Part shown: piece after piece, positions 1-64,000 of the stretch
Layout: each line of letters opens with the position of its first letter
Position numbering within the stretch: the first letter of the stretch is position 1
NCBI RefSeq assembly: GCF_025950095.1
Contig: NZ_JAPDDR010000008.1
Span: forward strand, 310,001-374,000
Source: Luteolibacter rhizosphaerae
GTDB taxonomy: Bacteria > Verrucomicrobiota > Verrucomicrobiia > Verrucomicrobiales > Akkermansiaceae
Length of the DNA: 64,000 bases
Direction of reading: 5' to 3'
Translations under genes and position numbers: made by a program
The notes under the pieces: generated by a model
Database searches by the model: none
What the model was told of the DNA's origin: nothing
Seen by the model: the letters and a program-made list of their open reading frames with translations, nothing else

Positions 1-2
1 TC

Positions 3-359
3 AAGACCGGTATCGAAGCGCTCGAGAAGGCCGTGGCGAAGAACCAGGAGGAGATCTCCCGCTTGGCCGAGCGTGACACGACCCGCGACAGCCGCATCCG
101 CCGCAACTCGATGGAGTCCGTGGTGACCGCAGTGAACGAAGACTGGGGCTTCGTGATCATCGGTGCTGGCAGCAACACCGGTTTCACCCCGCAGACCAAG
201 CTGCTCGTCAAGCGTGACGGCCGCCTGATCGGCATGGTGAAGCCTTCCTCGATCGAGCCTTCCCAAGTGGTGGCCGAGATCGACAACGACACGGTGGCTC
301 CGGGCGTGCGCATCCAACCGGGTGACCGCGTGATCCTGGCCGAGCCGGCCGCCAACTGA
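3..359 (+). CDS. C-terminal part of an uncharacterised protein, cut by the window edge
   Basis: The frame is open from the left edge, so the N-terminus is missing; 118 residues are visible. They begin with a charged, coiled-coil-like stretch (KNQEEISRLAERDTTRD). A compact beta-rich domain follows, with VNEDWGFVIIGAG, LLVKRDGRLIGMV and PGDRVIL. I do not recognise a named family and assign no function. A strong hairpin terminator follows the stop, so this is the last gene of its transcript. An in-frame GTG at 33 could be mistaken for the start, but codons upstream of it stay open to the edge. Confidence 0.75.
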   Translation, partial: KTGIEALEKAVAKNQEEISRLAERDTTRDSRIRRNSMESVVTAVNEDWGFVIIGAGSNTGFTPQTKLLVKRDGRLIGMVKPSSIEPSQVVAEIDNDTVAPGVRIQPGDRVILAEPAAN

Positions 360-386
360 GTCGATCCGACTGAAGTTCACTTTCAA

Positions 387-424
387 GGCCTCCGCGAGCT
401 TGCAAGCCGCGGGGGCCTTTTTAT
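387..424 (+). terminator. Rho-independent terminator
   Basis: GGCCTCCGCG pairs with CGCGGGGGCC (one G-U pair) around a short loop and is followed by TTTTTATT. It sits 27 bases after the stop of the partial gene at the left edge. Confidence 0.85.
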
Positions 425-433
425 TGTCGGGCC

Positions 434-625
434 ATGCGATTCTTTCTAGCCGCCCTCGCCGTGACCGCCGTGATGCCGCTCGTTTCCTGCAAGACGGGGG
501 ATGAGGAGGAAGTCCGCAAGCCGGTGGGTCCGCCGAGCCAGTCGAGCCAGATTCCATGGAACAAGCCGGTGCCCGGACAGGGTGGCGGTGCCTTCGGTGC
601 CCTGCCGCAGCAGCCCCGCCGCTGA
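434..625 (+). CDS. Small lipoprotein, first of a tandem paralogous pair
   Basis: This 63-residue protein has a lipoprotein signal peptide ending in the lipobox LVSC (Cys at about 20). The short mature part is rich in Pro, Gly and Gln and ends GGGAFGALPQQPRR. It should be lipid-anchored in the envelope. The next gene starts 4 bases after the stop and encodes a paralogue with nearly the same tail, so the pair is probably co-transcribed and arose by duplication. The function is unknown. The start ATG at 434 directly follows the terminator T-run, so the promoter must overlap or precede the terminator. Confidence 0.7.
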   Translation: MRFFLAALAVTAVMPLVSCKTGDEEEVRKPVGPPSQSSQIPWNKPVPGQGGGAFGALPQQPRR

Positions 626-629
626 GGTG

Positions 630-803
630 ATGATGGCGAGGTGGGTGATACTGGCCGGAGTGGTGATGGTTTTGGTGGCTTGTGCAGGGCACGAGCCGCA
701 GCGCGGTCCGGTTTCGGAGAAGGATCAGAAGTCGTGGAGCCGACCGGAGCCGGGTCGTGGTGGCGGGGCATTCCGGGTGATGCCGCAGCAGCCGCGGAGG
801 TGA
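630..803 (+). CDS. Small lipoprotein, second of the tandem pair
   Basis: This 57-residue protein starts at ATG 630 (a second ATG follows at 633). It has a hydrophobic signal with lipobox LVAC and ends GGGAFRVMPQQPRR, matching the tail of the preceding lipoprotein (GGGAFGALPQQPRR). The centre also matches loosely (KSWSRPEPGRGGGAF against QIPWNKPVPGQGGGAF). A longer reading of the same frame from 501 would run through the neighbouring gene and lose the signal peptide, so I reject it. The conserved C-terminal motif suggests a shared envelope role that I cannot name. Confidence 0.65.
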   Translation: MMARWVILAGVVMVLVACAGHEPQRGPVSEKDQKSWSRPEPGRGGGAFRVMPQQPRR

Positions 804-844
804 GGGGATGGACGGGGATGCCGGGGTGATGGCTCCGTGTCGTC

Positions 845-938
845 CCTGCCGGGACTCGGGTGGTTGCCCCTTGATACCGGTGGCTTACGCCACCGGCTAA
901 TATCTGTCGCCCCTGCCGGGGCTTTGTTCCGTAGTTCC
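845..938. repeat. Intergenic repeat, family A copy 1
   Basis: The unit contains CCGGTGGCTTACGCCACCGG, a self-complementary hairpin. It ends in CGGGGCTTTGTTCCGTAGT (917-935), which recurs at 18254-18272. The hairpin and recurrence fit a non-coding dispersed repeat. Confidence 0.65.
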
Positions 939-1145
939 TCTGCGACAGTGATGGTTTGAAGGGGGGCTGGAGGGAGAGGGTGGATTCAGAAGAGCGGGCA
1001 GCCTGTTCCAAGCAGTGGTGAGGTGAAGTGGTGGTGTGGGGCAAGCTGGGGTGGCTGCTTCAGGGGCACGCGGGACGGTACGGACCACTTCTTATACCAT
1101 CTCCAATGGTTCATGTGTCTTTTGGGTAATGCGGGCCAAGCGACC

Positions 1146-1236
1146 ACGGATTTACGGATTGGACGGATTACGCGGATTTTGAACCGATGGACGGGCTGGG
1201 ATTCACCTCCTTGCCCGAGGAAATCCGTAAATCCGT
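1146..1236. repeat. Inverted repeat of a CGGATTTACGG-type element
   Basis: ACGGATTTACGGATT (1146-1160) is the exact reverse complement of AATCCGTAAATCCGT (1222-1236), giving a 15-bp inverted repeat with a 61-base spacer. Adjoining sequence (GGACGGATTACGCGGATTTT) continues the same direct-repeat theme. Confidence 0.6.
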
Positions 1237-1350
1237 TGAAACCCGTACCATCCGTCGCTACTGCCCGAAGCAGCGAAAAGTCACCTTATAGAATCGACTT
1301 GGTATTAGATCGTGCGGGACGCGAATGGAGAGAGAACCGGGGCCGTATCC

Positions 1351-1503
1351 GCTGCTTCACGGCAGCAGGCTGCCTGCCGAAAGCGGCAGCAGGCTGCGCG
1401 CAGTCCAAGGCGGCGGTGCCGCGGGAGGAAAGGCGTCGGGGGTGGGGCGGGATGACAGATGGCTTCGACCGCCTGAAGGCGGGACTACGTGCCCTTGGTG
1501 GCG
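1351..1503. repeat. Intergenic repeat, family B copy 1
   Basis: This shares GCTGCTTCACGGCAGCAGGC, GCAGTCCAAGG, CGCCTGAAGGCGGGACTAC and CCCTTGGTGGC, in the same order, with a second copy at 2619-2734. Several of these blocks are small palindromes. Both copies lie just beyond the 3' end of a minus-strand gene (rlmH and glyQS). Confidence 0.7.
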
Positions 1504-1517
1504 GGCGGCTAGGGTGG

Positions 1518-1958
1518 CTAGCGGTGGTAGGGCTCGCCGCGGCGGAGGGTGGCGACGCGGTAGAGTTGCTCTAGCAGGACGACGAGGGCGAGTTCGTGCT
1601 GCATGGTGAGGCGGGAGAGGGACCAGACAGCGTCGCAGGTTTGGCGGAGTTCGGGGGTGTGGCCGTCGGAGGCGCCGATGAGGAAGCTGAGGGCCTTGAT
1701 CTCGCCGCGCAGCTCAAGGGAGGCGAATTTGTCGGCCCAGGCCTGGGTGGCGAGGACTTCGCCGCGCTCGTCCATGGCGATGCGGAAGTTTCCGGCGGAG
1801 CGCTCTAACAGGGCGGCGGAGACGGTGGCGGAGTCGCCGGCCTTGAGGTATTCGAGTTCGTAGGCGCCGTAGCGGGAGAGGCGCTTGAGGTACTCCTCGA
1901 CGCCGCTCTTGGCGTAGGCGAGGGCGGGTTTGCCAGCGGCGAGGATGCGGATACGCAC
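1518..1958 (-). CDS. rlmH: 23S rRNA (pseudouridine-1915-N3)-methyltransferase RlmH
   Basis: This SPOUT-family methyltransferase modifies pseudouridine 1915 in helix 69 of 23S rRNA, using S-adenosylmethionine on assembled ribosomes. The 146-residue protein is close to the usual family length (about 155). It shows the family core: the cofactor-binding knot segment SFLIGASDGH, then LTMQHELALVVLLEQLYR, and the C-terminal tail GEPYHR. The start is GTG at 1958 (VRIRILAAGKP). It is transcribed away from the EF-hand lipoprotein gene with only 85 bases between them, so the two promoters share that gap. Confidence 0.93.
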   Translation of the reverse strand: MRIRILAAGKPALAYAKSGVEEYLKRLSRYGAYELEYLKAGDSATVSAALLERSAGNFRIAMDERGEVLATQAWADKFASLELRGEIKALSFLIGASDGHTPELRQTCDAVWSLSRLTMQHELALVVLLEQLYRVATLRRGEPYHR

Positions 1959-2043
1959 GCGGGAGGGTCCGGCGCGAAGGGAGGGGGAGTCAATGCGCTT
2001 TCCCGCTTGTCGCGCGCGGAGGTTTCGGGAAGAAGGTGGGTCG

Positions 2044-2349
2044 ATGAAATACCTGTCGCTGCTGCCATTTCTGTTCGTTGCCTGTGCTCATCAGGATCCC
2101 CACTCCGAGGCGGCGCACGGGCGGAAGATGATGGCGCTGATCGAGAAGTTCGACCGCTTCGACTACAATGCGAACGGCTTGCTGACGCGGCAGGAGATCG
2201 AGCAAGGAATCAAGGAGACGGACGTGGAGGGGGTGAGCACGGAGGAACTTGACGCGATGATGAAGTACTACGACGTGAACAAGGACGGGTCGATCTCGCG
2301 CTGGGAGTCCGAGCATGTGTTAGACAAGCCGGTACCGGATTTGCACTGA
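2044..2349 (+). CDS. EF-hand calcium-binding lipoprotein
   Basis: The 101-residue protein begins MKYLSLLPFLFVACAHQ, a signal peptide with lipobox FVAC. Two EF-hand loops follow: DYNANGLLTRQE and DVNKDGSISRWE. Both have acidic or Asn ligands at positions 1, 3 and 5, Gly at 6 and Glu at 12, so calcium binding is likely. The protein should be lipid-anchored on the periplasmic side. ATG 2044 is chosen because it gives the signal peptide and follows AAGGTGG; the frame continues upstream to 1930, but that extension overlaps rlmH and has no signal. Its partner or pathway is unknown. Confidence 0.82.
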   Translation: MKYLSLLPFLFVACAHQDPHSEAAHGRKMMALIEKFDRFDYNANGLLTRQEIEQGIKETDVEGVSTEELDAMMKYYDVNKDGSISRWESEHVLDKPVPDLH

Positions 2350-2378
2350 GGTGGCGCTGTTCCGTGGCTGTGGAGTTG

Positions 2379-2415
2379 ACCGCGGAGGCGCAGAGGTCGC
2401 GGAGAAACGCAGAGG
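2379..2415. repeat. Intergenic repeat, family C (CCGCGGAGGCGCAGAG)
   Basis: ACCGCGGAGGCGCAGAG is followed by TCGCGGAG and a CGCAGAGG-type block. The same pattern recurs at 4524-4561 and, more diverged, at 15112-15140. Confidence 0.65.
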
Positions 2416-2437
2416 GGGAGAGAAAGGATTTTCGGGG

Positions 2438-2474
2438 GCCCGCCCGCTTTGTGCGTTGGCGGGCTTTTCTTTTT
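2438..2474 (+). terminator. Rho-independent terminator of the EF-hand gene
   Basis: GCCCGCC (2438-2444) pairs perfectly with GGCGGGC (2458-2464) and is followed by TTTTCTTTTT. Confidence 0.8.
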
Positions 2475-2618
2475 CTCTTTGGGGGGGGCGCGGATGAGGA
2501 GGCTGGGGCCAGGATAGGAGGGATCAGGATGATCTGCGGTTGAGATCTTTCGGTGGAGATGGCGGAGCCGTTTCAGGTGGGGCGGGGCGCGGACGGAGGG
2601 AGGCCCGGGACCATGAGC

Positions 2619-2734
2619 GCTGCTTCACGGCAGCAGGCTGCACGCAGTCCAAGGAGGCTGCGCCTCGAGAGGTGAGGTGAGCCGGGATAGCGGCTTCGTC
2701 CGCCTGAAGGCGGGACTACTTACCCTTGGTGGCC
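2619..2734. repeat. Intergenic repeat, family B copy 2
   Basis: This is the second copy of the element at 1351-1503, with the same ordered blocks (GCTTCACGGCAGCAGGCTGC, GCAGTCCAAGG, CGCCTGAAGGCGGGACTAC, CCCTTGGTGGC) and some internal deletion. The surrounding spacer 2350-2776 otherwise holds only the family C unit and the terminator; I see no gene in it. Confidence 0.7.
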
Positions 2735-2776
2735 GGCGTTGGGGGTTGGGGCGCGAGACGCGCCCCCTCCTTGGGA

Positions 2777-4357
2777 TTAGCGGACGCGCTCGAGGAGCCA
2801 GGGGAGGAGAGCATCGATGGCGATGCGCTCTTGTTCCATGGAGTCGCGGTGGCGGATGGTGACGGTGTCCTTCAGCTCGGGGCCGTTTTCGCCGAGGGTG
2901 TCGAAGTCGACGGTGATGCAGAAGGGGGTGCCGCACTCGTCCTGGCGACGGTAGCGCTTACCGACGGAGCCGCCGTCGTCGTAGAAGACGGTCATCCACG
3001 GTTGAAGCGTCTTCTGGATCTCCTTGCAGATGCGGACTTGGTCTTCGTTCTTCTTGAGAAGAGGGAAGATGCCGACCTTCACGGGGGCCATGCGCGGGAC
3101 GAAGCGGAGGACTTCGCGGGAGTCGTCCTTGCCCTTGTCATCGGTAAGCTTCTCGAAGTCGTAGGCCTCGCAGATAAGGGCGAGCACGGTGCGGTCGCAG
3201 CCGGCGGAGGGCTCGACGACGTGCGGGAGGAAGCGCTCCTTGGTTTCCTCGTCGAAGTATTCGAGCGGCTTGCCGGAGCCCTTCTGATGGACGCCGAGGT
3301 CGTAGTCGGTGCGGTAGGCGACACCTTCCAGCTCCTGGATGCCGAAGGGGAACTCGTATTCGATGTCGTAGGTCTTCTGCGAGTAGAAGGCGCGCTCGCC
3401 ATCGGGGATGTCGAGGATGTGGAGCTTCTCGCGCGGGATGCCGATGTCGCTGTAGAAGTTGAGGCGGGCTTCGAGCCACTCGTCGGTGAGGCGGAGGCCG
3501 TCTTCCGGACGGCAGAAGTACTCGATCTCCATTTGCTCGAACTCGCGGCTACGGAAGGTGTAGTTGCGCGGGTTGATCTCGTTGCGGAAGGACTTGCCGA
3601 TCTGGGCGATGCCGAAGGGCAGCTTGATGCGGTTCGAGTCGAGGACGTTCTTGTATTGGACGAAGATCGACTGCGCGGTCTCCGGGCGCAGGTAGGCGTC
3701 GGAGGACGGATCGTTGTCGTCCGCGGAGGCACCCATCTTGGTCTTGAACATCAGGTTGAACTCGCGGGGCTCGGTGAGGAGGCTGCCGTTGTCCGGATTG
3801 AAGGAGGTGGTGCCGGTGACTTCCTCGCGGCGGTCTTCGATCAGCTCGAGTTCCTTCGGGGAGATCTTCTTGTCCGGCATGAGCTCGCCGTAGAACTTGC
3901 GGGCGGTCTTGTGGGACTCGATGGGGTCCTTGCCGGGGGCGACGAGGACGGCGAAGGGGCGCTCGACGCTCCAGCTGGTGGCCGCGTGCTTGGCGCCCTT
4001 GAAGTAAACGGCGGTGCCGTCCTGGGCGGGGACCTGGTCGGCGCGGAGGCGGGCCTTCGAGAGGAGGCAGTCGCACATCGGGTCGCTGAAGCTATCGAGG
4101 TGGCCGGAGGACTTGAGGACCTGCGGCATAGTCAGGATGGCGCCATCCATGCCGAGGACGTCATCGCGCTCCTGGACGGTCTTGCGCCACCAGTAGTCCT
4201 TGAGATTGCGCTTCAGCTCGGCCCCGAGCGGACCGTAGTCCCAGCAGCCATTGAGACCGCCGTAGAGTTCACCGGCTTGGAAGATGAAGCCGCGGCGCTT
4301 GCAGAGAGAGACGATTTTCTCCATGCGGGCGGGGTCGGTGAAGTCCTTGTTGGCCAT
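2777..4357 (-). CDS. glyQS: Glycyl-tRNA synthetase, homodimeric class II type
   Basis: This cytoplasmic enzyme charges tRNA-Gly with glycine. The 526-residue protein starts MANKDFTDPARMEKIVSLCK and has the N-terminal signature RRGFIFQAGELYGG..GCWDYGPLG. Motif 2 is represented by FRNEINPR and motif 3 by PSAGCDRTVLAL. A C-terminal anticodon-binding domain contains VKVGIFPLLKK and ends with RHRDSMEQERI. The length and domain order fit the alpha2-type enzyme, not the separate alpha/beta subunits. It stands alone between repeat-rich spacers, and its ATG at 4357 has only a weak ribosome-binding site. Confidence 0.96.
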   Translation of the reverse strand: MANKDFTDPARMEKIVSLCKRRGFIFQAGELYGGLNGCWDYGPLGAELKRNLKDYWWRKTVQERDDVLGMDGAILTMPQVLKSSGHLDSFSDPMCDCLLSKARLRADQVPAQDGTAVYFKGAKHAATSWSVERPFAVLVAPGKDPIESHKTARKFYGELMPDKKISPKELELIEDRREEVTGTTSFNPDNGSLLTEPREFNLMFKTKMGASADDNDPSSDAYLRPETAQSIFVQYKNVLDSNRIKLPFGIAQIGKSFRNEINPRNYTFRSREFEQMEIEYFCRPEDGLRLTDEWLEARLNFYSDIGIPREKLHILDIPDGERAFYSQKTYDIEYEFPFGIQELEGVAYRTDYDLGVHQKGSGKPLEYFDEETKERFLPHVVEPSAGCDRTVLALICEAYDFEKLTDDKGKDDSREVLRFVPRMAPVKVGIFPLLKKNEDQVRICKEIQKTLQPWMTVFYDDGGSVGKRYRRQDECGTPFCITVDFDTLGENGPELKDTVTIRHRDSMEQERIAIDALLPWLLERVR

Positions 4358-4523
4358 AGGGTCGAGCGGGTTGGGGGGCGGATGGAATCAGGCCGGGGGG
4401 CGGGGGGCAAGGCGGGATTGTGGAAGCCGGGAAGCGCGAATTACCAAGCACTAGTTTTCAAACGGGAGTGGGGCTGGGTTGGGGGGAGGCAGGGTGCCGA
4501 GCAAGTGGTGGGCGGTGGGAGAC

Positions 4524-4561
4524 TACCGCGGAGGCGCAGAGATCGCGGAGGAGCGCGGAGG
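4524..4561. repeat. Intergenic repeat, family C copy 2
   Basis: TACCGCGGAGGCGCAGAG, then ATCGCGGAGGAGCGCGGAGG, closely repeats the unit at 2379-2415. It sits in the 375-base gene-free spacer 4358-4732, where I see no gene and no clear terminator. Confidence 0.65.
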
Positions 4562-4732
4562 CAGGCAACTACCAATGGCCAAGCACCCTTGAGGCGGCCG
4601 GAATGAAGTGACATTTCCGGGGTCTCCCGCCGCCGCCAAGGGAGGGCGAGGAGTCCTGAAGGCTGAACGCTGAACTCCGGATTTCGAACGGGAGGGTGGC
4701 GCGGAGGAATAGAGGGGATAGGTTGGCCTCTG

Positions 4733-5839
4733 ATGAGCATGTACCGAAGGATCTTTTGCGGGGTGCTGGGGATGGTGGTGATGGCAGGGGCGGCTCGAGC
4801 GGAGGAAGCGGGGAAGCTGGAGGAAGTGGCGGCCTTCGGGAAGAACCAGCCGATCGGGATGGCGGTGGCGTCGAAGCCGAACCGGGTGTTCGTGTCGTTC
4901 CCGCATAAGGAGCCTTTTTTGTACGGGCTGACAGAGATCGTGAACGGGGAGCGGAAGCCATTCCCGAACGAGGAGTGGAACCGCTACGATACGACGAAGC
5001 CGGAGAGCCACTTCGTGAACGTGCAGGATCTTTTCGTGGATGGCGGGGATGACCTGTGGGTGTTGGATTCGGCACCGGGGGCGGCGGGTTCGATCTTCGG
5101 GAAAGAGGGCGGGGCGAAGGGCGGCTACTTCAAGCTGGTGCGGATCGATCTGGAGAAGAACGAGGTGGCGCGGGTCTATGATTTTCCGGATCTGGCGAAG
5201 GAGAAGAGCGGCCTGAATGACGTGTGCGTGGATCTGGGTCACGGGCTGGCCTATTTGTCGGACCCAGGGCAGAAGGCGATCGTGGTGCTGGATCTGGAGA
5301 GCGGGAAGACGCGGACGGTGCTGCAGGAGCATGCATCGACGCTGGCGACGCCGGGCTTCAAGCTGAGCTACGAGGGCAAGGAGATGGTGGATGGGGAGGG
5401 GAAGCCTTTCAGCTCGAACGTGAACGGGATCGCGCTGACAAAGGATGAGAAGTATTTCTACTACCGGGCGATCAACCAGACGAAGCTGTACCGGATCGAG
5501 ACGAAGTATCTAGCGGATGCGGGACTGAGCGCGGAGGAACTGGGGAAGAAGGTGGAGACTGTGGCGGAGACGGGGGTGTGCCACGGGATGGTGACGGATG
5601 CGAAAGGGAATGTTTTTCTAACAGATTCGATGAATCAGGCGATGAAGTATGTGACGCCTGAGGGAGAGCTGAAGACCCTGGTGACGGATGAGAGATTGAT
5701 CTGGCCGGATTCGCTGGGGGTGGGGTCGGACGGGTATCTGTACCTGACCTGCGCGCAGATGAACCGGCTGCCGAAGTATCACGGCGGGGAGGACAAGGTG
5801 AGCTATCCTTACCGGGCTTTCCGGGTGAAGTTGCCTTGA
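4733..5839 (+). CDS. Secreted major-royal-jelly/yellow-like beta-propeller protein
   Basis: The 368-residue protein has a signal peptide (FCGVLGMVVMAGAARAEEA). It then shows repeated propeller-like strands such as QPIGMAVASKPNRVFVSFPH, DLWVLDSAP, GLNDVCVDLGHGLAYLSDPG, NVNGIALTKDEKYFYYR and KGNVFLTDSMNQAM. The pattern, length and ending (YPYRAFRVKLP) resemble the major royal jelly protein/yellow family, related in fold to SMP-30 and gluconolactonases. It should be periplasmic or secreted. The substrate is unknown: bacterial members are often annotated gluconolactonase-like without proof. The start is ATG 4733, with another possible ATG at 4739. Confidence 0.72.
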   Translation: MSMYRRIFCGVLGMVVMAGAARAEEAGKLEEVAAFGKNQPIGMAVASKPNRVFVSFPHKEPFLYGLTEIVNGERKPFPNEEWNRYDTTKPESHFVNVQDLFVDGGDDLWVLDSAPGAAGSIFGKEGGAKGGYFKLVRIDLEKNEVARVYDFPDLAKEKSGLNDVCVDLGHGLAYLSDPGQKAIVVLDLESGKTRTVLQEHASTLATPGFKLSYEGKEMVDGEGKPFSSNVNGIALTKDEKYFYYRAINQTKLYRIETKYLADAGLSAEELGKKVETVAETGVCHGMVTDAKGNVFLTDSMNQAMKYVTPEGELKTLVTDERLIWPDSLGVGSDGYLYLTCAQMNRLPKYHGGEDKVSYPYRAFRVKLP

Positions 5840-6090
5840 GGGGAGGAAGAGGTTTTTGAACAGGAAGGAAGGGAGGAGAGGTGAGGTTGGATGGGGGAGT
5901 GGTGTTCTTCCCGAAGGTTCGGATCGACTGAAGTTGTTCGATCCATCCAAGAATAGGCAGTCGGACCTCTTCGATTCGCGAAGCGGGCGCAGCCAGTGGT
6001 CGGGTGGCGGGCTGGCTTTGATGCTTTTTTTACGGGGTCGGGCGGGGCTTTGACTCCTGCTTCGGGAAAGGCGTGGGACGATGGTGACGA
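5840..6090 (+). promoter_or_regulatory. Leader region of the kdp locus
   Basis: This 251-base gap precedes the first small ORF of the kdp cluster and should contain the kdp promoter and KdpE-binding sites. The only clear structure is the inverted repeat GGATCGA (5921-5927)/TCGATCC (5938-5944). I could not assign a riboswitch or define promoter boxes. Confidence 0.3.
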
Positions 6091-6174
6091 ATGAACGACC
6101 TCGTTTACCTCGCCGTGACGGCCGGCTTCTTCGGGCTGGCGGTCTTGTACTCCCGCTTCTGCGGCAACCTCTGA
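6091..6174 (+). CDS. 27-residue hydrophobic protein preceding kdpF
   Basis: MNDLVYLAVTAGFFGLAVLY is followed by SRFCGNL and a stop: one predicted transmembrane helix and a short polar tail. The stop is 7 bases before the kdpF start, so translation is probably coupled. Its size, topology and position suggest a membrane microprotein associated with the Kdp pump. I base this on context and cannot show that it is expressed. It is too short for most automatic gene calls. Confidence 0.6.
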   Translation: MNDLVYLAVTAGFFGLAVLYSRFCGNL

Positions 6175-6181
6175 ACCCGCC

Positions 6182-6265
6182 ATGGAAACCATCATCGTCG
6201 GGCTGATTGCCCTTGCCCTGCTTGCCTACCTCTTCACGGCCATGATCCGGCCGGAGAAATTCTAA
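6182..6265 (+). CDS. kdpF: KdpF, small subunit of the potassium-transporting ATPase
   Basis: The 27-residue protein METIIVGLIALALLAYLF..MIRPEKF has one membrane helix and the typical C-terminal (R)PE(K/R)F ending of KdpF. In characterised bacteria KdpF is a lipid-like helix that stabilises the KdpABC complex in the inner membrane. It starts 7 bases after the preceding small ORF and ends 13 bases before kdpA. Confidence 0.88.
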   Translation: METIIVGLIALALLAYLFTAMIRPEKF

Positions 6266-6278
6266 CAGACCTGACATC

Positions 6279-8042
6279 ATGCATGCGAAGGACTGGATAC
6301 AATTGATGCTCTTCCTGGGAGTGCTGGCGGCGATCACAAAGCCGCTGGGGATCTATTTGAGCAAGGTGCTGGATCCGGAAGGGAAGACCTGGCTCGACCC
6401 GGTTTTGAAGCCGCTTGAGCGGCTGAGCTACCGGGTGATGGGAACGGAGCCGAAGAAGGAGCAGGACTGGAAGGGATACACACTGGCGATGTTGGTCTTC
6501 AGCCTGACGGGCCTGGTCTTCACGTATGCGATCCTGCGGCTGCAGCATCTGCTGCCGATGAATCCGGAAGGATTGCCGGGCCTGAGCCCCGCACTGGCTT
6601 TCAACACGGCGGTGAGCTTCACGACGAATACGAACTGGCAGAGCTACGGGGGTGAAGGGACGATGTCCTATTTCTCCCAGATGGTGGGGCTGAGCTTCCA
6701 CAACTTCGTGTCGGCGGCGACGGGGATCGGGATCGCGGCGGCGCTGGTGCGGGGTATTGCGCGGCAAACGACTTCGTCGCTGGGGAACTTCTGGGTGGAT
6801 CTAGTACGATGCACGTACTACTTGCTGCTGCCGATCTGTGCGGCTCTGGCGGTGTTCCTTGTCTCGCAGGGGATGATCCAGAACTTCAAGAGCTACGATG
6901 TGGCCCAAGTGGTGGAGCCGCAGGTGGTGCAGGTGGAAGATGCGGAAGCGACGACGGTGGGCACGCAGAAGATCGCACAGGGTCCGATGGCCTCGCAGGT
7001 GGCGATCAAGATGCTGGGAACGAACGGCGGCGGCTTCGTGAATGCGAATGCGGCGCATCCTTATGAGAACCCGACGCCGCTGTCGAACTTCGTGCAAATG
7101 CTTTCGATCTTCGCAATCGGTAGCGGGCTGACCTGGTATCTGGGGAAAGCGACGGGGAACCAAGGGCACGGGTGGTCGGTGTGGGCGGCGATGATGGTGC
7201 TCTTCGTGGCAGGCACGCTGGGCTGCTGGTGGGCGGAAGCGCGGGGGAATCCGATTCATCACGGGCTGGGGCTGGCGATGGCGGACGGGAACTTCGAGGG
7301 GAAGGAGGTGCGCTTCGGGATCTTCAATTCCTCGCTGTTCGCAGTGGTGACGACGGCGGCTTCGTGCGGAGCGGTGAACTCGATGCACGACTCTTTCACG
7401 GCGCTCGGCGGACTGGTGCCGCTATTCATGATGGAGCTGGGCGAGGTGGTGATCGGTGGCGTGGGTGCCGGGCTCTACGGGATGCTGGTCTTCGTGGTGT
7501 TGGCGGTGTTCATCGCCGGATTGATGGTGGGGCGCACGCCGGAGTATCTCGGCAAGAAGATCAACGCCTTCGAGGTGAAGATGGCGATGCTGTCGCTGCT
7601 GGTGCTGACGCTGACGATCCTCGGCTTCACAGCGTGGGCCTCGGTGAGCGACTGGGGTTTGGCGGGCTTGAACAATGCGGGACCGCATGGCTTCAGCGAG
7701 ATGCTGTATGCCTATAGCTCGGCGACGGCGAACAACGGCAGTGCCTTCGGGGGGCTGACGGCGAATCCGGCGAGCGGTGATCCGCACTACAATGTGACGC
7801 TGGGGGTCGCGATGCTGGTGGGGCGCTTCCTGATGATCGTGCCGATCCTGGCGATGGCGGGTTCGCTGGCGAAGAAGAAGACGTCGCCGCCGGGGCCGGG
7901 AACGTTTCCGGTATCGGGCGGGACCTTCGTGGTGCTGCTGATCGGCACGGTGCTGCTGGTCGGTGCGCTGAACTTTCTGCCTGCGCTGGCGCTGGGTCCG
8001 ATCGTCGAGCACTTCCTGATGCTGGGTGGCAACCTGTTCTAA
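6279..8042 (+). CDS. kdpA: Potassium-transporting ATPase, potassium-binding subunit KdpA
   Basis: KdpA forms the potassium-selective channel-like subunit of the high-affinity KdpFABC pump in the inner membrane. The 587-residue polytopic protein carries the four selectivity-filter regions expected of this superfamily of K+ transporters: FTTNTNWQSYGGE, MLGTNGGGFVNANAAHPYENP, the SCGAVNSMHDSF segment, and SSATANNGSAFGGL. The length is close to the usual 560-600. It is followed by kdpB after 24 bases and belongs to a clear operon. Confidence 0.97.
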   Translation: MHAKDWIQLMLFLGVLAAITKPLGIYLSKVLDPEGKTWLDPVLKPLERLSYRVMGTEPKKEQDWKGYTLAMLVFSLTGLVFTYAILRLQHLLPMNPEGLPGLSPALAFNTAVSFTTNTNWQSYGGEGTMSYFSQMVGLSFHNFVSAATGIGIAAALVRGIARQTTSSLGNFWVDLVRCTYYLLLPICAALAVFLVSQGMIQNFKSYDVAQVVEPQVVQVEDAEATTVGTQKIAQGPMASQVAIKMLGTNGGGFVNANAAHPYENPTPLSNFVQMLSIFAIGSGLTWYLGKATGNQGHGWSVWAAMMVLFVAGTLGCWWAEARGNPIHHGLGLAMADGNFEGKEVRFGIFNSSLFAVVTTAASCGAVNSMHDSFTALGGLVPLFMMELGEVVIGGVGAGLYGMLVFVVLAVFIAGLMVGRTPEYLGKKINAFEVKMAMLSLLVLTLTILGFTAWASVSDWGLAGLNNAGPHGFSEMLYAYSSATANNGSAFGGLTANPASGDPHYNVTLGVAMLVGRFLMIVPILAMAGSLAKKKTSPPGPGTFPVSGGTFVVLLIGTVLLVGALNFLPALALGPIVEHFLMLGGNLF

Positions 8043-8066
8043 CAAAAATTTCAAAGGATTACGATC

Positions 8067-10088
<2,022 letters not shown>

Positions 10089-10090
10089 AC

Positions 10091-10681
10091 ATGAATGCAT
10101 TTGTTTCTGAGATTCGCAGTGCGGTCGGAGCGACCGTGGTGCTGGGTGTGATCTGTTGCGGTGCCTATCCCGTGGTGGTGACGGCGATTGCGAAGACGGC
10201 GTTCGCCGAGAAGGCGGATGGCAGCTTGATCCGGGATGGCTCGGGCAAGGTGGTGGGCTCCGCGTTGCTGGGGCAGAACTTCTCGGGTGAGAAGTATTTC
10301 CATCCGCGGCCTTCGGCGGCGGGGGTGAATGGTTACGATGCCGCGAGCTCGAGCGGCAGCAATCTGGGGCCAACCTCGCAGAAGTTGGCGGACTTGCTGA
10401 GAGAGCGGGTGGCGGCTTACCGGGTGGCGAACGGTCTCGCGGCGGACCAAGATGTGCCGGCGGATGCGGTCACGGCATCGGGGAGCGGCTTGGATCCTCA
10501 CATCAGTCCGGCGAATGCGGGGCTGCAGGCCGGGAGGGTGGCAAAAGCTCGGAATCTTCCGGTGGAAAAAGTGCGGGAGCTGATCGAAGCTCACACCGGG
10601 AAGCCCGATCTCGGAATCCTGGGAGATGCCGGGGTGAATGTCCTGCAACTGAACCTCGCGCTCGACGCGATCTCGCCATGA
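10091..10681 (+). CDS. kdpC: Potassium-transporting ATPase subunit KdpC
   Basis: KdpC is the single-span periplasmic partner of KdpA and KdpB. The 196-residue protein has one N-terminal helix (VVLGVICCGAYPVVVTAIA). The family blocks follow: GSALLGQNFSGEKYFHPRPS, ASGSGLDPHISPANAG, RVAKARNLPVEKVRELIE, and the tail LGDAGVNVLQLNLALDA. The last four bases overlap the start of the next gene (ATGA), a lipoprotein whose C-terminal half resembles the KdpC tail. Confidence 0.96.
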   Translation: MNAFVSEIRSAVGATVVLGVICCGAYPVVVTAIAKTAFAEKADGSLIRDGSGKVVGSALLGQNFSGEKYFHPRPSAAGVNGYDAASSSGSNLGPTSQKLADLLRERVAAYRVANGLAADQDVPADAVTASGSGLDPHISPANAGLQAGRVAKARNLPVEKVRELIEAHTGKPDLGILGDAGVNVLQLNLALDAISP

Positions 10682-11043
10682 AAATGCCGGTGTTGTGTTT
10701 CCTCTCGGTGATGATGCTCGCGAGTTGCGGGAAAGAGGGCGAGCTGCCCGATGAGAAGAAGGTGGCGATGGAGCGGCTGGTGGAATCGCAGTCGGGGCCG
10801 CGCTACTTTCAGGCGGTGGAGGGGAAGGCGGTGCCGGACGAGCAGGGGGAAGTTTGGATCGATGTGGGAGAGGCTCGCGAGCAGGTCGAAAGGATTGTAC
10901 GCGAGAGAAAGGGTAATCAGGCAATGAAGGAGCGGATCTACAAGCTGATCGACGAGGCGGCGACTCCCCATCCCTCGCGGGCGGTGGGTGGCGAGCGGGC
11001 GAGCCTCGCGAAGCTGAACGTGGCGCTGGATGCGGCCCCGTGA
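10678..11043 (+). CDS. Lipoprotein with a KdpC-tail-like domain, inside the kdp operon
   Basis: The 121-residue protein has a lipoprotein signal (lipobox MLASC) and overlaps kdpC by four bases. By eye its C-terminal half aligns with the KdpC tail: WIDVGEAREQVERIVRER against HISPANAGLQAGRVAKAR, IYKLIDEA against VRELIEAH, and ASLAKLNVALDA against VNVLQLNLALDA. The KdpC membrane helix and the GSALLGQ/FHPRPS region are absent. It therefore looks like a lipid-anchored partial paralogue of KdpC. It lies between the pump and the kdpDE sensor genes and may contact the pump or sensor from the periplasm. That role is inference. Confidence 0.75.
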   Translation: MKMPVLCFLSVMMLASCGKEGELPDEKKVAMERLVESQSGPRYFQAVEGKAVPDEQGEVWIDVGEAREQVERIVRERKGNQAMKERIYKLIDEAATPHPSRAVGGERASLAKLNVALDAAP

Positions 11044-11075
11044 ACTGCTAGGGTGGTGACAGGCAAGGCCAAGCG

Positions 11076-13721
11076 ATGAGCGACGACTACCGCCCGGACC
11101 CCGACCTTCTGCTCGCGCAGATGCAGCGCGAGGAGCGGGGGCGTCGCGCGGGGCGACTCTTCATCTTCCTGGGCATGTGTCCGGGGGTGGGGAAGACCTA
11201 TGCGATGCTACAGGCGGCGCGGCAGCGGCGGAACGAGGGGATCCGCGTGTTGGCGGGAGTGGTGGAGACTCATGGCCGGGCGGAGACAAAGGCGCTGCTG
11301 GAAGGGATCGAGGTTCTGCCACGTAGGAAGATCGAGCACGGCGGGCATCTGCTGGAGGAGTTCGATCTGGATGCCGCTTTGGCGCGGAGGCCGGAGCTGC
11401 TGCTGGTGGATGAGCTGGCACACACGAATGCGGCGGGCAGCCGCCATAACAAGCGTTATCAGGACGTGCTGGAGCTGCTGGACAGCGGCATCGACATCTA
11501 CACCACGCTCAACGTCCAGCACATCGAGAGTCAGGTGGACATCGTGCGCCAGATCACGGGGGTGGCGGTGCAGGAGACGGTGCCCGACTCGGTGCTCGAT
11601 CGCGCACATGAGATCCAATTGATCGACCTGAGCGTGGAGAAGCTTCTGCAGCGCTTGGCCGAGGGGAAAATCTATCAGAGTGAAAGGGCGCACGCGGCTT
11701 TCGACGGGTTCTTCCGTGAAGGGAATCTGACGGCATTGCGCGAGATGGCGTTGCGCTTCACGGCGGAGCGGGTGGACCGGGATGTGGAGGATTTTCGCCG
11801 GGCAAGGCGGGATCCGAGTCCGTGGAAAACGAATGCGCGCTTGCTGGTGGGAGTGGCGCCGACTCCCTACTCGGAGAGTTTGGTGAGGTGGACGCGGCGT
11901 GCGGCAACGAGGATCGGCTGCCCGTGGATCGGGGTGTGGGTGGAGGGCGTGAGGAAGCTGGGACCGGGCGAAGAAGAGTTGCTGGCGCGCGGACTGGCGC
12001 TGGTGAGGAAGCTGGGAGGAGAGGTGGTGCATGTGACAGGTGAGGATGTGGCCAAGGCCCTGTTAGAGGTGGCGCGGGATCGGAACGTGAGCCAGATCGT
12101 GGTCGGTAAGTCGGACGGGAAGAAGCCGTGGAAGCGGACTCTGACCGACCGGGTGATCGCGGGGAGCGGGGATATCGATGTGTGTGTGGTGCGGCCCTTT
12201 GCGGGGAAAGCGGCGCGAAAGGTCGATGAAGTTCCCGAGCCGATAAAGTCGGCGTGGGGCGATTACACGGGGGCGGTGGTCCTGACTGGCGTAGCGACAG
12301 GCTTGGGCTTGGCCGCGCAGCCATTCACCGGATACACGGTTCCGGCGTTTATCTACCTGCTGGCGATCGTGCTGGGCTCGATGCGTTGGGCGAGAGGCGC
12401 GACGCTGATGATGGCGGCGATCTCGGCATTGGCGTGGAACATTCTGTTCATCCCGCCGAAGTTCACGGTGAACGTGGACCAGCCCGAGGACATGGCGATG
12501 CTGGTGATGTTCTTCGTGGTGGCACTGGCGATGGGGCAACTGACGACGCGGCTGCGGATGCGCGAGGTGGCGGAGCGGCAAAGGCAGCGACATACGGATG
12601 CACTGCTGCGGGTGACCCAGCAGGCGGCGCTGAGCCCCGAGACGGGGAAAGGCTTGGAATCGGCCTTGCGCGTGATCGAGTCGATCTTAGGCGGGCAAGT
12701 GGCGCTGCTGCTGCGGCAGGATGACCACTCGCTGGGCCGGGTGCCTCACGCAGCGAGTGCCTTTCAGCCGGAGGAGAGCGAGTTTGCGGTCGGGGCGTGG
12801 AGTTTCACGAACCACCGGCCGGCGGGGCGCTTCACGGACACGCTGCCTTCCGCGCAGGCGACATGGTTTCCCCTGCAGACGGCGACATCGACGATGGGAG
12901 TGATCGGCCTGAAGCGTGACAAGGAGACGCTGGTCTTCACGGAGCGGCAGGCGATGGAAGCCTTCGCGCTGCAACTCGCTCTGGTGCTCGAGAAAGAGCA
13001 TTTCATCGAGGCGGTGCAGCATGCGGAGAAGCTGGAGGAAGGGGAGAAGCTGAGGCGGGCGCTCTTCGACAGTGTCTCGCATGAATTGAAGACGCCGATC
13101 GCGGTGATCCGGGCGGCGGTGGAAACGGGGGAGTCCGATCCGCGCCTGGCGGAGATCGACGTGGCTTCCCGGAGACTGCAGCGGATCGTCGAGGGTCTGC
13201 TCCAGATGACGCGGCTGGAGGCTTCCGTGATCGAGCCCAGGCCGGAGTGGTGCGATGTGAACGACATCGTCTCGGGTGCGCTGGAGGTGACGCGGGAGCC
13301 GCTGAAGCATCGCGAGGTGAGCTTGGACATTCCGGCGGATCTGCCGCTGGTGAAGACGGACCACGGCCTGCTGGAGCAGAGCCTCGCGAACCTGCTGCAC
13401 AATGCGGCGGTGCATACGCCGGAAGGTTCGGCGGTGGAGCTGTCGGTAGCGCGGCGGGCGAGGGGGATCGAGTTCGTGGTGAGGGACCATGGCAAGGGGC
13501 TGGCGGAGGGCGAGGAGCGGAAGATCTTCGGGAAGTTCTATCGGGCTCCGGGTGCTCCGGCGGGGGGGACGGGGCTGGGCTTGTCGATCGTGAAGGGATT
13601 CCTGCGGGCGCTTGGCGGGGAGGTGCTGGTGCGCAATCATCCTGCGGGTGGCGCGGAGTTCACGATCCTCTTGCCCGCGGAGACGATGGATGCGAACACC
13701 TTGACCCCTGCGACGACGTGA
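11076..13721 (+). CDS. kdpD: Potassium sensor histidine kinase KdpD
   Basis: KdpD senses potassium limitation or osmotic stress and phosphorylates KdpE. The 881-residue protein has the full order. The N-terminal KdpD domain has Walker A GMCPGVGKTYAM (about 33-44) and VDELAHTNAAGSRH. A universal-stress-protein-like domain (about 255-375) contains QIVVGKSDGKKPWKR. A four-helix membrane domain (about 395-500) is followed by a GAF-like region. The kinase core has SHELKTPIAV with His at about 669, and an ATPase domain with GTGLGLSIVKGF. It starts 32 bases after the lipoprotein gene and overlaps kdpE by four bases (GTGA). Confidence 0.96.
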   Translation: MSDDYRPDPDLLLAQMQREERGRRAGRLFIFLGMCPGVGKTYAMLQAARQRRNEGIRVLAGVVETHGRAETKALLEGIEVLPRRKIEHGGHLLEEFDLDAALARRPELLLVDELAHTNAAGSRHNKRYQDVLELLDSGIDIYTTLNVQHIESQVDIVRQITGVAVQETVPDSVLDRAHEIQLIDLSVEKLLQRLAEGKIYQSERAHAAFDGFFREGNLTALREMALRFTAERVDRDVEDFRRARRDPSPWKTNARLLVGVAPTPYSESLVRWTRRAATRIGCPWIGVWVEGVRKLGPGEEELLARGLALVRKLGGEVVHVTGEDVAKALLEVARDRNVSQIVVGKSDGKKPWKRTLTDRVIAGSGDIDVCVVRPFAGKAARKVDEVPEPIKSAWGDYTGAVVLTGVATGLGLAAQPFTGYTVPAFIYLLAIVLGSMRWARGATLMMAAISALAWNILFIPPKFTVNVDQPEDMAMLVMFFVVALAMGQLTTRLRMREVAERQRQRHTDALLRVTQQAALSPETGKGLESALRVIESILGGQVALLLRQDDHSLGRVPHAASAFQPEESEFAVGAWSFTNHRPAGRFTDTLPSAQATWFPLQTATSTMGVIGLKRDKETLVFTERQAMEAFALQLALVLEKEHFIEAVQHAEKLEEGEKLRRALFDSVSHELKTPIAVIRAAVETGESDPRLAEIDVASRRLQRIVEGLLQMTRLEASVIEPRPEWCDVNDIVSGALEVTREPLKHREVSLDIPADLPLVKTDHGLLEQSLANLLHNAAVHTPEGSAVELSVARRARGIEFVVRDHGKGLAEGEERKIFGKFYRAPGAPAGGTGLGLSIVKGFLRALGGEVLVRNHPAGGAEFTILLPAETMDANTLTPATT

Positions 13722-14383
13722 CCGCTTTGATCATCGATGACGAGGTGCAGATCCGGCGTTTGCTGCGGCTGGCGTTGGAGTCGCGCGGCTACTCGGTGCA
13801 GGAGGCGGGGAACGGCCAACTGGGGCTGCAGGCGGCGGCGGTACACCGGCCGGATGCCGTGCTACTTGACCTGGGCCTGCCGGATATGGACGGGCTCGAG
13901 GTGCTAAAGCGTCTGCGGGAGTGGAGCGAGGTGCCGGTGCTGATCCTGTCTGTTAGAGACGAGGAGAAGGGAAAGATCGCGGCGCTGGAGAACGGGGCGG
14001 ACGACTACGTGACGAAGCCCTTCGCGACCGGCGAGCTTCTCGCGAGGCTGGTGGCGATCCAGAGGCGGCGGCACGGGAACGATACTCCGGAGATTGTCTG
14101 CGGGCCCTTGTTGGTGAGGCTGGACCGGCATGAGGCGATTTTGAAAGGAAAGGAGATGAAACTGACGCCGACGGAGTATGCGTTCCTGAAGACGCTGGCT
14201 CGGCATCCGGGGAAGATCGTGACGCAGCGGCAGCTGCTGAGGGAGGTGTGGGGACCGCAGGCGGAGGATCAGACGCACTATCTGCGGGTGTATGCAAACC
14301 TGCTGAGGAAGAAGCTGGGGGATCTGCTGTTGATCCGGAACGAGCCGGGGATCGGTTACCGTCTGGTGGAGCCTTTGGAGTGA
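13718..14383 (+). CDS. kdpE: Response regulator KdpE
   Basis: This OmpR-type response regulator activates kdp transcription when phosphorylated by KdpD. The 221-residue protein has a receiver domain with acidic pocket D7/D8, phospho-acceptor D51 (VLLDLGLPD) and Lys at about 100 (DDYVTKPF). A winged-helix domain (about 125-220) has LTPTEYAFLKTL and YLRVYANLLRKKL. The start GTG 13718 overlaps the kdpD stop. A longer in-frame reading from 13247 lies inside kdpD and is rejected because the receiver domain begins exactly at the GTG. Confidence 0.95.
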   Translation: MTALIIDDEVQIRRLLRLALESRGYSVQEAGNGQLGLQAAAVHRPDAVLLDLGLPDMDGLEVLKRLREWSEVPVLILSVRDEEKGKIAALENGADDYVTKPFATGELLARLVAIQRRRHGNDTPEIVCGPLLVRLDRHEAILKGKEMKLTPTEYAFLKTLARHPGKIVTQRQLLREVWGPQAEDQTHYLRVYANLLRKKLGDLLLIRNEPGIGYRLVEPLE

Positions 14384-14426
14384 GGGTTTTGAACAGGAGG
14401 GAAGGGAGAGAAGGCAGGAGAGAATG

Positions 14427-14465
14427 TTTAACCGGGAATGGACGCGAATTGGCGCGAATGGATTG
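14427..14465. repeat. Intergenic repeat-like element
   Basis: AACCGGGAATGGACGCGAAT followed by TGGCGCGAATGG has an internal near-repeat (GGACGCGAAT/GGCGCGAAT). It resembles the other dispersed spacer elements here, but I find no second copy in this window. Confidence 0.4.
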
Positions 14466-14529
14466 AGATGAGGAAGAGAAGGCTTGAGGGCTGCCTTTTG
14501 GGGTTGGATCGGGGGGAGGGATTTGAAAG

Positions 14530-15096
14530 ATGGCGAGGATGACGCGTTGTCCTTGGTTGCCGGTGGATCGTGAGCTGTATGTGGAATACCACGATACGGA
14601 GTGGGGGGTGGCTTCGCGGGACGAGCGCTATCTATTCGAGATGATCAATCTGGAGGGGGCGCAGGCTGGCTTGTCGTGGTGGACGGTGCTGCAGAAGCGT
14701 GAGCACTACCGGAAGGTCTTTCACCATTTCGTGCCGGAGAAGGTGGCGAAGATGAAGGATGCGGAGCTGGAGAAGCTGGCGCTAGATCCGGGAATCATCC
14801 GCCACCGGGGGAAGATCGAGGCGGTGCGGGCGAACGCGAAGGCATGGCTGGCGCTGCGCGAGAAGGAAGGGGATCCGGTGGAGTGGATCTGGAACTTCGT
14901 GGGAGGGAAGCCGCGGGTGAATTCGCCGAAGTCGATGGCCGAAGTTCAGGCGAAGACGGAGGAGTCCGATGCGCTGAGCAAGGCGCTGCGGAAGGCGGGA
15001 TTCAATTTCGTGGGATCGACGACGATGCATGCGTTCATGCAGGCGGTGGGCATGGTGAACGATCATACGAGGGACTGTTTCCGGTATGGGAAGTGA
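14530..15096 (+). CDS. tag: DNA-3-methyladenine glycosylase I
   Basis: Tag removes 3-methyladenine from alkylated DNA as the first step of base-excision repair. The 188-residue protein has the zinc-site residues of the family: Cys7 (TRCPW), His in YHDTEWG, and His and Cys near the C-terminus (NDHTRDCFRY). The core blocks LFEMINLEGAQAGLSWWTVL and IIRHRGKIEAVRANA match closely, and the length is typical. It appears to be a single-gene unit between two repeat-containing spacers. Confidence 0.96.
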   Translation: MARMTRCPWLPVDRELYVEYHDTEWGVASRDERYLFEMINLEGAQAGLSWWTVLQKREHYRKVFHHFVPEKVAKMKDAELEKLALDPGIIRHRGKIEAVRANAKAWLALREKEGDPVEWIWNFVGGKPRVNSPKSMAEVQAKTEESDALSKALRKAGFNFVGSTTMHAFMQAVGMVNDHTRDCFRYGK

Positions 15097-15111
15097 CGGG
15101 TGGTGGATTCT

Positions 15112-15140
15112 GCCGCAAAGAGGCGCAGAAAGGCGCAAAG
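15112..15140. repeat. Intergenic repeat, family C (diverged)
   Basis: GCCGCAAAGAGGCGCAGAAAGGCGCAAAGA follows the same pattern as the CCGCGGAGGCGCAGAG units at 2379 and 4524. It begins 15 bases after the tag stop codon. Confidence 0.5.
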
Positions 15141-15240
15141 ATTGAGTGGGGTAGTGAGTGAGGTTCTTGAGTGGCTTATGGTGTGGGAGGAATATCAAGG
15201 GGTCTCGGCAGGGCGATGAGCGGGGTGAGGTCGATCAAAA

Positions 15241-15278
15241 GCGGCGATGCTCGCCGCACTCCATAGCGGCTGCGCCGC
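15241..15278. repeat. Paired small palindromes (REP-like)
   Basis: GCGGCGATGCTCGCCGC (15241-15257) and GCGGCTGCGCCGC (15266-15278) each form a GC-rich hairpin, spaced 8 bases apart. The arrangement resembles REP/BIME-type intergenic palindromes. No T-run follows, so a terminator role is less likely. Confidence 0.5.
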
Positions 15279-15346
15279 GAAAGGGGATACTCGGGGTGAA
15301 TGGAACGCGGGCTGGTTTCGAGGGATGCTTGTGTTAGGCTGGCGGG

Positions 15347-17215
15347 GTGATTCCGCTGGATGAACGTGAATGGCCGCGACTGGTGAGACCGGGGAGCCGG
15401 GTCTTTATCGGGGGCGGTGCCTCGGTGCCGCAGGCCCTCGTTGGATCGATGCTGATGCATGCGGAGGGGCTGAAGGATATCGAGATCGTGCACATCCACG
15501 GGCTTGGGGATGTGCCGTGGATCGATCCGCGTTATGAGGGGATACTGAGAACGAATTCGTTTTTCCTGACGCCTGCGGTGAGGAAGGCGGTGGAGCGAGG
15601 CCAGGCGGATTATACCCCGTGCGCGATGTCCGAGGTGGCGGGTCTATTCTCAAGCGGGCGGATGCCTCTGGATCTGGCCTTGATCCAAGTTTCGCCGCCG
15701 GATGCGGAGGGCAACTGTTCGCTGGGGGTGAGCGTGGACATCGTACGCTCGGCGGTGAAGGCGGCTCGAATGGTGATCGCGCAGGTGAACCCGCTGATGC
15801 CGAGGACCTGCGGGGATACGGTGCTGCCAGCGCGGAAGATTGCCTACTATCTGACGCACAGGGTGGCGCTGCCGGAATGCGTGAAGCCGGACTTCGACGA
15901 CCGGCACGAGCGGATCGGGCGCTATGCGGCACAGTTGATCGACGACGGAGCGACGATCCAGGTGGGACTGGGCAACACGCCGGAGGCGGTGGTGCGGGCG
16001 CTGCGGAAGCACCGGAATCTGGGGATTCACACGGGGATGTTCAACGATGCGCTGATGGAGTTGGTCCGCTGCGGGGCGGTGGACAACTCGCGGAAGAACT
16101 ACAAGCCGGGCAAGATCATCGCCAGCCATGTGATGGGGAGCCGGAAGCTCTACCGCTTCGCGAACGGGAACGTGGATCTGGAGTTGCACCCGAGCGATTG
16201 GGTGAACGACCCCTACCGGATCGCGAAGAACGACCGGATGGTGGCGATCAACGGTGCGCGGGAGATCGATCTGACCGGGCAGGTGGTGCGGGATTCGCGC
16301 GGTCATCGATTCTACGGAGGGCTGGGTGCGCTGCAGGATTTCGTTCGCGGGGCCGGGCGCAGCAAAGGTGGCAAGCCGATCGTGGCGCTGACGGCGACCT
16401 CCGATGACGGGACGGAATCGCGAATCGTGGCCGGGCTGAAGCCGGGTAGCGGGGTGAGCACGAGCCGCGGGGACGTGCACCACGTGGTGACGGAGTACGG
16501 GATCGCTAGTATTTACGGCCTGAGCATCCGCGAGCGGGTGGCGAAGCTGGTGGAGATCGCGCATCCGGACCACCGCGAGAAGCTGCTGGAGGGGGCACGG
16601 ATGCGGGGATGGCTGCCGCAGTTCTTCACGATGCCGGGCGGGACACGGAGCGGGGTGGAGTCGGTGCAGGTGGATTTCCCGATCGGGAGGTTCCGGCTGA
16701 GGCCGCTTTACCCAAGCGACATGCATGCGCTGCAGGATTTCTTCTACTCGCATGACGAGGAGACGGTGCGGCTGCGCTATGGCTACCAGAGGGACCGGAT
16801 GAGCGGGGAGTCCGCCTACAAGCTTTCGGCGATCGATCAGGCAAAGGACCGGGCACTGGGTCTCTTCGTAGAACACTCGGGCCGTGAGGAGCTGCGGGCG
16901 ATCGCGCGGTTCTATCTGGATGAAGGCGGGGAAAGCGCGGAGGTGGCCTTCGTGGTGCACGAGTCGGCGCGGCGGGCAGGGATTGCGGGTTACCTGCTAG
17001 GCGAGTTGGCGAGGACGGCTTCCAAGCGGGGAATCAAGCGGTTCTGGGCGAGCGTGCTGCCGGGGAACCACGGGATGGCGGCACTGCTGGAGCAGGCGGG
17101 CGGGGTGAAGACAGGGGTGGATGAGGAGATCCAGTATGAGATTGCGATCCCGCGTATCTTGCGCTGGCGCAAGGGCTACCTGCTGCGCAAGAAGATCCAG
17201 GAGATGGCACGATGA
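15347..17215 (+). CDS. CoA-transferase/acetyl-CoA hydrolase-family protein fused to a GNAT acetyltransferase domain
   Basis: Residues 1 to about 440 match the 4-hydroxybutyrate/acetate CoA-transferase family: FIGGGASVPQALVGS, VSPPDAEGNCSLGVSVD, VGLGNTPEAVV, GLGALQDFVRGAG and VTEYGIASIYGLSIRERV. Residues from about 450 to 622 form a GNAT N-acyltransferase domain (RLRPLYPSDMHALQDF, VAFVVHESARRAGIAGYLL). At the position where characterised 4-hydroxybutyrate CoA-transferases have the catalytic Glu (HSEM), this protein reads HTGM with Gly230, so transferase activity is doubtful. The start is GTG 15347. The stop overlaps the deacetylase gene by four bases, suggesting a linked acylation/deacylation role, which is inference. 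Confidence 0.85.
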   Translation: MIPLDEREWPRLVRPGSRVFIGGGASVPQALVGSMLMHAEGLKDIEIVHIHGLGDVPWIDPRYEGILRTNSFFLTPAVRKAVERGQADYTPCAMSEVAGLFSSGRMPLDLALIQVSPPDAEGNCSLGVSVDIVRSAVKAARMVIAQVNPLMPRTCGDTVLPARKIAYYLTHRVALPECVKPDFDDRHERIGRYAAQLIDDGATIQVGLGNTPEAVVRALRKHRNLGIHTGMFNDALMELVRCGAVDNSRKNYKPGKIIASHVMGSRKLYRFANGNVDLELHPSDWVNDPYRIAKNDRMVAINGAREIDLTGQVVRDSRGHRFYGGLGALQDFVRGAGRSKGGKPIVALTATSDDGTESRIVAGLKPGSGVSTSRGDVHHVVTEYGIASIYGLSIRERVAKLVEIAHPDHREKLLEGARMRGWLPQFFTMPGGTRSGVESVQVDFPIGRFRLRPLYPSDMHALQDFFYSHDEETVRLRYGYQRDRMSGESAYKLSAIDQAKDRALGLFVEHSGREELRAIARFYLDEGGESAEVAFVVHESARRAGIAGYLLGELARTASKRGIKRFWASVLPGNHGMAALLEQAGGVKTGVDEEIQYEIAIPRILRWRKGYLLRKKIQEMAR

Positions 17216-18156
17216 AATCCAAGAGAATCGGTATTCACTATGACTCCTGCTATGAGGCGCATGATACCGGGCCGGGACATCCGGAATCCGCGGAGCGCTA
17301 TCGGGTGCTGAGAGCGGCGCTGGAAGCGCTGCCCGAGGATTACCCGCGCCTGCAGGGGAGGAAGGCGACGGTGGGCGAGGTGCTGCTGGCGCACGAGGCC
17401 TACTACCACGATGTGGTGTACCGGGATGTGGAGTCCTGCGCGGACGTGCTGCGGACAGGCGATACGAACCTGTGCACCGAGAGCTACGATGTGGCGCTGG
17501 AGGCGACGGGGGCGGTGCTGAATGCGGTCGATGCGGTGATGAGCGGCGAGTTGTTGCGTGCCTTTTGTGCGGTGCGGCCGCCGGGACATCACGCGACCTC
17601 ACAGCGCGGGATGGGATTCTGCATCTTCAACCATGTGGCGATCGCGGCGAGGTATTTGCAGAAGCACCACGGCGTGAAGCGGGTGGCGATCGTCGACTGG
17701 GACGTGCACCACGGGAACGGGACCGAGGAGATCTTCTATGGCGATCCGAGCGTGTTCTATCTCTCGCTGCACGAGGCGGGGATTTATCCGTATACCGGAG
17801 CGGCGGAGGATCGCGGGATGGATGCGGGGATTGGAGCCACCTTGAACTTGCCGCTGAGGCATGGTTCCGGGGGAGAGGGGGCGCTGAGGGCGTGGGACGA
17901 GGTGGCGGAGGCGGCTTTGGATGCCTTCGCGCCGGAGTTTGTGCTGGTGTCGGCGGGATTCGATGCGCGGGTGAGGGATCCGCTGGGAGGACTGGATTGG
18001 GAGGATGAAACCTTTGTCGGTCTAACAGAACGAGTGTGCCGGCTGGCGGAGAGGCATGCGGGGGGAAGGGTGGTTTCCTCGCTGGAGGGGGGATATTATC
18101 CGCCGGGTCTGGCCTCGGCGGCGGTGGCGCATGTGAGAGCGATGAGGGGAGGATAA
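17212..18156 (+). CDS. Histone-deacetylase-family (AcuC/HdaH-like) amidohydrolase
   Basis: This zinc-dependent deacetylase-fold enzyme removes acyl groups from lysines or small amines. The 314-residue protein has the whole family signature: GHPESAERY, RPPGHHA, GFCIFNHVAIAARY, the metal-site motif DWDVHHGNGT, SAGFDA, and SLEGGYYPPGL. It overlaps the GNAT-fusion gene by four bases (ATGA). In Bacillus, acuA (GNAT) and acuC (deacetylase) lie together and control acetyl-CoA synthetase acetylation, so a similar pairing is plausible here. The true substrate cannot be read from sequence. Confidence 0.93.
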   Translation: MKSKRIGIHYDSCYEAHDTGPGHPESAERYRVLRAALEALPEDYPRLQGRKATVGEVLLAHEAYYHDVVYRDVESCADVLRTGDTNLCTESYDVALEATGAVLNAVDAVMSGELLRAFCAVRPPGHHATSQRGMGFCIFNHVAIAARYLQKHHGVKRVAIVDWDVHHGNGTEEIFYGDPSVFYLSLHEAGIYPYTGAAEDRGMDAGIGATLNLPLRHGSGGEGALRAWDEVAEAALDAFAPEFVLVSAGFDARVRDPLGGLDWEDETFVGLTERVCRLAERHAGGRVVSSLEGGYYPPGLASAAVAHVRAMRGG

Positions 18157-18167
18157 GAGGGCCTTGT

Positions 18168-18290
18168 GATGGGGGGGCACGGGAGCGTCCGCAACGCCTT
18201 CGGCGTAGACGATGTGCGGTGGGACGAACCCCCGGGTAGGCCTGCGGCCAACCCGGGGCTTTGTTCCGTAGTCCCGTTGGGACATTGAAG
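18168..18290. repeat. Intergenic repeat, family A copy 2
   Basis: This contains CGCAACGCCTTCGGCG, CCCCCGGGTAGGCCTGCGGCC and CGGGGCTTTGTTCCGTAGTC (18254-18273), then CCCGTTGGGAC. The last long block matches 917-936. The unit separates the convergent deacetylase and cardiolipin-synthase genes; no standard terminator is visible there. Confidence 0.65.
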
Positions 18291-18307
18291 CGTGACGGGG
18301 CGGGAGG

Positions 18308-19741
18308 CTACTGGACGGGTGCCATGAGGCGGGCGGCGCGGCAGGCGAGACGGAACCAGAAGGGGCGCTTGGTGAAGTCGGTAACTTTCACCGGGGTGGA
18401 GTGCTCGAAGTCGATTTCGAGCATGTGCGCGACTTCGTCGACGAAGGCGGGGTCGGGGGAGAGGCCGGAGATCTCGAAGTTCAGGCGGAAGGAGCGGTTG
18501 TCGAGATTGGCAGTGCCGACGCAAGCCAAGGTGTCATCGACGAGCATGACCTTCTGGTGGAGGAAGCCGCGCTTGTAGCGGTAGATCTTCACGCCGAAGG
18601 GAATGGTCTGCTCGAAGTAGGTGAAGGCGGAGAGCCAGACGAGGAGGTGGTCGGGCTTCTCCGGGATGAGGATGCGGACATCCGCGCCGCGGATGGATGC
18701 GGTGAGAAGCGAGGTGAGCACGCCACCGTCCGGCACGAAGTAGGGTGAGGCAATCCAGAGGCGTTCGCGGGCGGAGTTCGCGGCTTCCGCAACGACGAGT
18801 TGCCACGACTCCGCGGGATCGGCGGGACCGGTGGGGATGATCGCGGCGATCTGGTCAGCGGTTTGAGCGTGACCCGACCAGTTGAGGTCTTCCGGGTGGC
18901 TGTCCGCGGCCCAGTTCCAATCCTCCAGGAACACGAGTTGGATGGCCTGGACAGCGGGGCCTTTCAGTTTGAGGTGGGTATCGCGCCACTTGCCGAAGCG
19001 CTGGTCGCGACCGAGGTATTCATCGCCCACGTTGATGCCGCCGATGAAGGCTTCCTTGCCATCGACGACGACGATCTTGCGGTGATTGCGGAAGTTCAGC
19101 TGGAAGCGCGACCACCAGTGGCGGTTAGCGCCGAAGGAATGATGGACGATGCCTGCCTGCTCCATCTCACGAAGGTAGGAGCGTGAGAGCTTGTGAGAGC
19201 CGAACTCATCGTAGAGGAAGTAGATCTTCACTCCTGACTTGGCGCGCTCGATGAGGGCGTCCTTGAAGCGGGTGCCGAGGCGGTCGTTCTTGACGATGTA
19301 GAAGTTGACCAGCAGGTAGCGCTCGGCGGACTGGATCGACTTGAAGATGGCATCGAAGGTTTCCTCGCCGTCGATCAGGAGGGTGAGTTCATTGCCGCGG
19401 GTGTAGGGCAGGCCGCCGAGATACTCCGCGGCACGACCGAAGGCGTCCTGCTGCTTCATCTCGTAGTGACCCAAGCGCCGGTGCATGTCCTCGGCGAGCT
19501 TGCGGAGCTCGGCATCCTCGCCGCGGCGGGCGCGGACATAGCCGGAGAACTTGCTGCGGCCGGCGATCCAATAGAGAGGAACCGCCACGTAAGGCATGGC
19601 GATGAGGGAGACCATCCACGCGATGGTGCCCTGCGCCGTCCGGACCGTCATGAGGGCATGGACGACGTGGATCACCCCGAGGACATGGGCGATCACGATC
19701 CCGGCGCCGATCAGAAAGGGGGTGGATTCGGGTTCGGGCAT
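18308..19741 (-). CDS. cls: Cardiolipin synthase (phospholipase D family)
   Basis: The protein joins two phosphatidylglycerol molecules, or related phospholipids, at the inner membrane. The 477-residue sequence starts with two membrane helices (FLIGAGIVIAHVLGVIHVV and a second ending YVAVPLYWIAG). Two phospholipase-D HKD motifs follow: HRKIVVVDGKEAFIGG at about 215 and HQKVMLVDDTLACVG at about 400. A typical C-terminal segment ends the protein. It is convergent with the deacetylase gene and shares its strand with the exonuclease gene upstream. Confidence 0.94.
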   Translation of the reverse strand: MPEPESTPFLIGAGIVIAHVLGVIHVVHALMTVRTAQGTIAWMVSLIAMPYVAVPLYWIAGRSKFSGYVRARRGEDAELRKLAEDMHRRLGHYEMKQQDAFGRAAEYLGGLPYTRGNELTLLIDGEETFDAIFKSIQSAERYLLVNFYIVKNDRLGTRFKDALIERAKSGVKIYFLYDEFGSHKLSRSYLREMEQAGIVHHSFGANRHWWSRFQLNFRNHRKIVVVDGKEAFIGGINVGDEYLGRDQRFGKWRDTHLKLKGPAVQAIQLVFLEDWNWAADSHPEDLNWSGHAQTADQIAAIIPTGPADPAESWQLVVAEAANSARERLWIASPYFVPDGGVLTSLLTASIRGADVRILIPEKPDHLLVWLSAFTYFEQTIPFGVKIYRYKRGFLHQKVMLVDDTLACVGTANLDNRSFRLNFEISGLSPDPAFVDEVAHMLEIDFEHSTPVKVTDFTKRPFWFRLACRAARLMAPVQ

Positions 19742-19795
19742 CGACCGATCCTAACCGATGCCGGGGAGGTGGCAACGGATAGTGTGGTGCCCGGA

Positions 19796-20311
19796 TCAAA
19801 GCCGGATGCCGAGTCCCATTTCCTTCATGGCCAAGAGGGCTTCGGCATTGCCCTTGGCGTCATCGACCGGGTGATGGGTGTGCTTGGTCTTCCTGAGATG
19901 CTTGAAATTCTTGAAGGTGTCGCGCACCAAGCCCTTGTAGAGCGATCCGAGATTGGTGGAAGAGAAGCCGAACGGGTTCTTCCCGGTGAAGTGGTGGAAG
20001 TACCAGTTGATGAACTGCCAGTCGAATCCGTTGTTGTCCGAGATGAATACGAGGCGCTCCTTCGAAATGCCTGCGAGCCAAGTGGCGAAGTCCTGCATGA
20101 CTTCAGCGGGGTCGCGGAACGCGAGGGTCTCCTCACGGCTGAAGCCGCTAACCGCCAGTGCGCCGGGGACCCATTGTTCCGAGATGGGAAGGAGCTGCCC
20201 GTAGAAGGTGCGGGATAGCCCCTGCTCCACGACCACGGCGCCGAAGCAGATCATCGAGTAATCTCCGGGGATCGGCCCGTCCGACTCGATATCGACCATG
20301 ATGTAGCTCAT
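19796..20311 (-). CDS. DEDDh-type 3'-5' exonuclease
   Basis: The 171-residue protein has the exonuclease core: VDIESDGP with Asp7 and Glu9 (Exo I), FISDNNGFDWQFI with the third acid (Exo II), and HHPVDDAKGNAEAL supplying the His and final Asp (Exo III). Such single-domain enzymes trim DNA or RNA 3' ends (RNase T or DnaQ-like); which one this acts on cannot be told from sequence. It is followed on the same strand, after 54 bases, by cardiolipin synthase. Confidence 0.85.
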   Translation of the reverse strand: MSYIMVDIESDGPIPGDYSMICFGAVVVEQGLSRTFYGQLLPISEQWVPGALAVSGFSREETLAFRDPAEVMQDFATWLAGISKERLVFISDNNGFDWQFINWYFHHFTGKNPFGFSSTNLGSLYKGLVRDTFKNFKHLRKTKHTHHPVDDAKGNAEALLAMKEMGLGIRL

Positions 20312-20349
20312 GATAGGAGAGTGGACGGGCCGGCAGGACGGTCAAGCTG

Positions 20350-21993
20350 CTAGCGATCCGTGGAGGGCGCGGGCCAGTCGAGCAGGATATTCCATTTGAA
20401 GATGCGTTCGGCAGGGAGGGTGGGTGAGTTCTCGTTGTCGATCTTGTCGTAGACGTTTTTCGGCGGGACGAGCACGGGATCCTTGCCGTAGATGAAGTCC
20501 TGATCCTCCACGATGGTCTTGTAGGCCTTGTTCAGCGCGAGGGCGCGTTCGCGGGACGGCGTGATGAGGTCGTAGACATCCTTGGCCGTGGCCAGCTTTT
20601 CGTGGTCGAGGGTGCCATTGTCACGGTACCATCTGGAGGTCATCTCATCGTTGTTGCGGAACTCGCTGCCGCCGCCGGCGCGGGCGAGGTAGGTGGCGAT
20701 CTCACCGACGGTCTCGCCTTTGTTCGGGGCGTCCGGCATGCCCTTGAGATCAAGGTAGCCCCAGCCGGCGGGACCATCCATCTTGCGGGGGAAGCTGAAG
20801 GTTTTATCGATGGTGGAGCCGACGGAATTGTGGCAGCCCATGCACGAGAAGTTTTCCTCGTAAGTCATGGCGCGGAGGCGGCCCCGGTGGTCTTCGATGA
20901 AGCCATGGAGTGCCCAGCCATTGCCATTGTCGAGGCCGTAGTGGCCGAGGTCATAGTAAGCGGGCAGGTTGCCGGCCTCCTTCTCCATGGCTTCGAGGGC
21001 ATACTTGCGGGCATACATGGGCTTCGAGTAGGCCTTGGCTTTCTTCGAGTAGCGGACCTCCTTCATGCGGGCGGATGAACCGATGAGGCCGTCCTCGGCG
21101 ATGCCAACGTAGCGCACGGTGTGGAGGAACTCGGTGCCCTCCGGATAGAGGGACCGCTCGATGGGGAGATCGCGCGCCGCGCCGACCCATGCGGTGGTCT
21201 TCGCGATGCTGCGGACGACGCCTTGTTTGCCGTCGCCATCGAGGTCTTCGCCGATGACGGTTTCATCGACGGGTAGGGAGGCGATGCGGTCGAGGCCTTT
21301 GATGTTGGCTTCGAGGATGGCGAGGTTCGCCTTGTAGATTTCGGCGGATGGCTTGCCCTCCTTGTTGCAGCGGTAGCTTTGCGGGAGACGGATCATCACG
21401 TCGTCGGTGGATCCGTTGGTAGGCCAGAAGGTGCTGGGGAAAGGCTTGTAGCTGAAGGCGACCCATTGGCTGCCGTCCTTGGCGAAACCCTGCTCATCGA
21501 AGGCCTCGCGTCCGAGGTGGAGATTCTTGAGATCGGGGATCCAGCCCTTGAAGTTGGCCTCGCGGAGCCGGGAGGGGAGCTCGGAATAGTTGTCGCCCTT
21601 GATCCATGCGGTGATGTCCGCGTCGCTGATTTGCTTGATGCGGGAACTGCGGTCCTCGAAGAGGTTTTTCCAGTGGTTGGTCATGCCGACGTCGCTGAAG
21701 CTGTAGGCTTCCTGGAGGTCGGCGTCATTCATGACATTCTCGCGCCCGTCGATGGTGTCCTGATGGCAGACGTAGCAGGGATTGTTGAGCGTCTCGGTGC
21801 GGGTGTAGCACTGCGGGGGGACGACGGCCTCCGCGTTCGAGAGAGTGAAGACAGGAGCGGCGTGAGGGATGGGGGGAAGTACGGCATCGCTCGTACGAAG
21901 GGACTCGAGGATCTGTTGGTGGAGCGGAGATTCCTCGGCCGGGGAGGAGGAGAGGAGGGCTCCGGCGGCAAGAATACGGAGGGACGCTTTCAT
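20350..21993 (-). CDS. Secreted protein with two haem-binding CXXCH motifs
   Basis: The 547-residue protein has a short N-terminal export signal (LRILAAGALLSSSPAEES). Two c-type haem motifs appear, CYVCHQ near residue 73 and CMGCHN near residue 380, so it is probably a periplasmic di-haem protein. Other segments include FSYKPFPSTFWPTNGSTDDV and EDLDGDGKQG. I do not recognise a characterised family. It lies 95 bases downstream of the PhoX-like gene on the same strand, with a hairpin terminator between them, so it has its own promoter or depends on readthrough. Confidence 0.72.
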   Translation of the reverse strand: MKASLRILAAGALLSSSPAEESPLHQQILESLRTSDAVLPPIPHAAPVFTLSNAEAVVPPQCYTRTETLNNPCYVCHQDTIDGRENVMNDADLQEAYSFSDVGMTNHWKNLFEDRSSRIKQISDADITAWIKGDNYSELPSRLREANFKGWIPDLKNLHLGREAFDEQGFAKDGSQWVAFSYKPFPSTFWPTNGSTDDVMIRLPQSYRCNKEGKPSAEIYKANLAILEANIKGLDRIASLPVDETVIGEDLDGDGKQGVVRSIAKTTAWVGAARDLPIERSLYPEGTEFLHTVRYVGIAEDGLIGSSARMKEVRYSKKAKAYSKPMYARKYALEAMEKEAGNLPAYYDLGHYGLDNGNGWALHGFIEDHRGRLRAMTYEENFSCMGCHNSVGSTIDKTFSFPRKMDGPAGWGYLDLKGMPDAPNKGETVGEIATYLARAGGGSEFRNNDEMTSRWYRDNGTLDHEKLATAKDVYDLITPSRERALALNKAYKTIVEDQDFIYGKDPVLVPPKNVYDKIDNENSPTLPAERIFKWNILLDWPAPSTDR

Positions 21994-22023
21994 GGGACGA
22001 TGAGGCGCAGTTAGGTAGACTCG

Positions 22024-22053
22024 ACAAAGGGCGGACCCGTGCGGGTCCGCCCT
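22024..22053 (-). terminator. Hairpin terminator after the PhoX-like gene
   Basis: AGGGCGGACCC (22028-22038) and GGGTCCGCCCT (22043-22053) form a perfect 11-bp stem around GTGC. On the minus strand the stem is followed by TTTG. It lies about 35 bases after the stop of the PhoX-like gene. Confidence 0.75.
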
Positions 22054-22088
22054 CCGACATGAGCCTAGTGTCGGGGCCTGGAAGCGGA

Positions 22089-23594
22089 TTACTGGTTGGT
22101 GTTGCGACCGCCCTTCCCGAGGTTCTTCACGAATCCTTGGTTCGGGATGTTTTCGAGGTTGAACATCCAGACGGAGTCGCCGAGGCCGTTTGGCACGGCG
22201 ACGAGGTCGGTGCTTTGCGGGTGCTGCACGCAGACGGCGTATTCCAGCGGATTGCCGGGATTGAAGATCATGCCGGTCGCTTCCGAGCCGTTCACGCGGA
22301 TGCTCATGAAGTGATCGAGGGATTCGGCCACGCCGTCGCTGTTCTTGTCGCGAACGAACCAGATGTCGCCGCCGGTGGAGGAGCCGTTCGGTGCGTCCTC
22401 GACGACGTAGACGTTGCCGAGGGAATCGAGCGCGATGTTGTCGGGCGAGTTCAGCACGCCGGTGGTGGGGGAGAATCCGAGGTTCTTGGGCGAGGAGGCA
22501 TTGACCATGGTGCGGACGATTGCCTTGCCGGTGGAGACGACGGGCCTATTGCGCGGGCGGTCGTCGACGATCTCGATGGAGATCACGGCGTTCTCCGAGG
22601 TGATAGCAACGTAAAGCATTTCATTGCCGTTGCTGGCGCGGCTGACGGACATATCCTCCGGGCGGCCGAAGGGAGTACCGCCGGCGTCGTCGGCGGCCTT
22701 GCGTCCACCCAAGGTGGTGTCCGCGAAGGGGTCGGAGATGCCAGGGAGGGGCACGCCGTTCTTGTCGGTGAGCGGGATCCAAGTGGCGGTGCCGGTGCGG
22801 AGGGCGCCTGCAGGTTGCTGGTTCCAGTCGGTGGCGGGATTGCCACCGGCGGAGATGAAGCCATCGACGGAGAGGACGAAGCTCTGGCCGACGGTGTAGT
22901 CGCCGGGGGTCTTCATCACGAACTTGTAGATCGAGCCGGAGTTGAACTCGTCGATGAAGTAGATAGTGTCCTTGAACTTCTCGCTGAAATTGATGCCTTC
23001 GTGAGCGACGTTCGGGATGCTCTCGAGGACGCGGTGCTGAATTTCACCGACGGGGGCGAGGGGATTGAGGATCTCCACCACGCGGCCGTAACCGGCCCAT
23101 TCCTCGGCGAGGAAGAGAGTGTCGTTCGGGGTCCAGCGGCTGGGGTCGAAGGCGCCGAAGTCGTTCGACCAATTGCCGGTGGCGCCCTGTTGGTCGCCGG
23201 CGAGGATGGTTTCGGCCTTGTTGTCGTAGAGGCTCACGCGGCTGCAGCCGGCGCCGATCGGGGTTTCGTGCGGGATGAAGAGGTAACTGCCGGTGGGATC
23301 GAAGGACAGCATGTCGAACATCGAGGCGCTGGTGCCTTGGCCCGGGACGCGAATGAGGGATTGGCCGGGGCTGAGCACCTGGTCTTCGACCTCGCGCAGG
23401 CTGACGATGTTCTTCTGGTAGATGCCTTCGGGAGTGACCCAGGGTGAGCCGAGTTCGGCGACATCGTGGACGGGAACGACCGGGGCGGACTGGGTCAATG
23501 GAGTGAACCAGACATCGGTGCCGGCGAAGGCGGCGTGCGAGGCGGCGAGGAGGGCCGTGAACGCGAGCTGGTTGCGCATGGTATGGTGTTTCAT
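22089..23594 (-). CDS. Secreted PhoX/DUF839-like protein
   Basis: The 501-residue protein starts MKHHTMRNQLAFTALLAASH with a Sec-type signal ending AAFAG. PhoX-like blocks follow: SYLFIPHETPIGAGCSR, NDTLFLAEEWAG, VAHEGINFSEKF, GRPEDMSVSR, SPDNIALDSLGNVYVVED and SEATGMIFNPGNPLEYAVCV. PhoX proteins are calcium/iron alkaline phosphatases with a beta-propeller fold, usually Tat-exported; this one lacks a twin-arginine motif, so the catalytic assignment is tentative. ATG 23594 is chosen over an upstream in-frame start at 23798 because it gives a clean signal peptide. It is divergent from cysteine desulfurase. Confidence 0.75.
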   Translation of the reverse strand: MKHHTMRNQLAFTALLAASHAAFAGTDVWFTPLTQSAPVVPVHDVAELGSPWVTPEGIYQKNIVSLREVEDQVLSPGQSLIRVPGQGTSASMFDMLSFDPTGSYLFIPHETPIGAGCSRVSLYDNKAETILAGDQQGATGNWSNDFGAFDPSRWTPNDTLFLAEEWAGYGRVVEILNPLAPVGEIQHRVLESIPNVAHEGINFSEKFKDTIYFIDEFNSGSIYKFVMKTPGDYTVGQSFVLSVDGFISAGGNPATDWNQQPAGALRTGTATWIPLTDKNGVPLPGISDPFADTTLGGRKAADDAGGTPFGRPEDMSVSRASNGNEMLYVAITSENAVISIEIVDDRPRNRPVVSTGKAIVRTMVNASSPKNLGFSPTTGVLNSPDNIALDSLGNVYVVEDAPNGSSTGGDIWFVRDKNSDGVAESLDHFMSIRVNGSEATGMIFNPGNPLEYAVCVQHPQSTDLVAVPNGLGDSVWMFNLENIPNQGFVKNLGKGGRNTNQ

Positions 23595-23827
23595 ATCGGT
23601 CAAACGCTGCAATGTTTGGATTGTGGGAGGTATCGGAGAGCGGACACTCTCCCATAGCCGCCGTGATAGGCGCAGATGGCTTTGCAGGATGCATCGCTTT
23701 CGGTGTGGCGATGTTTTCACGTGGCAATTGCGTTGCAGGTGATGGCGGGTGAAGGGCTTGTGAGTGACGCGGGTGTTGCACATGGGGCGGGCTTGCAAGG
23801 AGGGGAGGCGGGGTCTAGGCTCGGCGC

Positions 23828-25009
23828 GTGATCTACCTTGATGCGAATGCCACGACCCCGCTGCTGCCGGAGGTGTTGGATGCGATGCTGCCGTGGCTGC
23901 GGGAGGGCTTTCACAATCCGAATGCCAGCTATCGCGGCGCGAAAGAGGCGCGGCGGGCGATCGAGGAGGCGCGTGCTCAGGTGGCCGGGCTGATCGGAGC
24001 AGATCCGGACGAGATCGTTTTCACGGGTGGAGGGACCGAGAGCACCAATGCGGCGCTGAAGTGGTTGGCGCGTCTGGTGGGGCGGAAATCCGGACGGGTG
24101 GTGACGAGTGCAGTCGAGCACAGCGCGGTGCTGAAGCCGGTAGAGACCTTTGCGGATGTCGGCTATGCAGTGGAGAAGGCGGGAGTGGATGCTGGCGGGC
24201 GCTTGAAGATCGATGAATTTGAAGCGGCCTGCGGGCGGGCGAAAGAGGGTGGCGGATTCGCCTCGCTGATGTGGGCGAACAACGAGACCGGCGTGATCCA
24301 GCCGGTGGACGAGGCTTGCGCGATCGCGAAGGAAAACGGGTTAGCCTTCCACACGGATGCGATCCAAGCGGTGGGGAAGATCCCGGTAAACGTGCGGGAG
24401 CTGCCCGTGGATTTCCTGTCGCTCTCGGCGCACAAGTTTCACGGGCCGAAGGGAGTGGGGGCGCTTTACATCCGCAGCGGGTGTCGCTTCGAGCCCTTGC
24501 TGCGCGGCGGTGGTCAGGAGAAGGACCGGCGGAGCGGGACGGAAAATACGGCGGGCATCGTAGGTCTGGGCAAGGCTGCGGAGCTGGCCGTGGCGCGGAT
24601 CGCGGCGAAGGAAACGCCGCGGGCGTTGCGCGATGCTTTCGAGGCAAAAGTCGTGGATAGCCTCTCCGGCGTGAGCGTGAACGGCGACCTAATCCACCGC
24701 TTGCCGCATACCAGCCATCTTTCGTTCGCCGGATGCGAGGCCGCGGGTCTGTTGATCCTGCTGGATGAGATGGGTGTGGCCTGCTCTGCCGGTTCGGCGT
24801 GCATGACCGGGAAGCAACAGCCTTCGCATGTGCAGAAGGCGATGGGCTTCACCGATGCGAAGGCGAAGAGCAGCCTGCGCTTCGGTTTCTCGTGCATGAA
24901 TACGATGGAGGAAGCGCTGGAGGCCGCCGGCGCCGTGACCAAGGCGGTGGAGAAGCTGCGCAAGGTGCAGGGCGGTGGCACGGGGCCGGTGGTGGTCTAC
25001 TCTCCCTGA
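23828..25009 (+). CDS. Cysteine desulfurase (NifS/IscS-like)
   Basis: This PLP-dependent enzyme releases sulfur from cysteine for iron-sulfur clusters or thio-modifications. The 393-residue protein has YLDANATTPLLPEV, FTGGGTESTNAALK, the HS motif in SAVEHSAVLKP, the PLP-lysine segment SLSAHKFHGPKGVGALY (Lys at about 202), and RSGTENTAGIVGLGKA. The active-site cysteine region is ACSAGSACMTG (near 320). GTG 23828 begins immediately at the conserved IYLDANAT. The next gene follows after 12 bases, so they are probably co-transcribed. No iscU or iscR lies nearby, so its exact pathway is open. Confidence 0.92.
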   Translation: MIYLDANATTPLLPEVLDAMLPWLREGFHNPNASYRGAKEARRAIEEARAQVAGLIGADPDEIVFTGGGTESTNAALKWLARLVGRKSGRVVTSAVEHSAVLKPVETFADVGYAVEKAGVDAGGRLKIDEFEAACGRAKEGGGFASLMWANNETGVIQPVDEACAIAKENGLAFHTDAIQAVGKIPVNVRELPVDFLSLSAHKFHGPKGVGALYIRSGCRFEPLLRGGGQEKDRRSGTENTAGIVGLGKAAELAVARIAAKETPRALRDAFEAKVVDSLSGVSVNGDLIHRLPHTSHLSFAGCEAAGLLILLDEMGVACSAGSACMTGKQQPSHVQKAMGFTDAKAKSSLRFGFSCMNTMEEALEAAGAVTKAVEKLRKVQGGGTGPVVVYSP

Positions 25010-25021
25010 GCTTTCCTGATC

Positions 25022-27058
25022 ATGAGCAACGCACTCGCGAACGAAACTTCACCGTATCTACTCCAGCACGCGCACAATCCGGTGGATTGGGTGCCGTGGA
25101 GTGAAGATGCCTTCACGCGTGCCAAGGAGGAGGACAAGCTGGTGTTCCTCTCGATCGGCTACTCGACCTGCCATTGGTGCCATGTGATGGAGCGGGAGAG
25201 CTTCGAGAACGAGGCGATCGCGGGGGTGATGAATTCAAACTTCGTGTGCGTGAAGGTGGACCGGGAGGAGCGTCCGGACATCGATGCCACCTACATGGCC
25301 TTCGTGCAGGCGACGACGGGTCAGGGCGGGTGGCCGATGAGCGTGTGGCTGACACCGGAAGGGAAGCCGGTAGTGGGCGGGACCTATTTCCCGCCGGAGG
25401 ATCGCTACGGGCGGGCAGGCTTTCCCAAGCTCTGCGCGGAGATCGGGAGGCTGTGGAAAGACGACCGCAAGCGGATGGAGGAGAGCGCGGCGAAGGTGAT
25501 GGAGCACCTGCGCGGTGAAGCGCAGGGCGATGCCGTGGTGACGGGGCTGCCGGGGGAGAAGGTGTTCGGTGATTTCCTGGATCGCTGCGAGGCGATGTTC
25601 GATCCCTCGCTTGGCGGCTTTGGCGGCGCGCCGAAGTTCCCGCGCCCGGTGGTGCCGAGGCTTTTGCTGCAGCTCGCCGATCGTTTCGGCGGCGAGGAAG
25701 CAGAGGCGGCGCTGCAGATGACGCAGCGGACCCTGCGGGCGATGGCGGCGGGCGGGATGAACGACCAGCTCGGCGGCGGCTTCCACCGTTACTCGGTGGA
25801 TCGCTACTGGCACGTGCCGCACTATGAGAAGATGCTCTACGATCAGGCGCAGCTCGCGCTCTTGTATCTGGAGGCTTGGCAAGCGGGCGGGGATGATCGC
25901 GACCGCGAGGTGGCAGAGGAGATATTCACCTACGTGATCCGCGATTTGCTTGATGCAGGCGGGGCTTTCCACGCGGCGGAGGATGCAGACAGCCTGCCGG
26001 CGCCCGATGCCACGGAGAAGCGCGAGGGCGCCTACTGGACCTGGGAGTCGGCAGACATCTACAAGCTGCTGGATGCCCGGACCGCGGCGATCTTCTGTGC
26101 GGCCTATGGAGTGGAGGAGGGTGGCAATGCCCGGCCCGAGAGTGATCCTCACGAGGAGCTGGTGGGGCAGAACACGCTCTTCCGCGCGAAGTCGATGGAC
26201 TCGCTGGCGGAGCAGTTCGATCTAACAGAGGCCGAGATCCAGTTGATCCTCGCGGATGCGAGGACAGTGCTGCTGGGAGCGCGGAAGCTACGGCCGATGC
26301 CGCATCGCGATGACAAGATCATCACCGCGTGGAACGGCCTGATGATCGCGGCGCTGGCCCGTGGTGGCCGGGTGTTGGCCCGGCAAGATTTGCTGGCGGC
26401 GGCGAGTGCGGCAGCCGGGTTTGTCCGGGAGAAGCTGTGGGATGGAACAAGCCTGTGGCGGAGCTATCGCGGCAAGCGCGGGGATGCCCCTGCCTTTGCG
26501 GCGGATCATGCCTTTCTGATTTCGGGGCTGATCGAGCTTCATGGCGCGGAGGGTGGGCCCGGCTGGCTGGAGTGGGCGGAAGAGCTTCAGGCAGCGCTCG
26601 ATCGGGACCACTGGGATGAGTCGCGGGCCGGTTATGTGATCCGGGCCGAGCTTGGGGGGGAGACCTTGCTTACCATCCGCGAGGACTATGACGGTGCCGA
26701 ACCGGCGGCGAATCACGTGGCCGCGGAGAACCTGCTGAAGCTGGCGGTGCTCCTAGATGAGCTTGCCTACGCGAAGCGTGCGGAGGCGATCCTGCGAGCA
26801 GGAGCGCGAGCTGCAGAGGCGCAACCTTTTGCCGTGCCGGTGCTGCTGGGGGCCTTCGACCTGCATTTGCGGGAAGCGGTGAAAATCGAGGTTCGGGGCG
26901 AGCCGGGGAGCGAGCTTACCGAAGCGATGAGAAGGAAGTGGATCCCGCTCGGGGTGTGGACCCGTTCGCAGGGTCCGGGGGATGTTATCATCTGCCGGGA
27001 ACAAACCTGTCTTGCGCCGATTGAAACAGTTGAGGGCTGGAATCGAGCATTTGCGTGA
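25022..27058 (+). CDS. YyaL/SSP411-like protein with thioredoxin-fold and (alpha/alpha)6-barrel domains
   Basis: The 678-residue protein is a full-length member of the DUF255 family. It opens [21 protein letters not shown] thioredoxin-like domain follows with [13 protein letters not shown] near residue 50 and [16 protein letters not shown] long helical barrel region comes next ([44 protein letters not shown]). Family members are widespread, but the biochemical role is not settled; a redox or carbohydrate-related function has been suggested from the folds. It is probably co-transcribed with cysteine desulfurase. Confidence 0.9.
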
Positions 27059-27115
27059 TTTTCCCCATTGAAAATTTCTCGAATAAGAGTGGATTGCCTA
27101 CGTCGAAACGATCGT

Positions 27116-27406
27116 ATGAAAAAAGCACTCCTCGTCGCCGCCGCTCTCGGTCTCCAAGCCGTCGCCGCCCAAGCCGCGAACATCGCGATCAAGAATGACA
27201 CGGGTCGCCCGCAGAAGATCGCCGTCGTCCAAGGCGGGAAGATCAAAGGTTATGTCGAACGCCTGAAGCCGAAGAAGACGATCTTGGTGAAGGTGGACGA
27301 TGCCGGTCCGAAGCCGATGATCGTCCTCAACGACGACGGCTATGTCTTCGTCCCGGCCAAGAACAATGCCTTCAAGTTCTCGTGGCTGCGTGACCTTGCC
27401 TGGTAA
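27116..27406 (+). CDS. Small secreted basic protein of unknown function
   Basis: The 96-residue protein has a clear signal peptide (MKKALLVAAALGLQAVAAQA). The mature part is short, Lys-rich and predicted beta-rich (NIAIKNDTGRPQKIAVVQGG, GYVERLKPKKTILVKVDD, DDGYVFVPAKNNAFKFSW). I do not recognise the family. ATG 27116 is preferred over an upstream in-frame ATG at 27068, which would bury the signal peptide. It stands 57 bases after the YyaL-like gene and 48 bases before addB, and its own promoter is likely because the preceding sequence is visibly AT-richer. Confidence 0.68.
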   Translation: MKKALLVAAALGLQAVAAQAANIAIKNDTGRPQKIAVVQGGKIKGYVERLKPKKTILVKVDDAGPKPMIVLNDDGYVFVPAKNNAFKFSWLRDLAW

Positions 27407-27432
27407 GGTTTTTCTTCCTTCCGCTGACCGCG

Positions 27433-27459
27433 GGCATGGCGTGAAATCCACGCCATGCC
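27433..27459 (+). promoter_or_regulatory. Perfect hairpin enclosing the addB start codon
   Basis: GGCATGGCGTG (27433-27443) pairs perfectly with CACGCCATGCC (27449-27459) around a 5-base loop. The addB ATG (27455-27457) lies in the 3' arm, so the mRNA start would be base-paired. No T-run follows, so it is not a typical terminator for the small secreted-protein gene. A translational-control role is inferred. Confidence 0.55.
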
Positions 27460-30271
27460 GGAACGCGTTTTCTTGGGGTGGGACAAGCCCTTGCTTGGAC
27501 TGCTGACCGGCTGGCTTCTGGCGCGGGGCGATGAGCTTTCGCGACTGGTGGTGGTGGTGCCGACGGCGCAGGCCGGGCGTCTTCTGAGGCAGTCCTTGGC
27601 AGAGGTGGCAGGAGCGTTGCTGGCTCCGCGGGTAGTGACGCCCGAGCATTTCTTCCGCGCTGTGGACAGCTCCACGGTAGCGTCGCGGGTGGAGGCGAGG
27701 TTTGCCTGGATCGACGTGCTGCGCGGCATGCCGGAGGGCTCGGCACCGTCCTTGTTTCCGGTCGAGCCGGTGGACCGCTCCTTCGCGTGGGCGGCGGGAG
27801 TGGCCCAGGAGATCGAGAAGGTGCGCAATGTGCTCGCGGAGGGCGGGAAGAGCTTTGTCGATGCGCGGGCATTCAGTCCGGAGAAGGATCGCTGGGGCGA
27901 TTTGATCGAGGTGGAGCGCCGGGCTCTCGGACGGTTTGAGAAGTGGCGGCTGATCGATCCGCTGGCTGCGAAGTTGCAGGCGGCGGAGTCCTTTGCGCTA
28001 CCGGGCGACTGCTCGGGGATCGTGGTGGCAGGGGTGCCGGATCCGGTGCCGCTGGCCGTATCGGTTTGGAAGCGGCTCGATGGAACAAAGGTGCCGGTGC
28101 AAGTGTTGATCCATGCTCCGGAGGAAAATTCGGCATTGTTCGATGAATGGGGCAGGCCGGGCGAGAAGTGGGCCGAGAGGTCCACGCCCCTGCCGCGGGA
28201 GCGAGTCCATCTGGTCAGCGGTCCGCCGGAATTGGCGACAAAGGCGGTGAGTTGTTTCGATGGGCTCGCGAGCGATCAAGCGACCCTGGGTCTGTGCGAT
28301 CCGGTCTTCGGACCGGCCTTGGAGACGGGTTTCACCGAAGCAGGGTGGCGCGCGTGGAATCCGGAGGGCAAGACGGCGGGCAGCGCGATGCTGTTGATGC
28401 TGCGCGGCTTCGCGGGATTGGCAGCGCGCGGCGAGCGCTGGGAGCCGGCGGCATCGATCCTGAGGAATCCGCTGATCGGGGAAATCTCCGGGAAGAAGTC
28501 ACTGCATGCGGCACTGCTGGCGCTCGACGACATCGAGAAAAACTTTCTGCCGGGCAGTCTTTCGAGGGTGATCGATCAGTGCGAGCGACTGAAGGCGGAG
28601 CAGAATCCCGAGAAGCCCGACGAAGGGGCGCTCAAGCTCTCCGCCATGCTGGCGTGGTGTGAAGGTTGGCGCGACCGTTTCGTTCCGGGAATCTCCGCGG
28701 AGGCTCTGGGTGCGTGGGTGGGGGAGATGCGGAAGGGCCGGGTGAATGATGGAGCGGAAGGTCAGCTCCTGGATGCGCTGGCGGATGCAGTGCCTTATTT
28801 GAGGCGCCTGGAAGAGAGGGGTTTGTTGGACGGACCCGGTGAAGCCTTGGAACTCGCGCTGGCTTCGCTTGATGCTCTGCGCTCCGCGAGCGGTCGCGAG
28901 GATGCGGTGATCGATCTGCTCGGTTGGCTGGAGCTGGCCTATGCTCCAGGGCGGCGGATGGTGCTGGCAGGCATGCACGAGGGCAGCGTGCCGGACGGAA
29001 GCTTCGATGATTCCTTCCTGCCGGAGAACGTGCGGAAGGATCTGGAACTGCGCGATGCAGACACGAGGCACGCGCGGGATGCCTACTTGTTCCACTCGCA
29101 CGCGGCATCGCGGGAGCTGGAGGTGATCGTGGCGAAGGTGGATACACTCGGGGAGCCGCGGCGGCCTTCGCGGCTCCTGCTGGTGTCCGAGGGTGTGGAG
29201 CTGGCGCAGCGGGTCATGGACTTGGCCGCAGCTCCTGCGTCCGCGGCGGCGCGCTTGGTCGCGTGGGAGCGCGGCGGATGGAAACTCGAACTATCCGATA
29301 CGCTGAAGCCCTATTTGGATGGAGAACGGAAGCTGAGTCCGTCCGCGATCCGCGACTATCTCTATTGCCCTTTCCGCTTCTACCTGAAGCGGGTGCTGAA
29401 GTGGAAACCCTACGACGCCGGGAAGCTGGAGATGGACGAACTCGACTTCGGCAACTTGTGTCACGATGCGCTGGAGCAGATGGGCCGTCACCCCGTGATG
29501 GTGGCGACACAGGATGTGAAGCAACTGCGCGATTTCCTCTGGGCGACGATGGACGCACGGCTCGCGCGATATGGCCCTGCACTCTCGCTGCCGCTGCTGG
29601 TGCAGCGGGAAGCGGCGCGGACGCGGATCGAACGCTTTGCCGAGCTGGAGGTGGAGCAGCGGGTGGATGGCTGGCGGACCCAGAAGGTGGAGTGGAACAT
29701 CGGGAAGGATGTGCCGTGGGACATCGAGGGACAGCCGATTTCGATGCAGGTGGACCGCATCGACTTTCATCCGGATCTGGGCTGGCGAGTGCTCGACTAC
29801 AAGACCTCGGCCAAGGCGGACGTGCCGCGTAGCGCGCATCTGAGGCGGGCCTCCGAGAAGCGGCGGGAATTCGGGCCAACGATGATCGGCTCCCGCGGTG
29901 CGGAGGATGCGTGGAAGAACGTGCAGGTGCCGCTCTATGCCGCCTTCGTGAAGCAATGGCAGGGTTTGGAAAAACCACCGGCGATCGGGTATGTGAATCT
30001 GCCCGCGACCTTGAATGACGTGGCCTTCGAGATGTGGGAGGACTTCACCAGCGACAAGATGGACAACGCGATGGAGTGGTCGCGCGAGATCATCCGTGCG
30101 ATGCGGGACGGGCTGCACTGGCCGCCGGTGGAACTGAGCGGTGCGGAGGCGGGTTACGATGAATTCGCACCGCTGGCACCGGATGGTTTGGAAGAGGCGG
30201 TGCAGGGGAGCTTGATCGAGACGATGAAGGGGATCGCGGTGGCATGGGATGCGGGAAGGAGGCTGGCATGA
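27455..30271 (+). CDS. addB: AddB-like subunit of a recombination helicase-nuclease (PD-(D/E)XK nuclease family)
   Basis: AddB is the partner of the AddA helicase-nuclease in RecBCD-like processing of double-strand breaks. This 938-residue protein is helicase-like but degenerate in its N-terminal part (VVVVPTAQAGRLLRQSLAEV). It ends with a PD-(D/E)XK nuclease domain: LSPSAIRDYLYCPFRFYLKR, LDFGNLCHDALEQMG, MQVDRIDFHPDLGWRVLDYK, and VQVPLYAAF. The catalytic D-x(n)-DYK arrangement is intact. Only one Cys is obvious at the start of the nuclease domain, so an iron-sulfur cluster like that of Bacillus AddB is uncertain. The stop overlaps addA by four bases. Confidence 0.87.
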   Translation: MPERVFLGWDKPLLGLLTGWLLARGDELSRLVVVVPTAQAGRLLRQSLAEVAGALLAPRVVTPEHFFRAVDSSTVASRVEARFAWIDVLRGMPEGSAPSLFPVEPVDRSFAWAAGVAQEIEKVRNVLAEGGKSFVDARAFSPEKDRWGDLIEVERRALGRFEKWRLIDPLAAKLQAAESFALPGDCSGIVVAGVPDPVPLAVSVWKRLDGTKVPVQVLIHAPEENSALFDEWGRPGEKWAERSTPLPRERVHLVSGPPELATKAVSCFDGLASDQATLGLCDPVFGPALETGFTEAGWRAWNPEGKTAGSAMLLMLRGFAGLAARGERWEPAASILRNPLIGEISGKKSLHAALLALDDIEKNFLPGSLSRVIDQCERLKAEQNPEKPDEGALKLSAMLAWCEGWRDRFVPGISAEALGAWVGEMRKGRVNDGAEGQLLDALADAVPYLRRLEERGLLDGPGEALELALASLDALRSASGREDAVIDLLGWLELAYAPGRRMVLAGMHEGSVPDGSFDDSFLPENVRKDLELRDADTRHARDAYLFHSHAASRELEVIVAKVDTLGEPRRPSRLLLVSEGVELAQRVMDLAAAPASAAARLVAWERGGWKLELSDTLKPYLDGERKLSPSAIRDYLYCPFRFYLKRVLKWKPYDAGKLEMDELDFGNLCHDALEQMGRHPVMVATQDVKQLRDFLWATMDARLARYGPALSLPLLVQREAARTRIERFAELEVEQRVDGWRTQKVEWNIGKDVPWDIEGQPISMQVDRIDFHPDLGWRVLDYKTSAKADVPRSAHLRRASEKRREFGPTMIGSRGAEDAWKNVQVPLYAAFVKQWQGLEKPPAIGYVNLPATLNDVAFEMWEDFTSDKMDNAMEWSREIIRAMRDGLHWPPVELSGAEAGYDEFAPLAPDGLEEAVQGSLIETMKGIAVAWDAGRRLA

Positions 30272-33200
30272 GCATGCAGAGCCTGATGATCCGCGCCTCG
30301 GCGGGATCGGGAAAAACCTTCCAGCTCTCGAACCGCTTCCTCGCCCTGCTCGCTGCAGGTGCGGATCCTTCGGAGCTCATCGCATTGACCTTCACCCGCA
30401 AGGCGGCAGGAGAGTTTGCGGACCGGATCCTGTCGCGATTGGCGAAGGGATCCTTGAGCGATGAAGAAGCGCTCAAGCTGACGCGCGAGCTCTCTGATAC
30501 ACTGGCAGGAAATACGGAGAACGGAATGCCGGCGCTTTTCCCGGCGGGCGACAAGATCGAGCCGGATCTGACGAGCTTTCGTGAGCTGCTGGAAAAGCTG
30601 GTGGCCTCGCTGCACCGGGTTTCGCTCGGCACTCTGGACAGCTTCTTCGTGCGGATCGTGAAGCGCTTCCCTTACGAGCTGGGATTGGCGGAGTTCCGTT
30701 TGCTGGAGGAGGAGGCGCTGCAGGCTGAGAAATCGCAGGTGCTGGCGCGGATCTTCCGCGAGGTGCCGGAACGCCAGCGCGAGGCCTTCCTGGGTGCCTT
30801 CCGCCTGGCGACGCATGGGAAGGAGCACAACCGGCTGTGCCGACTGCTCGATGACTTCCTGGACAAGCATCACCAGCGCTATCTCTCTGCTCCGCTCAGG
30901 GGGCAGTGGGGGAATCTCGATCTGATCTGGCCGGATGGCTGCCCATGGGAACACGTGGAAGACTTCCATCAGGCGGCGCAGGAGGTGATGGAGTTCCTCC
31001 CCTCCGTGGGAGTGGACAAGAAGCCGCATGCGACCTGGCTGAAAGGCTGGCAAAAGGCAGCGGATTGGTTCCGGCTCTACGCGCCGGGTGACGGTCGCAA
31101 AACGGAGCCGGCGATCGATCGCACGCTAGGCCTGCTGGCAGACCTGTCCCGCGGCCATGCGGTGGATGTCTTCTCGGGAATGGAACACCGGATCTCGGGA
31201 CGACTGGCAGATGCGATGACGCGCTTGATCGGCGGTTATCTGCGGGGAGAGATCGAGGCGCGGGCGACGCGGACGACCGGGCTGTGGTCGCTGCTGTGGG
31301 CCTACGAGAGTATCTATGAGGCGGAGGTGAGGCGACGCGGCGGGCTGGGCTTCGCGGATGTGACGCGGCTGCTATCCGCAGGCGGACTGACAGACGACGG
31401 CCGGGCGCGGATCGAATCGCGGCTCGATGCGCGCTACCGGCACTGGCTGCTCGACGAGTTCCAGGACACAAGCCGCGGGCAGTGGGAGGTGCTGGAGGGT
31501 CTGTTGGACGAGGCGATCCTGGACCCGGAGGGGGAGCGCTCGCTTTTCGTGGTGGGCGATACCAAGCAGGGCATCTACGGCTGGCGTGGCGGAGAGCCGC
31601 GGCTCTTCGACGACCTGCTGCAGCGCCCGGGCTGGCCGGTGCGGATGAAGGAATGGGGAATGGAGACTTCCTGGCGCTCCTCCGTGGAGGTGCTGGGACT
31701 GGCAAACCTCGTATGTGATCCCGCGGTGATGCGCGGTCGCTTCCCGGAAGCGGCAGTGAGGCGCTGGAACTACGTGAACCATCGTAGCGCGCAGAGGGTC
31801 ACCCCGCTGGCGGGATACGCGGTGGTGGTGGATACCGACGAGGACTCCGGAGAAGAAGAGGAGATCGGCGGTGTGGAGGGCGCTCTGCGGGATGTGCTAG
31901 CCCACGTGAACCCGATTGCACGCGGCCTGAGCTGCGCGGTGCTTGTGCGCTCGAACGACAAGGCGCGGAAGCTGGTGGACTTCATCCGCAAGGAGTTCCC
32001 CGGGATGCCGGTGGAGATGGATGCGGAGGTGGAGCTAGCCTTGGATAACCCGGTGGGGGTGGCCCTGATGGACTTCTTCCGCTGGCTCGGGCATCCGGCC
32101 GATCGTTTGGCGCAGGGTCATGTGATGGCCTCGCCACTCGGGCCGGTGCTGGGAGAATGGGCCGAGGGCCCGAGGCTGATCTGGCATCACTGTCGCAAGC
32201 GGGTGCTGGAGCGCGGAATGGCAGGAGTGATGCAGGACCTGGCTGCTGGCCTGAAGAGCCGCGGGGTGCTGAACCCATTCCTCGAAGGACGTCTGGGAGG
32301 AATTCTGCGAGCGGCACTGGAATACGATGAAAGCGGACGCCGCGACTTCGACGAATGGGTGCGCGTGATGGAGTCCCTGAAGCAGCGTGAGTACTCGGCA
32401 GAAGGCGCGCTGCAGGTGATGACCGTGCACAAGGCGAAGGGGCTGGAATTCGACATGGTGGTCCTCCCCGATCTGGCAGGTGGCGTTTTCGATGACCCCT
32501 CCAAGGCCGGGATCCTCGAGTTCAAGGACGAGAGCGGGCGGATCGAGAGCTTGCTGCTGTCGCCTTCCAAGAAGCTGCTGGAGGCGGATCCTGCGCTGAG
32601 TGCCAGGTTTGAGGCGTGGTCCGCGGAGCAGTGCTACGAGCGCTTCTGCAATCTGTACGTGGCCCTGACGCGGGCGAAGCATGCGACCTACGTGCTGCTG
32701 CCGAAGGCACCGGCGAACCCGAGCTCCGGACGCCGGCACGATCTGTGGATCCGCTCCGCGGTATCGGGAGGCGGAACGGTGGAATGGAACGGGCGGGTGC
32801 AACTGGTGCTGCACGAATCCGGCGATGCTGCCTGGTTTGCGGATGCGAGTGATAGGGGGGATACGGGAGCGAAAGAGGAGGAAGGAATCCATTTGGGCGC
32901 CGCCATCGCGAGGAGGGAGAAGGTGATTCCATCGGCGGCGAAGAAGGGCGGGTTCGCCTTCGCACCGGCAGGTGTCGCCTTTGGCAACGAGGTGCATGCG
33001 GCCTTCGAGCGGATCCGCTGGATCGATGGGGACGCCATCGACCTGCCGGGCAATACGGCCGGGCAAATGGTGCGGGAACTACTGGAAGTACCGGAGATCC
33101 GCAGTGTCTTCCTCCGCGAAGGGCGTGAGGTGGAGCTGAGACGCGAGCAGCCGGTGGATACGATTCTGGATGGCAAATGGTTGAGCGGCACGATCGACCG

Positions 33201-33408
33201 GCTTCATATCCTCCGGGATTCCGCGGGTGCGGTGGAAGCCGTCGAGATCGTGGATTTCAAGACCGACGCGGTGAGCAATGGCGAGGAACTGATCGCACGC
33301 TATGCCGAGCAGATGGCGGCCTATCGCGAGGCCGTGTCGCGAGCTTTCGGGGTGCCGGTGAAGTGCCGCCTGCTGTCGACGCGACTGAAGAAGTGCTTCG
33401 ATTGTTAG
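30268..33408 (+). CDS. addA: AddA-like helicase-nuclease (UvrD family plus C-terminal nuclease)
   Basis: AddA unwinds and degrades DNA from double-strand ends with AddB. The 1046-residue protein has the superfamily 1 motifs in order: Walker A ASAGSGKTFQLSNRF, LTFTRKAAGEFADRI, LLDEFQDTSRGQW, VVGDTKQGIYGWRGGEP, VMTVHKAKGLEFDMVVLPDL and LYVALTRAKHATYVLL. The C-terminal nuclease has GNEVHAAFERI, VEIVDFKTDAV and YAEQMAAYREAV. I chose ATG 30268 because GGAAGGAGG lies at optimal spacing and the start overlaps the addB stop (ATGA); an ATG at 30244 would add eight residues. Confidence 0.93.
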   Translation: MSMQSLMIRASAGSGKTFQLSNRFLALLAAGADPSELIALTFTRKAAGEFADRILSRLAKGSLSDEEALKLTRELSDTLAGNTENGMPALFPAGDKIEPDLTSFRELLEKLVASLHRVSLGTLDSFFVRIVKRFPYELGLAEFRLLEEEALQAEKSQVLARIFREVPERQREAFLGAFRLATHGKEHNRLCRLLDDFLDKHHQRYLSAPLRGQWGNLDLIWPDGCPWEHVEDFHQAAQEVMEFLPSVGVDKKPHATWLKGWQKAADWFRLYAPGDGRKTEPAIDRTLGLLADLSRGHAVDVFSGMEHRISGRLADAMTRLIGGYLRGEIEARATRTTGLWSLLWAYESIYEAEVRRRGGLGFADVTRLLSAGGLTDDGRARIESRLDARYRHWLLDEFQDTSRGQWEVLEGLLDEAILDPEGERSLFVVGDTKQGIYGWRGGEPRLFDDLLQRPGWPVRMKEWGMETSWRSSVEVLGLANLVCDPAVMRGRFPEAAVRRWNYVNHRSAQRVTPLAGYAVVVDTDEDSGEEEEIGGVEGALRDVLAHVNPIARGLSCAVLVRSNDKARKLVDFIRKEFPGMPVEMDAEVELALDNPVGVALMDFFRWLGHPADRLAQGHVMASPLGPVLGEWAEGPRLIWHHCRKRVLERGMAGVMQDLAAGLKSRGVLNPFLEGRLGGILRAALEYDESGRRDFDEWVRVMESLKQREYSAEGALQVMTVHKAKGLEFDMVVLPDLAGGVFDDPSKAGILEFKDESGRIESLLLSPSKKLLEADPALSARFEAWSAEQCYERFCNLYVALTRAKHATYVLLPKAPANPSSGRRHDLWIRSAVSGGGTVEWNGRVQLVLHESGDAAWFADASDRGDTGAKEEEGIHLGAAIARREKVIPSAAKKGGFAFAPAGVAFGNEVHAAFERIRWIDGDAIDLPGNTAGQMVRELLEVPEIRSVFLREGREVELRREQPVDTILDGKWLSGTIDRLHILRDSAGAVEAVEIVDFKTDAVSNGEELIARYAEQMAAYREAVSRAFGVPVKCRLLSTRLKKCFDC

Positions 33409-33439
33409 ATCCAACCGGCCGATTGGGGGGATTCTAACG

Positions 33440-33470
33440 AAAAGCCCGCCGCGAGCGAGTCGCGACGGGC
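33440..33470 (-). terminator. Terminator of hpf
   Basis: GCCCGCCGCGA (33444-33454) and TCGCGACGGGC (33460-33470) form an 11-bp stem with one mismatch. Reading on the minus strand, the stem is followed by TTTTCGTT. It lies between the convergent addA and hpf genes. Confidence 0.85.
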
Positions 33471-33493
33471 GGATCGAGGATCGGAAATCGCGG

Positions 33494-34081
33494 TCAATCC
33501 TTGATATCAATGGCTCCGTACTCGCCGTCCTTGCGGCGATACAGGATGGTCAGGCAACCGCGGCGCGCGCTCTTGTAGAGCACGAAGGGTCGGTCGTTGA
33601 GTTCAAGCTCCATGACTGCATCTTCCTTATACATCGTGCGGAGGCGGTAGTTCTCCGGATGAACGATGAAGGGCTCGGGATCGTGCTCGGCTTCCTCCGG
33701 GTGATCGATGATCTCCTCGCGGAAATAGCGCTCGTCGAGATGACGGATCGAGTCGTTGCGATGCGGCCGCTTCTTCTTGAGCAGGCGCGTCTTGTGCTTC
33801 CGCATGCGGCGTGCGATCTTGTCGACCGTTTCGTCGATCGCGGCATACATATCCTGTCCTTCCGTGTGCGCTTCGATGGTGATGTGGTTGGCGCAAAAGA
33901 GAATGATTTCGGCGATGTGCCGGTTTTTCTGAACGTCGAGAATAACCTTCGCTTCGATAATGCGCGGGTAGTCGAGATGGAGACCCTCGATCTTCTTCTG
34001 GGCGTAGTCGCGCAGCGAGTCGGTCACGGATTCATGGCGAACGGTCACCGTGATGGGCAGGTTCACATTTGCGGTTTGCAT
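33494..34081 (-). CDS. hpf: Long-form ribosome hibernation promoting factor
   Basis: Long HPF binds the 30S decoding region and dimerises 70S ribosomes into inactive 100S particles in starvation. The 195-residue protein has the N-terminal ribosome-binding domain (VTVRHESVTDSLRDYAQKKI, HITIEAHTEGQDMYAAIDET). A basic linker follows (RRMRKHKTRLLKKKRPHR), then the C-terminal dimerisation domain (YRLRTMYKEDAVMELELNDR, ILYRRKDGEYGAIDI). ATG 34081 is preceded by the strong ribosome-binding site AGGAG. An upstream in-frame start at 34174 is rejected for lack of one. A possible sigma-54 promoter lies upstream. Confidence 0.93.
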   Translation of the reverse strand: MQTANVNLPITVTVRHESVTDSLRDYAQKKIEGLHLDYPRIIEAKVILDVQKNRHIAEIILFCANHITIEAHTEGQDMYAAIDETVDKIARRMRKHKTRLLKKKRPHRNDSIRHLDERYFREEIIDHPEEAEHDPEPFIVHPENYRLRTMYKEDAVMELELNDRPFVLYKSARRGCLTILYRRKDGEYGAIDIKD

Positions 34082-34162
34082 GTCTATTCTCCTGTTTGAT
34101 TTGGGGTGAATGGACGGCGGTTTTATCCGCCCTATCCACCTTACAGGATGGACTGGATTCCG

Positions 34163-34178
34163 GCAAAAGGCCACCCAG
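34163..34178 (-). promoter_or_regulatory. Possible sigma-54 promoter of hpf
   Basis: On the minus strand CTGGGTGGCCTTTTGC has GG and GC separated by 10 bases and a TTTTGC -12 element, but the -24 element (TGGGTGG) is only a partial match to TGGCACG. It lies about 82 bases upstream of hpf. Confidence 0.35.
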
Positions 34179-34266
34179 TTCTTGAGAAAAAAGTGGCATC
34201 CCTTGACGCGCGGCGATTACAGCGCGATCGGGTATTTCCAATGTATTGACGAGGCCCTTCTCGCTT

Positions 34267-34914
34267 TCAGCGAGTTGTGAGATATGTGGCCAGATCGCGC
34301 ACCTTTGGGAAGATCCTGCGGGCACCGGCGGACTGCAAAGCTTCCGTGTCATGATAGCCCCAGGAGGTGATGAGCGGCTGCATTCCGGCGGCTTCGGCGG
34401 TAGCCAAATCGACCGTGGAGTCGCCAATGAAAGCGCAGTCTTCCGGAGCCGATCCCCATTGGCTGGCGATCCAGAGGGCGGCATCCGGGAATGGCTTGCG
34501 GCGGAGTTCGGGGCCTTGGCCTAGGACCGGGTCGAAAAGGATGCCGGGGAAGATCTTGGCGACGATCTCCACGGTGAAGGGATGGGGCTTGTTGGAGAGG
34601 ATGGCGATGCGTTGGCCGGAAAGGCTCGCGAGCAGTTCGGGGATGCCCGGGTAGGGGGCGGTGCCCTCGGGCCAAGTCAGGGCGTAGTCCTCCTTGAAGT
34701 CAGCTTCCACGGTGAGGATCGCGGGCTCGCCGGCATCGGCGGGGAGGGCCTTGCGAGCGAGCTCGTGGGAACCATTGCCGATGAAACGCCGGATGTCCGC
34801 CTGGACATGGGAGGAGAACCCGGAGCGCTCGAGGGCCCGGTTCAGGGAGGCGGCGATTCCGGGGAGGGAATCGACGAGAGTTCCATCGAGATCGAAGATA
34901 AGTCCGCCGTGCAT
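34267..34914 (-). CDS. HAD-family phosphatase, phosphoglycolate-phosphatase-like
   Basis: The 215-residue protein has all HAD motifs: motif I IFDLDGTLVDSLPG with the nucleophile Asp, motif II ILSNKP, the motif III Lys in RRKPFPDA, and motif IV AFIGDSTVDLATAEAAG. The small helical cap (ALERSGF..IRRFIGNG) fits the Gph/PGP subgroup, which dephosphorylates 2-phosphoglycolate or similar small phosphates. ATG 34914 begins directly before the first beta strand (MHGGLIFDLDGT); an upstream in-frame start at 34959 adds an unlikely leader. It lies downstream of rtcA on the same strand with an 80-base gap, so it may be independent. Confidence 0.88.
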   Translation of the reverse strand: MHGGLIFDLDGTLVDSLPGIAASLNRALERSGFSSHVQADIRRFIGNGSHELARKALPADAGEPAILTVEADFKEDYALTWPEGTAPYPGIPELLASLSGQRIAILSNKPHPFTVEIVAKIFPGILFDPVLGQGPELRRKPFPDAALWIASQWGSAPEDCAFIGDSTVDLATAEAAGMQPLITSWGYHDTEALQSAGARRIFPKVRDLATYLTTR

Positions 34915-34994
34915 GGCGCGCGGATGGATGCCCAAGGCGGGACAATCATCAATCACCAATCGTCCCGGGACATCCGGATGTGGATTCCGGTGGG

Positions 34995-36011
34995 TCAGGT
35001 TTCCTCGCAGGTGATGATGTGCACGCCACGGTCCTCCTTCCGGACGGAAAATTTCACCGGGAGGAACTTTTCGATCACGGAGATATTCGTGGGGACGTGG
35101 GTATCCGGTGCCATGGTGGCGATGGTGCCGCTACCGGCGAGGGCGAGAGGCAGCAGGAGCTGATCGGCGAGATGACGGCCGACAGGAGCACGGCAGCCGA
35201 TGTAGTCGTTCATGGCCTTGGTCGCGCGATGGGCGACTTTCTCAGCGGAAACGCCGTGTTCGCCGAAGCCGCTGGTCATTTCACGGATGCCGCCGAAGTC
35301 CGCCTCGACCAAGCAGACTATGCCTGCACCGGGTCCTTGCTCGCAGCTTTCCACCACGGCGTCCTTGCAGGGGAATGCCTCGAGAGCGGCGTCGAGCATG
35401 CGGCCGGCGACGGGGAGCGGGATATGACGGGTGAGGACACGGATGCGCGAAGCTTCGAGCTCGGTGCGCTGCACGAGTTCGAGTGGCTGAAGTTGCGGGG
35501 AGGGCTGGATGTTTGCGGTCAAGCAGCCGCCTCCGGCAGGAGCGAAGCCGACGCTCTCGCAGGCGACCGTGGCCTTGCCTCCCATGCGTGCCAGCACGGG
35601 GAGGAAGATCCTTTCGATGAACTCGAAGGGTGGGGCCATGGGGTTGTGGGTGCCGCCTTCGAGTTTGAGCGTGCTGGCGGCATCCGCTTGCCAGAGTGCG
35701 GGCAGCAGGGTCTGGAGCAGGAGCGTGGTGCTGCCTGCCGTGCCGATGGCGAAGTGGTACGATCCGCCTCGTACTTTGCCGGCGCGGAAGACGAGTTCGG
35801 TCGAGCCGATGTCGGCACCATCGGCGGTGCCGCCGGAGATTTCGCAGGCGGCCTTCACGCAGGTGAGGTGCTGGCGCATGAGTCCGGGCCGGGGGCGCTT
35901 GCCGCGGATGTTCGTCATGCGGAAGGGCTGGCCGGTGATCATGGCGAGCGAGAGGGCGGTGCGGAGCATCTGCCCGCCGCCGGAGCTGCCATCGAGCTGG
36001 ATCGGTTTCAT
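34995..36011 (-). CDS. rtcA: RNA 3'-terminal phosphate cyclase
   Basis: RtcA converts RNA 3'-phosphates to 2',3'-cyclic phosphates with ATP. The 338-residue protein has LDGSSGGGQMLRTALSLAMI, RPRPGLMRQHLTCVKAACEI, GSTELVF, GTAGSTTLLLQTLLPAL and APAGGGCL, plus the C-terminal signature DTHVPTNISVIEKFLPVKF. His305 in that signature is the expected AMP-accepting residue. It is the last gene of the rsr-Y RNA-rtcBA operon, 51 bases after rtcB. Together with RtcB, Ro60 and RtcR it forms an RNA-repair system. Confidence 0.96.
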   Translation of the reverse strand: MKPIQLDGSSGGGQMLRTALSLAMITGQPFRMTNIRGKRPRPGLMRQHLTCVKAACEISGGTADGADIGSTELVFRAGKVRGGSYHFAIGTAGSTTLLLQTLLPALWQADAASTLKLEGGTHNPMAPPFEFIERIFLPVLARMGGKATVACESVGFAPAGGGCLTANIQPSPQLQPLELVQRTELEASRIRVLTRHIPLPVAGRMLDAALEAFPCKDAVVESCEQGPGAGIVCLVEADFGGIREMTSGFGEHGVSAEKVAHRATKAMNDYIGCRAPVGRHLADQLLLPLALAGSGTIATMAPDTHVPTNISVIEKFLPVKFSVRKEDRGVHIITCEET

Positions 36012-36062
36012 GAAAAGAGGGAAGGAGGAAGGGGGCGGCTAGGGCCCCCTTCCCATGAGTTG

Positions 36063-37547
36063 TTAGTCATCGGCTGCGGCCTCGTCCTTGATGACGAAGC
36101 GAGCCTGTAGGCTGGCCACCGTTTCGGCGAGTCCGGCGCTTTCCACGCTGCGGAGGACCTCCGGGAAGCTCTTGTAAGCGTCCGGCGCCTCGTCGATCGG
36201 GTACTTGCGGCAGTTGCTGAGGATGTCCTCGCGGTCGAAGTCCGCATCCACGGACTTCTGGTCGAGCGTGCGGGCTGCGTGCTTGCGGCCCATCCGACGG
36301 CCTGCGCCGTGGTTCACGGACCATGCGGTTCTCTCGGCACCGGCACGGGCTACCATCACGACGGAGCCGTCGCGCGGGTTTCCCGGCAGGAGGATCGGGT
36401 GGCCGGTCTTCTCGAAGGGAGTTCCCGCGAGCGAGTGGTGGCCACCCGGGATCGCACGGGTCGCGCCCTTGCGGTGCACCCAGGACTTGCGGTTATCCAC
36501 GATCTCTTCACGCGCGATGTTGTGCGAGATGAAGTAGACGAGGTTACCCTTGGTTCCCGGCAGCACTTCCTGGAAAGCCTCGAGCACGAGGGCATTGATC
36601 AGGAGGTGATTCACCGTGGCGAAGTTCGCGCCGAGCGACATGTCGTCGATGTAGGCGTTCGCCTCCGGGGTTCCGAGCGGCGCGTACACGAGTTGCTTGT
36701 CGGCGGCCGGGAAGGGCGTGGACCAGGCGCGGAACTTGTTCTCCAAGTCCCGGAACTGTCCCTGCGCAAGCAGGTTCCCTAAGCCTCGGGATCCACAGTG
36801 GCTGAGGAAGGACACGTGGCCATCCTTCAGGCCGAAGGACTTCGCGGTGTCGCGCGCCCACGGACGATCCGTCACGCGGGTGATCTCGCACTCGCCGAAG
36901 TGGTTGCCCCCGCCGTACGACCCGAGCTGGCCGATCTTGTCGGCGAAGTTCCGGATGCGACCCTCTGCCAGAATCTTCTCCAAGCGGGTACGAAGCGCAT
37001 CGTAGGTCCCGTCGTGACCGGTGTGGGTGGAGTCCTCGCAGCGGTAGGCCCACTCCGGTGGGATTCCGAGTGTCTCGCAGACGCGGCGGGTCGCCCCCTC
37101 CGTGACCACGGGCACGCCGGTAATCTCGTTGATGTGGCGCGCCTTCTTCACCGAGCGCTGGCCCTTGCCTGCACCGGTTGGCGTGCGCTCCACGATTGCG
37201 TTGATCAGCGCGCGACGGGTCGCCTTGTCCTTGATCGCGTCCTCCGGGACGTCGAGCTGGAGCAAGCTCATCGAGCACTTGATATCCACGCCGACCGGTC
37301 CGGGATAGATGTGGGTCGGAGAGACCATCACGCAGCCAACCGGCGCGCCGTAACCAGCGTGGGCGTCGGGGTTCAGGATCACATCCGTCACCCCCGGGGC
37401 CATGCGCGAGTTCACCGCCTGCTGCAGGCAGGTTTCGTCGAAGTGATCGCGGATCGCATCGGTTCCGACCACGGTGATCGGCTTGCCGGCATCTCCGGGC
37501 AGGGGGAGGAAGCCGAGGGCTTCGTCGGTTTTATGGATGGTGTGCAT
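36063..37547 (-). CDS. rtcB: RNA-splicing/repair ligase RtcB
   Basis: RtcB joins RNA 2',3'-cyclic-phosphate or 3'-phosphate ends to 5'-OH ends, using GTP and manganese, and repairs cleaved tRNAs. The 494-residue protein has the metal-site motifs NPDAHAGYGAPVGCVM, GVDIKCSMS and GGNHFGECE, further His residues (FLSHCGSRGLG), and the GMP-accepting His segment SVNHGAGRRMGRKHA. Length and motifs are complete, so it should be active. It lies 5 bases after the small membrane-protein gene and upstream of rtcA in the operon. Confidence 0.96.
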   Translation of the reverse strand: MHTIHKTDEALGFLPLPGDAGKPITVVGTDAIRDHFDETCLQQAVNSRMAPGVTDVILNPDAHAGYGAPVGCVMVSPTHIYPGPVGVDIKCSMSLLQLDVPEDAIKDKATRRALINAIVERTPTGAGKGQRSVKKARHINEITGVPVVTEGATRRVCETLGIPPEWAYRCEDSTHTGHDGTYDALRTRLEKILAEGRIRNFADKIGQLGSYGGGNHFGECEITRVTDRPWARDTAKSFGLKDGHVSFLSHCGSRGLGNLLAQGQFRDLENKFRAWSTPFPAADKQLVYAPLGTPEANAYIDDMSLGANFATVNHLLINALVLEAFQEVLPGTKGNLVYFISHNIAREEIVDNRKSWVHRKGATRAIPGGHHSLAGTPFEKTGHPILLPGNPRDGSVVMVARAGAERTAWSVNHGAGRRMGRKHAARTLDQKSVDADFDREDILSNCRKYPIDEAPDAYKSFPEVLRSVESAGLAETVASLQARFVIKDEAAADD

Positions 37548-37552
37548 CGGAA

Positions 37553-37852
37553 TCAGAAGATGATACGGATAAGCTGGGTGAGCCCGAACAGGGCGAGGAG
37601 AGGGATTGAAAGAAAGACGACGATGATCGCGCCGGTTAGAATTTTCTCGCCGAGAGTGGATGGTTGCAATGGCAGAGGCGCCGCGGCTAGCTGCAACGCG
37701 AGGAAGAACCTTCCTTGATCCTCGATCCGGACTATTTCCTCATCGCCCTGCAGTAGTCGATCAATTCCCTCCCTGAGGATCTCGAAGCCGAGTCGGTCGC
37801 CAATCAGGCCGTCTTCTCCGTCGATCTCATCGGATTGTATCCAAGGGCTCAT
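37553..37852 (-). CDS. Small single-span membrane protein in the rtc operon
   Basis: The 99-residue protein has an acidic N-terminal half (SDEIDGEDGLIGDRLGFEIL, LLQGDEEIVRIED). One strong transmembrane helix lies near the C-terminus (TGAIIVVFLSIPLLALFGL), so the N-terminal part is probably cytoplasmic. I do not recognise the family. It sits 10 bases after the CPCC-DUF6714 gene and 5 bases before rtcB, so it is co-transcribed with the RNA-repair genes. Standard rtcBA operons do not have it. Its composition is less GC-rich than the flanking rtc genes, which may indicate separate acquisition together with the CPCC-DUF6714 gene. Confidence 0.65.
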   Translation of the reverse strand: MSPWIQSDEIDGEDGLIGDRLGFEILREGIDRLLQGDEEIVRIEDQGRFFLALQLAAAPLPLQPSTLGEKILTGAIIVVFLSIPLLALFGLTQLIRIIF

Positions 37853-37862
37853 GAATAAAAAT

Positions 37863-38636
37863 CTAGAGTGTAGCGCGATTGACGAAAGCCGGGGTAAACG
37901 TATCCAACCCGTGCTTCAGTCCCCTGCGGGAATAATTCTGGGTGCCATCTTCTCCGTATTTGGCGAAGAAGTGCAGGAAGGCGGCAGTCGCTCCGAGCTG
38001 CGGCGGAGACAGTAAACGTAACGACTTTTTGTGGTAAGAGTCATTGAGGCCTCCATCGAGAGCGAGCAAGACCCCTTCCGATTCCGCTTGGTAGACATCA
38101 GGAACCGAAGTTAGAAGCGCGTGTCTCATGAAGGCGGGAAGGTGAAATCGAAAGCCATTCCCGTCAAAGAACACCATCGAGTCGGAGAAGTCCGTCAGCT
38201 TTGCTTCGCTTAGATCCTGCCACCGGGTTTCCGGATCTTTCAGCTTGGCTTGGAGATACTCTTTCTCATCTCCGTATTCGTCGATTACCCACGTTTGATG
38301 GAGGGTCACGCCTCCGTCCAGGGCGACCTCGGAGAAAGCCTCTTCAATCATGTCCAGGACCTTGTTGCGAAAGGTATCGACGGACAACCAATCGGCGGAG
38401 CGAGCTTCTTCGCCGGAAGGCGAGCGAACCAGATCGATGTACTGGGATTCACAAGCGCCCATCTTCTCGAAGTTCGCTTGAGCCTGTGCAAGCGGGATCG
38501 GATTGGAGCCATTATGGGGCCATTCTCCGGGAGCATCTTCCCAGAAGCATACAGGGCAGATCTGCATCGTTCCACCCGCGACCCGCTCATAGGTGCGATA
38601 GCCACAGCAGGGGCATGGATGGCGAGTAGAGTTCAT
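37863..38636 (-). CDS. CPCC cysteine-rich domain plus DUF6714-like protein
   Basis: The 257-residue protein begins with a CPCC zinc-ribbon-like domain: CPCCGYRTYERVAGGTMQIC then PVCFWEDAPGEWP, with NGSNPIPLAQAQANFEKMG. The C-terminal half carries the DUF6714-type block LTDFSDSMVFFDGNGFRFHL then PAFMRHALL. CPCC proteins are often found near polymorphic-toxin immunity genes, but no toxin is seen here. ATG 38636 begins exactly at the CPCC domain; a longer frame from 38789 runs through the fifth Y RNA and is rejected. Its location inside the rsr-rtcB operon is unusual. Codon use looks less GC-biased than that of rtcB or rsr. Confidence 0.75.
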   Translation of the reverse strand: MNSTRHPCPCCGYRTYERVAGGTMQICPVCFWEDAPGEWPHNGSNPIPLAQAQANFEKMGACESQYIDLVRSPSGEEARSADWLSVDTFRNKVLDMIEEAFSEVALDGGVTLHQTWVIDEYGDEKEYLQAKLKDPETRWQDLSEAKLTDFSDSMVFFDGNGFRFHLPAFMRHALLTSVPDVYQAESEGVLLALDGGLNDSYHKKSLRLLSPPQLGATAAFLHFFAKYGEDGTQNYSRRGLKHGLDTFTPAFVNRATL

Positions 38637-38663
38637 AAGGCGAGTAAGATTTAATTCCGGAAG

Positions 38664-38796
38664 ATCGTGACAAGGGGTGCGAAGACAGAGTGCGTTTGCC
38701 AATTCCGCCACGGACCTTGCGGTCCGGCGGGACTCGAACCCGCAAGGGCTTTCGCCCGCTATCATTTCAAGATGGAGTCTTCGCTGCATTCACGAC
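38664..38796 (-). ncRNA. Predicted Y RNA 5, tRNA-like, class II (Leu-like) mimic
   Basis: The ends pair: TCGTGA (38790-38795) with TCACGA (38665-38670), plus a G-U pair. An asymmetric internal loop (ATGCA opposite ACCCCTTG) follows, then GCGAAGAC (38777-38784) with GTCTTCGC (38679-38686), both perfect. Inside, in minus-strand order, come a GGGC-GAAA-GCCC hairpin like a tRNA variable arm (38746-38757), a T-arm GCGGGTTCGAGTCCCGC (38727-38743), and a closed acceptor stem CGGACC-GCAA-GGTCCG (38711-38726). A D-arm-like TGGCGGAATTGGCAAACGC (38692-38710) ends the domain. This is a circularly permuted tRNA-Leu-like domain on a Ro60-binding-type stem. Confidence 0.8.
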
Positions 38797-38808
38797 GGGA
38801 TGAGAGAA

Positions 38809-38926
38809 CGGCGACAAGGGGGTGGTGAAACAATTTCCTGCTCTATCCACTGAGCTACCGGACCGTCGATGGTGATCCGGGCCGGACTCGAACCGGCGAC
38901 CAGTGTAATCCTTCCAGCATTCGCGG
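38809..38926 (-). ncRNA. Predicted Y RNA 4, tRNA-like
   Basis: The inner end-stem TGGAAGGATT (38907-38916) pairs with AATTGTTTCA (38826-38835) with one mismatch and two G-U pairs. The outer stem is short (GCGA/TCGC). The shared loop signature GAATGC opposite CCCCCTTGTC is present. Inside are a T-arm GCCGGTTCGAGTCCGGC (38881-38897) and a closed acceptor stem CCGGATC/GGTCCGG with one G-U pair and a 9-base loop (38858-38880). The D-arm is TAGCTCAGTGGATAGAGC (38840-38857), like those of tRNA-Arg. This unit has the weakest outer stem of the array. Confidence 0.72.
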
Positions 38927-38947
38927 GGAATTGATGGGAAAGGGGAA

Positions 38948-39072
38948 TCGCGACAAGGTTTGGGAAGATGCATGTTCCACCGCTCTACCAGGCTGAGCTA
39001 CCTGCTTGCGCAGGGCCGGATTCGAACCGGCGACCAATGGGTTCCGTAATGTAATCTTCCAGGCATTCGCGA
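38948..39072 (-). ncRNA. Predicted Y RNA 3, tRNA-like
   Basis: The ends pair as TCGCGA (39067-39072) with TCGCGA (38948-38953). The internal loop GAATGCCT opposite AAACCTTG follows, then GGAAGAT (39054-39060) with ATCTTCC (38963-38969), perfect. Inside are a T-arm GCCGGTTCGAATCCGGC (39015-39031), a closed acceptor stem CCTGC-GCAA-GCAGG (39001-39014), and a D-arm TAGCTCAGCCTGGTAGAGC (38982-39000) typical of class I tRNAs. The order T-arm, acceptor, D-arm shows circular permutation; no anticodon is present. Confidence 0.82.
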
Positions 39073-39078
39073 AGGAGG

Positions 39079-39204
39079 CCGCCGGCAAGGGGATGGCGAG
39101 ACATTGGGGCCGGCGAGCTGCCACTGCTCCACGCCCGCTTGCGCGGTGGCGGGATTCGAACCCGCGGCCTCCGGTGTGCTTGTAGTCCCGCCGGCATCCG
39201 GCAG
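39079..39204 (-). ncRNA. Predicted Y RNA 2, tRNA-like (Met-like D-arm)
   Basis: The ends pair as CTGCCGG (39198-39204) with CCGGCGG (39079-39085). The loop signature ATGC opposite ATCCCCTTG follows, then GGCGGGAC (39185-39192) with GTCTCGCC (39095-39102), one G-U pair. Inside are a T-arm GCGGGTTCGAATCCCGC (39149-39165) and a GCAA-capped hairpin CCGC-GCAA-GCGG with flanking pairs CCAC/GTGG (about 39131-39148). The D-arm-like GAGCAGTGGCAGCTC lies within 39113-39131 and resembles that of initiator/methionine tRNAs. Confidence 0.78.
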
Positions 39205-39216
39205 TGAAAAGGGGGT

Positions 39217-39311
39217 TGCCGCCACGACGGCGAGGATACGGGAGACATCGGGTTTTCAGGCCCGAACGGTTTTGGTGACGTGTAGTCTCACGAGCATCCG
39301 TCGTGGCGGCA
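39217..39311 (-). ncRNA. Predicted Y RNA 1, without tRNA-like domain
   Basis: The ends pair over 14 bp: GCCGCCACGACGG (39298-39310) is the exact reverse complement of CCGTCGTGGCGGC (39218-39230), plus one more pair outside. The signature GGATGC recurs on the 5' strand, opposite a more diverged ATCCTCG, followed by GAGAC (39285-39289) with GTCTC (39242-39246). The interior lacks T- and D-arms and instead has a small CGGG/CCCG hairpin. It begins 8 bases after the rsr stop codon. Position and structure suit the canonical Ro60-bound Y RNA of the set. Confidence 0.72.
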
Positions 39312-39319
39312 GAGTTTCC

Positions 39320-40894
39320 TTAGGCAATGTTCATGCGTTCGGTTAGAGGTTGGGAGTTGATCTCGCGGACCCAGTGATCGCTTCCGTCCTCTCCGGCCGC
39401 GAAGGCCGCGATGAGGTCGAAGACGGTGTCGCTGAATCCGGCGACGTTCAGGATATCCTTCCGGTCCGGAGCTTGGGTCGTGGTGTTCGGCACCAGGTCG
39501 ATGCACACGAGCCGCGCCTTCGGGTTGCGGGTCTTGAGCTTCTCCCATTCGTGCATCATTCCCGTTCCGCGTCCGCGGTTCGGATCCGCCCAGGATTCGT
39601 TGTCGGAAACATAGATCACCAGGTCCGGTGCCGACTTTGCGGCATTGAGCTTGGCGAGCGGTGCGGAGCAGTTCGTTCCACCTCCACCGATCCGGGCCAA
39701 CTTGGTCGCGTTCGTCATCACGGAGTCGCGCGGGTTGAGCCGTAGATCCACGACATCGCACTCGAAGGGCAGGACTTCCGCGCTGCGGTTCTTCCGGAGG
39801 AAGGCCGCGGCCACGAGAGCCGCCACGTCGATGCAGCGCACCGCGGAGCTCGCGCCCTTGCGGTAGCCCGTCGCCGGAGAGCTCATGGAGCCGGATACGT
39901 CCGGGCAGACGACCACCCGGCCTTCGACCGCGGGGACATTGTCGAGCGCGACTTCCATCGCGTCCTGCAGGGCTTCCCGCAGGATTTTCGGCATGTCCTT
40001 GCCGGTATTCAGGTAGGCGATCATGAGCTGGTAGGGGAAGACCCGGGAGCGCCGGATCTTCTCCGGATCCGCCAGGCGTGCGGCGAGGAAGCGGGTGACA
40101 TGGGAGTCCTCCAGCACCTTGTGGCGCAGGAAGGTGTTCAGATTCATCCGGGTGGTCTGCCAGGAGGCCGTCACGGCGATGGCGGTCCACTCCCGGCGAC
40201 CCAGCTCCAGTGCGGTGAGCATCTGGTAGGGGACATCGGGAACATCGCCTTCGCGGGTGGCCTTCCAGTTTTCGAAGCGCTGCAGGGCCTGCGGAAGGGA
40301 CTCAGTCTGATACGGCTTGCCCAAGAGACAGGCGTAGAAGGCTTCCCGCGTGGCATCGGCCGGGCGCGGGTGGACCATCCTCACCACGTCTGCCAGCGAC
40401 GGGTTATTGCCGACGGAGGCGTCCAGCAGTTGGCGCTCCGTGGCGCGCTCGAGCCACTGGCGGACCAAGCGCTTCGGCGCGGAGCCGAGCGACTTGCGAC
40501 CGGTCACGCCGGAGCGCAGGATCTGCACGAAGTTCCTGAGCATCTTCCCGTTGTCGATGACCTGCGGGAAGATTTCGGTGAGCCGGTCGAGATCGCGGGT
40601 GGCGAGCACCGCGCAGAGCAGGGCCGGCATGTCCTTCATGTAGCCCCGGCGCCGGGCGTAGAGCGCCGTGCGAGCGAGAAAGTCGGCATCCACCTGGCGG
40701 GCAGCTTCCAGCACACGCTCGAGCTGCAATTCCGGGGAGGCGTAGTAGGTCCGGCCGAAGCATCCCGTCACCGCCATCCGTGCGAGGGCCGCACGGGGCG
40801 ACAACTCGTAGGCGACCGCGCCGGCATCGTTCCGGGTCGTGGCCTGCGGGATCAGAGCGCCCCGCAGGGTTTGGAATAGGTTCTTGTTTGCCAT
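39320..40894 (-). CDS. rsr: Ro60-family (TROVE domain) RNA-binding protein Rsr
   Basis: Ro60 orthologues form a HEAT-like ring that binds misfolded RNA ends and Y RNAs and, in bacteria, works with exonucleases in RNA degradation. The 524-residue protein has the TROVE ring (FGRTYYASPELQLERVLEAA, LPQALQRFENWKA, DVPYQMLTALELG). A C-terminal von Willebrand A domain has the metal-ion site VVCPDVSGSMSSP (about residue 333) and YVSDNESWADPN. ATG 40894 (MANKNLFQTLRGALIPQ) is chosen over an in-frame extension to 41242, which overlaps rtcR. It is the first gene after the sigma-54 promoter. Confidence 0.95.
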   Translation of the reverse strand: MANKNLFQTLRGALIPQATTRNDAGAVAYELSPRAALARMAVTGCFGRTYYASPELQLERVLEAARQVDADFLARTALYARRRGYMKDMPALLCAVLATRDLDRLTEIFPQVIDNGKMLRNFVQILRSGVTGRKSLGSAPKRLVRQWLERATERQLLDASVGNNPSLADVVRMVHPRPADATREAFYACLLGKPYQTESLPQALQRFENWKATREGDVPDVPYQMLTALELGRREWTAIAVTASWQTTRMNLNTFLRHKVLEDSHVTRFLAARLADPEKIRRSRVFPYQLMIAYLNTGKDMPKILREALQDAMEVALDNVPAVEGRVVVCPDVSGSMSSPATGYRKGASSAVRCIDVAALVAAAFLRKNRSAEVLPFECDVVDLRLNPRDSVMTNATKLARIGGGGTNCSAPLAKLNAAKSAPDLVIYVSDNESWADPNRGRGTGMMHEWEKLKTRNPKARLVCIDLVPNTTTQAPDRKDILNVAGFSDTVFDLIAAFAAGEDGSDHWVREINSQPLTERMNIA

Positions 40895-40936
40895 CTTGGG
40901 AGATCCGCCGGTTTGCTGCGGACAGATGGAGTATTG

Positions 40937-40952
40937 GCACTGGCCGTGCCAA
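40937..40952 (-). promoter_or_regulatory. Sigma-54 promoter of the rsr-rtcBA operon
   Basis: On the minus strand TTGGCACGGCCAGTGC matches TGGCACG-N4-TTGC with the invariant GG and GC 10 bases apart. Transcription would start near 40925, about 30 bases before rsr. TTGGCAC and GTGCCAA flanking the centre form a perfect inverted repeat, so the plus strand carries the same spacing. Confidence 0.85.
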
Positions 40953-41071
40953 GCGGATGGATTGGCATCCGGGTTCGATGGTAATGAATTGATATTCAGT
41001 GAAATAATCCCGAGGTCCTTGTTGAAGAGCTCTCCCTTATGATTTTGTGATTCCAAGAATAATAGCCGTTT

Positions 41072-41087
41072 GGATAAGCTATTATCC
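41072..41087. promoter_or_regulatory. Candidate RtcR upstream activator site
   Basis: GGATAA-GCTA-TTATCC is an inverted repeat with 6-bp arms, immediately before the rtcR GTG and about 150 bases upstream of the predicted rsr transcription start. That distance suits an enhancer for a sigma-54 activator. It could also autoregulate rtcR. Confidence 0.5.
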
Positions 41088-42695
41088 GTGAAGAGAGTGA
41101 TTATTGGAATGCTCGGCACCCGGCTTGACACGGGGATCTTTCCCTCGCGTTGGGATGAGTGGCGGCCGTCGGTTTCTCTCTTCCAGCACGAGGAACTCCT
41201 TTTTGACCGCTTCGAATTTCTAGCGGAGCCCCAGTACACCAAGCTGCGGGATCAGGTGGCGGATGATGTCCGGCTGATCTCGCCGGAGACGGAGCTCCGC
41301 CATCACGAGGTGGACTTCGGCCGCGATCCTTGGGACCTCGAAAAGGTCTATAGCGTGCTTCACGACTGGGCGCGGGCCTACCCCTTCGATCCGGAGCGGG
41401 AGGAGTACTTCGTCCACATCACGACCGGAACGCACATTGTTCAGATCTCGCTGTTCCTGCTGGTGGAGGCGGGCTTCATCCCCGGTGTATTGGTCCAGAC
41501 CGCTCCGCCGAACGGCGGCACCCGGCCGAAGCACAAGGCTCCGGGCCGTTATGCGCTGATCGACTTGGATCTATCGAAGTACGATGCGCTTAGTACGCGC
41601 TTCGCGAAGGACCAGGGTGAGACGGCGGACTTCCTGAAGAGCGGGATCGCCACGCGCAACCGCGGCTTCAACACCCTGATCGACCGCATCGAGCAGGTGG
41701 CCCTGCGATCGCAGGCCCCGGTGCTGCTCACGGGCCCGACCGGTGCGGGCAAGTCGCACCTGGCGAGGCGCATTTTCGAGCTGCGGAAGCAGCGGGGTGG
41801 TCTGCGCGGCTCCTTCGTCGAAGTGAACTGCGCCACCCTCACCGGGGACACCGCGGCCTCCGCGCTCTTCGGTCATGTGCGGGGCTCCTTCACCGGAGCT
41901 CAGAAGGACCGCCCCGGCCTGCTGCGCGAGGCGGACGGCGGCTTGCTCTTCCTCGATGAGATCGGCGAGCTGGGCCTGGACGAGCAGGCGATGCTGCTGC
42001 GCGCGCTTGAAGACAAGACCTTCCTGCCGGTGGGCGCGGATCGCCCGGTGAAGAGCGATTTCCAACTCATCGCAGGAACAAACCGCGATCTGCGGGAAGC
42101 CGTGGTAAAGGGACGCTTCCGCGAAGATCTGCTGGCACGGATTCACCTCTGGACCTTCGCCCTGCCTTCACTGGCGCAGAGGCGAGAGGACATTGCTCCG
42201 AATCTCGATTTCGAACTAGAGCGCTTCAGTGGATCGCAGGGGAGGAAGGCGAGCATCAACCGCGAGGCCCGCCAGGCATTCCTGCGTTTTGCTGAATCAC
42301 CGGACACTCCATGGTCGGGAAACTTCCGAGATCTGAATGCAGCGGTGACCCGCATGGCCACCTTGGCACCGCGCGGACGTATCCGGGTGGAAGAGGTCGA
42401 GGAAGAGGTCCTGCGATTGCGCGAGAGCTGGAAGAGACCGGGTGGGGGGATCACGAGAACGGAAGAGTATGATCTTGAGGATCTGTTAGGTCCGGCGGCG
42501 GAGGAGATCGATCCCTTCGACCGCGTGCAGCTCGCGCATGTGGTAGCGGTCTGCCGGCGTAGCAAGACGCTCTCCGATGCCGGGCGCGAGCTCTTCGCCG
42601 TCTCGCGGCAGAAGCGGGCCGTGGCAAATGATGCGGACCGGCTGAAGAAGTATCTCGCCCGATTCCAGCTCGACTTCGCCCGTTGCCGGGAATGA
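41088..42695 (+). CDS. rtcR: Sigma-54-dependent RNA-repair regulator RtcR
   Basis: RtcR activates the rtc operon when its N-terminal CARF-like sensor binds an RNA-damage ligand. The 535-residue protein starts VKRVIIGMLGTRLDTG with the RtcR-specific domain (SRWDEWRPSVSLFQHEELLF, VHITTGTHIVQISLFLLVEA). The AAA+ domain has Walker A GPTGAGKSHLA, the sigma-54 contact loop GSFTGA and Walker B GGLLFLDEIGEL. A C-terminal DNA-binding region ends it (SKTLSDAGRELFAVSRQKRA). GTG 41088 is chosen because the conserved RRVxIGxLGT start follows; an in-frame TTG at 41070 overlaps the palindrome. It is divergent from rsr. Confidence 0.95.
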   Translation: MKRVIIGMLGTRLDTGIFPSRWDEWRPSVSLFQHEELLFDRFEFLAEPQYTKLRDQVADDVRLISPETELRHHEVDFGRDPWDLEKVYSVLHDWARAYPFDPEREEYFVHITTGTHIVQISLFLLVEAGFIPGVLVQTAPPNGGTRPKHKAPGRYALIDLDLSKYDALSTRFAKDQGETADFLKSGIATRNRGFNTLIDRIEQVALRSQAPVLLTGPTGAGKSHLARRIFELRKQRGGLRGSFVEVNCATLTGDTAASALFGHVRGSFTGAQKDRPGLLREADGGLLFLDEIGELGLDEQAMLLRALEDKTFLPVGADRPVKSDFQLIAGTNRDLREAVVKGRFREDLLARIHLWTFALPSLAQRREDIAPNLDFELERFSGSQGRKASINREARQAFLRFAESPDTPWSGNFRDLNAAVTRMATLAPRGRIRVEEVEEEVLRLRESWKRPGGGITRTEEYDLEDLLGPAAEEIDPFDRVQLAHVVAVCRRSKTLSDAGRELFAVSRQKRAVANDADRLKKYLARFQLDFARCRE

Positions 42696-42722
42696 AGCGG
42701 CTGGAACCGAGGAGATGGCGCT

Positions 42723-43583
42723 TCAGAGTGTCCCCATCGCGCCCTGCTGGAAATCGCGGAAGGCTTCCATGATCTCCATCGGCGTGTTCATCACGAAGGG
42801 GCCTTGACCCACGATCGGTTCGCCAATCGGCTCACCGCTCATCAGCAGCAGCCGCGAGTCCGCGAGAGCTTGGAAGAGAAGCTCGGTGCCTTCCCGCTCA
42901 AATACGGCCAAGGCTCCTTCCGCCGCCCTCTCGTCGCCGTCCATCATGATCTCCCCGCGCGGGACGAGGAGGGCCGTGGTGTGTCCGCTCGGGACCTCCA
43001 GGCGAACGAATTTCCCGGCTTTCACCTCGATGTCCCAGAGGTTGATCGGGGTGAAGGTCATGGCAGGTCCGCTCCGGCCTCCGAACTCACCCGCGATCAC
43101 GCGGACGCTTCCTGCTTGGTCGGGCATATCCACCACCGGGATGTCTTGCTTGAGCAGGGTCTGATAGCGTGGCGGCGCTCCCTTGTGCTTTGCGGGCAGG
43201 TTCACCCAGAGCTGTGCCATTTCGAAAAGCCCTCCGCTCCGGGCGAAATCTTCCGAGTGATACTCCTCATGGAGGAGGCCGCTGGCCGCAGTCATCCACT
43301 GGACATCTCCGGGGCCGATCTTGCCGCCGCCTCCACTGGAGTCGCGGTGTTCCACCTCGCCTTGGTAGCTGAGGGTCACGGTCTCGAAGCCACGATGCGG
43401 GTGAGCTCCAACGCCACGACGCCGGGTGGTAGGATCGAAGTGATGGGGCTCGGCGTAGTCGAGGAGCAGGAAGGGATCGAGCTCCTTCCCGAAGCGGTCG
43501 TAGGAGAACACCGACCTAACAGGAAAGCCGTCTCCCACCCAGTGGGTGCCCGAGCTCTGGTGGATGAAGTTCAGCTTTTTCAT
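42723..43583 (-). CDS. Pirin-family bicupin protein
   Basis: The 286-residue protein is a typical pirin: VRSVFSYDRFGKELDPFLLL then DYAEPHHF, and the metal-site segment GVGAHPHRGFETVTLSYQGE then VEHRDSSGG. IGPGDVQWMTAASGLLHEEY follows, and a C-terminal cupin carries SGEPIGEPIVGQGPFVMNT. Bacterial pirins include quercetin 2,3-dioxygenase activity and regulatory roles; the sequence does not decide between them. ATG 43583 is followed by KKLNFIH. It lies downstream of the isochorismatase pseudogene on the same strand, separated by a strong hairpin. Confidence 0.9.
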   Translation of the reverse strand: MKKLNFIHQSSGTHWVGDGFPVRSVFSYDRFGKELDPFLLLDYAEPHHFDPTTRRRGVGAHPHRGFETVTLSYQGEVEHRDSSGGGGKIGPGDVQWMTAASGLLHEEYHSEDFARSGGLFEMAQLWVNLPAKHKGAPPRYQTLLKQDIPVVDMPDQAGSVRVIAGEFGGRSGPAMTFTPINLWDIEVKAGKFVRLEVPSGHTTALLVPRGEIMMDGDERAAEGALAVFEREGTELLFQALADSRLLLMSGEPIGEPIVGQGPFVMNTPMEIMEAFRDFQQGAMGTL

Positions 43584-43655
43584 GGTTCGATCATCGCTTG
43601 CGATGCCGGTCTCGTAAAATACCCCTTTGGTCCGCTGAGCATGCCCGGGCGGCAT

Positions 43656-43687
43656 GGCCGGAGACCGCACGGGTGCGGTCCCCGGCC
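43656..43687. repeat. Strong intergenic hairpin between pirin and isochorismatase genes
   Basis: GGCCGG-A-GACCGCA and TGCGGTC-C-CCGGCC form a near-perfect 14-bp stem around CGGG. It has no T-run on either strand. It might attenuate transcription from the isochorismatase gene into pirin, or be a REP-like palindrome. Confidence 0.5.
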
Positions 43688-43694
43688 CGGTCTC

Positions 43695-44332
43695 TCACGT
43701 GTCCGCTGCCGCCTTGCCGTGGTTGTAGCTGTTGATCAGGCAGCGGTAGCTCGGCAGATGATTGGAGAACAAGGTGGCGAGCCCTTCGATGTCGTTCCGC
43801 CAATCGCGGTGGAGCTCGCATGCCGCGCCGAACCAGCTCATGAGCTGGACACCGGCCGCCTGCATGCGGAACCAAGCGGCATCGCGCGTGGTCTTGTTGA
43901 AGGTTCCGGAGGCATCGGTCACCACGAAGACCTCGAAGCCTTCCTCGATGGCGGAGAGTGCCGGGAAGGCCACGCAGACTTCGGTCACGATTCCCGCGAT
44001 CAGCAACTGCTTCTTGCCGTGGCCTTCACGGCCTTGACGAAGTCCTCGTTATCCCAAGCGTTGATATTCCCCGGGCGGGCGATGTAGGGTGCATCCGGGA
44101 ACATCTCTTTCAGTTCCGGCACCAAGGGGCCGTTCGGACCTTCCTCGAAGCTCGTTGTTAGGATGGTTGGGAGATTGAAGTACTTCGCGGCACTGGCGAA
44201 GGCCAGCACGCCATTCTTGAAATCATCCGGCGAGAAGTCCTGGACACAGTTGGTGAGGCCGGTCTGGTGATCCACTAGCAGCACGGCGACATCGTTTTTA
44301 TCCAAGCGGTTGTATTTGAATGCGGAGTTCAT
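43695..44332 (-). pseudogene. Isochorismatase-family (YcaC-like) hydrolase, frameshifted
   Basis: The N-terminal part (MNSAFKYNRLDKNDVAVLLV then DHQTGLTN, with the catalytic Asp) reads in one frame to a stop at about 44000. The remainder (LLIAGIVTEVCVAFPALSAI, with the catalytic Cys) continues in another frame from about 44010. Restoring one G in the run at 44017-44018 on the minus strand would give KAVKATGKKQLLIAGIV and one intact protein of about 212 residues. It is therefore a one-base deletion or a sequencing error. The LysR regulator is divergent and probably controls it together with pirin. Confidence 0.85.
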
Positions 44333-44436
44333 CTTGGTCTTTGGTTGAGATGGAGCATGTGGTGTATCAGATGCGAGATGCCGCCGGAAATACTTCGTGG
44401 TTCCGCTCACCATGCCCCGCAGGTATGCTGCCATTC

Positions 44437-45348
44437 ATGGAGCTGAGGCACCTGAGGTATTTCGTGGCCGTGGCGGAGGAGGAAAATGTGACCCGTGCCG
44501 CGGCGAGGCTGCGTGTCGCCCAGCCTTCGCTCAGCCGGCAGATCCGCGATCTGGAAGGAGAGCTGGGAGTCGAGCTGTTTGATCACGCGGCCCGCGCCCT
44601 GTGCCTAACTCCGGCGGGCCGACATTTCCTCCAGGAGGCGCGGGAAGCGATCGCGCGGGTTGATGAGGCGGTCCGGTCGGTGAGGGAGTATGCCCACGGC
44701 GAACATGGCGAGATTCACATCGGTTACTCCCCTACCTTGAGCAGTGCGATCCTGCCGCACGCCTTGCGCCGCTTCCAGAATCTCTATCCGAAGGTTCAAG
44801 TGCGGCTGCACGATCTATCGACCGCGGAGATGCTGGCGGGACTGCGGGCACGGGATCTGGGGGCCGCGCTGTTGGTCAGGCCGAGGGAACTCGCCTTGGA
44901 GGGACTCTCATTTCAGGAGATCGTCCGCTTTCGACCCGCGGTGGCGCTCCCGCCTGCGCATCCCCTTGCAGCGCTATCGAGCGTCAGCGTGGAGCAGTTG
45001 CTGGATCAGCCTCTCATCGCATACAACGACTCGGAGTATCCGGAGCATCGTGCGTGGCTCGAGCGGATCTTCGCGGAGAAGACCATGCCCAAGGTTGTGG
45101 CGGAGTTCGACAGCTTCTCCAGTCTCATCACCAGTGTGGAGTCGGGTTGTGGCCTCGCCATCGTACAGATGGGTTTCGAGAATCTCGCGGGCTCGAGGCT
45201 CGAGGTTCGTCCGGTCCGCGACCTGCAGGGAAGGGAATTTTCCTTCGGGGTAGCGCAATCCCGGAAGGACGACTCGCGCCTGACAAAGGAGTTCGTCGCC
45301 AGCTGTCTCGCTTGTTCGGAACTCGGCGAGCCAGCGATGGAAGCATGA
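44437..45348 (+). CDS. LysR-family transcriptional regulator
   Basis: The 303-residue protein has an N-terminal winged helix-turn-helix (MELRHLRYFVAVAEEENVTR then AAARLRVAQPSLSRQIRDLE, residues 1-60). A periplasmic-binding-protein-like effector domain follows (IHIGYSPTLSSAILPHALRR, GLAIVQMGFENL). ATG 44437 starts directly at MELRHL as in most LysR proteins; the frame extends upstream to 44320 without a fitting domain. It is divergent from the isochorismatase gene across about 100 bases, the standard arrangement for a LysR activator and its target. The effector is unknown. Confidence 0.92.
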   Translation: MELRHLRYFVAVAEEENVTRAAARLRVAQPSLSRQIRDLEGELGVELFDHAARALCLTPAGRHFLQEAREAIARVDEAVRSVREYAHGEHGEIHIGYSPTLSSAILPHALRRFQNLYPKVQVRLHDLSTAEMLAGLRARDLGAALLVRPRELALEGLSFQEIVRFRPAVALPPAHPLAALSSVSVEQLLDQPLIAYNDSEYPEHRAWLERIFAEKTMPKVVAEFDSFSSLITSVESGCGLAIVQMGFENLAGSRLEVRPVRDLQGREFSFGVAQSRKDDSRLTKEFVASCLACSELGEPAMEA

Positions 45349-45354
45349 AGAGGG

Positions 45355-45392
45355 CAAAAAAGAGTGGCCGCCCTTCCCCAAGGACGGCCACT
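45355..45392 (-). terminator. Terminator of the GH109 gene
   Basis: AGTGGCCGCCC (45363-45373) pairs with GGACGGCCACT (45382-45392) with one mismatch. On the minus strand this is followed by CTTTTTT. Confidence 0.85.
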
Positions 45393-45425
45393 GAACCCAA
45401 CAAAGAAAGGGAATAGAGACGCGGA

Positions 45426-46823
45426 TCAGGCGATCACGCCCAGCGGCTTGGTCGTCTTCCAGCCGCCGCGGGTGAAGTCCGGGAAATCCTGCGGCATGCC
45501 GTCTTCCTTCACCGACTTCTCGCTGAGCGGAGCGACGGAGGACCAGAAGCAGCCTTCGTAGACGTTCTGGTCGAGCGGCTCGCCCTTACGGAGGCACTCG
45601 ATGATGCGGTAGAGCATGAGGAAATCCATGCCGCCGTGGCCGCCCATCTTCGCGGACAGTTCGCCCATGCGCTTGTAGAGCGGGTGCTCGTACTTCTGGG
45701 CGATGGCATCGAACTCCTCCGAGCTGGTCCACTGGTGGTAGCTCTTGGTCATGCCTTCGATGGCCATGCCGTTCGGGAAGCCCTTGAGCGTGCCCTTGGT
45801 GCCTTGGATCAGGTTGTGGCGGGAGTAAGGGCGCGGCGAGGTTTCATCCCACTGCACCAGCACGGTGCGGCCAAGCACGGTCTTGATGATCGAGGTGTTG
45901 ATGTCGCCACCCTCGTAATTGAGCGTCTTGAACTCCGGCTTGGTAAGCTTCTTCGATTGCGCGGCGTAGAGCGCGCGGCCCTTGGCGGGCGAGGAGAAGG
46001 AAACGAGGCGGCGGAAGTTGTCCTCGGTGCGGGCGAGGCTCATGTACTGCGCCACCGGTCCGAGGCCGTGGCAGGGGTACAGGTTGCCATTGCGCTTCGC
46101 GTAATGGTAGGTGCGCCAGGAGCCGGTGGTATCGCCATTCTCCATCTGGCCGCGCAGCTCGTGGATGTAAGCGGCCTCGCCATGCAGGAGCTCGCCGATC
46201 ACGCCTTGGCGGACCATGTTCAGGTAGAGGAGTTCCTCGCGACCGTAGTTCACGTTCTCCATCAGCATGCAGTGGCGGCCGGTGGCTTCGGAAGTGTTCA
46301 CGATCTCCCACATCTCCTCGACAGTGAGGGCGATCGGGATCTCCACGAAGGCGTGCGCGCCGGCCTTCATGGCGGCGACGGCCATCGGGCCGTGGAGTTC
46401 CCACGGGGTGGCGATGAAGACGGCATCCGGCTTCGCTTCCACGAGCATCTTCTGCCAGGCATTCTCATCGCCGGAGTAGAGCTTCGGTTTGTGGCCCTTC
46501 TCGACGACCTTCTTCTCGGAGCGCTTCACGAGATCCTCGCGCAGGTCGCTGATGGCGACGACCTCCACGCCCTCGATCACGGCGAGCTGGGAGATGTGGC
46601 CGGAACCGCGAGCACCGACGCCAATGATCGCGACCTTCACTTTATCGAGCTTCGGCGCGGCGAAATCGCCCATGTACTTTGCGCCGGAGGGCCGGGCTGG
46701 CGAACCCTGTGCACCCGCGATGCCGGTGGCAGCCGTGAAGGCGGCACCCACGCCGCCCAAAGTCTTCAAGAAGCTCCGGCGGCCTGCGGCGGAAATAGTC
46801 ACTTTTTCGTCTCCGTTGATCAT
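45426..46823 (-). CDS. GH109-type glycosidase of the Gfo/Idh/MocA fold, Tat-exported
   Basis: GH109 enzymes use tightly bound NAD to hydrolyse alpha-N-acetylgalactosamine and some other glycosides. The 465-residue protein has a twin-arginine signal (AAGRRSFLKTLGGVGAAF). A Rossmann nucleotide-binding motif (VKVAIIGVGARGSGHISQL) and the family hallmarks follow: TPWELHGPMAVAAMKAG, MENVNYGREELLYLNMV, YPCHGLGPVAQYMSLAR and KMGGHGGMDFLMLYRI. The length is typical. It is a monocistronic unit with its own terminator, divergent from a secreted-protein gene. The natural substrate may be mucin-type or other host or algal glycans; that is inference. Confidence 0.9.
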   Translation of the reverse strand: MINGDEKVTISAAGRRSFLKTLGGVGAAFTAATGIAGAQGSPARPSGAKYMGDFAAPKLDKVKVAIIGVGARGSGHISQLAVIEGVEVVAISDLREDLVKRSEKKVVEKGHKPKLYSGDENAWQKMLVEAKPDAVFIATPWELHGPMAVAAMKAGAHAFVEIPIALTVEEMWEIVNTSEATGRHCMLMENVNYGREELLYLNMVRQGVIGELLHGEAAYIHELRGQMENGDTTGSWRTYHYAKRNGNLYPCHGLGPVAQYMSLARTEDNFRRLVSFSSPAKGRALYAAQSKKLTKPEFKTLNYEGGDINTSIIKTVLGRTVLVQWDETSPRPYSRHNLIQGTKGTLKGFPNGMAIEGMTKSYHQWTSSEEFDAIAQKYEHPLYKRMGELSAKMGGHGGMDFLMLYRIIECLRKGEPLDQNVYEGCFWSSVAPLSEKSVKEDGMPQDFPDFTRGGWKTTKPLGVIA

Positions 46824-47056
46824 TTTGGTGTCGCGTGGAATACCGATGGGTAGCGAATTCCCTTTCAGGTGACAACCCCGCGAATCGCCGGATTTTTGCG
46901 ATTTTGGGTAGCGGCAGGTCCGGATGTGAAAACCTGAGTGGGAAGAGTGGTTTGAGAAGGATTCGGCAGTCTGTCAGATCGGTGGATGCATTTGGAAATG
47001 ATGGCCTTTCTGGCGTCCCGATTGCTTGTGCGATCCCGAATAGAGTTCGAGATCTT

Positions 47057-47893
47057 ATGAAACATATACTTCCGGTTATTCTCGTCCTTGGTGGCCACTC
47101 CTTGCTGGCCGAGACGGTGGTCCAGCCCGCCGATATCTCCGCCACGAATGCGGGCAGTCTCTATAACGGCTACGGCAGCTCGCAGCTCGCTCCGCCGAAT
47201 GTGATGAGCTCCTCCTTCCAGCCCTTCAATCCGGCGCTGGGAACCCTGAGCTCCTTCACGGTGCGCTACGAGATCGGAGGCGAGTTGTCCGGCGGCGTGG
47301 GTACGGATGCCGAGGTGGCCTCGGCCAATGCGGGCTTCGGCGGCACCTACAAGATCGGCGGCTCCGCGTTCTTCGGCGGTGGTGGCGGCGGTGGTTCCGA
47401 GGCGGAGGCGGGGACCGAACTCTCGGGCACCTACGGCATGCCTGCCTACGAGCGGACCTTCCTGCCCGGAGATGCGGGCAACCCGGCGTCCGGAGCGAAT
47501 GCCTATGACCCCGCGATTCTCACCGCGGTGACGGGAGCTGCACCGGTGCCGGTGACCTTTGACATGACGCCGAGCAATGGCGTGAACGTGAACTACAGCA
47601 ATGTGCAGGACCTTTCCGCCAGCCTGAATGGCAAGATCACCCTGACGTACACTTATGAAACCGGGGCTGGCACCGAGGAATTGAAGGTAACCAGCATCGT
47701 GAGGAACGGCGCACAGGAGACTGTCTCGATCGAATGGACCTCGAGCACGGGAAAGACCTACGCGGTGGAGGCTTGGGATGGCACCGGTGACTGGACGACG
47801 ATCGCGCCGTCCGTGACGGGCGGATCCTACACCGAGGAGAATGTCCCTGCCACGGTGCCGCGCCGTTTCTACCGCGTGCGGGAAAACGAGTGA
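47057..47893 (+). CDS. Secreted protein with a verrucomicrobial C-terminal domain
   Basis: The 278-residue protein has a signal peptide (MKHILPVILVLGGHSLLAET). The Gly/Ser/Ala-rich, predicted beta-rich body includes a run of seven Gly (FFGGGGGGGSE). The C-terminal domain has the pattern VSIEWTSSTGKTYAVEAWDG and ends RRFYRVREN. The same pattern closes the SGNH-hydrolase protein elsewhere in this window, so it is a shared module, probably for surface attachment or folding. I do not recognise the main body. ATG 47057 gives the signal peptide; the longer frame from 46835 overlaps the GH109 promoter region and is rejected. Confidence 0.7.
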   Translation: MKHILPVILVLGGHSLLAETVVQPADISATNAGSLYNGYGSSQLAPPNVMSSSFQPFNPALGTLSSFTVRYEIGGELSGGVGTDAEVASANAGFGGTYKIGGSAFFGGGGGGGSEAEAGTELSGTYGMPAYERTFLPGDAGNPASGANAYDPAILTAVTGAAPVPVTFDMTPSNGVNVNYSNVQDLSASLNGKITLTYTYETGAGTEELKVTSIVRNGAQETVSIEWTSSTGKTYAVEAWDGTGDWTTIAPSVTGGSYTEENVPATVPRRFYRVRENE

Positions 47894-47912
47894 GCGGAGA
47901 TCGGTTTCGATG

Positions 47913-47945
47913 ATCCGGCCGCCCCCTCGGGACGGCCGGATTTTT
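47913..47945 (+). terminator. Rho-independent terminator
   Basis: ATCCGGCCG (47913-47921) pairs perfectly with CGGCCGGAT (47933-47941), followed by TTTTTC. It lies about 20 bases after the secreted-protein stop. Confidence 0.85.
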
Positions 47946-48013
47946 CGTGTCCGCGGCGGATGGAAAAAACCATTCGGCATCGGCCTCTTGCCGCGCCAAG
48001 TTGGTAGCAGCTT

Positions 48014-48466
48014 ATGAGGATTGAAGGAATCAAGGGCTGCTATGAGAAGACGGGCGGGATGTTCTACTTCGCGCGGATGTGCTCGAAGATCCGCCTGCGC
48101 GGGGAGGACAAACTGCCGGAGGACTATTTCGACATGCTGGGGAAGGGCTTCGATGGCCGGACCTGTCGCTACCTTGGAGTGAGCTATGAGGAGCTGAAGG
48201 CGCAGGTGCTGGATGGCAAGGAAGACAGCGAGGTATTGGAGTGGTGCTTCAGCAAGGGGCGCCGGCTGACCGCGGAGGAGATCCTGATCTACAACAGCTT
48301 CATGAGCAAACGCGGCTGGCGGGATGACGAGACGGACGAATTCATCCCCCAGGCGATCAAGGATTACGGGGTGCCGGATGACGGGAAGGTGATCACGGAC
48401 TTCGACCTGATCGAGGTGGACGAGGCGCGCTGGTATCCGGACATGTGGCGCGATGCGTGGAAGTGA
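48014..48466 (+). CDS. DUF5069-family protein
   Basis: The 150-residue cytoplasmic protein fits the DUF5069 family seen mainly in Verrucomicrobiota and relatives: KTGGMFYFARMCSKIRLRGE, LPEDYFDMLGKGFDGRTCRY, VLEWCFSKGRRLTAEE and FMSKRGWRDDETDEFIPQAI. No catalytic motif or function is known to me. It lacks a signal peptide. The next gene starts 4 bases after its stop, so the two are likely co-transcribed. Confidence 0.78.
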   Translation: MRIEGIKGCYEKTGGMFYFARMCSKIRLRGEDKLPEDYFDMLGKGFDGRTCRYLGVSYEELKAQVLDGKEDSEVLEWCFSKGRRLTAEEILIYNSFMSKRGWRDDETDEFIPQAIKDYGVPDDGKVITDFDLIEVDEARWYPDMWRDAWK

Positions 48467-48470
48467 GCTG

Positions 48471-49490
48471 ATGGCGCGAACTCTTCCATCGCTGACCGCG
48501 GTTCTTCCCGCGTTGATGCTGCTGGCCTCTTGCCAGACGGCGAAGTTTTACACGCAGGCGGCGGGCGGGCAGTTCGAAATTCTGCGGAAGAGCAAACCGA
48601 TCCCGCCGATCATCGCGGACCCGGCCACTCCGCCGAAACTCAAGCGGCAGTTGTCATCGGTGCAGGAGATCCGGCAGTTCGCGAAGGATTACCTCACCTT
48701 GCCGGGCGACGAGAGCTACGGGAAGTATGCCGATCTGGGCAGGCCATACGTGGTGTGGACGCTCTATGCCGCGCCGGAGTTTTCGCTCGAGCCTAAGACT
48801 TGGTGGTATCCCACGCTCGGTCGCTTGGATTACCGCGGCTTCTTCCGCGAGTCCGATACCGACGAGCTGGTGGCCAAGCTACGCCAGGAGGGCTACGATG
48901 TGGCATCGGGCGGCACGACCGCTTACTCGACCTTGGGGTGGCTGCATGACCCGGTGCTGAACACCTTCGTGGATGCCGCGGATGTGGATCTTGCCGAGTT
49001 AATCTTCCACGAGCTCACTCACCGTCGCTTGTTCCGGAATGGCGATACGACCTTCAACGAAAGCCTGGCCAATGCGGTGGCCGAGGTGGGGGTGAAGCGC
49101 TGGCTGAAGCACCATGGGCGGTTTGACGATCTCAGGAAATACGAGGCGCGGTTGGTGCGCCGGGCTCAGTTCTATGACCGCATCGATTCCACCCGCGCGG
49201 AGCTAAAAACGCTCTATGATTCCAAGCTGCCGGAGGGGGAGATGCGGCGCGAGAAGGCGCGGATCTTCCTAGGACTACAGAACAACTTCCGCGAGCTGCG
49301 GCGGCGCTGGGGCGGGCGCGGGTTGGAGAACTGGCTGAAGGAGGACGTGAACAATGCGCACCTCGTTTCGGTGATCACCTATCACCATCACGTTCCCGCT
49401 TTCCACAAGCTTTTGGAGGAGTGTGGCGGTGATCTCGACCGTTTCTTTGAGGAGGCGGCGAAGATGAAGCTGCCGGAGCCGGAGCGATGA
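48471..49490 (+). CDS. Lipoprotein zinc metallopeptidase (putative aminopeptidase family)
   Basis: The 339-residue protein has a lipoprotein signal with lipobox LLASC. A gluzincin-type site follows: IFHELTHRRLF (HEXXH near residue 180) and, 20 residues on, NESLANAVAEVG with the third-ligand Glu. Other blocks (RPYVVWTLYAAPEFSLEPKT, GGTTAYSTLGWLHDPVLNT) match the bacterial putative-aminopeptidase family (Pfam DUF2265 type). It should act on peptides in the periplasm. ATG 48471 is chosen because it gives the lipobox and starts 4 bases after the DUF5069 gene; an in-frame start at 48453 overlaps that gene. Confidence 0.85.
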   Translation: MARTLPSLTAVLPALMLLASCQTAKFYTQAAGGQFEILRKSKPIPPIIADPATPPKLKRQLSSVQEIRQFAKDYLTLPGDESYGKYADLGRPYVVWTLYAAPEFSLEPKTWWYPTLGRLDYRGFFRESDTDELVAKLRQEGYDVASGGTTAYSTLGWLHDPVLNTFVDAADVDLAELIFHELTHRRLFRNGDTTFNESLANAVAEVGVKRWLKHHGRFDDLRKYEARLVRRAQFYDRIDSTRAELKTLYDSKLPEGEMRREKARIFLGLQNNFRELRRRWGGRGLENWLKEDVNNAHLVSVITYHHHVPAFHKLLEECGGDLDRFFEEAAKMKLPEPER

Positions 49491-49530
49491 GGGGTGATAT
49501 GAATGGCGGGGAACGTCCGTTTTGCTGGGT

Positions 49531-51135
49531 GTGAAACCCTTCCTCCTGCCTCTTCTCCTCGGGAGCGTCTTGGCGGCCGAGCCTGCCAAGGAGCGCTGGA
49601 TTTACCTGCCCGCAAACTTCCAGGTCGATGCGAAGGCGGATGAAGTGGCCGGTCTGATCACTCGTGCGGGGAAGGCAGGCTATACCCACGCGCTGGTGGC
49701 GGACTCGAAGTTCAGCCGCCTCGCCACGGTGATGCCGAACTACGCGCCGAACGTGGCGAAGGTGAAGGCGGCGGCGAAGGAGGCGAAGATGGAGATCGTG
49801 CCGGCGCTATTCCCCGTCGGCTACTCGAACGATGCGCTGTTCCACGATCCGAACCTTGCGGAGGGACTGCCGGTGAGGGATGCGAAGTTCGTGGTCAAGG
49901 GCGGCTCGGCGGAGATCGTGGCGGATCCGCCGGTGTCCCTGCCGGGCGGGCAGATGAATGATCGGAGCGGCTGGGGCTTCATCGACGACAATCTGGTGGT
50001 CGAAGATGGCGCAATGCGCTCGGGGCCGACGGAGGGCAACGCCCGCATGCAGCAGCCGCTGAAGGTATCGCTCTTCCGGCAATATCACGTCTCGGTGCGG
50101 ATCAGGACCGCAGGCTTCGGGGGCGGTCAGGCGGAAATCAAGGCGATCGGCAAGAATGGTCGGCAACTGCAGTGGAGTTACCTGAAGGTGCAGCCGGACC
50201 AAGGCTGGACTCAGCACGACGTGACCTTCAATTCGCTGGATTCGGAGGAGGTGGGGATCTACTTCGGGGTCTGGGGCGGGCATCGCGGCACGCTATGGTG
50301 GGACGATGCGAAGATTGAGGAGTGCGGACCGGTGAATCTCTTGCGCCGTCCCGGGGCTCCGCTGGTGGTGAAGCTGGAGGGGGGACGGGAGCTCGTGGAA
50401 CAGCATGATTTCGCCAAGCTCGAGGACACGGGGATGGGCACCAAGCCTTGGGCGGGCGAGTTCACTTCCTGGCACGAAGCGCCTATCCTTCAGATTAAAG
50501 ACCTGAAGGATGGAGATGTACTGAGGGTGTCGTACTACCACACCCATGTCATCCACGATGGCCAGGTCTGCGGCTGTGTGGAGGAGCCTGCCTTCAGGGA
50601 AATCCTGCGCGATCAAGCCGGGCGGGTGCCGCAATTGTGGGAGACCAAGATTCACATGATGTCGCACGATGAATGGCGGGTGCTGGGCTGGGATGCCTCC
50701 TGTTTGAAGAGTGGACTGGGCCCCGGAGGCATCGTGGCCAAGAATGCTCGTTTCTGCGTGGACCTGCTGAAGGAGAAGGTGCCCGCCGGGAGAATCCTCG
50801 TGTGGAACGACATGTTCGATCCCCACCACAATGCGGTGAAGGATTACTATCTGGTGAACGGCAGTCTGGAAGGAGCTTGGGAAGGACTGGAGCCGAAGGT
50901 GCAGATCATGAATTGGAACTTCGGCAAGCGGGAGGAGAGTCTCGCCTTCTTCCAGAAGCGCGGCCATGAGCAAGTCATCGCGGGCTTTTATGATGAGCCG
51001 CTACAGAATGTCTCCGCCTGGATCGACTCCGGGGAAAAGGTGGAGGGCGTGAAGGGTTTCATGTACACCACCTGGCGGAGCGATTATTCGAAACTCGAAG
51101 AGGTGGCGGAGATCCTGCGGAAGCGGGGATGGTGA
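49531..51135 (+). CDS. Secreted protein with TIM-barrel-like and carbohydrate-binding-like regions
   Basis: The 534-residue protein has a signal peptide (PFLLPLLLGSVLAAEPAKER). It begins with barrel-like segments (GLITRAGKAGYTHALVADSK, KEAKMEIVPALFPVGYS). A beta-sandwich insertion of about 130 residues follows (YHVSVRIRTAGFGGGQAEIK, VGIYFGVWGGHRGTLWWDDA), then more barrel strands (GRILVWNDMFDPHHNAVKDY, VIAGFYDEP, KGFMYTTWRSDYSKLEEVAE). This resembles glycoside-hydrolase barrels with a carbohydrate-binding insert, but I do not recognise the family or a secure catalytic pair. The start is GTG 49531; a TTG at 49522 is an alternative with slightly better ribosome-binding-site spacing. Confidence 0.65.
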   Translation: MKPFLLPLLLGSVLAAEPAKERWIYLPANFQVDAKADEVAGLITRAGKAGYTHALVADSKFSRLATVMPNYAPNVAKVKAAAKEAKMEIVPALFPVGYSNDALFHDPNLAEGLPVRDAKFVVKGGSAEIVADPPVSLPGGQMNDRSGWGFIDDNLVVEDGAMRSGPTEGNARMQQPLKVSLFRQYHVSVRIRTAGFGGGQAEIKAIGKNGRQLQWSYLKVQPDQGWTQHDVTFNSLDSEEVGIYFGVWGGHRGTLWWDDAKIEECGPVNLLRRPGAPLVVKLEGGRELVEQHDFAKLEDTGMGTKPWAGEFTSWHEAPILQIKDLKDGDVLRVSYYHTHVIHDGQVCGCVEEPAFREILRDQAGRVPQLWETKIHMMSHDEWRVLGWDASCLKSGLGPGGIVAKNARFCVDLLKEKVPAGRILVWNDMFDPHHNAVKDYYLVNGSLEGAWEGLEPKVQIMNWNFGKREESLAFFQKRGHEQVIAGFYDEPLQNVSAWIDSGEKVEGVKGFMYTTWRSDYSKLEEVAEILRKRGW

Positions 51136-51174
51136 ATCTTCTGCGTGACGAGTGAACCTGCGTGGCGGAGGATC

Positions 51175-51885
51175 ATGGCCGTGAAGCTTCCATTCGTGCT
51201 CATTCTCTGTCTCGTCTTCGCGATGATCGGGTTCTTCGGGGGCAAGATTTCCGGCAAGTCGGCGGACGGGGAAGACGATCCAAGTGCCAAGCCGGGGAGC
51301 GGTGCTGTGGTGAGCGGTCCGAGAGGGGAAGACCCGGATTCGCGGCGCGGGACGGCAGGGAAAAAATCCGAGCGCCGCACGAGCTCTTCCGGCGGCGAGA
51401 AGCGTCTTTCGGACGAGTTGAAGGAGCTGCTGACGATGTGGAACAAGCCAGACGTGAAGGTGGAAGAGGGGGATGAGCGCGAGATCTTGCATGCGGATCT
51501 TGGAGAGCTCAGCCAGATCCTCGCATCCATCAGCCGGGCGGATGCCGGGGACTTGGCGGAGCTGCGGGAGATGCTGATGAAGACGGAGGAAACCACCGAC
51601 GACGGCGAGATGCTCAATGCCTTGCTGATGCTGCCGCTGATCGGCCGTGATATCGAGATCCGCGGATCCGCAGTGTTGGAGGAAACGGTGGAAAAGGCCG
51701 CGGTCGAGGAAGACGACAACTTCTCCGAGGTGCTGCCGATGATGGCCTACACGCTCGCCAAGCGGAACCCGGCCGAGGCCGAGGCATGGCTGAAGAATTT
51801 CGAGGCGAGGCCGGATGTCGATGACTTCACGGTTGATGTGGACGAGCTGCGAGCCGTAATCGAGAAGGCAAAGACGGATCCTTAA
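51175..51885 (+). CDS. Membrane-anchored protein of unknown function
   Basis: The 236-residue protein has one N-terminal membrane helix (LPFVLILCLVFAMIGFFGGK). A low-complexity Gly/Ser/Asp/Arg linker follows (about 35-85), then an acidic helical domain (LSDELKELLTMW, LGELSQILASISRADAGDLA, AEAEAWLKNFEARPDVDD). I do not recognise the family. GGCGGAGG precedes ATG 51175 at good spacing, which decides the start over an in-frame codon at 51145. Its stop overlaps the stop of folP on the opposite strand by a few bases. Confidence 0.65.
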   Translation: MAVKLPFVLILCLVFAMIGFFGGKISGKSADGEDDPSAKPGSGAVVSGPRGEDPDSRRGTAGKKSERRTSSSGGEKRLSDELKELLTMWNKPDVKVEEGDEREILHADLGELSQILASISRADAGDLAELREMLMKTEETTDDGEMLNALLMLPLIGRDIEIRGSAVLEETVEKAAVEEDDNFSEVLPMMAYTLAKRNPAEAEAWLKNFEARPDVDDFTVDVDELRAVIEKAKTDP

Positions 51886-52748
51886 ACCGTCGCGATTGCA
51901 TCGAGGATGCGTGTTGTTTGCCACGCGGCCCGGACGTCATGCACGCGGAGGATATTCGCGCCGCGTCGAACCGAGGCACTGATGCAAGCGACGGTTCCGG
52001 CGTCCCGCTCGCGCGGTTCGGGAATGCCTAGCACTTCGCCGATCATCGTTTTCCGGCTTACGGGAATCATGAGAGGGCGACCGAAGCGGGTGAGCTTCCC
52101 GAGTTCCCGGAAGATCCGGAGGTTGTCGTCGCGCTGTTTGGCGAAATCGATGCCGGGATCGAGGATGATGGATTCGGGCGGCAGCCCGGCGGCCGTGGCC
52201 ATGGCGATCTTTTCGGCGAAGAAGGTATCCATCGCCGCCATCACGTCCGGCCACTGCTGGTGAAGGTGCGGGATCTTGGGCTCGCCCACGGAGTGCATGA
52301 TGAGCAGGGATGCGCCGCTCGCCGCGCAGAGTCGGGCGTTACGGTCGTCGGGTAGCCCCCCCATGTCGTTGAGCAACTCGACGCCCAGCGGTAAGACGGT
52401 CTCCACCACCTCGGGCCGCCAGGTATTTGCGGAGAGGATGGGTGGCCAGACTTGGGCTTCGTCTTTCGGGCCCGCGTTCCGGATGGCCGCGGGCCAGCCA
52501 TTCAGGAATCCCCGGAAGCGCCGGACCTCTTCCTCAATGCTCACGGCGGATCGGTTCGTCCGCGCACTCTCCGCCCCCACATCGATGATATCAGCCCCTT
52601 CCTCCGCCTGCCGCAGTGCCTGCTCGAGGGCGGCTTGGCAGTCGAGCGTGCCGTCGCCGGAGAAGGAGTCGTCGTTCACATTCACGATCCCCATCACCAG
52701 CGGGCGGTGGGGGAAGGTGATCTCGCGGACCGGGAGTTTCCAAAGCAC
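51882..52748 (-). CDS. folP: Dihydropteroate synthase
   Basis: FolP condenses p-aminobenzoate with dihydropterin pyrophosphate in folate synthesis. The 288-residue protein has the family signature in the form GIVNVNDDSFSGDG (usually NVTPDSFS), ADIIDVGAESARTNR, and LSANTWRPEVV. SLLIMHSVGEP and IILDPGIDFAKQRDDNLRIF follow, with PVSRKTMIG as the substrate-binding Ser-Arg-Lys segment and a final IIRVHD-like LRVHDV. GTG 52748 (VLWKLPVREITFP) is my preferred start; an in-frame TTG at 52844 would add about 32 residues. It is convergent with the membrane-anchored gene. Confidence 0.9.
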   Translation of the reverse strand: MLWKLPVREITFPHRPLVMGIVNVNDDSFSGDGTLDCQAALEQALRQAEEGADIIDVGAESARTNRSAVSIEEEVRRFRGFLNGWPAAIRNAGPKDEAQVWPPILSANTWRPEVVETVLPLGVELLNDMGGLPDDRNARLCAASGASLLIMHSVGEPKIPHLHQQWPDVMAAMDTFFAEKIAMATAAGLPPESIILDPGIDFAKQRDDNLRIFRELGKLTRFGRPLMIPVSRKTMIGEVLGIPEPRERDAGTVACISASVRRGANILRVHDVRAAWQTTRILDAIATV

Positions 52749-52910
52749 GGACCGAGTTGAAGCCGGTAAACCGGGATCCGTAACCTCAAAATGAATACTT
52801 TGGGCACGGTTTTTCAATCCCTTGATTCCACACTTTGAGCGCAATCATACACACGCCGACCACTTTCGTCATAGCTGGTCTTCCGGTACTCATTATGGTG
52901 GGCTGAAACC

Positions 52911-53807
52911 ATGAGCGTCACTTTTGGAGCAAGCACTTGGCTGTGGACTTCCCCCTTCAGCTCGGAGCAAGGCGAACTACTGCGGGGAATCGCGCGTCTC
53001 GGCTTCGATGCCGTGGAGCTTCCGATCGAGGATCCCGATCTGGTGGATCCGGGCAAGATCCTCCCGATTCTGGAGGAGACAGGCCTCACTCCCTACCTCT
53101 GCGGCGCTTTCGGGCCCGGTCGCGATCTTACCAATCCTGACGCATCCGTGCGGGCGAATACTCGAGCCTATCTCTCTCGCCTGATGGATCTCGCCGAGGT
53201 GCTGGGCGTGCCCTTCATTGCCGGCCCCATGTATGCCCAAGTCGGCAAAGCCCGCCAACTGGCCCCGGAGGAGCGCCAGCGCGAATGGGATCTCGCCGCA
53301 AGAGAACTCCACACCGTGGCGACCGAGGCCGGTAACCGCGGCCTCAAGCTCGCCATCGAGGCGATCAACCGCTTCGAAAGCGACTTGGTGAACACCACCG
53401 CGGACACCATCCGCCTTGTTCGCTCCATCGGGCACCCGGCTGCGAAGGCGATGATCGATACCTTCCACATGACCATCGAAGAGGCGGATATCGGTGCCGC
53501 CATCCGCCACGCTGGCGACGATCTCATCCACGTGCAGGTGAGCGAGAATCACCGCGGCGTGACCGGCACCGGCCTCACCCCGTGGCAGGACTTCCGCGAC
53601 GCCCTAGGGGATATCGGCTACAAGGGCGCGGTGGTGATCGAGTCCTTCACGCCGGACAACCGCGATCTCGCAGGCGCGGTGTGCATTTGGAAGCGCTTCA
53701 CCGCCACTCAGGACGAGTTCGCGGCGCGCGGGCTCGCCTTCATGCGCGACCTCTTCGACCAACCGCTGAGCAAGTCGAAGGCTTCCGCTCTTGCCGCTTC
53801 CGTATAA
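52911..53807 (+). CDS. Sugar-phosphate isomerase/epimerase, D-tagatose-3-epimerase-like
   Basis: The 298-residue TIM-barrel protein shows FGASTWLWTSPF, GFDAVELPIEDPDL, and the metal-binding residues in LAIEAINRFESDLVNTTAD, AMIDTFHMTIEEADIG and VQVSENHRGVTGTG. VVIESFTPDN holds the final Glu. This matches ketose 3-epimerases such as the D-tagatose/D-psicose type. It is followed after 36 bases by a Gfo/Idh/MocA oxidoreductase, a pairing common in polyol and sugar-acid catabolic operons. The precise sugar cannot be read from sequence. Confidence 0.87.
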   Translation: MSVTFGASTWLWTSPFSSEQGELLRGIARLGFDAVELPIEDPDLVDPGKILPILEETGLTPYLCGAFGPGRDLTNPDASVRANTRAYLSRLMDLAEVLGVPFIAGPMYAQVGKARQLAPEERQREWDLAARELHTVATEAGNRGLKLAIEAINRFESDLVNTTADTIRLVRSIGHPAAKAMIDTFHMTIEEADIGAAIRHAGDDLIHVQVSENHRGVTGTGLTPWQDFRDALGDIGYKGAVVIESFTPDNRDLAGAVCIWKRFTATQDEFAARGLAFMRDLFDQPLSKSKASALAASV

Positions 53808-53843
53808 TCTCTGATTTCCTACTATCCGGTCCCTTCTCAACCC

Positions 53844-54968
53844 ATGAGTGATATCAACATTGCCATCGTCGGCCTCGGCTTCGGAGCCGAATTCATCCCG
53901 ATCTACCAGCGCCTGAAGGGCGTGAACATGTATGCCATCTGCCAGCGGACCCAATCCAAGCTGGACGAAGTGGGCGACAAATACGGGATCGCCAAGCGCT
54001 ACACCTCCTACGACGACCTGCTCGCCGATCCCGACGTGCATGCGGTGCACATCAACTCGCCGATCCCGGATCACGCGGAGCAATCGATCAAGGCGCTGAA
54101 GGCTGGCAAGCACGTGGCCTGCACGGTGCCGATGGCAACCAGCGTGGAGGACTGCAAGAAGATCGTCGATCTGGTGAAGGAGACCGGGTTGAAGTACATG
54201 ATGATGGAAACCGTGGTCTACGCCCGCGAGTTCCTTTTCATGAAGGAACTCTACGAGAAGGGTGAACTCGGCAAGGTCCAGTTCCTCCGTGCCACGCACC
54301 AGCAGGATATGGATGGCTGGCCCGGCTACTGGCCCGGTCTCCCGCCGATGTACTATGCCACTCATTGCGTCGGCCCGATTCTCGGCCTCATGGGTAGCCA
54401 GGCGGAGTATGTTTCCTGCTTCGGTTCCGGCACCATTCGCGAGGAGATGCACTCCTGCTATGGCTCGCCCTTCGCGATCGAGACCTGCCACATCAAGTTC
54501 AAGGACAGCGATCTTTCCGCCCAAGTCGTCCGCTCGCTCTTCGATGTCGCCCGCCAGTATCGCGAGTCCTTCGAGGTTTACGGCTCCAAGAAGTCGGTCG
54601 AGTGGCCCTTGATCGAACACGATCCGCTCGTGATCCACACCGCCAAGAAGCCGGAGCCGGAGATTCCCGAAGAAGTTCAGTGCCCGGACTTTGCCCACTA
54701 CCTGCCGGAAGAAATCCAGCTCTTCACGAAGGGCGGCGTCTACGGTGGCGATACCGGTGAGGATCACCTTTCCTTCACCCAGGGCGCCGGTCACGGCGGC
54801 AGCCACCCGCACCTCGTCTGGCAGTTTGTAAAGATGCTGCAGAGCGGCACGGATTCCTACCCGAACGCCGTGCAGAGCGCGAACATCACCTGCACCGGCA
54901 TCCTCGCCCACGAATCTGCACTCAAGGGTGGCGAGCTCATCCGCCTGCCGGAGTGGAGCTTGTCCTAA
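53844..54968 (+). CDS. Gfo/Idh/MocA-family oxidoreductase
   Basis: The 374-residue protein has the nucleotide-binding motif IAIVGLGFGAEFIPIYQ and the family's second block VHAVHINSPIPDHAEQSIKA, then LKAGKHVACTVPMATSVEDC. TYR/His-type active-site segments follow (PPMYYATHCVGPILGLMGSQ). The typical EKP motif is replaced here by TVPMA, so a variant active site is possible. It has no signal peptide, unlike the GH109 protein. It forms a two-gene operon with the epimerase and ends at a strong terminator, so oxidation or reduction of the same sugar is likely. Confidence 0.87.
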   Translation: MSDINIAIVGLGFGAEFIPIYQRLKGVNMYAICQRTQSKLDEVGDKYGIAKRYTSYDDLLADPDVHAVHINSPIPDHAEQSIKALKAGKHVACTVPMATSVEDCKKIVDLVKETGLKYMMMETVVYAREFLFMKELYEKGELGKVQFLRATHQQDMDGWPGYWPGLPPMYYATHCVGPILGLMGSQAEYVSCFGSGTIREEMHSCYGSPFAIETCHIKFKDSDLSAQVVRSLFDVARQYRESFEVYGSKKSVEWPLIEHDPLVIHTAKKPEPEIPEEVQCPDFAHYLPEEIQLFTKGGVYGGDTGEDHLSFTQGAGHGGSHPHLVWQFVKMLQSGTDSYPNAVQSANITCTGILAHESALKGGELIRLPEWSLS

Positions 54969-55000
54969 AGAAGTCGATTTCCAGGTTAGATCCGCATCAG

Positions 55001-55027
55001 AAGGCACCCCGCGAGGGGTGCCTTTTC
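55001..55027. terminator. Rho-independent terminator
   Basis: AAGGCACCCC and GGGGTGCCTT form a perfect 10-bp stem capped by a GCGA tetraloop, followed by TTTC on the plus strand. It ends the epimerase-oxidoreductase operon and also lies just beyond the SGNH-hydrolase gene on the other strand. Confidence 0.88.
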
Positions 55028-55042
55028 TGCGGACAGGCGGAC

Positions 55043-57466
55043 TCAAGGATTCTCGGTGATGCGGTAGAAGCGCCGGTCATCTGTCTCCGTGATCGTGGTG
55101 TCGTTGTAGCGAGTGGAAAGGCCAGCCGAGGGATAGGCCGCCTCCAAGGTCGCCCATAAAGCGCCAAGTGAAGAGCTGGTTTCGACCTTGTAGGTCTTCC
55201 CTAAGTTTGAAGTCCAAGCGAGAGAGGCTTCGCCCCGGGAAAGAGAGGCTACATCCAACGAGATGATCACCGGATCGGCGATGGCCGCGACCGTGCCGAC
55301 CACGTCGATTTCGCGCATGGTCACGCCGCCACCTTGTTGGCTTTTCGTGTCCAACATGGTGAAGCGGATTGCGTCGATCTTACGGAACAGCATGCCACCG
55401 GGACGCGTGATCCTTACCTTGGTCGAGCCCGCAGGGCCATTGCCTGCCACATTGGTCACGGGTTGGTAGTCGACAAGACAGCCGGGCTCCGTGGTGAAGA
55501 GGGAGGCTCCGGCATAGCGAACGCTGATCTTGTACTTCTGGTTCATGAAGCCGGCATTCGACCATGCCGCGATCGAGATCACGCTGCTCACATCATAGCC
55601 CGCGCCGTTGCCGAGCCCCAGGTAGTAGGTGCTGCTGGAGATGTTGCCGTCGGAGGCCCACGTCACGGCAGTGGGGTCACCATTGCCGCCGTGAAGTCCG
55701 TCGTTGATCTGGGGGCCGGGTAGCCCGCTCATGAACTTGTAATTGAGATGAGTCCCGTCGAGTCCATGCAACAGGTCGTTGCCCAAGAGATCCCCCGAGA
55801 AATGGGCCTCGTCTCCGCTCGATGCGGTCGTGATGAGAACAGGCTGTGGATTCGGGTCTGCGGGCTCCGCTTTGTTCAGCACGAACTTCTGCGCGAGAGA
55901 ACCGCCCGCCGATCCTGAGGCACTGACCCGGATATCGTAAGATCGTCCCGGCGGATCGAGATGGAAAGGGTGGTCGCCGGCGATCACTTGGCTCCCCTGA
56001 ATGCGGAACTTCGTGTTATCTTCGTCGCCGTCACCGCCGGAAAGGACGTAGGTGAGCGACCCGGAGGGATCACCTGGATCTCGCAAGGTGGCGATGGTAT
56101 CTCCCGCCTCCGTGTCGGCAGGGATGCTACTGCGGTCTAGTGCAAGCGAGGCCACTGCGGGAAACCAACTGCGCGCCATCAGTTCATAAGCGCTGTTGGT
56201 CGGATGACTGAATCCATTTGAGAACTTGGTGGGATCAATGGAATGGTTGTCCGCCGGATCGGTTAGAAAGTTCCGATGCTGGTCCACGGTTGAGATCTTC
56301 TTGCCTTGAGCCTTTAGTGTGGGAACTAGGGTTTCGCGGATGTAGGTGTTGTAGGCGATGAGATCGGCACTGTAGATCGACATTGGCGTGATCTGGGCCA
56401 CGACCACAGCGATATCCGGCTTGGTGCTGTAGATCGTATTCATCAAGGTCGCGATCTGCGACGGACTCTCGGAATTGACTCCATTGATCCCGACCATGAG
56501 CAGGATCATGTCAGGCTCATCGGCCTTGATCCAAGAGGCCGCATACACGTTCACTCCATAGATGCCGATGCCGGCGGTGCCTCGGTGCCAGCCTTGGGCA
56601 ATCTGAGGATCACGTAGTTCGTTTACGGGATAAACCGTTGCGCCCCGTGTCGGGTCTCCAAAGGCACCCGTGAACGGTTCGTTGGATCCTCCGACGAAGT
56701 GGAATGGGATTCCAGCTTCGCCCAACATTCGTGCCAAGGGACCGCGGTATCCGAACTCGAAAGGGACATGCCATCCCGCATCGGTGAATCCCACCGTGAT
56801 GGAATCGCCGAGCGGCATGATTCTGAGCCGCTTTTCCGGTGTAGGTGCGAGGTTTTCGAAGCCCATGTTCGCTCCGCCCCATCCGCTCGGCCGGTCCCCG
56901 ATGACTTGGAGGCTACCGGCATTGAGTCCGCCGCTCTGCAGTCCCGAGAGGCTGCTGGCGGATGTTCCGACGGCCGGGTTCATCGGAAGTGCAGGGCCGA
57001 GGGATTCCGTCCATGGATCGCCACCGTGGGTGGAGACGAGCCCGTAATAGTCGGCATCTTGTCCAAGGTCCGGCAGCAGGATCTCCGGGATTGCTACCCA
57101 GCGGTAGCCTCCCTCCAGCCGTCCCGTGGTGCCAGCGGGGATGGTAGCCCGCGCCAACTCCACATAGGAAGACCCGCCGTTGTAGCGCACGATCATTACC
57201 TCGTGGCTGCTAGCCAAGCCGTCGCCACCCCGGTCCCAGTAGCCGAGACGGTTGATCCTGACGCCAGTGACCGGGGTATAGAAGCCGAAGCCCGCATTCG
57301 AGTGCTGGTCCGTACGGATATCGGAACCCGGCTCGCGAAGCGCCATCGTGATGGTCCCCTGCGAAAGGCCCGAAAATGCCGCGATGAGGCTAGTGGAGAT
57401 CAGGAGGGTGCGAACGCGATGGATTCGCGCCGTGACGGAATGGATGAGGTGCCGGTGAAAAAGCAT
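55043..57466 (-). CDS. Secreted multidomain SGNH/GDSL hydrolase
   Basis: The 807-residue protein starts with a signal region (VRTLLISTSLIAAFSGLSQG). A beta-rich domain with GGDGLASSHEVMIVRYNGGS comes first. The SGNH esterase domain has block I IMPLGDSITVGF, block III MVGINGVNSES and block V GFSHPTNSAY. Cadherin-like and carbohydrate-binding-like domains follow. The C-terminus SLAWTSNLGKTYKVETSSSL and RRFYRITENP is shared with the other secreted protein at 47057. Such enzymes usually deacetylate or de-esterify polysaccharides. The frame continues upstream to 58330 through the superoxide-dismutase gene, so ATG 57466, giving the signal peptide, is used. Confidence 0.82.
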   Translation of the reverse strand: MLFHRHLIHSVTARIHRVRTLLISTSLIAAFSGLSQGTITMALREPGSDIRTDQHSNAGFGFYTPVTGVRINRLGYWDRGGDGLASSHEVMIVRYNGGSSYVELARATIPAGTTGRLEGGYRWVAIPEILLPDLGQDADYYGLVSTHGGDPWTESLGPALPMNPAVGTSASSLSGLQSGGLNAGSLQVIGDRPSGWGGANMGFENLAPTPEKRLRIMPLGDSITVGFTDAGWHVPFEFGYRGPLARMLGEAGIPFHFVGGSNEPFTGAFGDPTRGATVYPVNELRDPQIAQGWHRGTAGIGIYGVNVYAASWIKADEPDMILLMVGINGVNSESPSQIATLMNTIYSTKPDIAVVVAQITPMSIYSADLIAYNTYIRETLVPTLKAQGKKISTVDQHRNFLTDPADNHSIDPTKFSNGFSHPTNSAYELMARSWFPAVASLALDRSSIPADTEAGDTIATLRDPGDPSGSLTYVLSGGDGDEDNTKFRIQGSQVIAGDHPFHLDPPGRSYDIRVSASGSAGGSLAQKFVLNKAEPADPNPQPVLITTASSGDEAHFSGDLLGNDLLHGLDGTHLNYKFMSGLPGPQINDGLHGGNGDPTAVTWASDGNISSSTYYLGLGNGAGYDVSSVISIAAWSNAGFMNQKYKISVRYAGASLFTTEPGCLVDYQPVTNVAGNGPAGSTKVRITRPGGMLFRKIDAIRFTMLDTKSQQGGGVTMREIDVVGTVAAIADPVIISLDVASLSRGEASLAWTSNLGKTYKVETSSSLGALWATLEAAYPSAGLSTRYNDTTITETDDRRFYRITENP

Positions 57467-57691
57467 GCGGGCAACAACTCTCCCGGCGATTAAAGGGGAT
57501 CCTGCGGGGCGGCCAGAACAATTGCAGGGAATGCGCAGCCACCAGCCTTGGCTCGGTGTGAGTCCGGCCGGTTTTCTCCAAAGCCCGGGAAAAGGGCTGT
57601 CCGCCGAACAACTTACGATGTGTGGACATCTCCGATATTCCCAAAAGCTTTCCGTTTGTCCCCGGGGCGAACCTGCATATCGTGCGGGACC

Positions 57692-58417
57692 ATGAATGCT
57701 CCTACCCCTGACCGCCGCTCCTTCCTGAAACTCTCGATTGCAGCCGGTGCCGCGGCGATCGCGCCGGCCGCGCGGGCCCAGGATGCCGCCTTCTCGCTGC
57801 CCAAGCTGCCCTACGCCCTCGATGCCTTGGAGCCGCACATTGATGCCAAGACCATGGAGATTCACCACGGCAAGCACCACGCCGCTTACATCAAGAATCT
57901 GAACGACGCGATCGCGGCGAATGACTACCTGAAGGGCAAGACCGTCGAGGCGATTGTCGGCGGGCTGACTGCAGTGAAGGACGAGGCGGTGCGCACCACG
58001 CTGCGCAACAATGCCGGCGGTCACTGGAACCACACCTTTTTCTGGGAGGTCATGGCTCCGGCAGGCAAGGGGGGCGAAGCCGGCGATGACCTGGCCACGG
58101 CGATCAAGGAATCCTTTGGTTCGCTCGATGACCTGAAGAAGGCTTTCAACGAGGCCGCCACCAAGCGTTTCGGCTCCGGCTGGGCTTGGCTGATCGTCCA
58201 GGACAAGAAGCTCAAGGTGGTCAGCACCGCGAACCAGGATAATCCGCTGATGAAGGAGATCGTGCCGGATTCCGATTTCGGCACGCCGATCCTGGGGCTC
58301 GATGTGTGGGAGCACGCCTACTACCTGCACTATCAGAACAAGCGTCCCGACTACATCACCGCTTGGTGGAACGTGGTGAACTGGAAAGAAGTCGAGCGCC
58401 GCTTCAAGACAGCGTGA
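57692..58417 (+). CDS. Tat-exported superoxide dismutase, Mn-type
   Basis: The 241-residue protein begins with a twin-arginine signal (DRRSFLKLSIAAGAAAIAPA), so it is probably exported folded to the periplasm. The mature enzyme has the Fe/Mn-SOD ligands in MEIHHGKHHAAYIKNL, GGHWNHTFFWEVM and LDVWEHAYYLHYQNKR. Gly in NNAGGH and Gln in STANQDNP favour manganese over iron. ATG 57692 is selected because it starts the Tat signal; the open frame upstream to 57548 lacks any signal. It is divergent from the SGNH-hydrolase gene across 225 bases that should hold both promoters. Confidence 0.93.
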   Translation: MNAPTPDRRSFLKLSIAAGAAAIAPAARAQDAAFSLPKLPYALDALEPHIDAKTMEIHHGKHHAAYIKNLNDAIAANDYLKGKTVEAIVGGLTAVKDEAVRTTLRNNAGGHWNHTFFWEVMAPAGKGGEAGDDLATAIKESFGSLDDLKKAFNEAATKRFGSGWAWLIVQDKKLKVVSTANQDNPLMKEIVPDSDFGTPILGLDVWEHAYYLHYQNKRPDYITAWWNVVNWKEVERRFKTA

Positions 58418-58479
58418 TCTCCGGCCAGCGGATCTAACCGATGCAAGAGCATCGGCTCTTCAAGTCGACAACGATGACC

Positions 58480-58512
58480 GGCACCGCAGTTGGCATGACT
58501 GCGGTGCCGTTT
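58480..58512 (+). terminator. Hairpin terminator after the superoxide dismutase gene
   Basis: GGCACCGCAGT (58480-58490) pairs perfectly with ACTGCGGTGCC (58498-58508) around a 7-base loop, followed by GTTT. Confidence 0.72.
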
Positions 58513-58640
58513 CCGTTCATACCAAACCGATTCATCGGCAAGCAGAGGGGATTCGGCAAGTCGCGGGGAAATGTCCCTGCCACGATCGATCCGGCCTGCG
58601 GCATGCTCGCCCGGGTTCACAATATCTGTCTGTGACTCCG

Positions 58641-59741
58641 ATGAAGCTTCCTCGCCTCTGCCGCCTTCTTGCCCTTGTCTTGATTCCTCTCTCCAGCCCG
58701 GCCGCGGAGTCTTTCACCCCCGGGGAGATCTGGAAGGACACCGATGGCGTGCATATCAATGCCCACGGGGGCGGCGTGATTCATCATGGCGGCACCTATT
58801 ATTGGTTCGGGGAGCACAAGATCTCCGGCCCCAAGGGGAACTCCGCTCAGGTCGGGGTGGGCTGCTACTCGTCGGCCGACTTGATCACATGGAAGAACGA
58901 GGGAATCGCCCTCCCGGTTTCGGAGGACGCTTCGAGCGAGATCGCCCGCGGTTGCATCATCGAGCGGCCAAAGGTGATCCACAATGCGAGCACCGGGAAG
59001 TTCGTCATGTGGTTCCATCTCGAGCATCTCGGAAAAGGATATGCCACAGCGCGCGCCGCGGTTGCAGTGGCCGACAAGATCACGGGACCCTACGTCTTCC
59101 ATTCCTCGCATCGCCCGAATGCCGGATCCCTGCCGGTGAACCATAATCCCGAAGCGGAGGACCGCGTCTTTGAATACTTCAAGCGCGACCTCTCGGGCGG
59201 ACAGATGTCGCGGGACATGACTCTCTTCGCCGATGACGACGGAAAGGCCTACTTGATCGGTTCGGCGGAGGAGAACTACACGCTCAATATCTCCCTGCTC
59301 ACGCCGGATTATCTAGGCTTCACTGGCGTTTACTCGCGGGTCGAACCGGGCGGCCACAACGAGGCTCCGGCGATCTGCAAGCACGAGGGAAGATACTGGA
59401 TGATCACCTCCGGTTGCACCGGTTGGGATCCGAATGCCGCCCGCTCCTTCGTTGCGGATCACCCGCTCGGCACGTGGAAGTCGCTCGGGAATCCCTGTGT
59501 CGGACCCAATCCGAATGGGGGCCCGGGTCCGGAGCTCACCTATGGCGGGCAGAGCACCTACATCCTCCCTGTGGCGGGCAAACCCGGAGCTTTCATCGCG
59601 ATGTTCGATGTCTGGCGCCCCAAGGATCCGATCGATGGCCGCTACCTCTGGATGCCGCTCGATTTCAGTCACGGCCGTGTCTTGGTCCGGCCCCCTGCGG
59701 AATGGACTCTCTCGGTTTTTGACCAAGCCGTCAGGCCCTGA
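58641..59741 (+). CDS. GH43-like five-bladed beta-propeller glycosidase
   Basis: The 366-residue protein has a signal peptide (LCRLLALVLIPLSSPAAESF). Propeller segments typical of glycoside hydrolase family 43 follow: DGVHINAHGGGVIHHGGTYY then WFGEHK, GCIIERPKVIHNASTGKFVM, MSRDMTLFADDDGKAYLIGS, and EAPAICKHEGRYWMITSGCT. The AHGGG..YYWFGE opening resembles exo-beta-1,3-galactanase-type subfamilies. The enzyme should act on galactan or arabinan-type polysaccharides outside the cytoplasm. ATG 58641 is preferred; a GTG at 58632 would add three residues. Confidence 0.8.
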   Translation: MKLPRLCRLLALVLIPLSSPAAESFTPGEIWKDTDGVHINAHGGGVIHHGGTYYWFGEHKISGPKGNSAQVGVGCYSSADLITWKNEGIALPVSEDASSEIARGCIIERPKVIHNASTGKFVMWFHLEHLGKGYATARAAVAVADKITGPYVFHSSHRPNAGSLPVNHNPEAEDRVFEYFKRDLSGGQMSRDMTLFADDDGKAYLIGSAEENYTLNISLLTPDYLGFTGVYSRVEPGGHNEAPAICKHEGRYWMITSGCTGWDPNAARSFVADHPLGTWKSLGNPCVGPNPNGGPGPELTYGGQSTYILPVAGKPGAFIAMFDVWRPKDPIDGRYLWMPLDFSHGRVLVRPPAEWTLSVFDQAVRP

Positions 59742-59819
59742 TCCTGGATCGGGGCCTCGATTCGCAGCAAATTTCCCGCAAATTCTTGTCCGTTTCCTCC
59801 GGGAGGCGGACAAGATAGC

Positions 59820-61535
59820 GTGGAAACCATGTCCGGAACCGGCCCAAGCGACTCCGAACTCCTCGCCGATTGGCTCGATGGCCACCGCGAGTCGGCCTTT
59901 CACGCCCTGGTGGAGCGCTACGCAGGCCTCGTGCATATGGCCGCCAAGCGCACGTGCGGGGATGATTCGCTAGCGGCGGAGGCCTCCCAACTCGCTTTCA
60001 TCGCCCTGGCCCGCAAGGCCCGCGGCTTGTCCGGTCGCGCCACCTTGGCTGGCTGGCTCCACGTGACGGCAATTCTCCAGGCCCGCAATCTCCTCCGCCA
60101 GCGGAAGCGGGAGATCCGTAAACTCCACATCCTGCGCACGCATATGGAAAACCAACCGCAGGCCTCCCCGGCAGCGGAATGGCAGCGCATCCAGCCGGTG
60201 CTGGATGAAGCGCTGGCCGCCCTCTCCTCGAAGGACCGGGAGACCCTCCTGCTCCGCTTCTACCGCTCGCTCAGTGTTCGCGAGATCGGAGCAGCACTCG
60301 GAATTGCCACGGACGCTGCCCAGAAGCGGCTCGACCGCGCGACCGAGAAGCTTCGTGGCCAGCTCGCCCGCCGGGGCTATCAGGTCGGTGGCTCGCTCGG
60401 GGCTGTCATGCTCGCCGGCTTCGCTTCAGATGCCCAAGCTGCCGTTCCCTCCACCTCTCTCCTTGCCTCGAATGCCCTCGCAGTTGCGGGGGGCAGCGGC
60501 ACCGCCACATTAACCACCATCGGAATTATCGCCATGACCAAGAAAACCGCCATTACCGCCGGAGTCGTCGTTCTGCTCGCCGGAGCGGGAACCATTGCCC
60601 TGATCAACGGCAACAAGGATGAGAATTCCTCCTCAGCGAAGGGACACACCGAGGTGAATACCGCCCCTTCCTCTTCGGCTTCAAGCTTCACTCCGGTGGA
60701 ATCCGCCGCCGCCCGCGGTGATCGGGCCAAGCCCCGTGACCCTGCAGCGAATCCCGACTTCATCGCGAAATACGGCGAAGCTCGTACCAATCTCTCCAAG
60801 CACATTGCCACAAATCTCATCAGCTTGCTGGAGGACGCCGTCTCCATGGGCGAGATGGCCGTGTCAGGGCAAATGGGAAATGCCTTCGGCGGGCCTCGCA
60901 ACGGTCTCCGCATGGGATTGGGCGGGCGACTGAACGACGACCTGAAGCTCACCGACGAGCAGCAGGAGAAGGCCGGAGAGATCTACAAGGAATACCAGAA
61001 GCGCGAGCTCGCGAAATCGAAGGAGTCGATCGAGAAGCTGAAGAAGGACCCTCAGGCGCTCATGCAGCTCATGCTGGCCAGCGATGCTCATTCGCGCGGG
61101 GAGATCCCGCAGGACGAGTACGACCAGATCCAAGCTTCGATCGCCGACGATCTGAAGACCACCATCAATCCGCTTGATCGCGAGAACTTCCGCGGCGGCC
61201 AGCCGATGAAAGACACCGCATTCACCAGCGAGTTCCAGGCGATCCTCGATCCTGATCAATCCGCTACCTTTGCCGCCGCCGCCACCGAGCAACAGTCGAA
61301 GGCTGCCGAGGATAGGAGCATCAACAACCTCCCCTCGATGGAACTGGAGAAGATGGATCAGACCGTCACCTCCGCCAAGAAGCTCACCACCGGTCTCAAG
61401 AGCATGATGGAAGGGATGGGCGGACTCCAGGATCTCGGCCCGATGATGGAAGAACGCCGCCGATCACGTGAAGCGCAGCGTGGGGCCCAGCAAGAGGCCG
61501 CTCCGGAATCAACAACCCCGCCTGCCGGGGAATAA
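59820..61535 (+). CDS. ECF-type sigma factor fused to a membrane anchor and exported domain
   Basis: Residues 1-190 are an ECF sigma factor: ESAFHALVERYAGLVHMAAK, region 2 with AAEASQLAFIALARKARGLS and AGWLHVTAILQARNLLR, and region 4 with ALSSKDRETLLLRFYRSLSV then REIGAALGIATDAAQKRLDR. A linker leads to a transmembrane helix (TAITAGVVVLLAGAGTIALI) at about 240-262. The C-terminal domain of about 300 residues is rich in Lys, Glu and Gln (LTDEQQEKAGEIYKEYQKRE). It would lie outside the cytoplasm and could act as a built-in sensor or anti-sigma module. GTG 59820 has GGGAGGCGG upstream. This architecture occurs in Planctomycetes-Verrucomicrobia. Confidence 0.82.
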   Translation: METMSGTGPSDSELLADWLDGHRESAFHALVERYAGLVHMAAKRTCGDDSLAAEASQLAFIALARKARGLSGRATLAGWLHVTAILQARNLLRQRKREIRKLHILRTHMENQPQASPAAEWQRIQPVLDEALAALSSKDRETLLLRFYRSLSVREIGAALGIATDAAQKRLDRATEKLRGQLARRGYQVGGSLGAVMLAGFASDAQAAVPSTSLLASNALAVAGGSGTATLTTIGIIAMTKKTAITAGVVVLLAGAGTIALINGNKDENSSSAKGHTEVNTAPSSSASSFTPVESAAARGDRAKPRDPAANPDFIAKYGEARTNLSKHIATNLISLLEDAVSMGEMAVSGQMGNAFGGPRNGLRMGLGGRLNDDLKLTDEQQEKAGEIYKEYQKRELAKSKESIEKLKKDPQALMQLMLASDAHSRGEIPQDEYDQIQASIADDLKTTINPLDRENFRGGQPMKDTAFTSEFQAILDPDQSATFAAAATEQQSKAAEDRSINNLPSMELEKMDQTVTSAKKLTTGLKSMMEGMGGLQDLGPMMEERRRSREAQRGAQQEAAPESTTPPAGE

Positions 61536-61557
61536 GCGGTTTCCTCCCGCGTCTCCC

Positions 61558-61593
61558 ATCGCCCCCTGCTGCATTCTTGTGGCCGGGGGCGAT
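61558..61593. terminator. Possible bidirectional terminator hairpin
   Basis: ATCGCCCCC (61558-61566) pairs perfectly with GGGGGCGAT (61585-61593) between the convergent sigma-factor and queD genes. No T-run is obvious on either strand, so the role is tentative. Confidence 0.45.
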
Positions 61594-61610
61594 CACTTTG
61601 ACCGAGAGGG

Positions 61611-61976
61611 TCAGAACTCACCCTTGAACGAGCATCGTGCCGTCGGTGTCTCGAAGATCACGATTTCAGCCAAGCCAGGAAGGTCGGCTTCCAGCTTCCG
61701 CCAGAACCATGCGGCCATGCGCTCGATGGTCGGGCTTTCAAGGCCGGGAATGTCGTTGAGGTAGCCGTGATCGAGTTGCTCGAGCAACGGCCGCATGGCG
61801 TCCGAGATCTTCTTGTGATCGTAGATCCAGCCGATGCTTTCATCGACTTCGCCTTCCACGGAGATCTCGATCTTGAAGCTATGCCCGTGCATCTGCCGGC
61901 ACTTGTGGCCTTCCGGCAGGCTGGGCAAGGTGTGGGCGGCTTCGAAGCGGAACTCTTTCGTCAGGCGGGCGCGCAT
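61611..61976 (-). CDS. queD: 6-carboxy-5,6,7,8-tetrahydropterin synthase
   Basis: QueD makes the pterin intermediate of the queuosine/7-deazaguanine pathway. The 121-residue protein has the zinc ligands His15 (FEAAHTL) and His30/His32 (MHGHSF), and the catalytic Cys26 (HKCRQMHGH). YDHKKISDAMRPLLEQLDHG then YLNDIPGLESPTIERMA and the final ETPTARCSF follow. ATG 61976 starts MRARLTKEFRFEAAH. Upstream in-frame ATGs (61988 and 62111) are possible but add sequence unlike the family. No other que genes are nearby, so the remaining steps must be encoded elsewhere. Confidence 0.9.
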   Translation of the reverse strand: MRARLTKEFRFEAAHTLPSLPEGHKCRQMHGHSFKIEISVEGEVDESIGWIYDHKKISDAMRPLLEQLDHGYLNDIPGLESPTIERMAAWFWRKLEADLPGLAEIVIFETPTARCSFKGEF

Positions 61977-62179
61977 GGTTGCCAGCATGCAACGGGCGGG
62001 AGGGGAGCGCAAGCCGTGTGAGAACCGGTCCTCCCCGGGGTAGCGCACGGTCTTCTCTTCGTTTCTCCATCGGAGCTTCACAGCTTCATTCTCCTGCCAT
62101 GGACCTTTCACCGAATGAGTCCGGTCTTTTCATTCCGGGTTCATTCCTACTTCACCGCGAGGCTTCGTGATCCTCGCAA

Positions 62180-62944
62180 GTGATCCGCCGCTTGCTACAA
62201 CCGAGCTCCGAGCTCCTCGATGACCCTTCGCCGGGGACTATCGCGAAGACCGCCGGATTGGCCGCTCTTGCACTGGCGGTTTATGGCTTCACGACTGGCT
62301 TCTGGCGTTCGCCCGTGATGGGCTGCTATGTGGCGATCAAGATGCCGCTACTGGTGGCATGCACGCTCGGCTGTAACGGCATGTTGAACGGGCTGCTCGG
62401 AATTCTCTTGGGAGGAGTCGGCTTCAAGGAGTCGATGCTTGCGCTGCTGAGCGCTTTTGCGTCGGCCGCTCTGATCCTGGGATCATTGGCACCGGTGACC
62501 TTCATGTTGGCGCTGGATGCCCCGCCGCCGGATTCACCTTATGCCAGCTCGGCCCATGCGGGCTATCTCCTCTTCCACGTCGCGCTGATTGCGATCGCAG
62601 GAATTGCGGGTACGCTATCCCTTTTCAAGATCTTGCTGCAGCGCTGCCCCTCGCGCCGGGTGGCGATGACGACGATGTTCGCATGGCTGGCCGGGAACGG
62701 ATTTCTCGGGGCCCAGTTCTCTTGGATTCTCCGACCCTTCTTCGGAACCCCGACCTTGGAGGTCGCCTTCCTGCGTCCGGATCCCATGCACGGTAGCTTC
62801 TATGAAGCCGTGTGGCGCTCGCTTGATCGCGTCACCCGCGGTGCCGCGCTGCCCTTCTCCCTCGCAAGTATTCTTACTCTGCTACTGCTAGTGCCGTACT
62901 TCTACCGTCTATCTCAACAACGACCACGACCCATACGACCATGA
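62180..62944 (+). CDS. Polytopic membrane protein of unknown function, first of a pair
   Basis: The 254-residue protein has about six predicted helices, for example IAKTAGLAALALAVYGFTTG, AIKMPLLVACTLGCNGML, LALLSAFASAALILGSLAPV, VALIAIAGIAGTLSLFKILL and LASILTLLLLVPYFYRL. I do not recognise the family. GTG 62180 is the start. The stop overlaps the next gene by four bases (ATGA), and that gene is also a polytopic membrane protein, so the two probably form a complex or act in one pathway. Confidence 0.68.
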   Translation: MIRRLLQPSSELLDDPSPGTIAKTAGLAALALAVYGFTTGFWRSPVMGCYVAIKMPLLVACTLGCNGMLNGLLGILLGGVGFKESMLALLSAFASAALILGSLAPVTFMLALDAPPPDSPYASSAHAGYLLFHVALIAIAGIAGTLSLFKILLQRCPSRRVAMTTMFAWLAGNGFLGAQFSWILRPFFGTPTLEVAFLRPDPMHGSFYEAVWRSLDRVTRGAALPFSLASILTLLLLVPYFYRLSQQRPRPIRP

Positions 62945-63690
62945 ATGCCGATACGCCCCAACCTCCGCCCTACATGCCCCAGCCACCGCCAGCGAGGGTC
63001 GAGCCGCCTTTGCCGGACAAGCTGGATATCCGCGCGCTCTTCGAGGCTTTGCTCCGCAGTCCCCGAGGATTGGTCGCCCGTCTGGCCGAACCTGGCAGCG
63101 GGGCGCTGCTATCCTTTCTGGGGATTGCGATCATTTCGATGATCGCTTTCGGTCTCGTGCTCGGCAGCTTCGCGATGGGCACGCAGCTCTGGGCTGCTCC
63201 GCTCAAGATCACCGTAGGACTGCTGATCGCGGGGATCATCTGCTACCCAAGCCTCTACATCTTCTCCTGTTTGGCGGGATCGCGGGCGGGGGCAGGGCAA
63301 CTGGCGTCCACCTTGGCGGGGATGTTGGCGCTGGCCGGTCTCTTGCTCCTCGGGTTTGCGCCGGCGGTTTGGATCTTCACTCAGGCTACGGACGCCTTCG
63401 GGTTCATGGGGGCTCTGGGTCTGATGCCGTGGTTCGTGGCCCTTTGCTTCGGCTTCCGTTTCTTGGAAACTGCCGTCGGCCTCACGGGTGCGACCTCGCG
63501 GGGGCCGGTTTTCGTGTGGAGCTGCATCTTCCTGATGGTGACCTTGCAGATGACGACCTCGCTGAGGCCTATCCTCGGCCGCGACTCGCGTTTCCTGACT
63601 GATGAGAAGAAGTTCTTCGTCCAACATTGGATCGAGTCTGCCGACAAGGTGCTTGAGACGCGCGAAAGCCAATCCCAATCCCCGCGATGA
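62941..63690 (+). CDS. Polytopic membrane protein of unknown function, second of a pair
   Basis: The 249-residue protein has a Pro-rich cytoplasmic N-terminus (QPPPYMPQPPPARVEPPLPD). About five helices follow (LLSFLGIAIISMIAFGLVLG, ITVGLLIAGIICYPSLYIFS, LAGMLALAGLLLLGFAPAVW, VFVWSCIFLMVTLQMT). I do not recognise the family; the layout vaguely resembles YIP1-type membrane proteins. It overlaps its neighbours on both sides by four bases, a tight translational coupling across three genes. Confidence 0.65.
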   Translation: MNADTPQPPPYMPQPPPARVEPPLPDKLDIRALFEALLRSPRGLVARLAEPGSGALLSFLGIAIISMIAFGLVLGSFAMGTQLWAAPLKITVGLLIAGIICYPSLYIFSCLAGSRAGAGQLASTLAGMLALAGLLLLGFAPAVWIFTQATDAFGFMGALGLMPWFVALCFGFRFLETAVGLTGATSRGPVFVWSCIFLMVTLQMTTSLRPILGRDSRFLTDEKKFFVQHWIESADKVLETRESQSQSPR

Positions 63691-63836
63691 AACCGAGGCC
63701 TCCCCGGATTAAGCCCCCGCTCGCATCGCCGGCCCGTTCCGCCTCCAAGCCTCCGCGGAAGAAACGCGTGACCACCGCTCCGGAGCCGCGCAAGGATCCT
63801 GTCTTCGAGGCGCTGCGTGGAGAACTGGGGCTGTAG
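63687..63836 (+). CDS. 49-residue basic protein, third gene of the membrane-protein operon
   Basis: The ATG overlaps the stop of the preceding gene (ATGA). The product is highly basic and Pro-rich (MKPRPPRIKPPLASPARSAS, KPPRKKRVTTAPEPRKD) and ends FEALRGELGL. No signal or membrane helix is present, so it is cytoplasmic. Its overlap with the upstream gene is the main evidence that it is real; the function is unknown. Confidence 0.55.
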   Translation: MKPRPPRIKPPLASPARSASKPPRKKRVTTAPEPRKDPVFEALRGELGL

Positions 63837-63920
63837 CAGGCTGGGGAAATGCGGAGCTACCTTGATCCTAGGTCTTGCGCCGTGTTAGGACTTCAAGGTT
63901 CTATCTCCCCCGGATCCCCC

Positions 63921-64000
63921 ATGCGTACCCTTTCCTTGGCTGCCAGCGTCGTTTTCTTCCCCGGTCTGATTTTTGCGGATGAGACCGATCCCTTGCCGGA
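63921..64000 (+). CDS. Start of a secreted protein, cut by the right edge
   Basis: ATG 63921 opens a frame reading MRTLSLAASVVFFPGLIFAD and continuing open to the window end: a typical signal peptide followed by DETDPLP. Only 26 residues are visible, so no family can be assigned. Confidence 0.55.
   Translation, partial: MRTLSLAASVVFFPGLIFADETDPLP

Follow-up and report, generated by a model that had tools for sequence, protein, structure and literature searches.

The gene for the Ro60/Rsr protein (rsr) of Luteolibacter rhizosphaerae is followed by an array of five small units that are almost certainly Y RNAs, and model match and comparison with relatives indicate that four of them carry a circularly permuted tRNA body, in which the Y stem takes the place of the anticodon loop. 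By the same comparison the bodies appear to bear different tRNA likenesses, at least those of initiator and leucine tRNAs, which recur across relatives and have probably been kept by selection. On balance we favor an account in which these Y RNAs form a cassette within an RNA-repair operon under RtcR control and act as tRNA-shaped adapters or decoys.

Results

The window analyzed here is a stretch of 64,000 nucleotides, and its features are listed in Table 1. A first-pass annotation had proposed five minus-strand Y RNAs at 38664-39311, and the units proved to be real. The 5' loop motif that it described, GGATGC or GAATGC, occurs in all five, and the 3' motif CTTG(T/C)C, preceded by C residues, occurs in four, having diverged in unit 1. 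The gaps between consecutive units 1 to 5 are 12, 6, 20 and 8 nt, and unit 1 lies 8 nt from the rsr reading frame.

Table 1. Array units and neighboring features, in window positions. E-values are from a 2-kb search with the Rfam YrlA model (RF02553).
Feature	Position	Strand	Description
Unit 1	39217..39311	-	Y RNA with 14-bp outer stem; no tRNA module; loop strands GGATGC / CCTCGCC
Unit 2	39079..39204	-	YrlA-type Y RNA, initiator-tRNA-like permuted body; YrlA 38.8 bits, E 1.6e-6
Unit 2 D-arm	39114-39131	-	A11 at 39128, U24 at 39116
Unit 3	38948..39072	-	YrlA-type Y RNA, elongator-type D-arm; YrlA 71.2 bits over 38944-39073, E 7.5e-16
Unit 4	38805..38927	-	putative hybrid of two YrlA-type units, joint at T-arm; YrlA 59.7 bits, E 1.6e-12
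Unit 5	38664..38796	-	YrlA-type Y RNA, leucine-like body; YrlA 38.0 bits over 38661-38773, E 2.9e-6
Unit 5 variable arm	38746-38757	-	
Unit 5 D-arm	38692-38710	-	
rtcA	34995..36011	-	RNA 3'-phosphate cyclase; NCBIfam equivalog 401.2 bits, cut-off 352
rtcB	36063..37547	-	RNA ligase; Pfam RtcB 331 bits; no NCBIfam cut-off passed
Small gene	37863-38636	-	Cys_rich_CPCC and DUF6714 domains; between array and rtcB
rsr	39320..40894	-	Ro60/Rsr protein; divergent TROVE part and vWA domain
Sigma-54-like -24/-12 box	40936..40951	-	TGGCACGGCCAGTGCC; starts 57 nt before rsr; 10/12 consensus positions
rtcR	41070..42695	+	sigma-54-dependent RNA-repair operon activator; divergent; NCBIfam RNA_repair_RtcR 762.7 bits, cut-off 650

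The Y RNA reading is supported by the model match, by the location beside the Ro60/Rsr gene and by covariation in relatives. A covariance-model search and a look for compensatory changes in related genomes had been proposed as checks, and both bear the reading out. Matches to the YrlA model cover units 2 to 5, of which only unit 3 reaches the curated cut-off of 69 bits, while the other three fall below it yet are significant, and these four are the only YrlA matches at E <=0.001 in the whole 6.2-Mb genome. Unit 1 gave no Rfam match in the YrlA search. The permuted module order of YrlA (T-arm, acceptor hairpin, D-arm) is present in units 2 to 5 and absent from unit 1. Compensatory changes were found in the alignments of initiator-type and E-type units described below.

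The predicted Rsr protein scores 66.9 bits with the vWA_Ro60 model (cut-off 27.7) and 22.0 with TROVE (cut-off 23), and it matches the structure of Deinococcus radiodurans Rsr (2nvo) at full length (E 6.3e-24, residues 16-502); its score with the NCBIfam Rsr equivalog is 95 bits against a cut-off of 900. Among the matches listed (the best 120 of 8000), identity is 79% with Haloferula sp. BvORR071 and 77% with Luteolibacter flavescens. The gene order is that of a predicted operon, rsr - Y array - rtcB - rtcA, under the control of RtcR, with a putative promoter proposed from a sequence match. With graded scoring, a sigma-54 box scoring >=10 was found in 35 of 53 rtcR-linked loci and in about 1% of shuffles; a strict sigma-54 pattern before rsr was present at only 2 of 78 loci, and the clearer graded scoring was used instead. 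Elsewhere in the window, an Acido-Lenti-1 RNA matches at 877-923 on the plus strand (46 bits, cut-off 37).

Folding and the probable hybrid character of unit 4

The first-pass annotation had also described paired ends and an inner stem in every unit. In minimum-energy folds this holds for units 1, 2, 3 and 5, which have outer stems of 14, 7, 6 and 7 bp, respectively, each with an inner stem, and fails for unit 4, in the predicted fold of which the outer and inner (Ro) stems are absent. The internal loop of the GAATGC / CTTGTC type with its end stem is likewise found in units 1 (where the 3' strand is a variant one), 2, 3 and 5 and not in unit 4, so that four of the five units look intact in these predictions. 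Compared with shuffled sequences, units 1 and 5 alone have better fold energies, with z-scores of -5.1 and -3.25, respectively; the z-scores of units 2, 3 and 4 are -0.11, -0.59 and +1.08. The middle parts of units 2 and 5 are not predicted in tRNA shape by the minimum-energy fold, and the tRNA shape proposed for them rests on comparison.

A stem descriptor consisting of the Ro motifs and two stems, at a threshold of 44, retains 140 of 148 candidate units at the 34 family loci described below; unit 1 scores 69. At this threshold shuffled arrays totaling 38,095 nt gave no match, and rsr coding sequence (72,000 nt) gave one. In the GC-rich window, searched on both strands, the descriptor recovers four of the five array units together with seven other matches, and therefore single matches mean little and clusters much.

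When unit 4 is split at the T-loop, each half best resembles a different unit class of relatives: the eight units that match its first half best take ranks 20-56 of 95 when compared with the second half, and for the eight that match the second half best the ranks on the first are 33-87. The simplest reading is that unit 4 would be a fusion, formed by a recombination deletion between neighboring units through their shared T-arm, which would explain the weak stems that the first-pass annotation had seen in it. Unit 4 has an elongator-type D-arm, and its acceptor strand is followed by ACCA.

Y RNA arrays in relatives

A sample of 195 genomes of the family contained 37 with an Rsr match, of which 34 loci were examined, G125, G137 and G150 being left out as partial matches. 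Y units lie downstream of rsr at all 34 loci, amounting to 145 units at 2-9 per locus after three of the 148 candidates (G127 unit 1, G071 units 9 and 10) were dropped. The array is followed by rtcB at each of the 33 loci where that gene is in reach, the 34th stretch being too short, and in 20 of the 34 loci the first unit is of the kind without a T-arm.

A wider scan, with one genome per species, kept 80 of 247 Rsr loci, among them loci of Verrucomicrobiota, Acidobacteriota, Planctomycetes and Rhodobacteraceae; 17 of the 80 were judged to come from genomes counted in the set of 34. Within 2.3 kb of rsr, two or more candidate units were found at 63 loci, one at nine, which may be due to chance, and none at eight. 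Y RNA arrays are thus usual at Rsr loci.

YrlA matches occur in 77 genomes, 35 of which belong to the 37 with an Rsr match. The other 42, all at <=44.5 bits except G151, were kept out of the counts and, G151 apart, were presumed to be tandem tRNA genes. The G151 match (G151:C359:11321-11438, 64.5 bits) lies in a genome of the same family without an Rsr match and may reflect either an assembly gap or an orphan Y RNA. Two or three YrlA matches each were also seen in G362, G365, G372 and G390 (L131-L134), members of another family in this order.

Classes of tRNA-like bodies

The tRNA-like units run in the order Y stem, anticodon-stem remnant, variable region, T-arm, loop-closed acceptor stem, D-arm and Y stem. 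A T-arm is present in 107 of the 145 units and absent from 38, including unit 1 of the window. By D-arm, 16 units are initiator-type, 11 leucine-type and 63 elongator-type, and 17 have a T-arm but no D-arm of these kinds. A hairpin of unit 1 was considered as an anticodon arm and rejected by eye, since its loops differ in relatives.

Isotype likeness was scored by D-arm alignment alone; a combined score for the D-half and T-half was dropped because the T-stem, which is not isotype-specific, swamped it and assigned unit 2 to Gly or Pro. Unit 3 has a Pro-like D-loop (CAGCCTGG), and among the 63 elongator-type units no single isotype can be assigned by D-arm, Pro being best in 14.

The pair R11:Y24 marks initiator tRNAs. 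Unit positions follow the corresponding tRNA numbering. The best D-arm isotype of unit 2 is fMet, with a score of 20 against 15 for Pro. There is one initiator-type unit at each of 16 of the 34 loci, and pair 11:24 is A-U in all 16 units, a constancy that is partly by choice, as the class was picked in part by a GAG..CTC motif. Pair 13:22 varies in the same units (CG in 12, UA in three, UG in one). The best D-arm isotype is fMet in 12 of the 16 and Gln in three, with one tie. A parse made without the GAG..CTC motif returned 17 units with R11:Y24, of which 13 are initiator-type and four are misparses or other D-arms; this parse misread unit 2 of the window, taking its inner stem too long. The genome itself has 46 distinct tRNAs, of which the initiator alone shows a true R11:Y24, an apparent case in Ser(tga) being a misparse.

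The initiator-type alignment (A2) comprises 14 units chosen by pattern and two by eye. In it, 94.4% of cells pair, and 19 pairs show double changes (shuffled mean 7.9, reached in 0 of 500 shuffles, with kinship ignored); sliding the partners by 1-3 columns lowers pairing to 34-58%. The detector itself demanded an outer and an inner stem, so that the independent evidence of structure comes from the T, acceptor, anticodon-remnant and extra-hairpin helices. The first three of these covary in A2. The RNAalifold pairs 11-13 with 26-28 in this alignment look spurious and were not used.

The E-type alignment (A4) holds 14 of 15 picked units (G006 unit 5 was excluded) and six added by eye, including unit 4 of the window. 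Of its cells 94.7% pair, and double changes are seen in 15 pairs (shuffled mean 6.5, reached in 0 of 500, kinship again ignored), with pairing of 25-47% when partners are slid by 1-3 columns. Here too, RNAalifold pairs (17-19 with 50-52) look spurious and were left unused.

For unit 5, the best D-arm isotype is Leu (30 against 13), as it is for all 11 leucine-type units, which are spread over 11 of the 34 loci; by eye, a variable-arm hairpin is present in 10 of the 11. Their alignment (A3) contains 11 of 12 picked units, G101 unit 5 having been excluded as a chance motif in a unit without a T-arm, and it shows little covariation (8 of 31 pairs). All four leucine-type units with a UUCGA-type T-loop, unit 5 of the window included, have GG in the D-loop, and all seven with a UA(A/U)CCAA T-loop, two of them nearly identical, have a short D-loop without GG. 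The T-loop and D-loop, which form the elbow, thus change as a pair, seven against four without exception, in a count that ignores kinship. Among other parsed units with a UUC T-loop, GG is found in the D-loop of 88 of 90.

Discussion

The model match and the comparison together give the intact units an outer stem of the Rsr type and four of the five units a permuted tRNA body. Such modules could serve as tRNA-shaped adapters or decoys that can neither be cleaved in an anticodon loop nor be charged. They may either compete for proteins that recognize the bodies of particular tRNAs or deliver such proteins to Rsr and its partners, with anticodon nucleases and modification or repair enzymes as candidates. 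This function for the set as a whole is a tentative proposal, a little short of an even chance. That YrlA may inhibit an anticodon nuclease has been suggested in PMC7790460, where the RtcR ligand is also treated. We place the complete explanation only slightly above even because 4 of the 16 initiator-type units are not best matched by fMet and the leucine-type units covary little. A more far-reaching possibility, speculative and rather unlikely as it stands, is an isotype-coded set of mimics in which each Y RNA shields, reports on or routes one tRNA or tRNA class during anticodon-nuclease attack; other phyla would add near-complete spare sets of tRNA genes at this locus, and Rsr loci would be tRNA-emergency islands. 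Several observations count against the favored explanation of adapters or decoys: the array tolerates the seemingly broken unit 4, the folds of units 2 and 3 do not surpass those of shuffles, the elongator-type units lack a single isotype, the initiator class was chosen in part by the motif that is reported as constant, and many loci are without the initiator or the leucine type.

The main alternative is that the units are generic tethers with one job for all, which would be to connect Rsr with PNPase or to gate its ring, and that their tRNA differences reflect drift after unit duplication or capture of tRNA pieces. We give it a lesser though real chance. A precedent is D. radiodurans, where a Y RNA is described as tethering Rsr to PNPase (PMC7790460, PMC8394870), and the predominance of undifferentiated elongator-type units (63 of the 107 with a T-arm), the recombination visible in unit 4 and the way in which unit classes come and go between loci (18 of 34 lack the initiator type and 23 of 34 the leucine type) are all in keeping with it. 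Free drift, however, would not be expected to leave A11:U24 in 16 of 16 units beside a covarying pair 13:22, nor does a leucine D-arm held constant in 11 units, with a paired change of the elbow loops, resemble it. It is also conceivable, if improbable, that the stems act inside the operon transcript as processing sites or as barriers between rsr and rtcB, and that the released pieces have no separate role. The position of the array between these genes at all 33 family loci with rtcB in reach agrees with such a role, for which detailed, covarying tRNA-like bodies would nevertheless be unnecessary, and in the Rhodobacteraceae loci L227 and L229 Y units are still present although rtcB lies on the other side of rsr.

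The array could hardly be a decayed tandem tRNA gene cluster in which a T-arm, a spacer and the next D-arm mimic a permuted tRNA, a reading that we strongly disfavor. YrlA matches below the cut-off do occur in Escherichia coli, Bacillus subtilis and other control genomes, and ACCA follows the acceptor strand in 7 of the 20 E-type units, with which an origin of these units from tandem tRNA genes would fit. Against it, ARAGORN finds no tRNA gene and no complete cloverleaf with an anticodon loop in the 64-kb window, Ro-type loop strands flank all five units, the array lies beside rsr and the permuted structure covaries.

The closest known counterpart of the favored RtcR-controlled cassette is the Salmonella rsr-yrlBA-rtcBA operon, which has the same operon genes, control by RtcR and sigma-54, and a Ro-binding stem joined to a permuted tRNA-like module (PMC7790460, PMC9879122). 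The first-pass annotation had singled out five Y RNAs as more than the well-studied cases have; the number does exceed the two of Salmonella, but it is ordinary for this family, in which relatives have up to nine. In contrast to Salmonella YrlA, the modules here differ in the tRNA that they resemble, one of them being initiator-like and another having a variable arm, and one unit has no tRNA module. The Salmonella authors consider more than one possible role for the tRNA-like domain in bacterial Y RNAs (PMC7790460). Because the modules of a single operon differ in tRNA likeness, the role of the tRNA look-alikes becomes testable: binding of different proteins by different modules would mean that the mimicry is isotype-specific. 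In the literature searched we recognized no report of multi-Y-RNA arrays or of isotype differences among them, which may nevertheless have been published. The Rsr of D. radiodurans is of the same family as the one here, and the Ro-type stem is common to both systems; the Y RNA studied in that species tethers PNPase (PMC8394870), and the match of the Rfam Deinococcus Y RNA model here extends over only 32 nt and stays below its cut-off (23.8 against 80 bits).

At 16 of the 80 Rsr loci (L183, L185, L192, L194, L195, L199, L205, L211-L216, L220, L222 and L223), 5-32 tRNA genes lie upstream of rsr within 5 kb, all on the rsr strand except for one call in L205, and the five richest arrays hold 19 or 20 named isotypes. 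Most of these loci are acidobacterial, hence they do not represent 16 independent events. They gave no rtcR match and no sigma-54 score of 10, and downstream of rsr no locus of the 80 has more than three tRNA genes. Such arrays have the appearance of reserve tRNA sets linked to Rsr and Y RNAs, and the presence of tRNA arrays beside rsr supports tRNA damage as a common theme of Rsr loci. A comparable arrangement is known from Anabaena, where a tRNA operon and rtcB are induced together under TrcR in translational stress (PMC10272220). That operon consists of real tRNA genes, whereas the window contains mimics in place of tRNA genes, and the term Ro60 is absent from the text of the Anabaena paper.

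Some units at other Rsr loci depart from the common plan. In Rhodobacteraceae, L227, L228, L229 and L233 have 2-3 real tRNA genes among the Y units downstream of rsr, those in L227 and L233 being for Pro, Asn and Gln. In one unit each of L169, L171, L173, L181, L225 and L228, the body seems by eye to be opened at the D-loop, with the anticodon arm inside. The insert of L192 unit 3 and that of L222 unit 3 are predicted by ARAGORN to be unpermuted tRNAs with an anticodon loop, Ser(tga) and Ile(gat), respectively, and the acidobacterial L183 unit 3, L199 unit 2 and L220 unit 3 have in common a non-tRNA insert, GGGCCTCG..GTGAT..CCCC..GGCGG.
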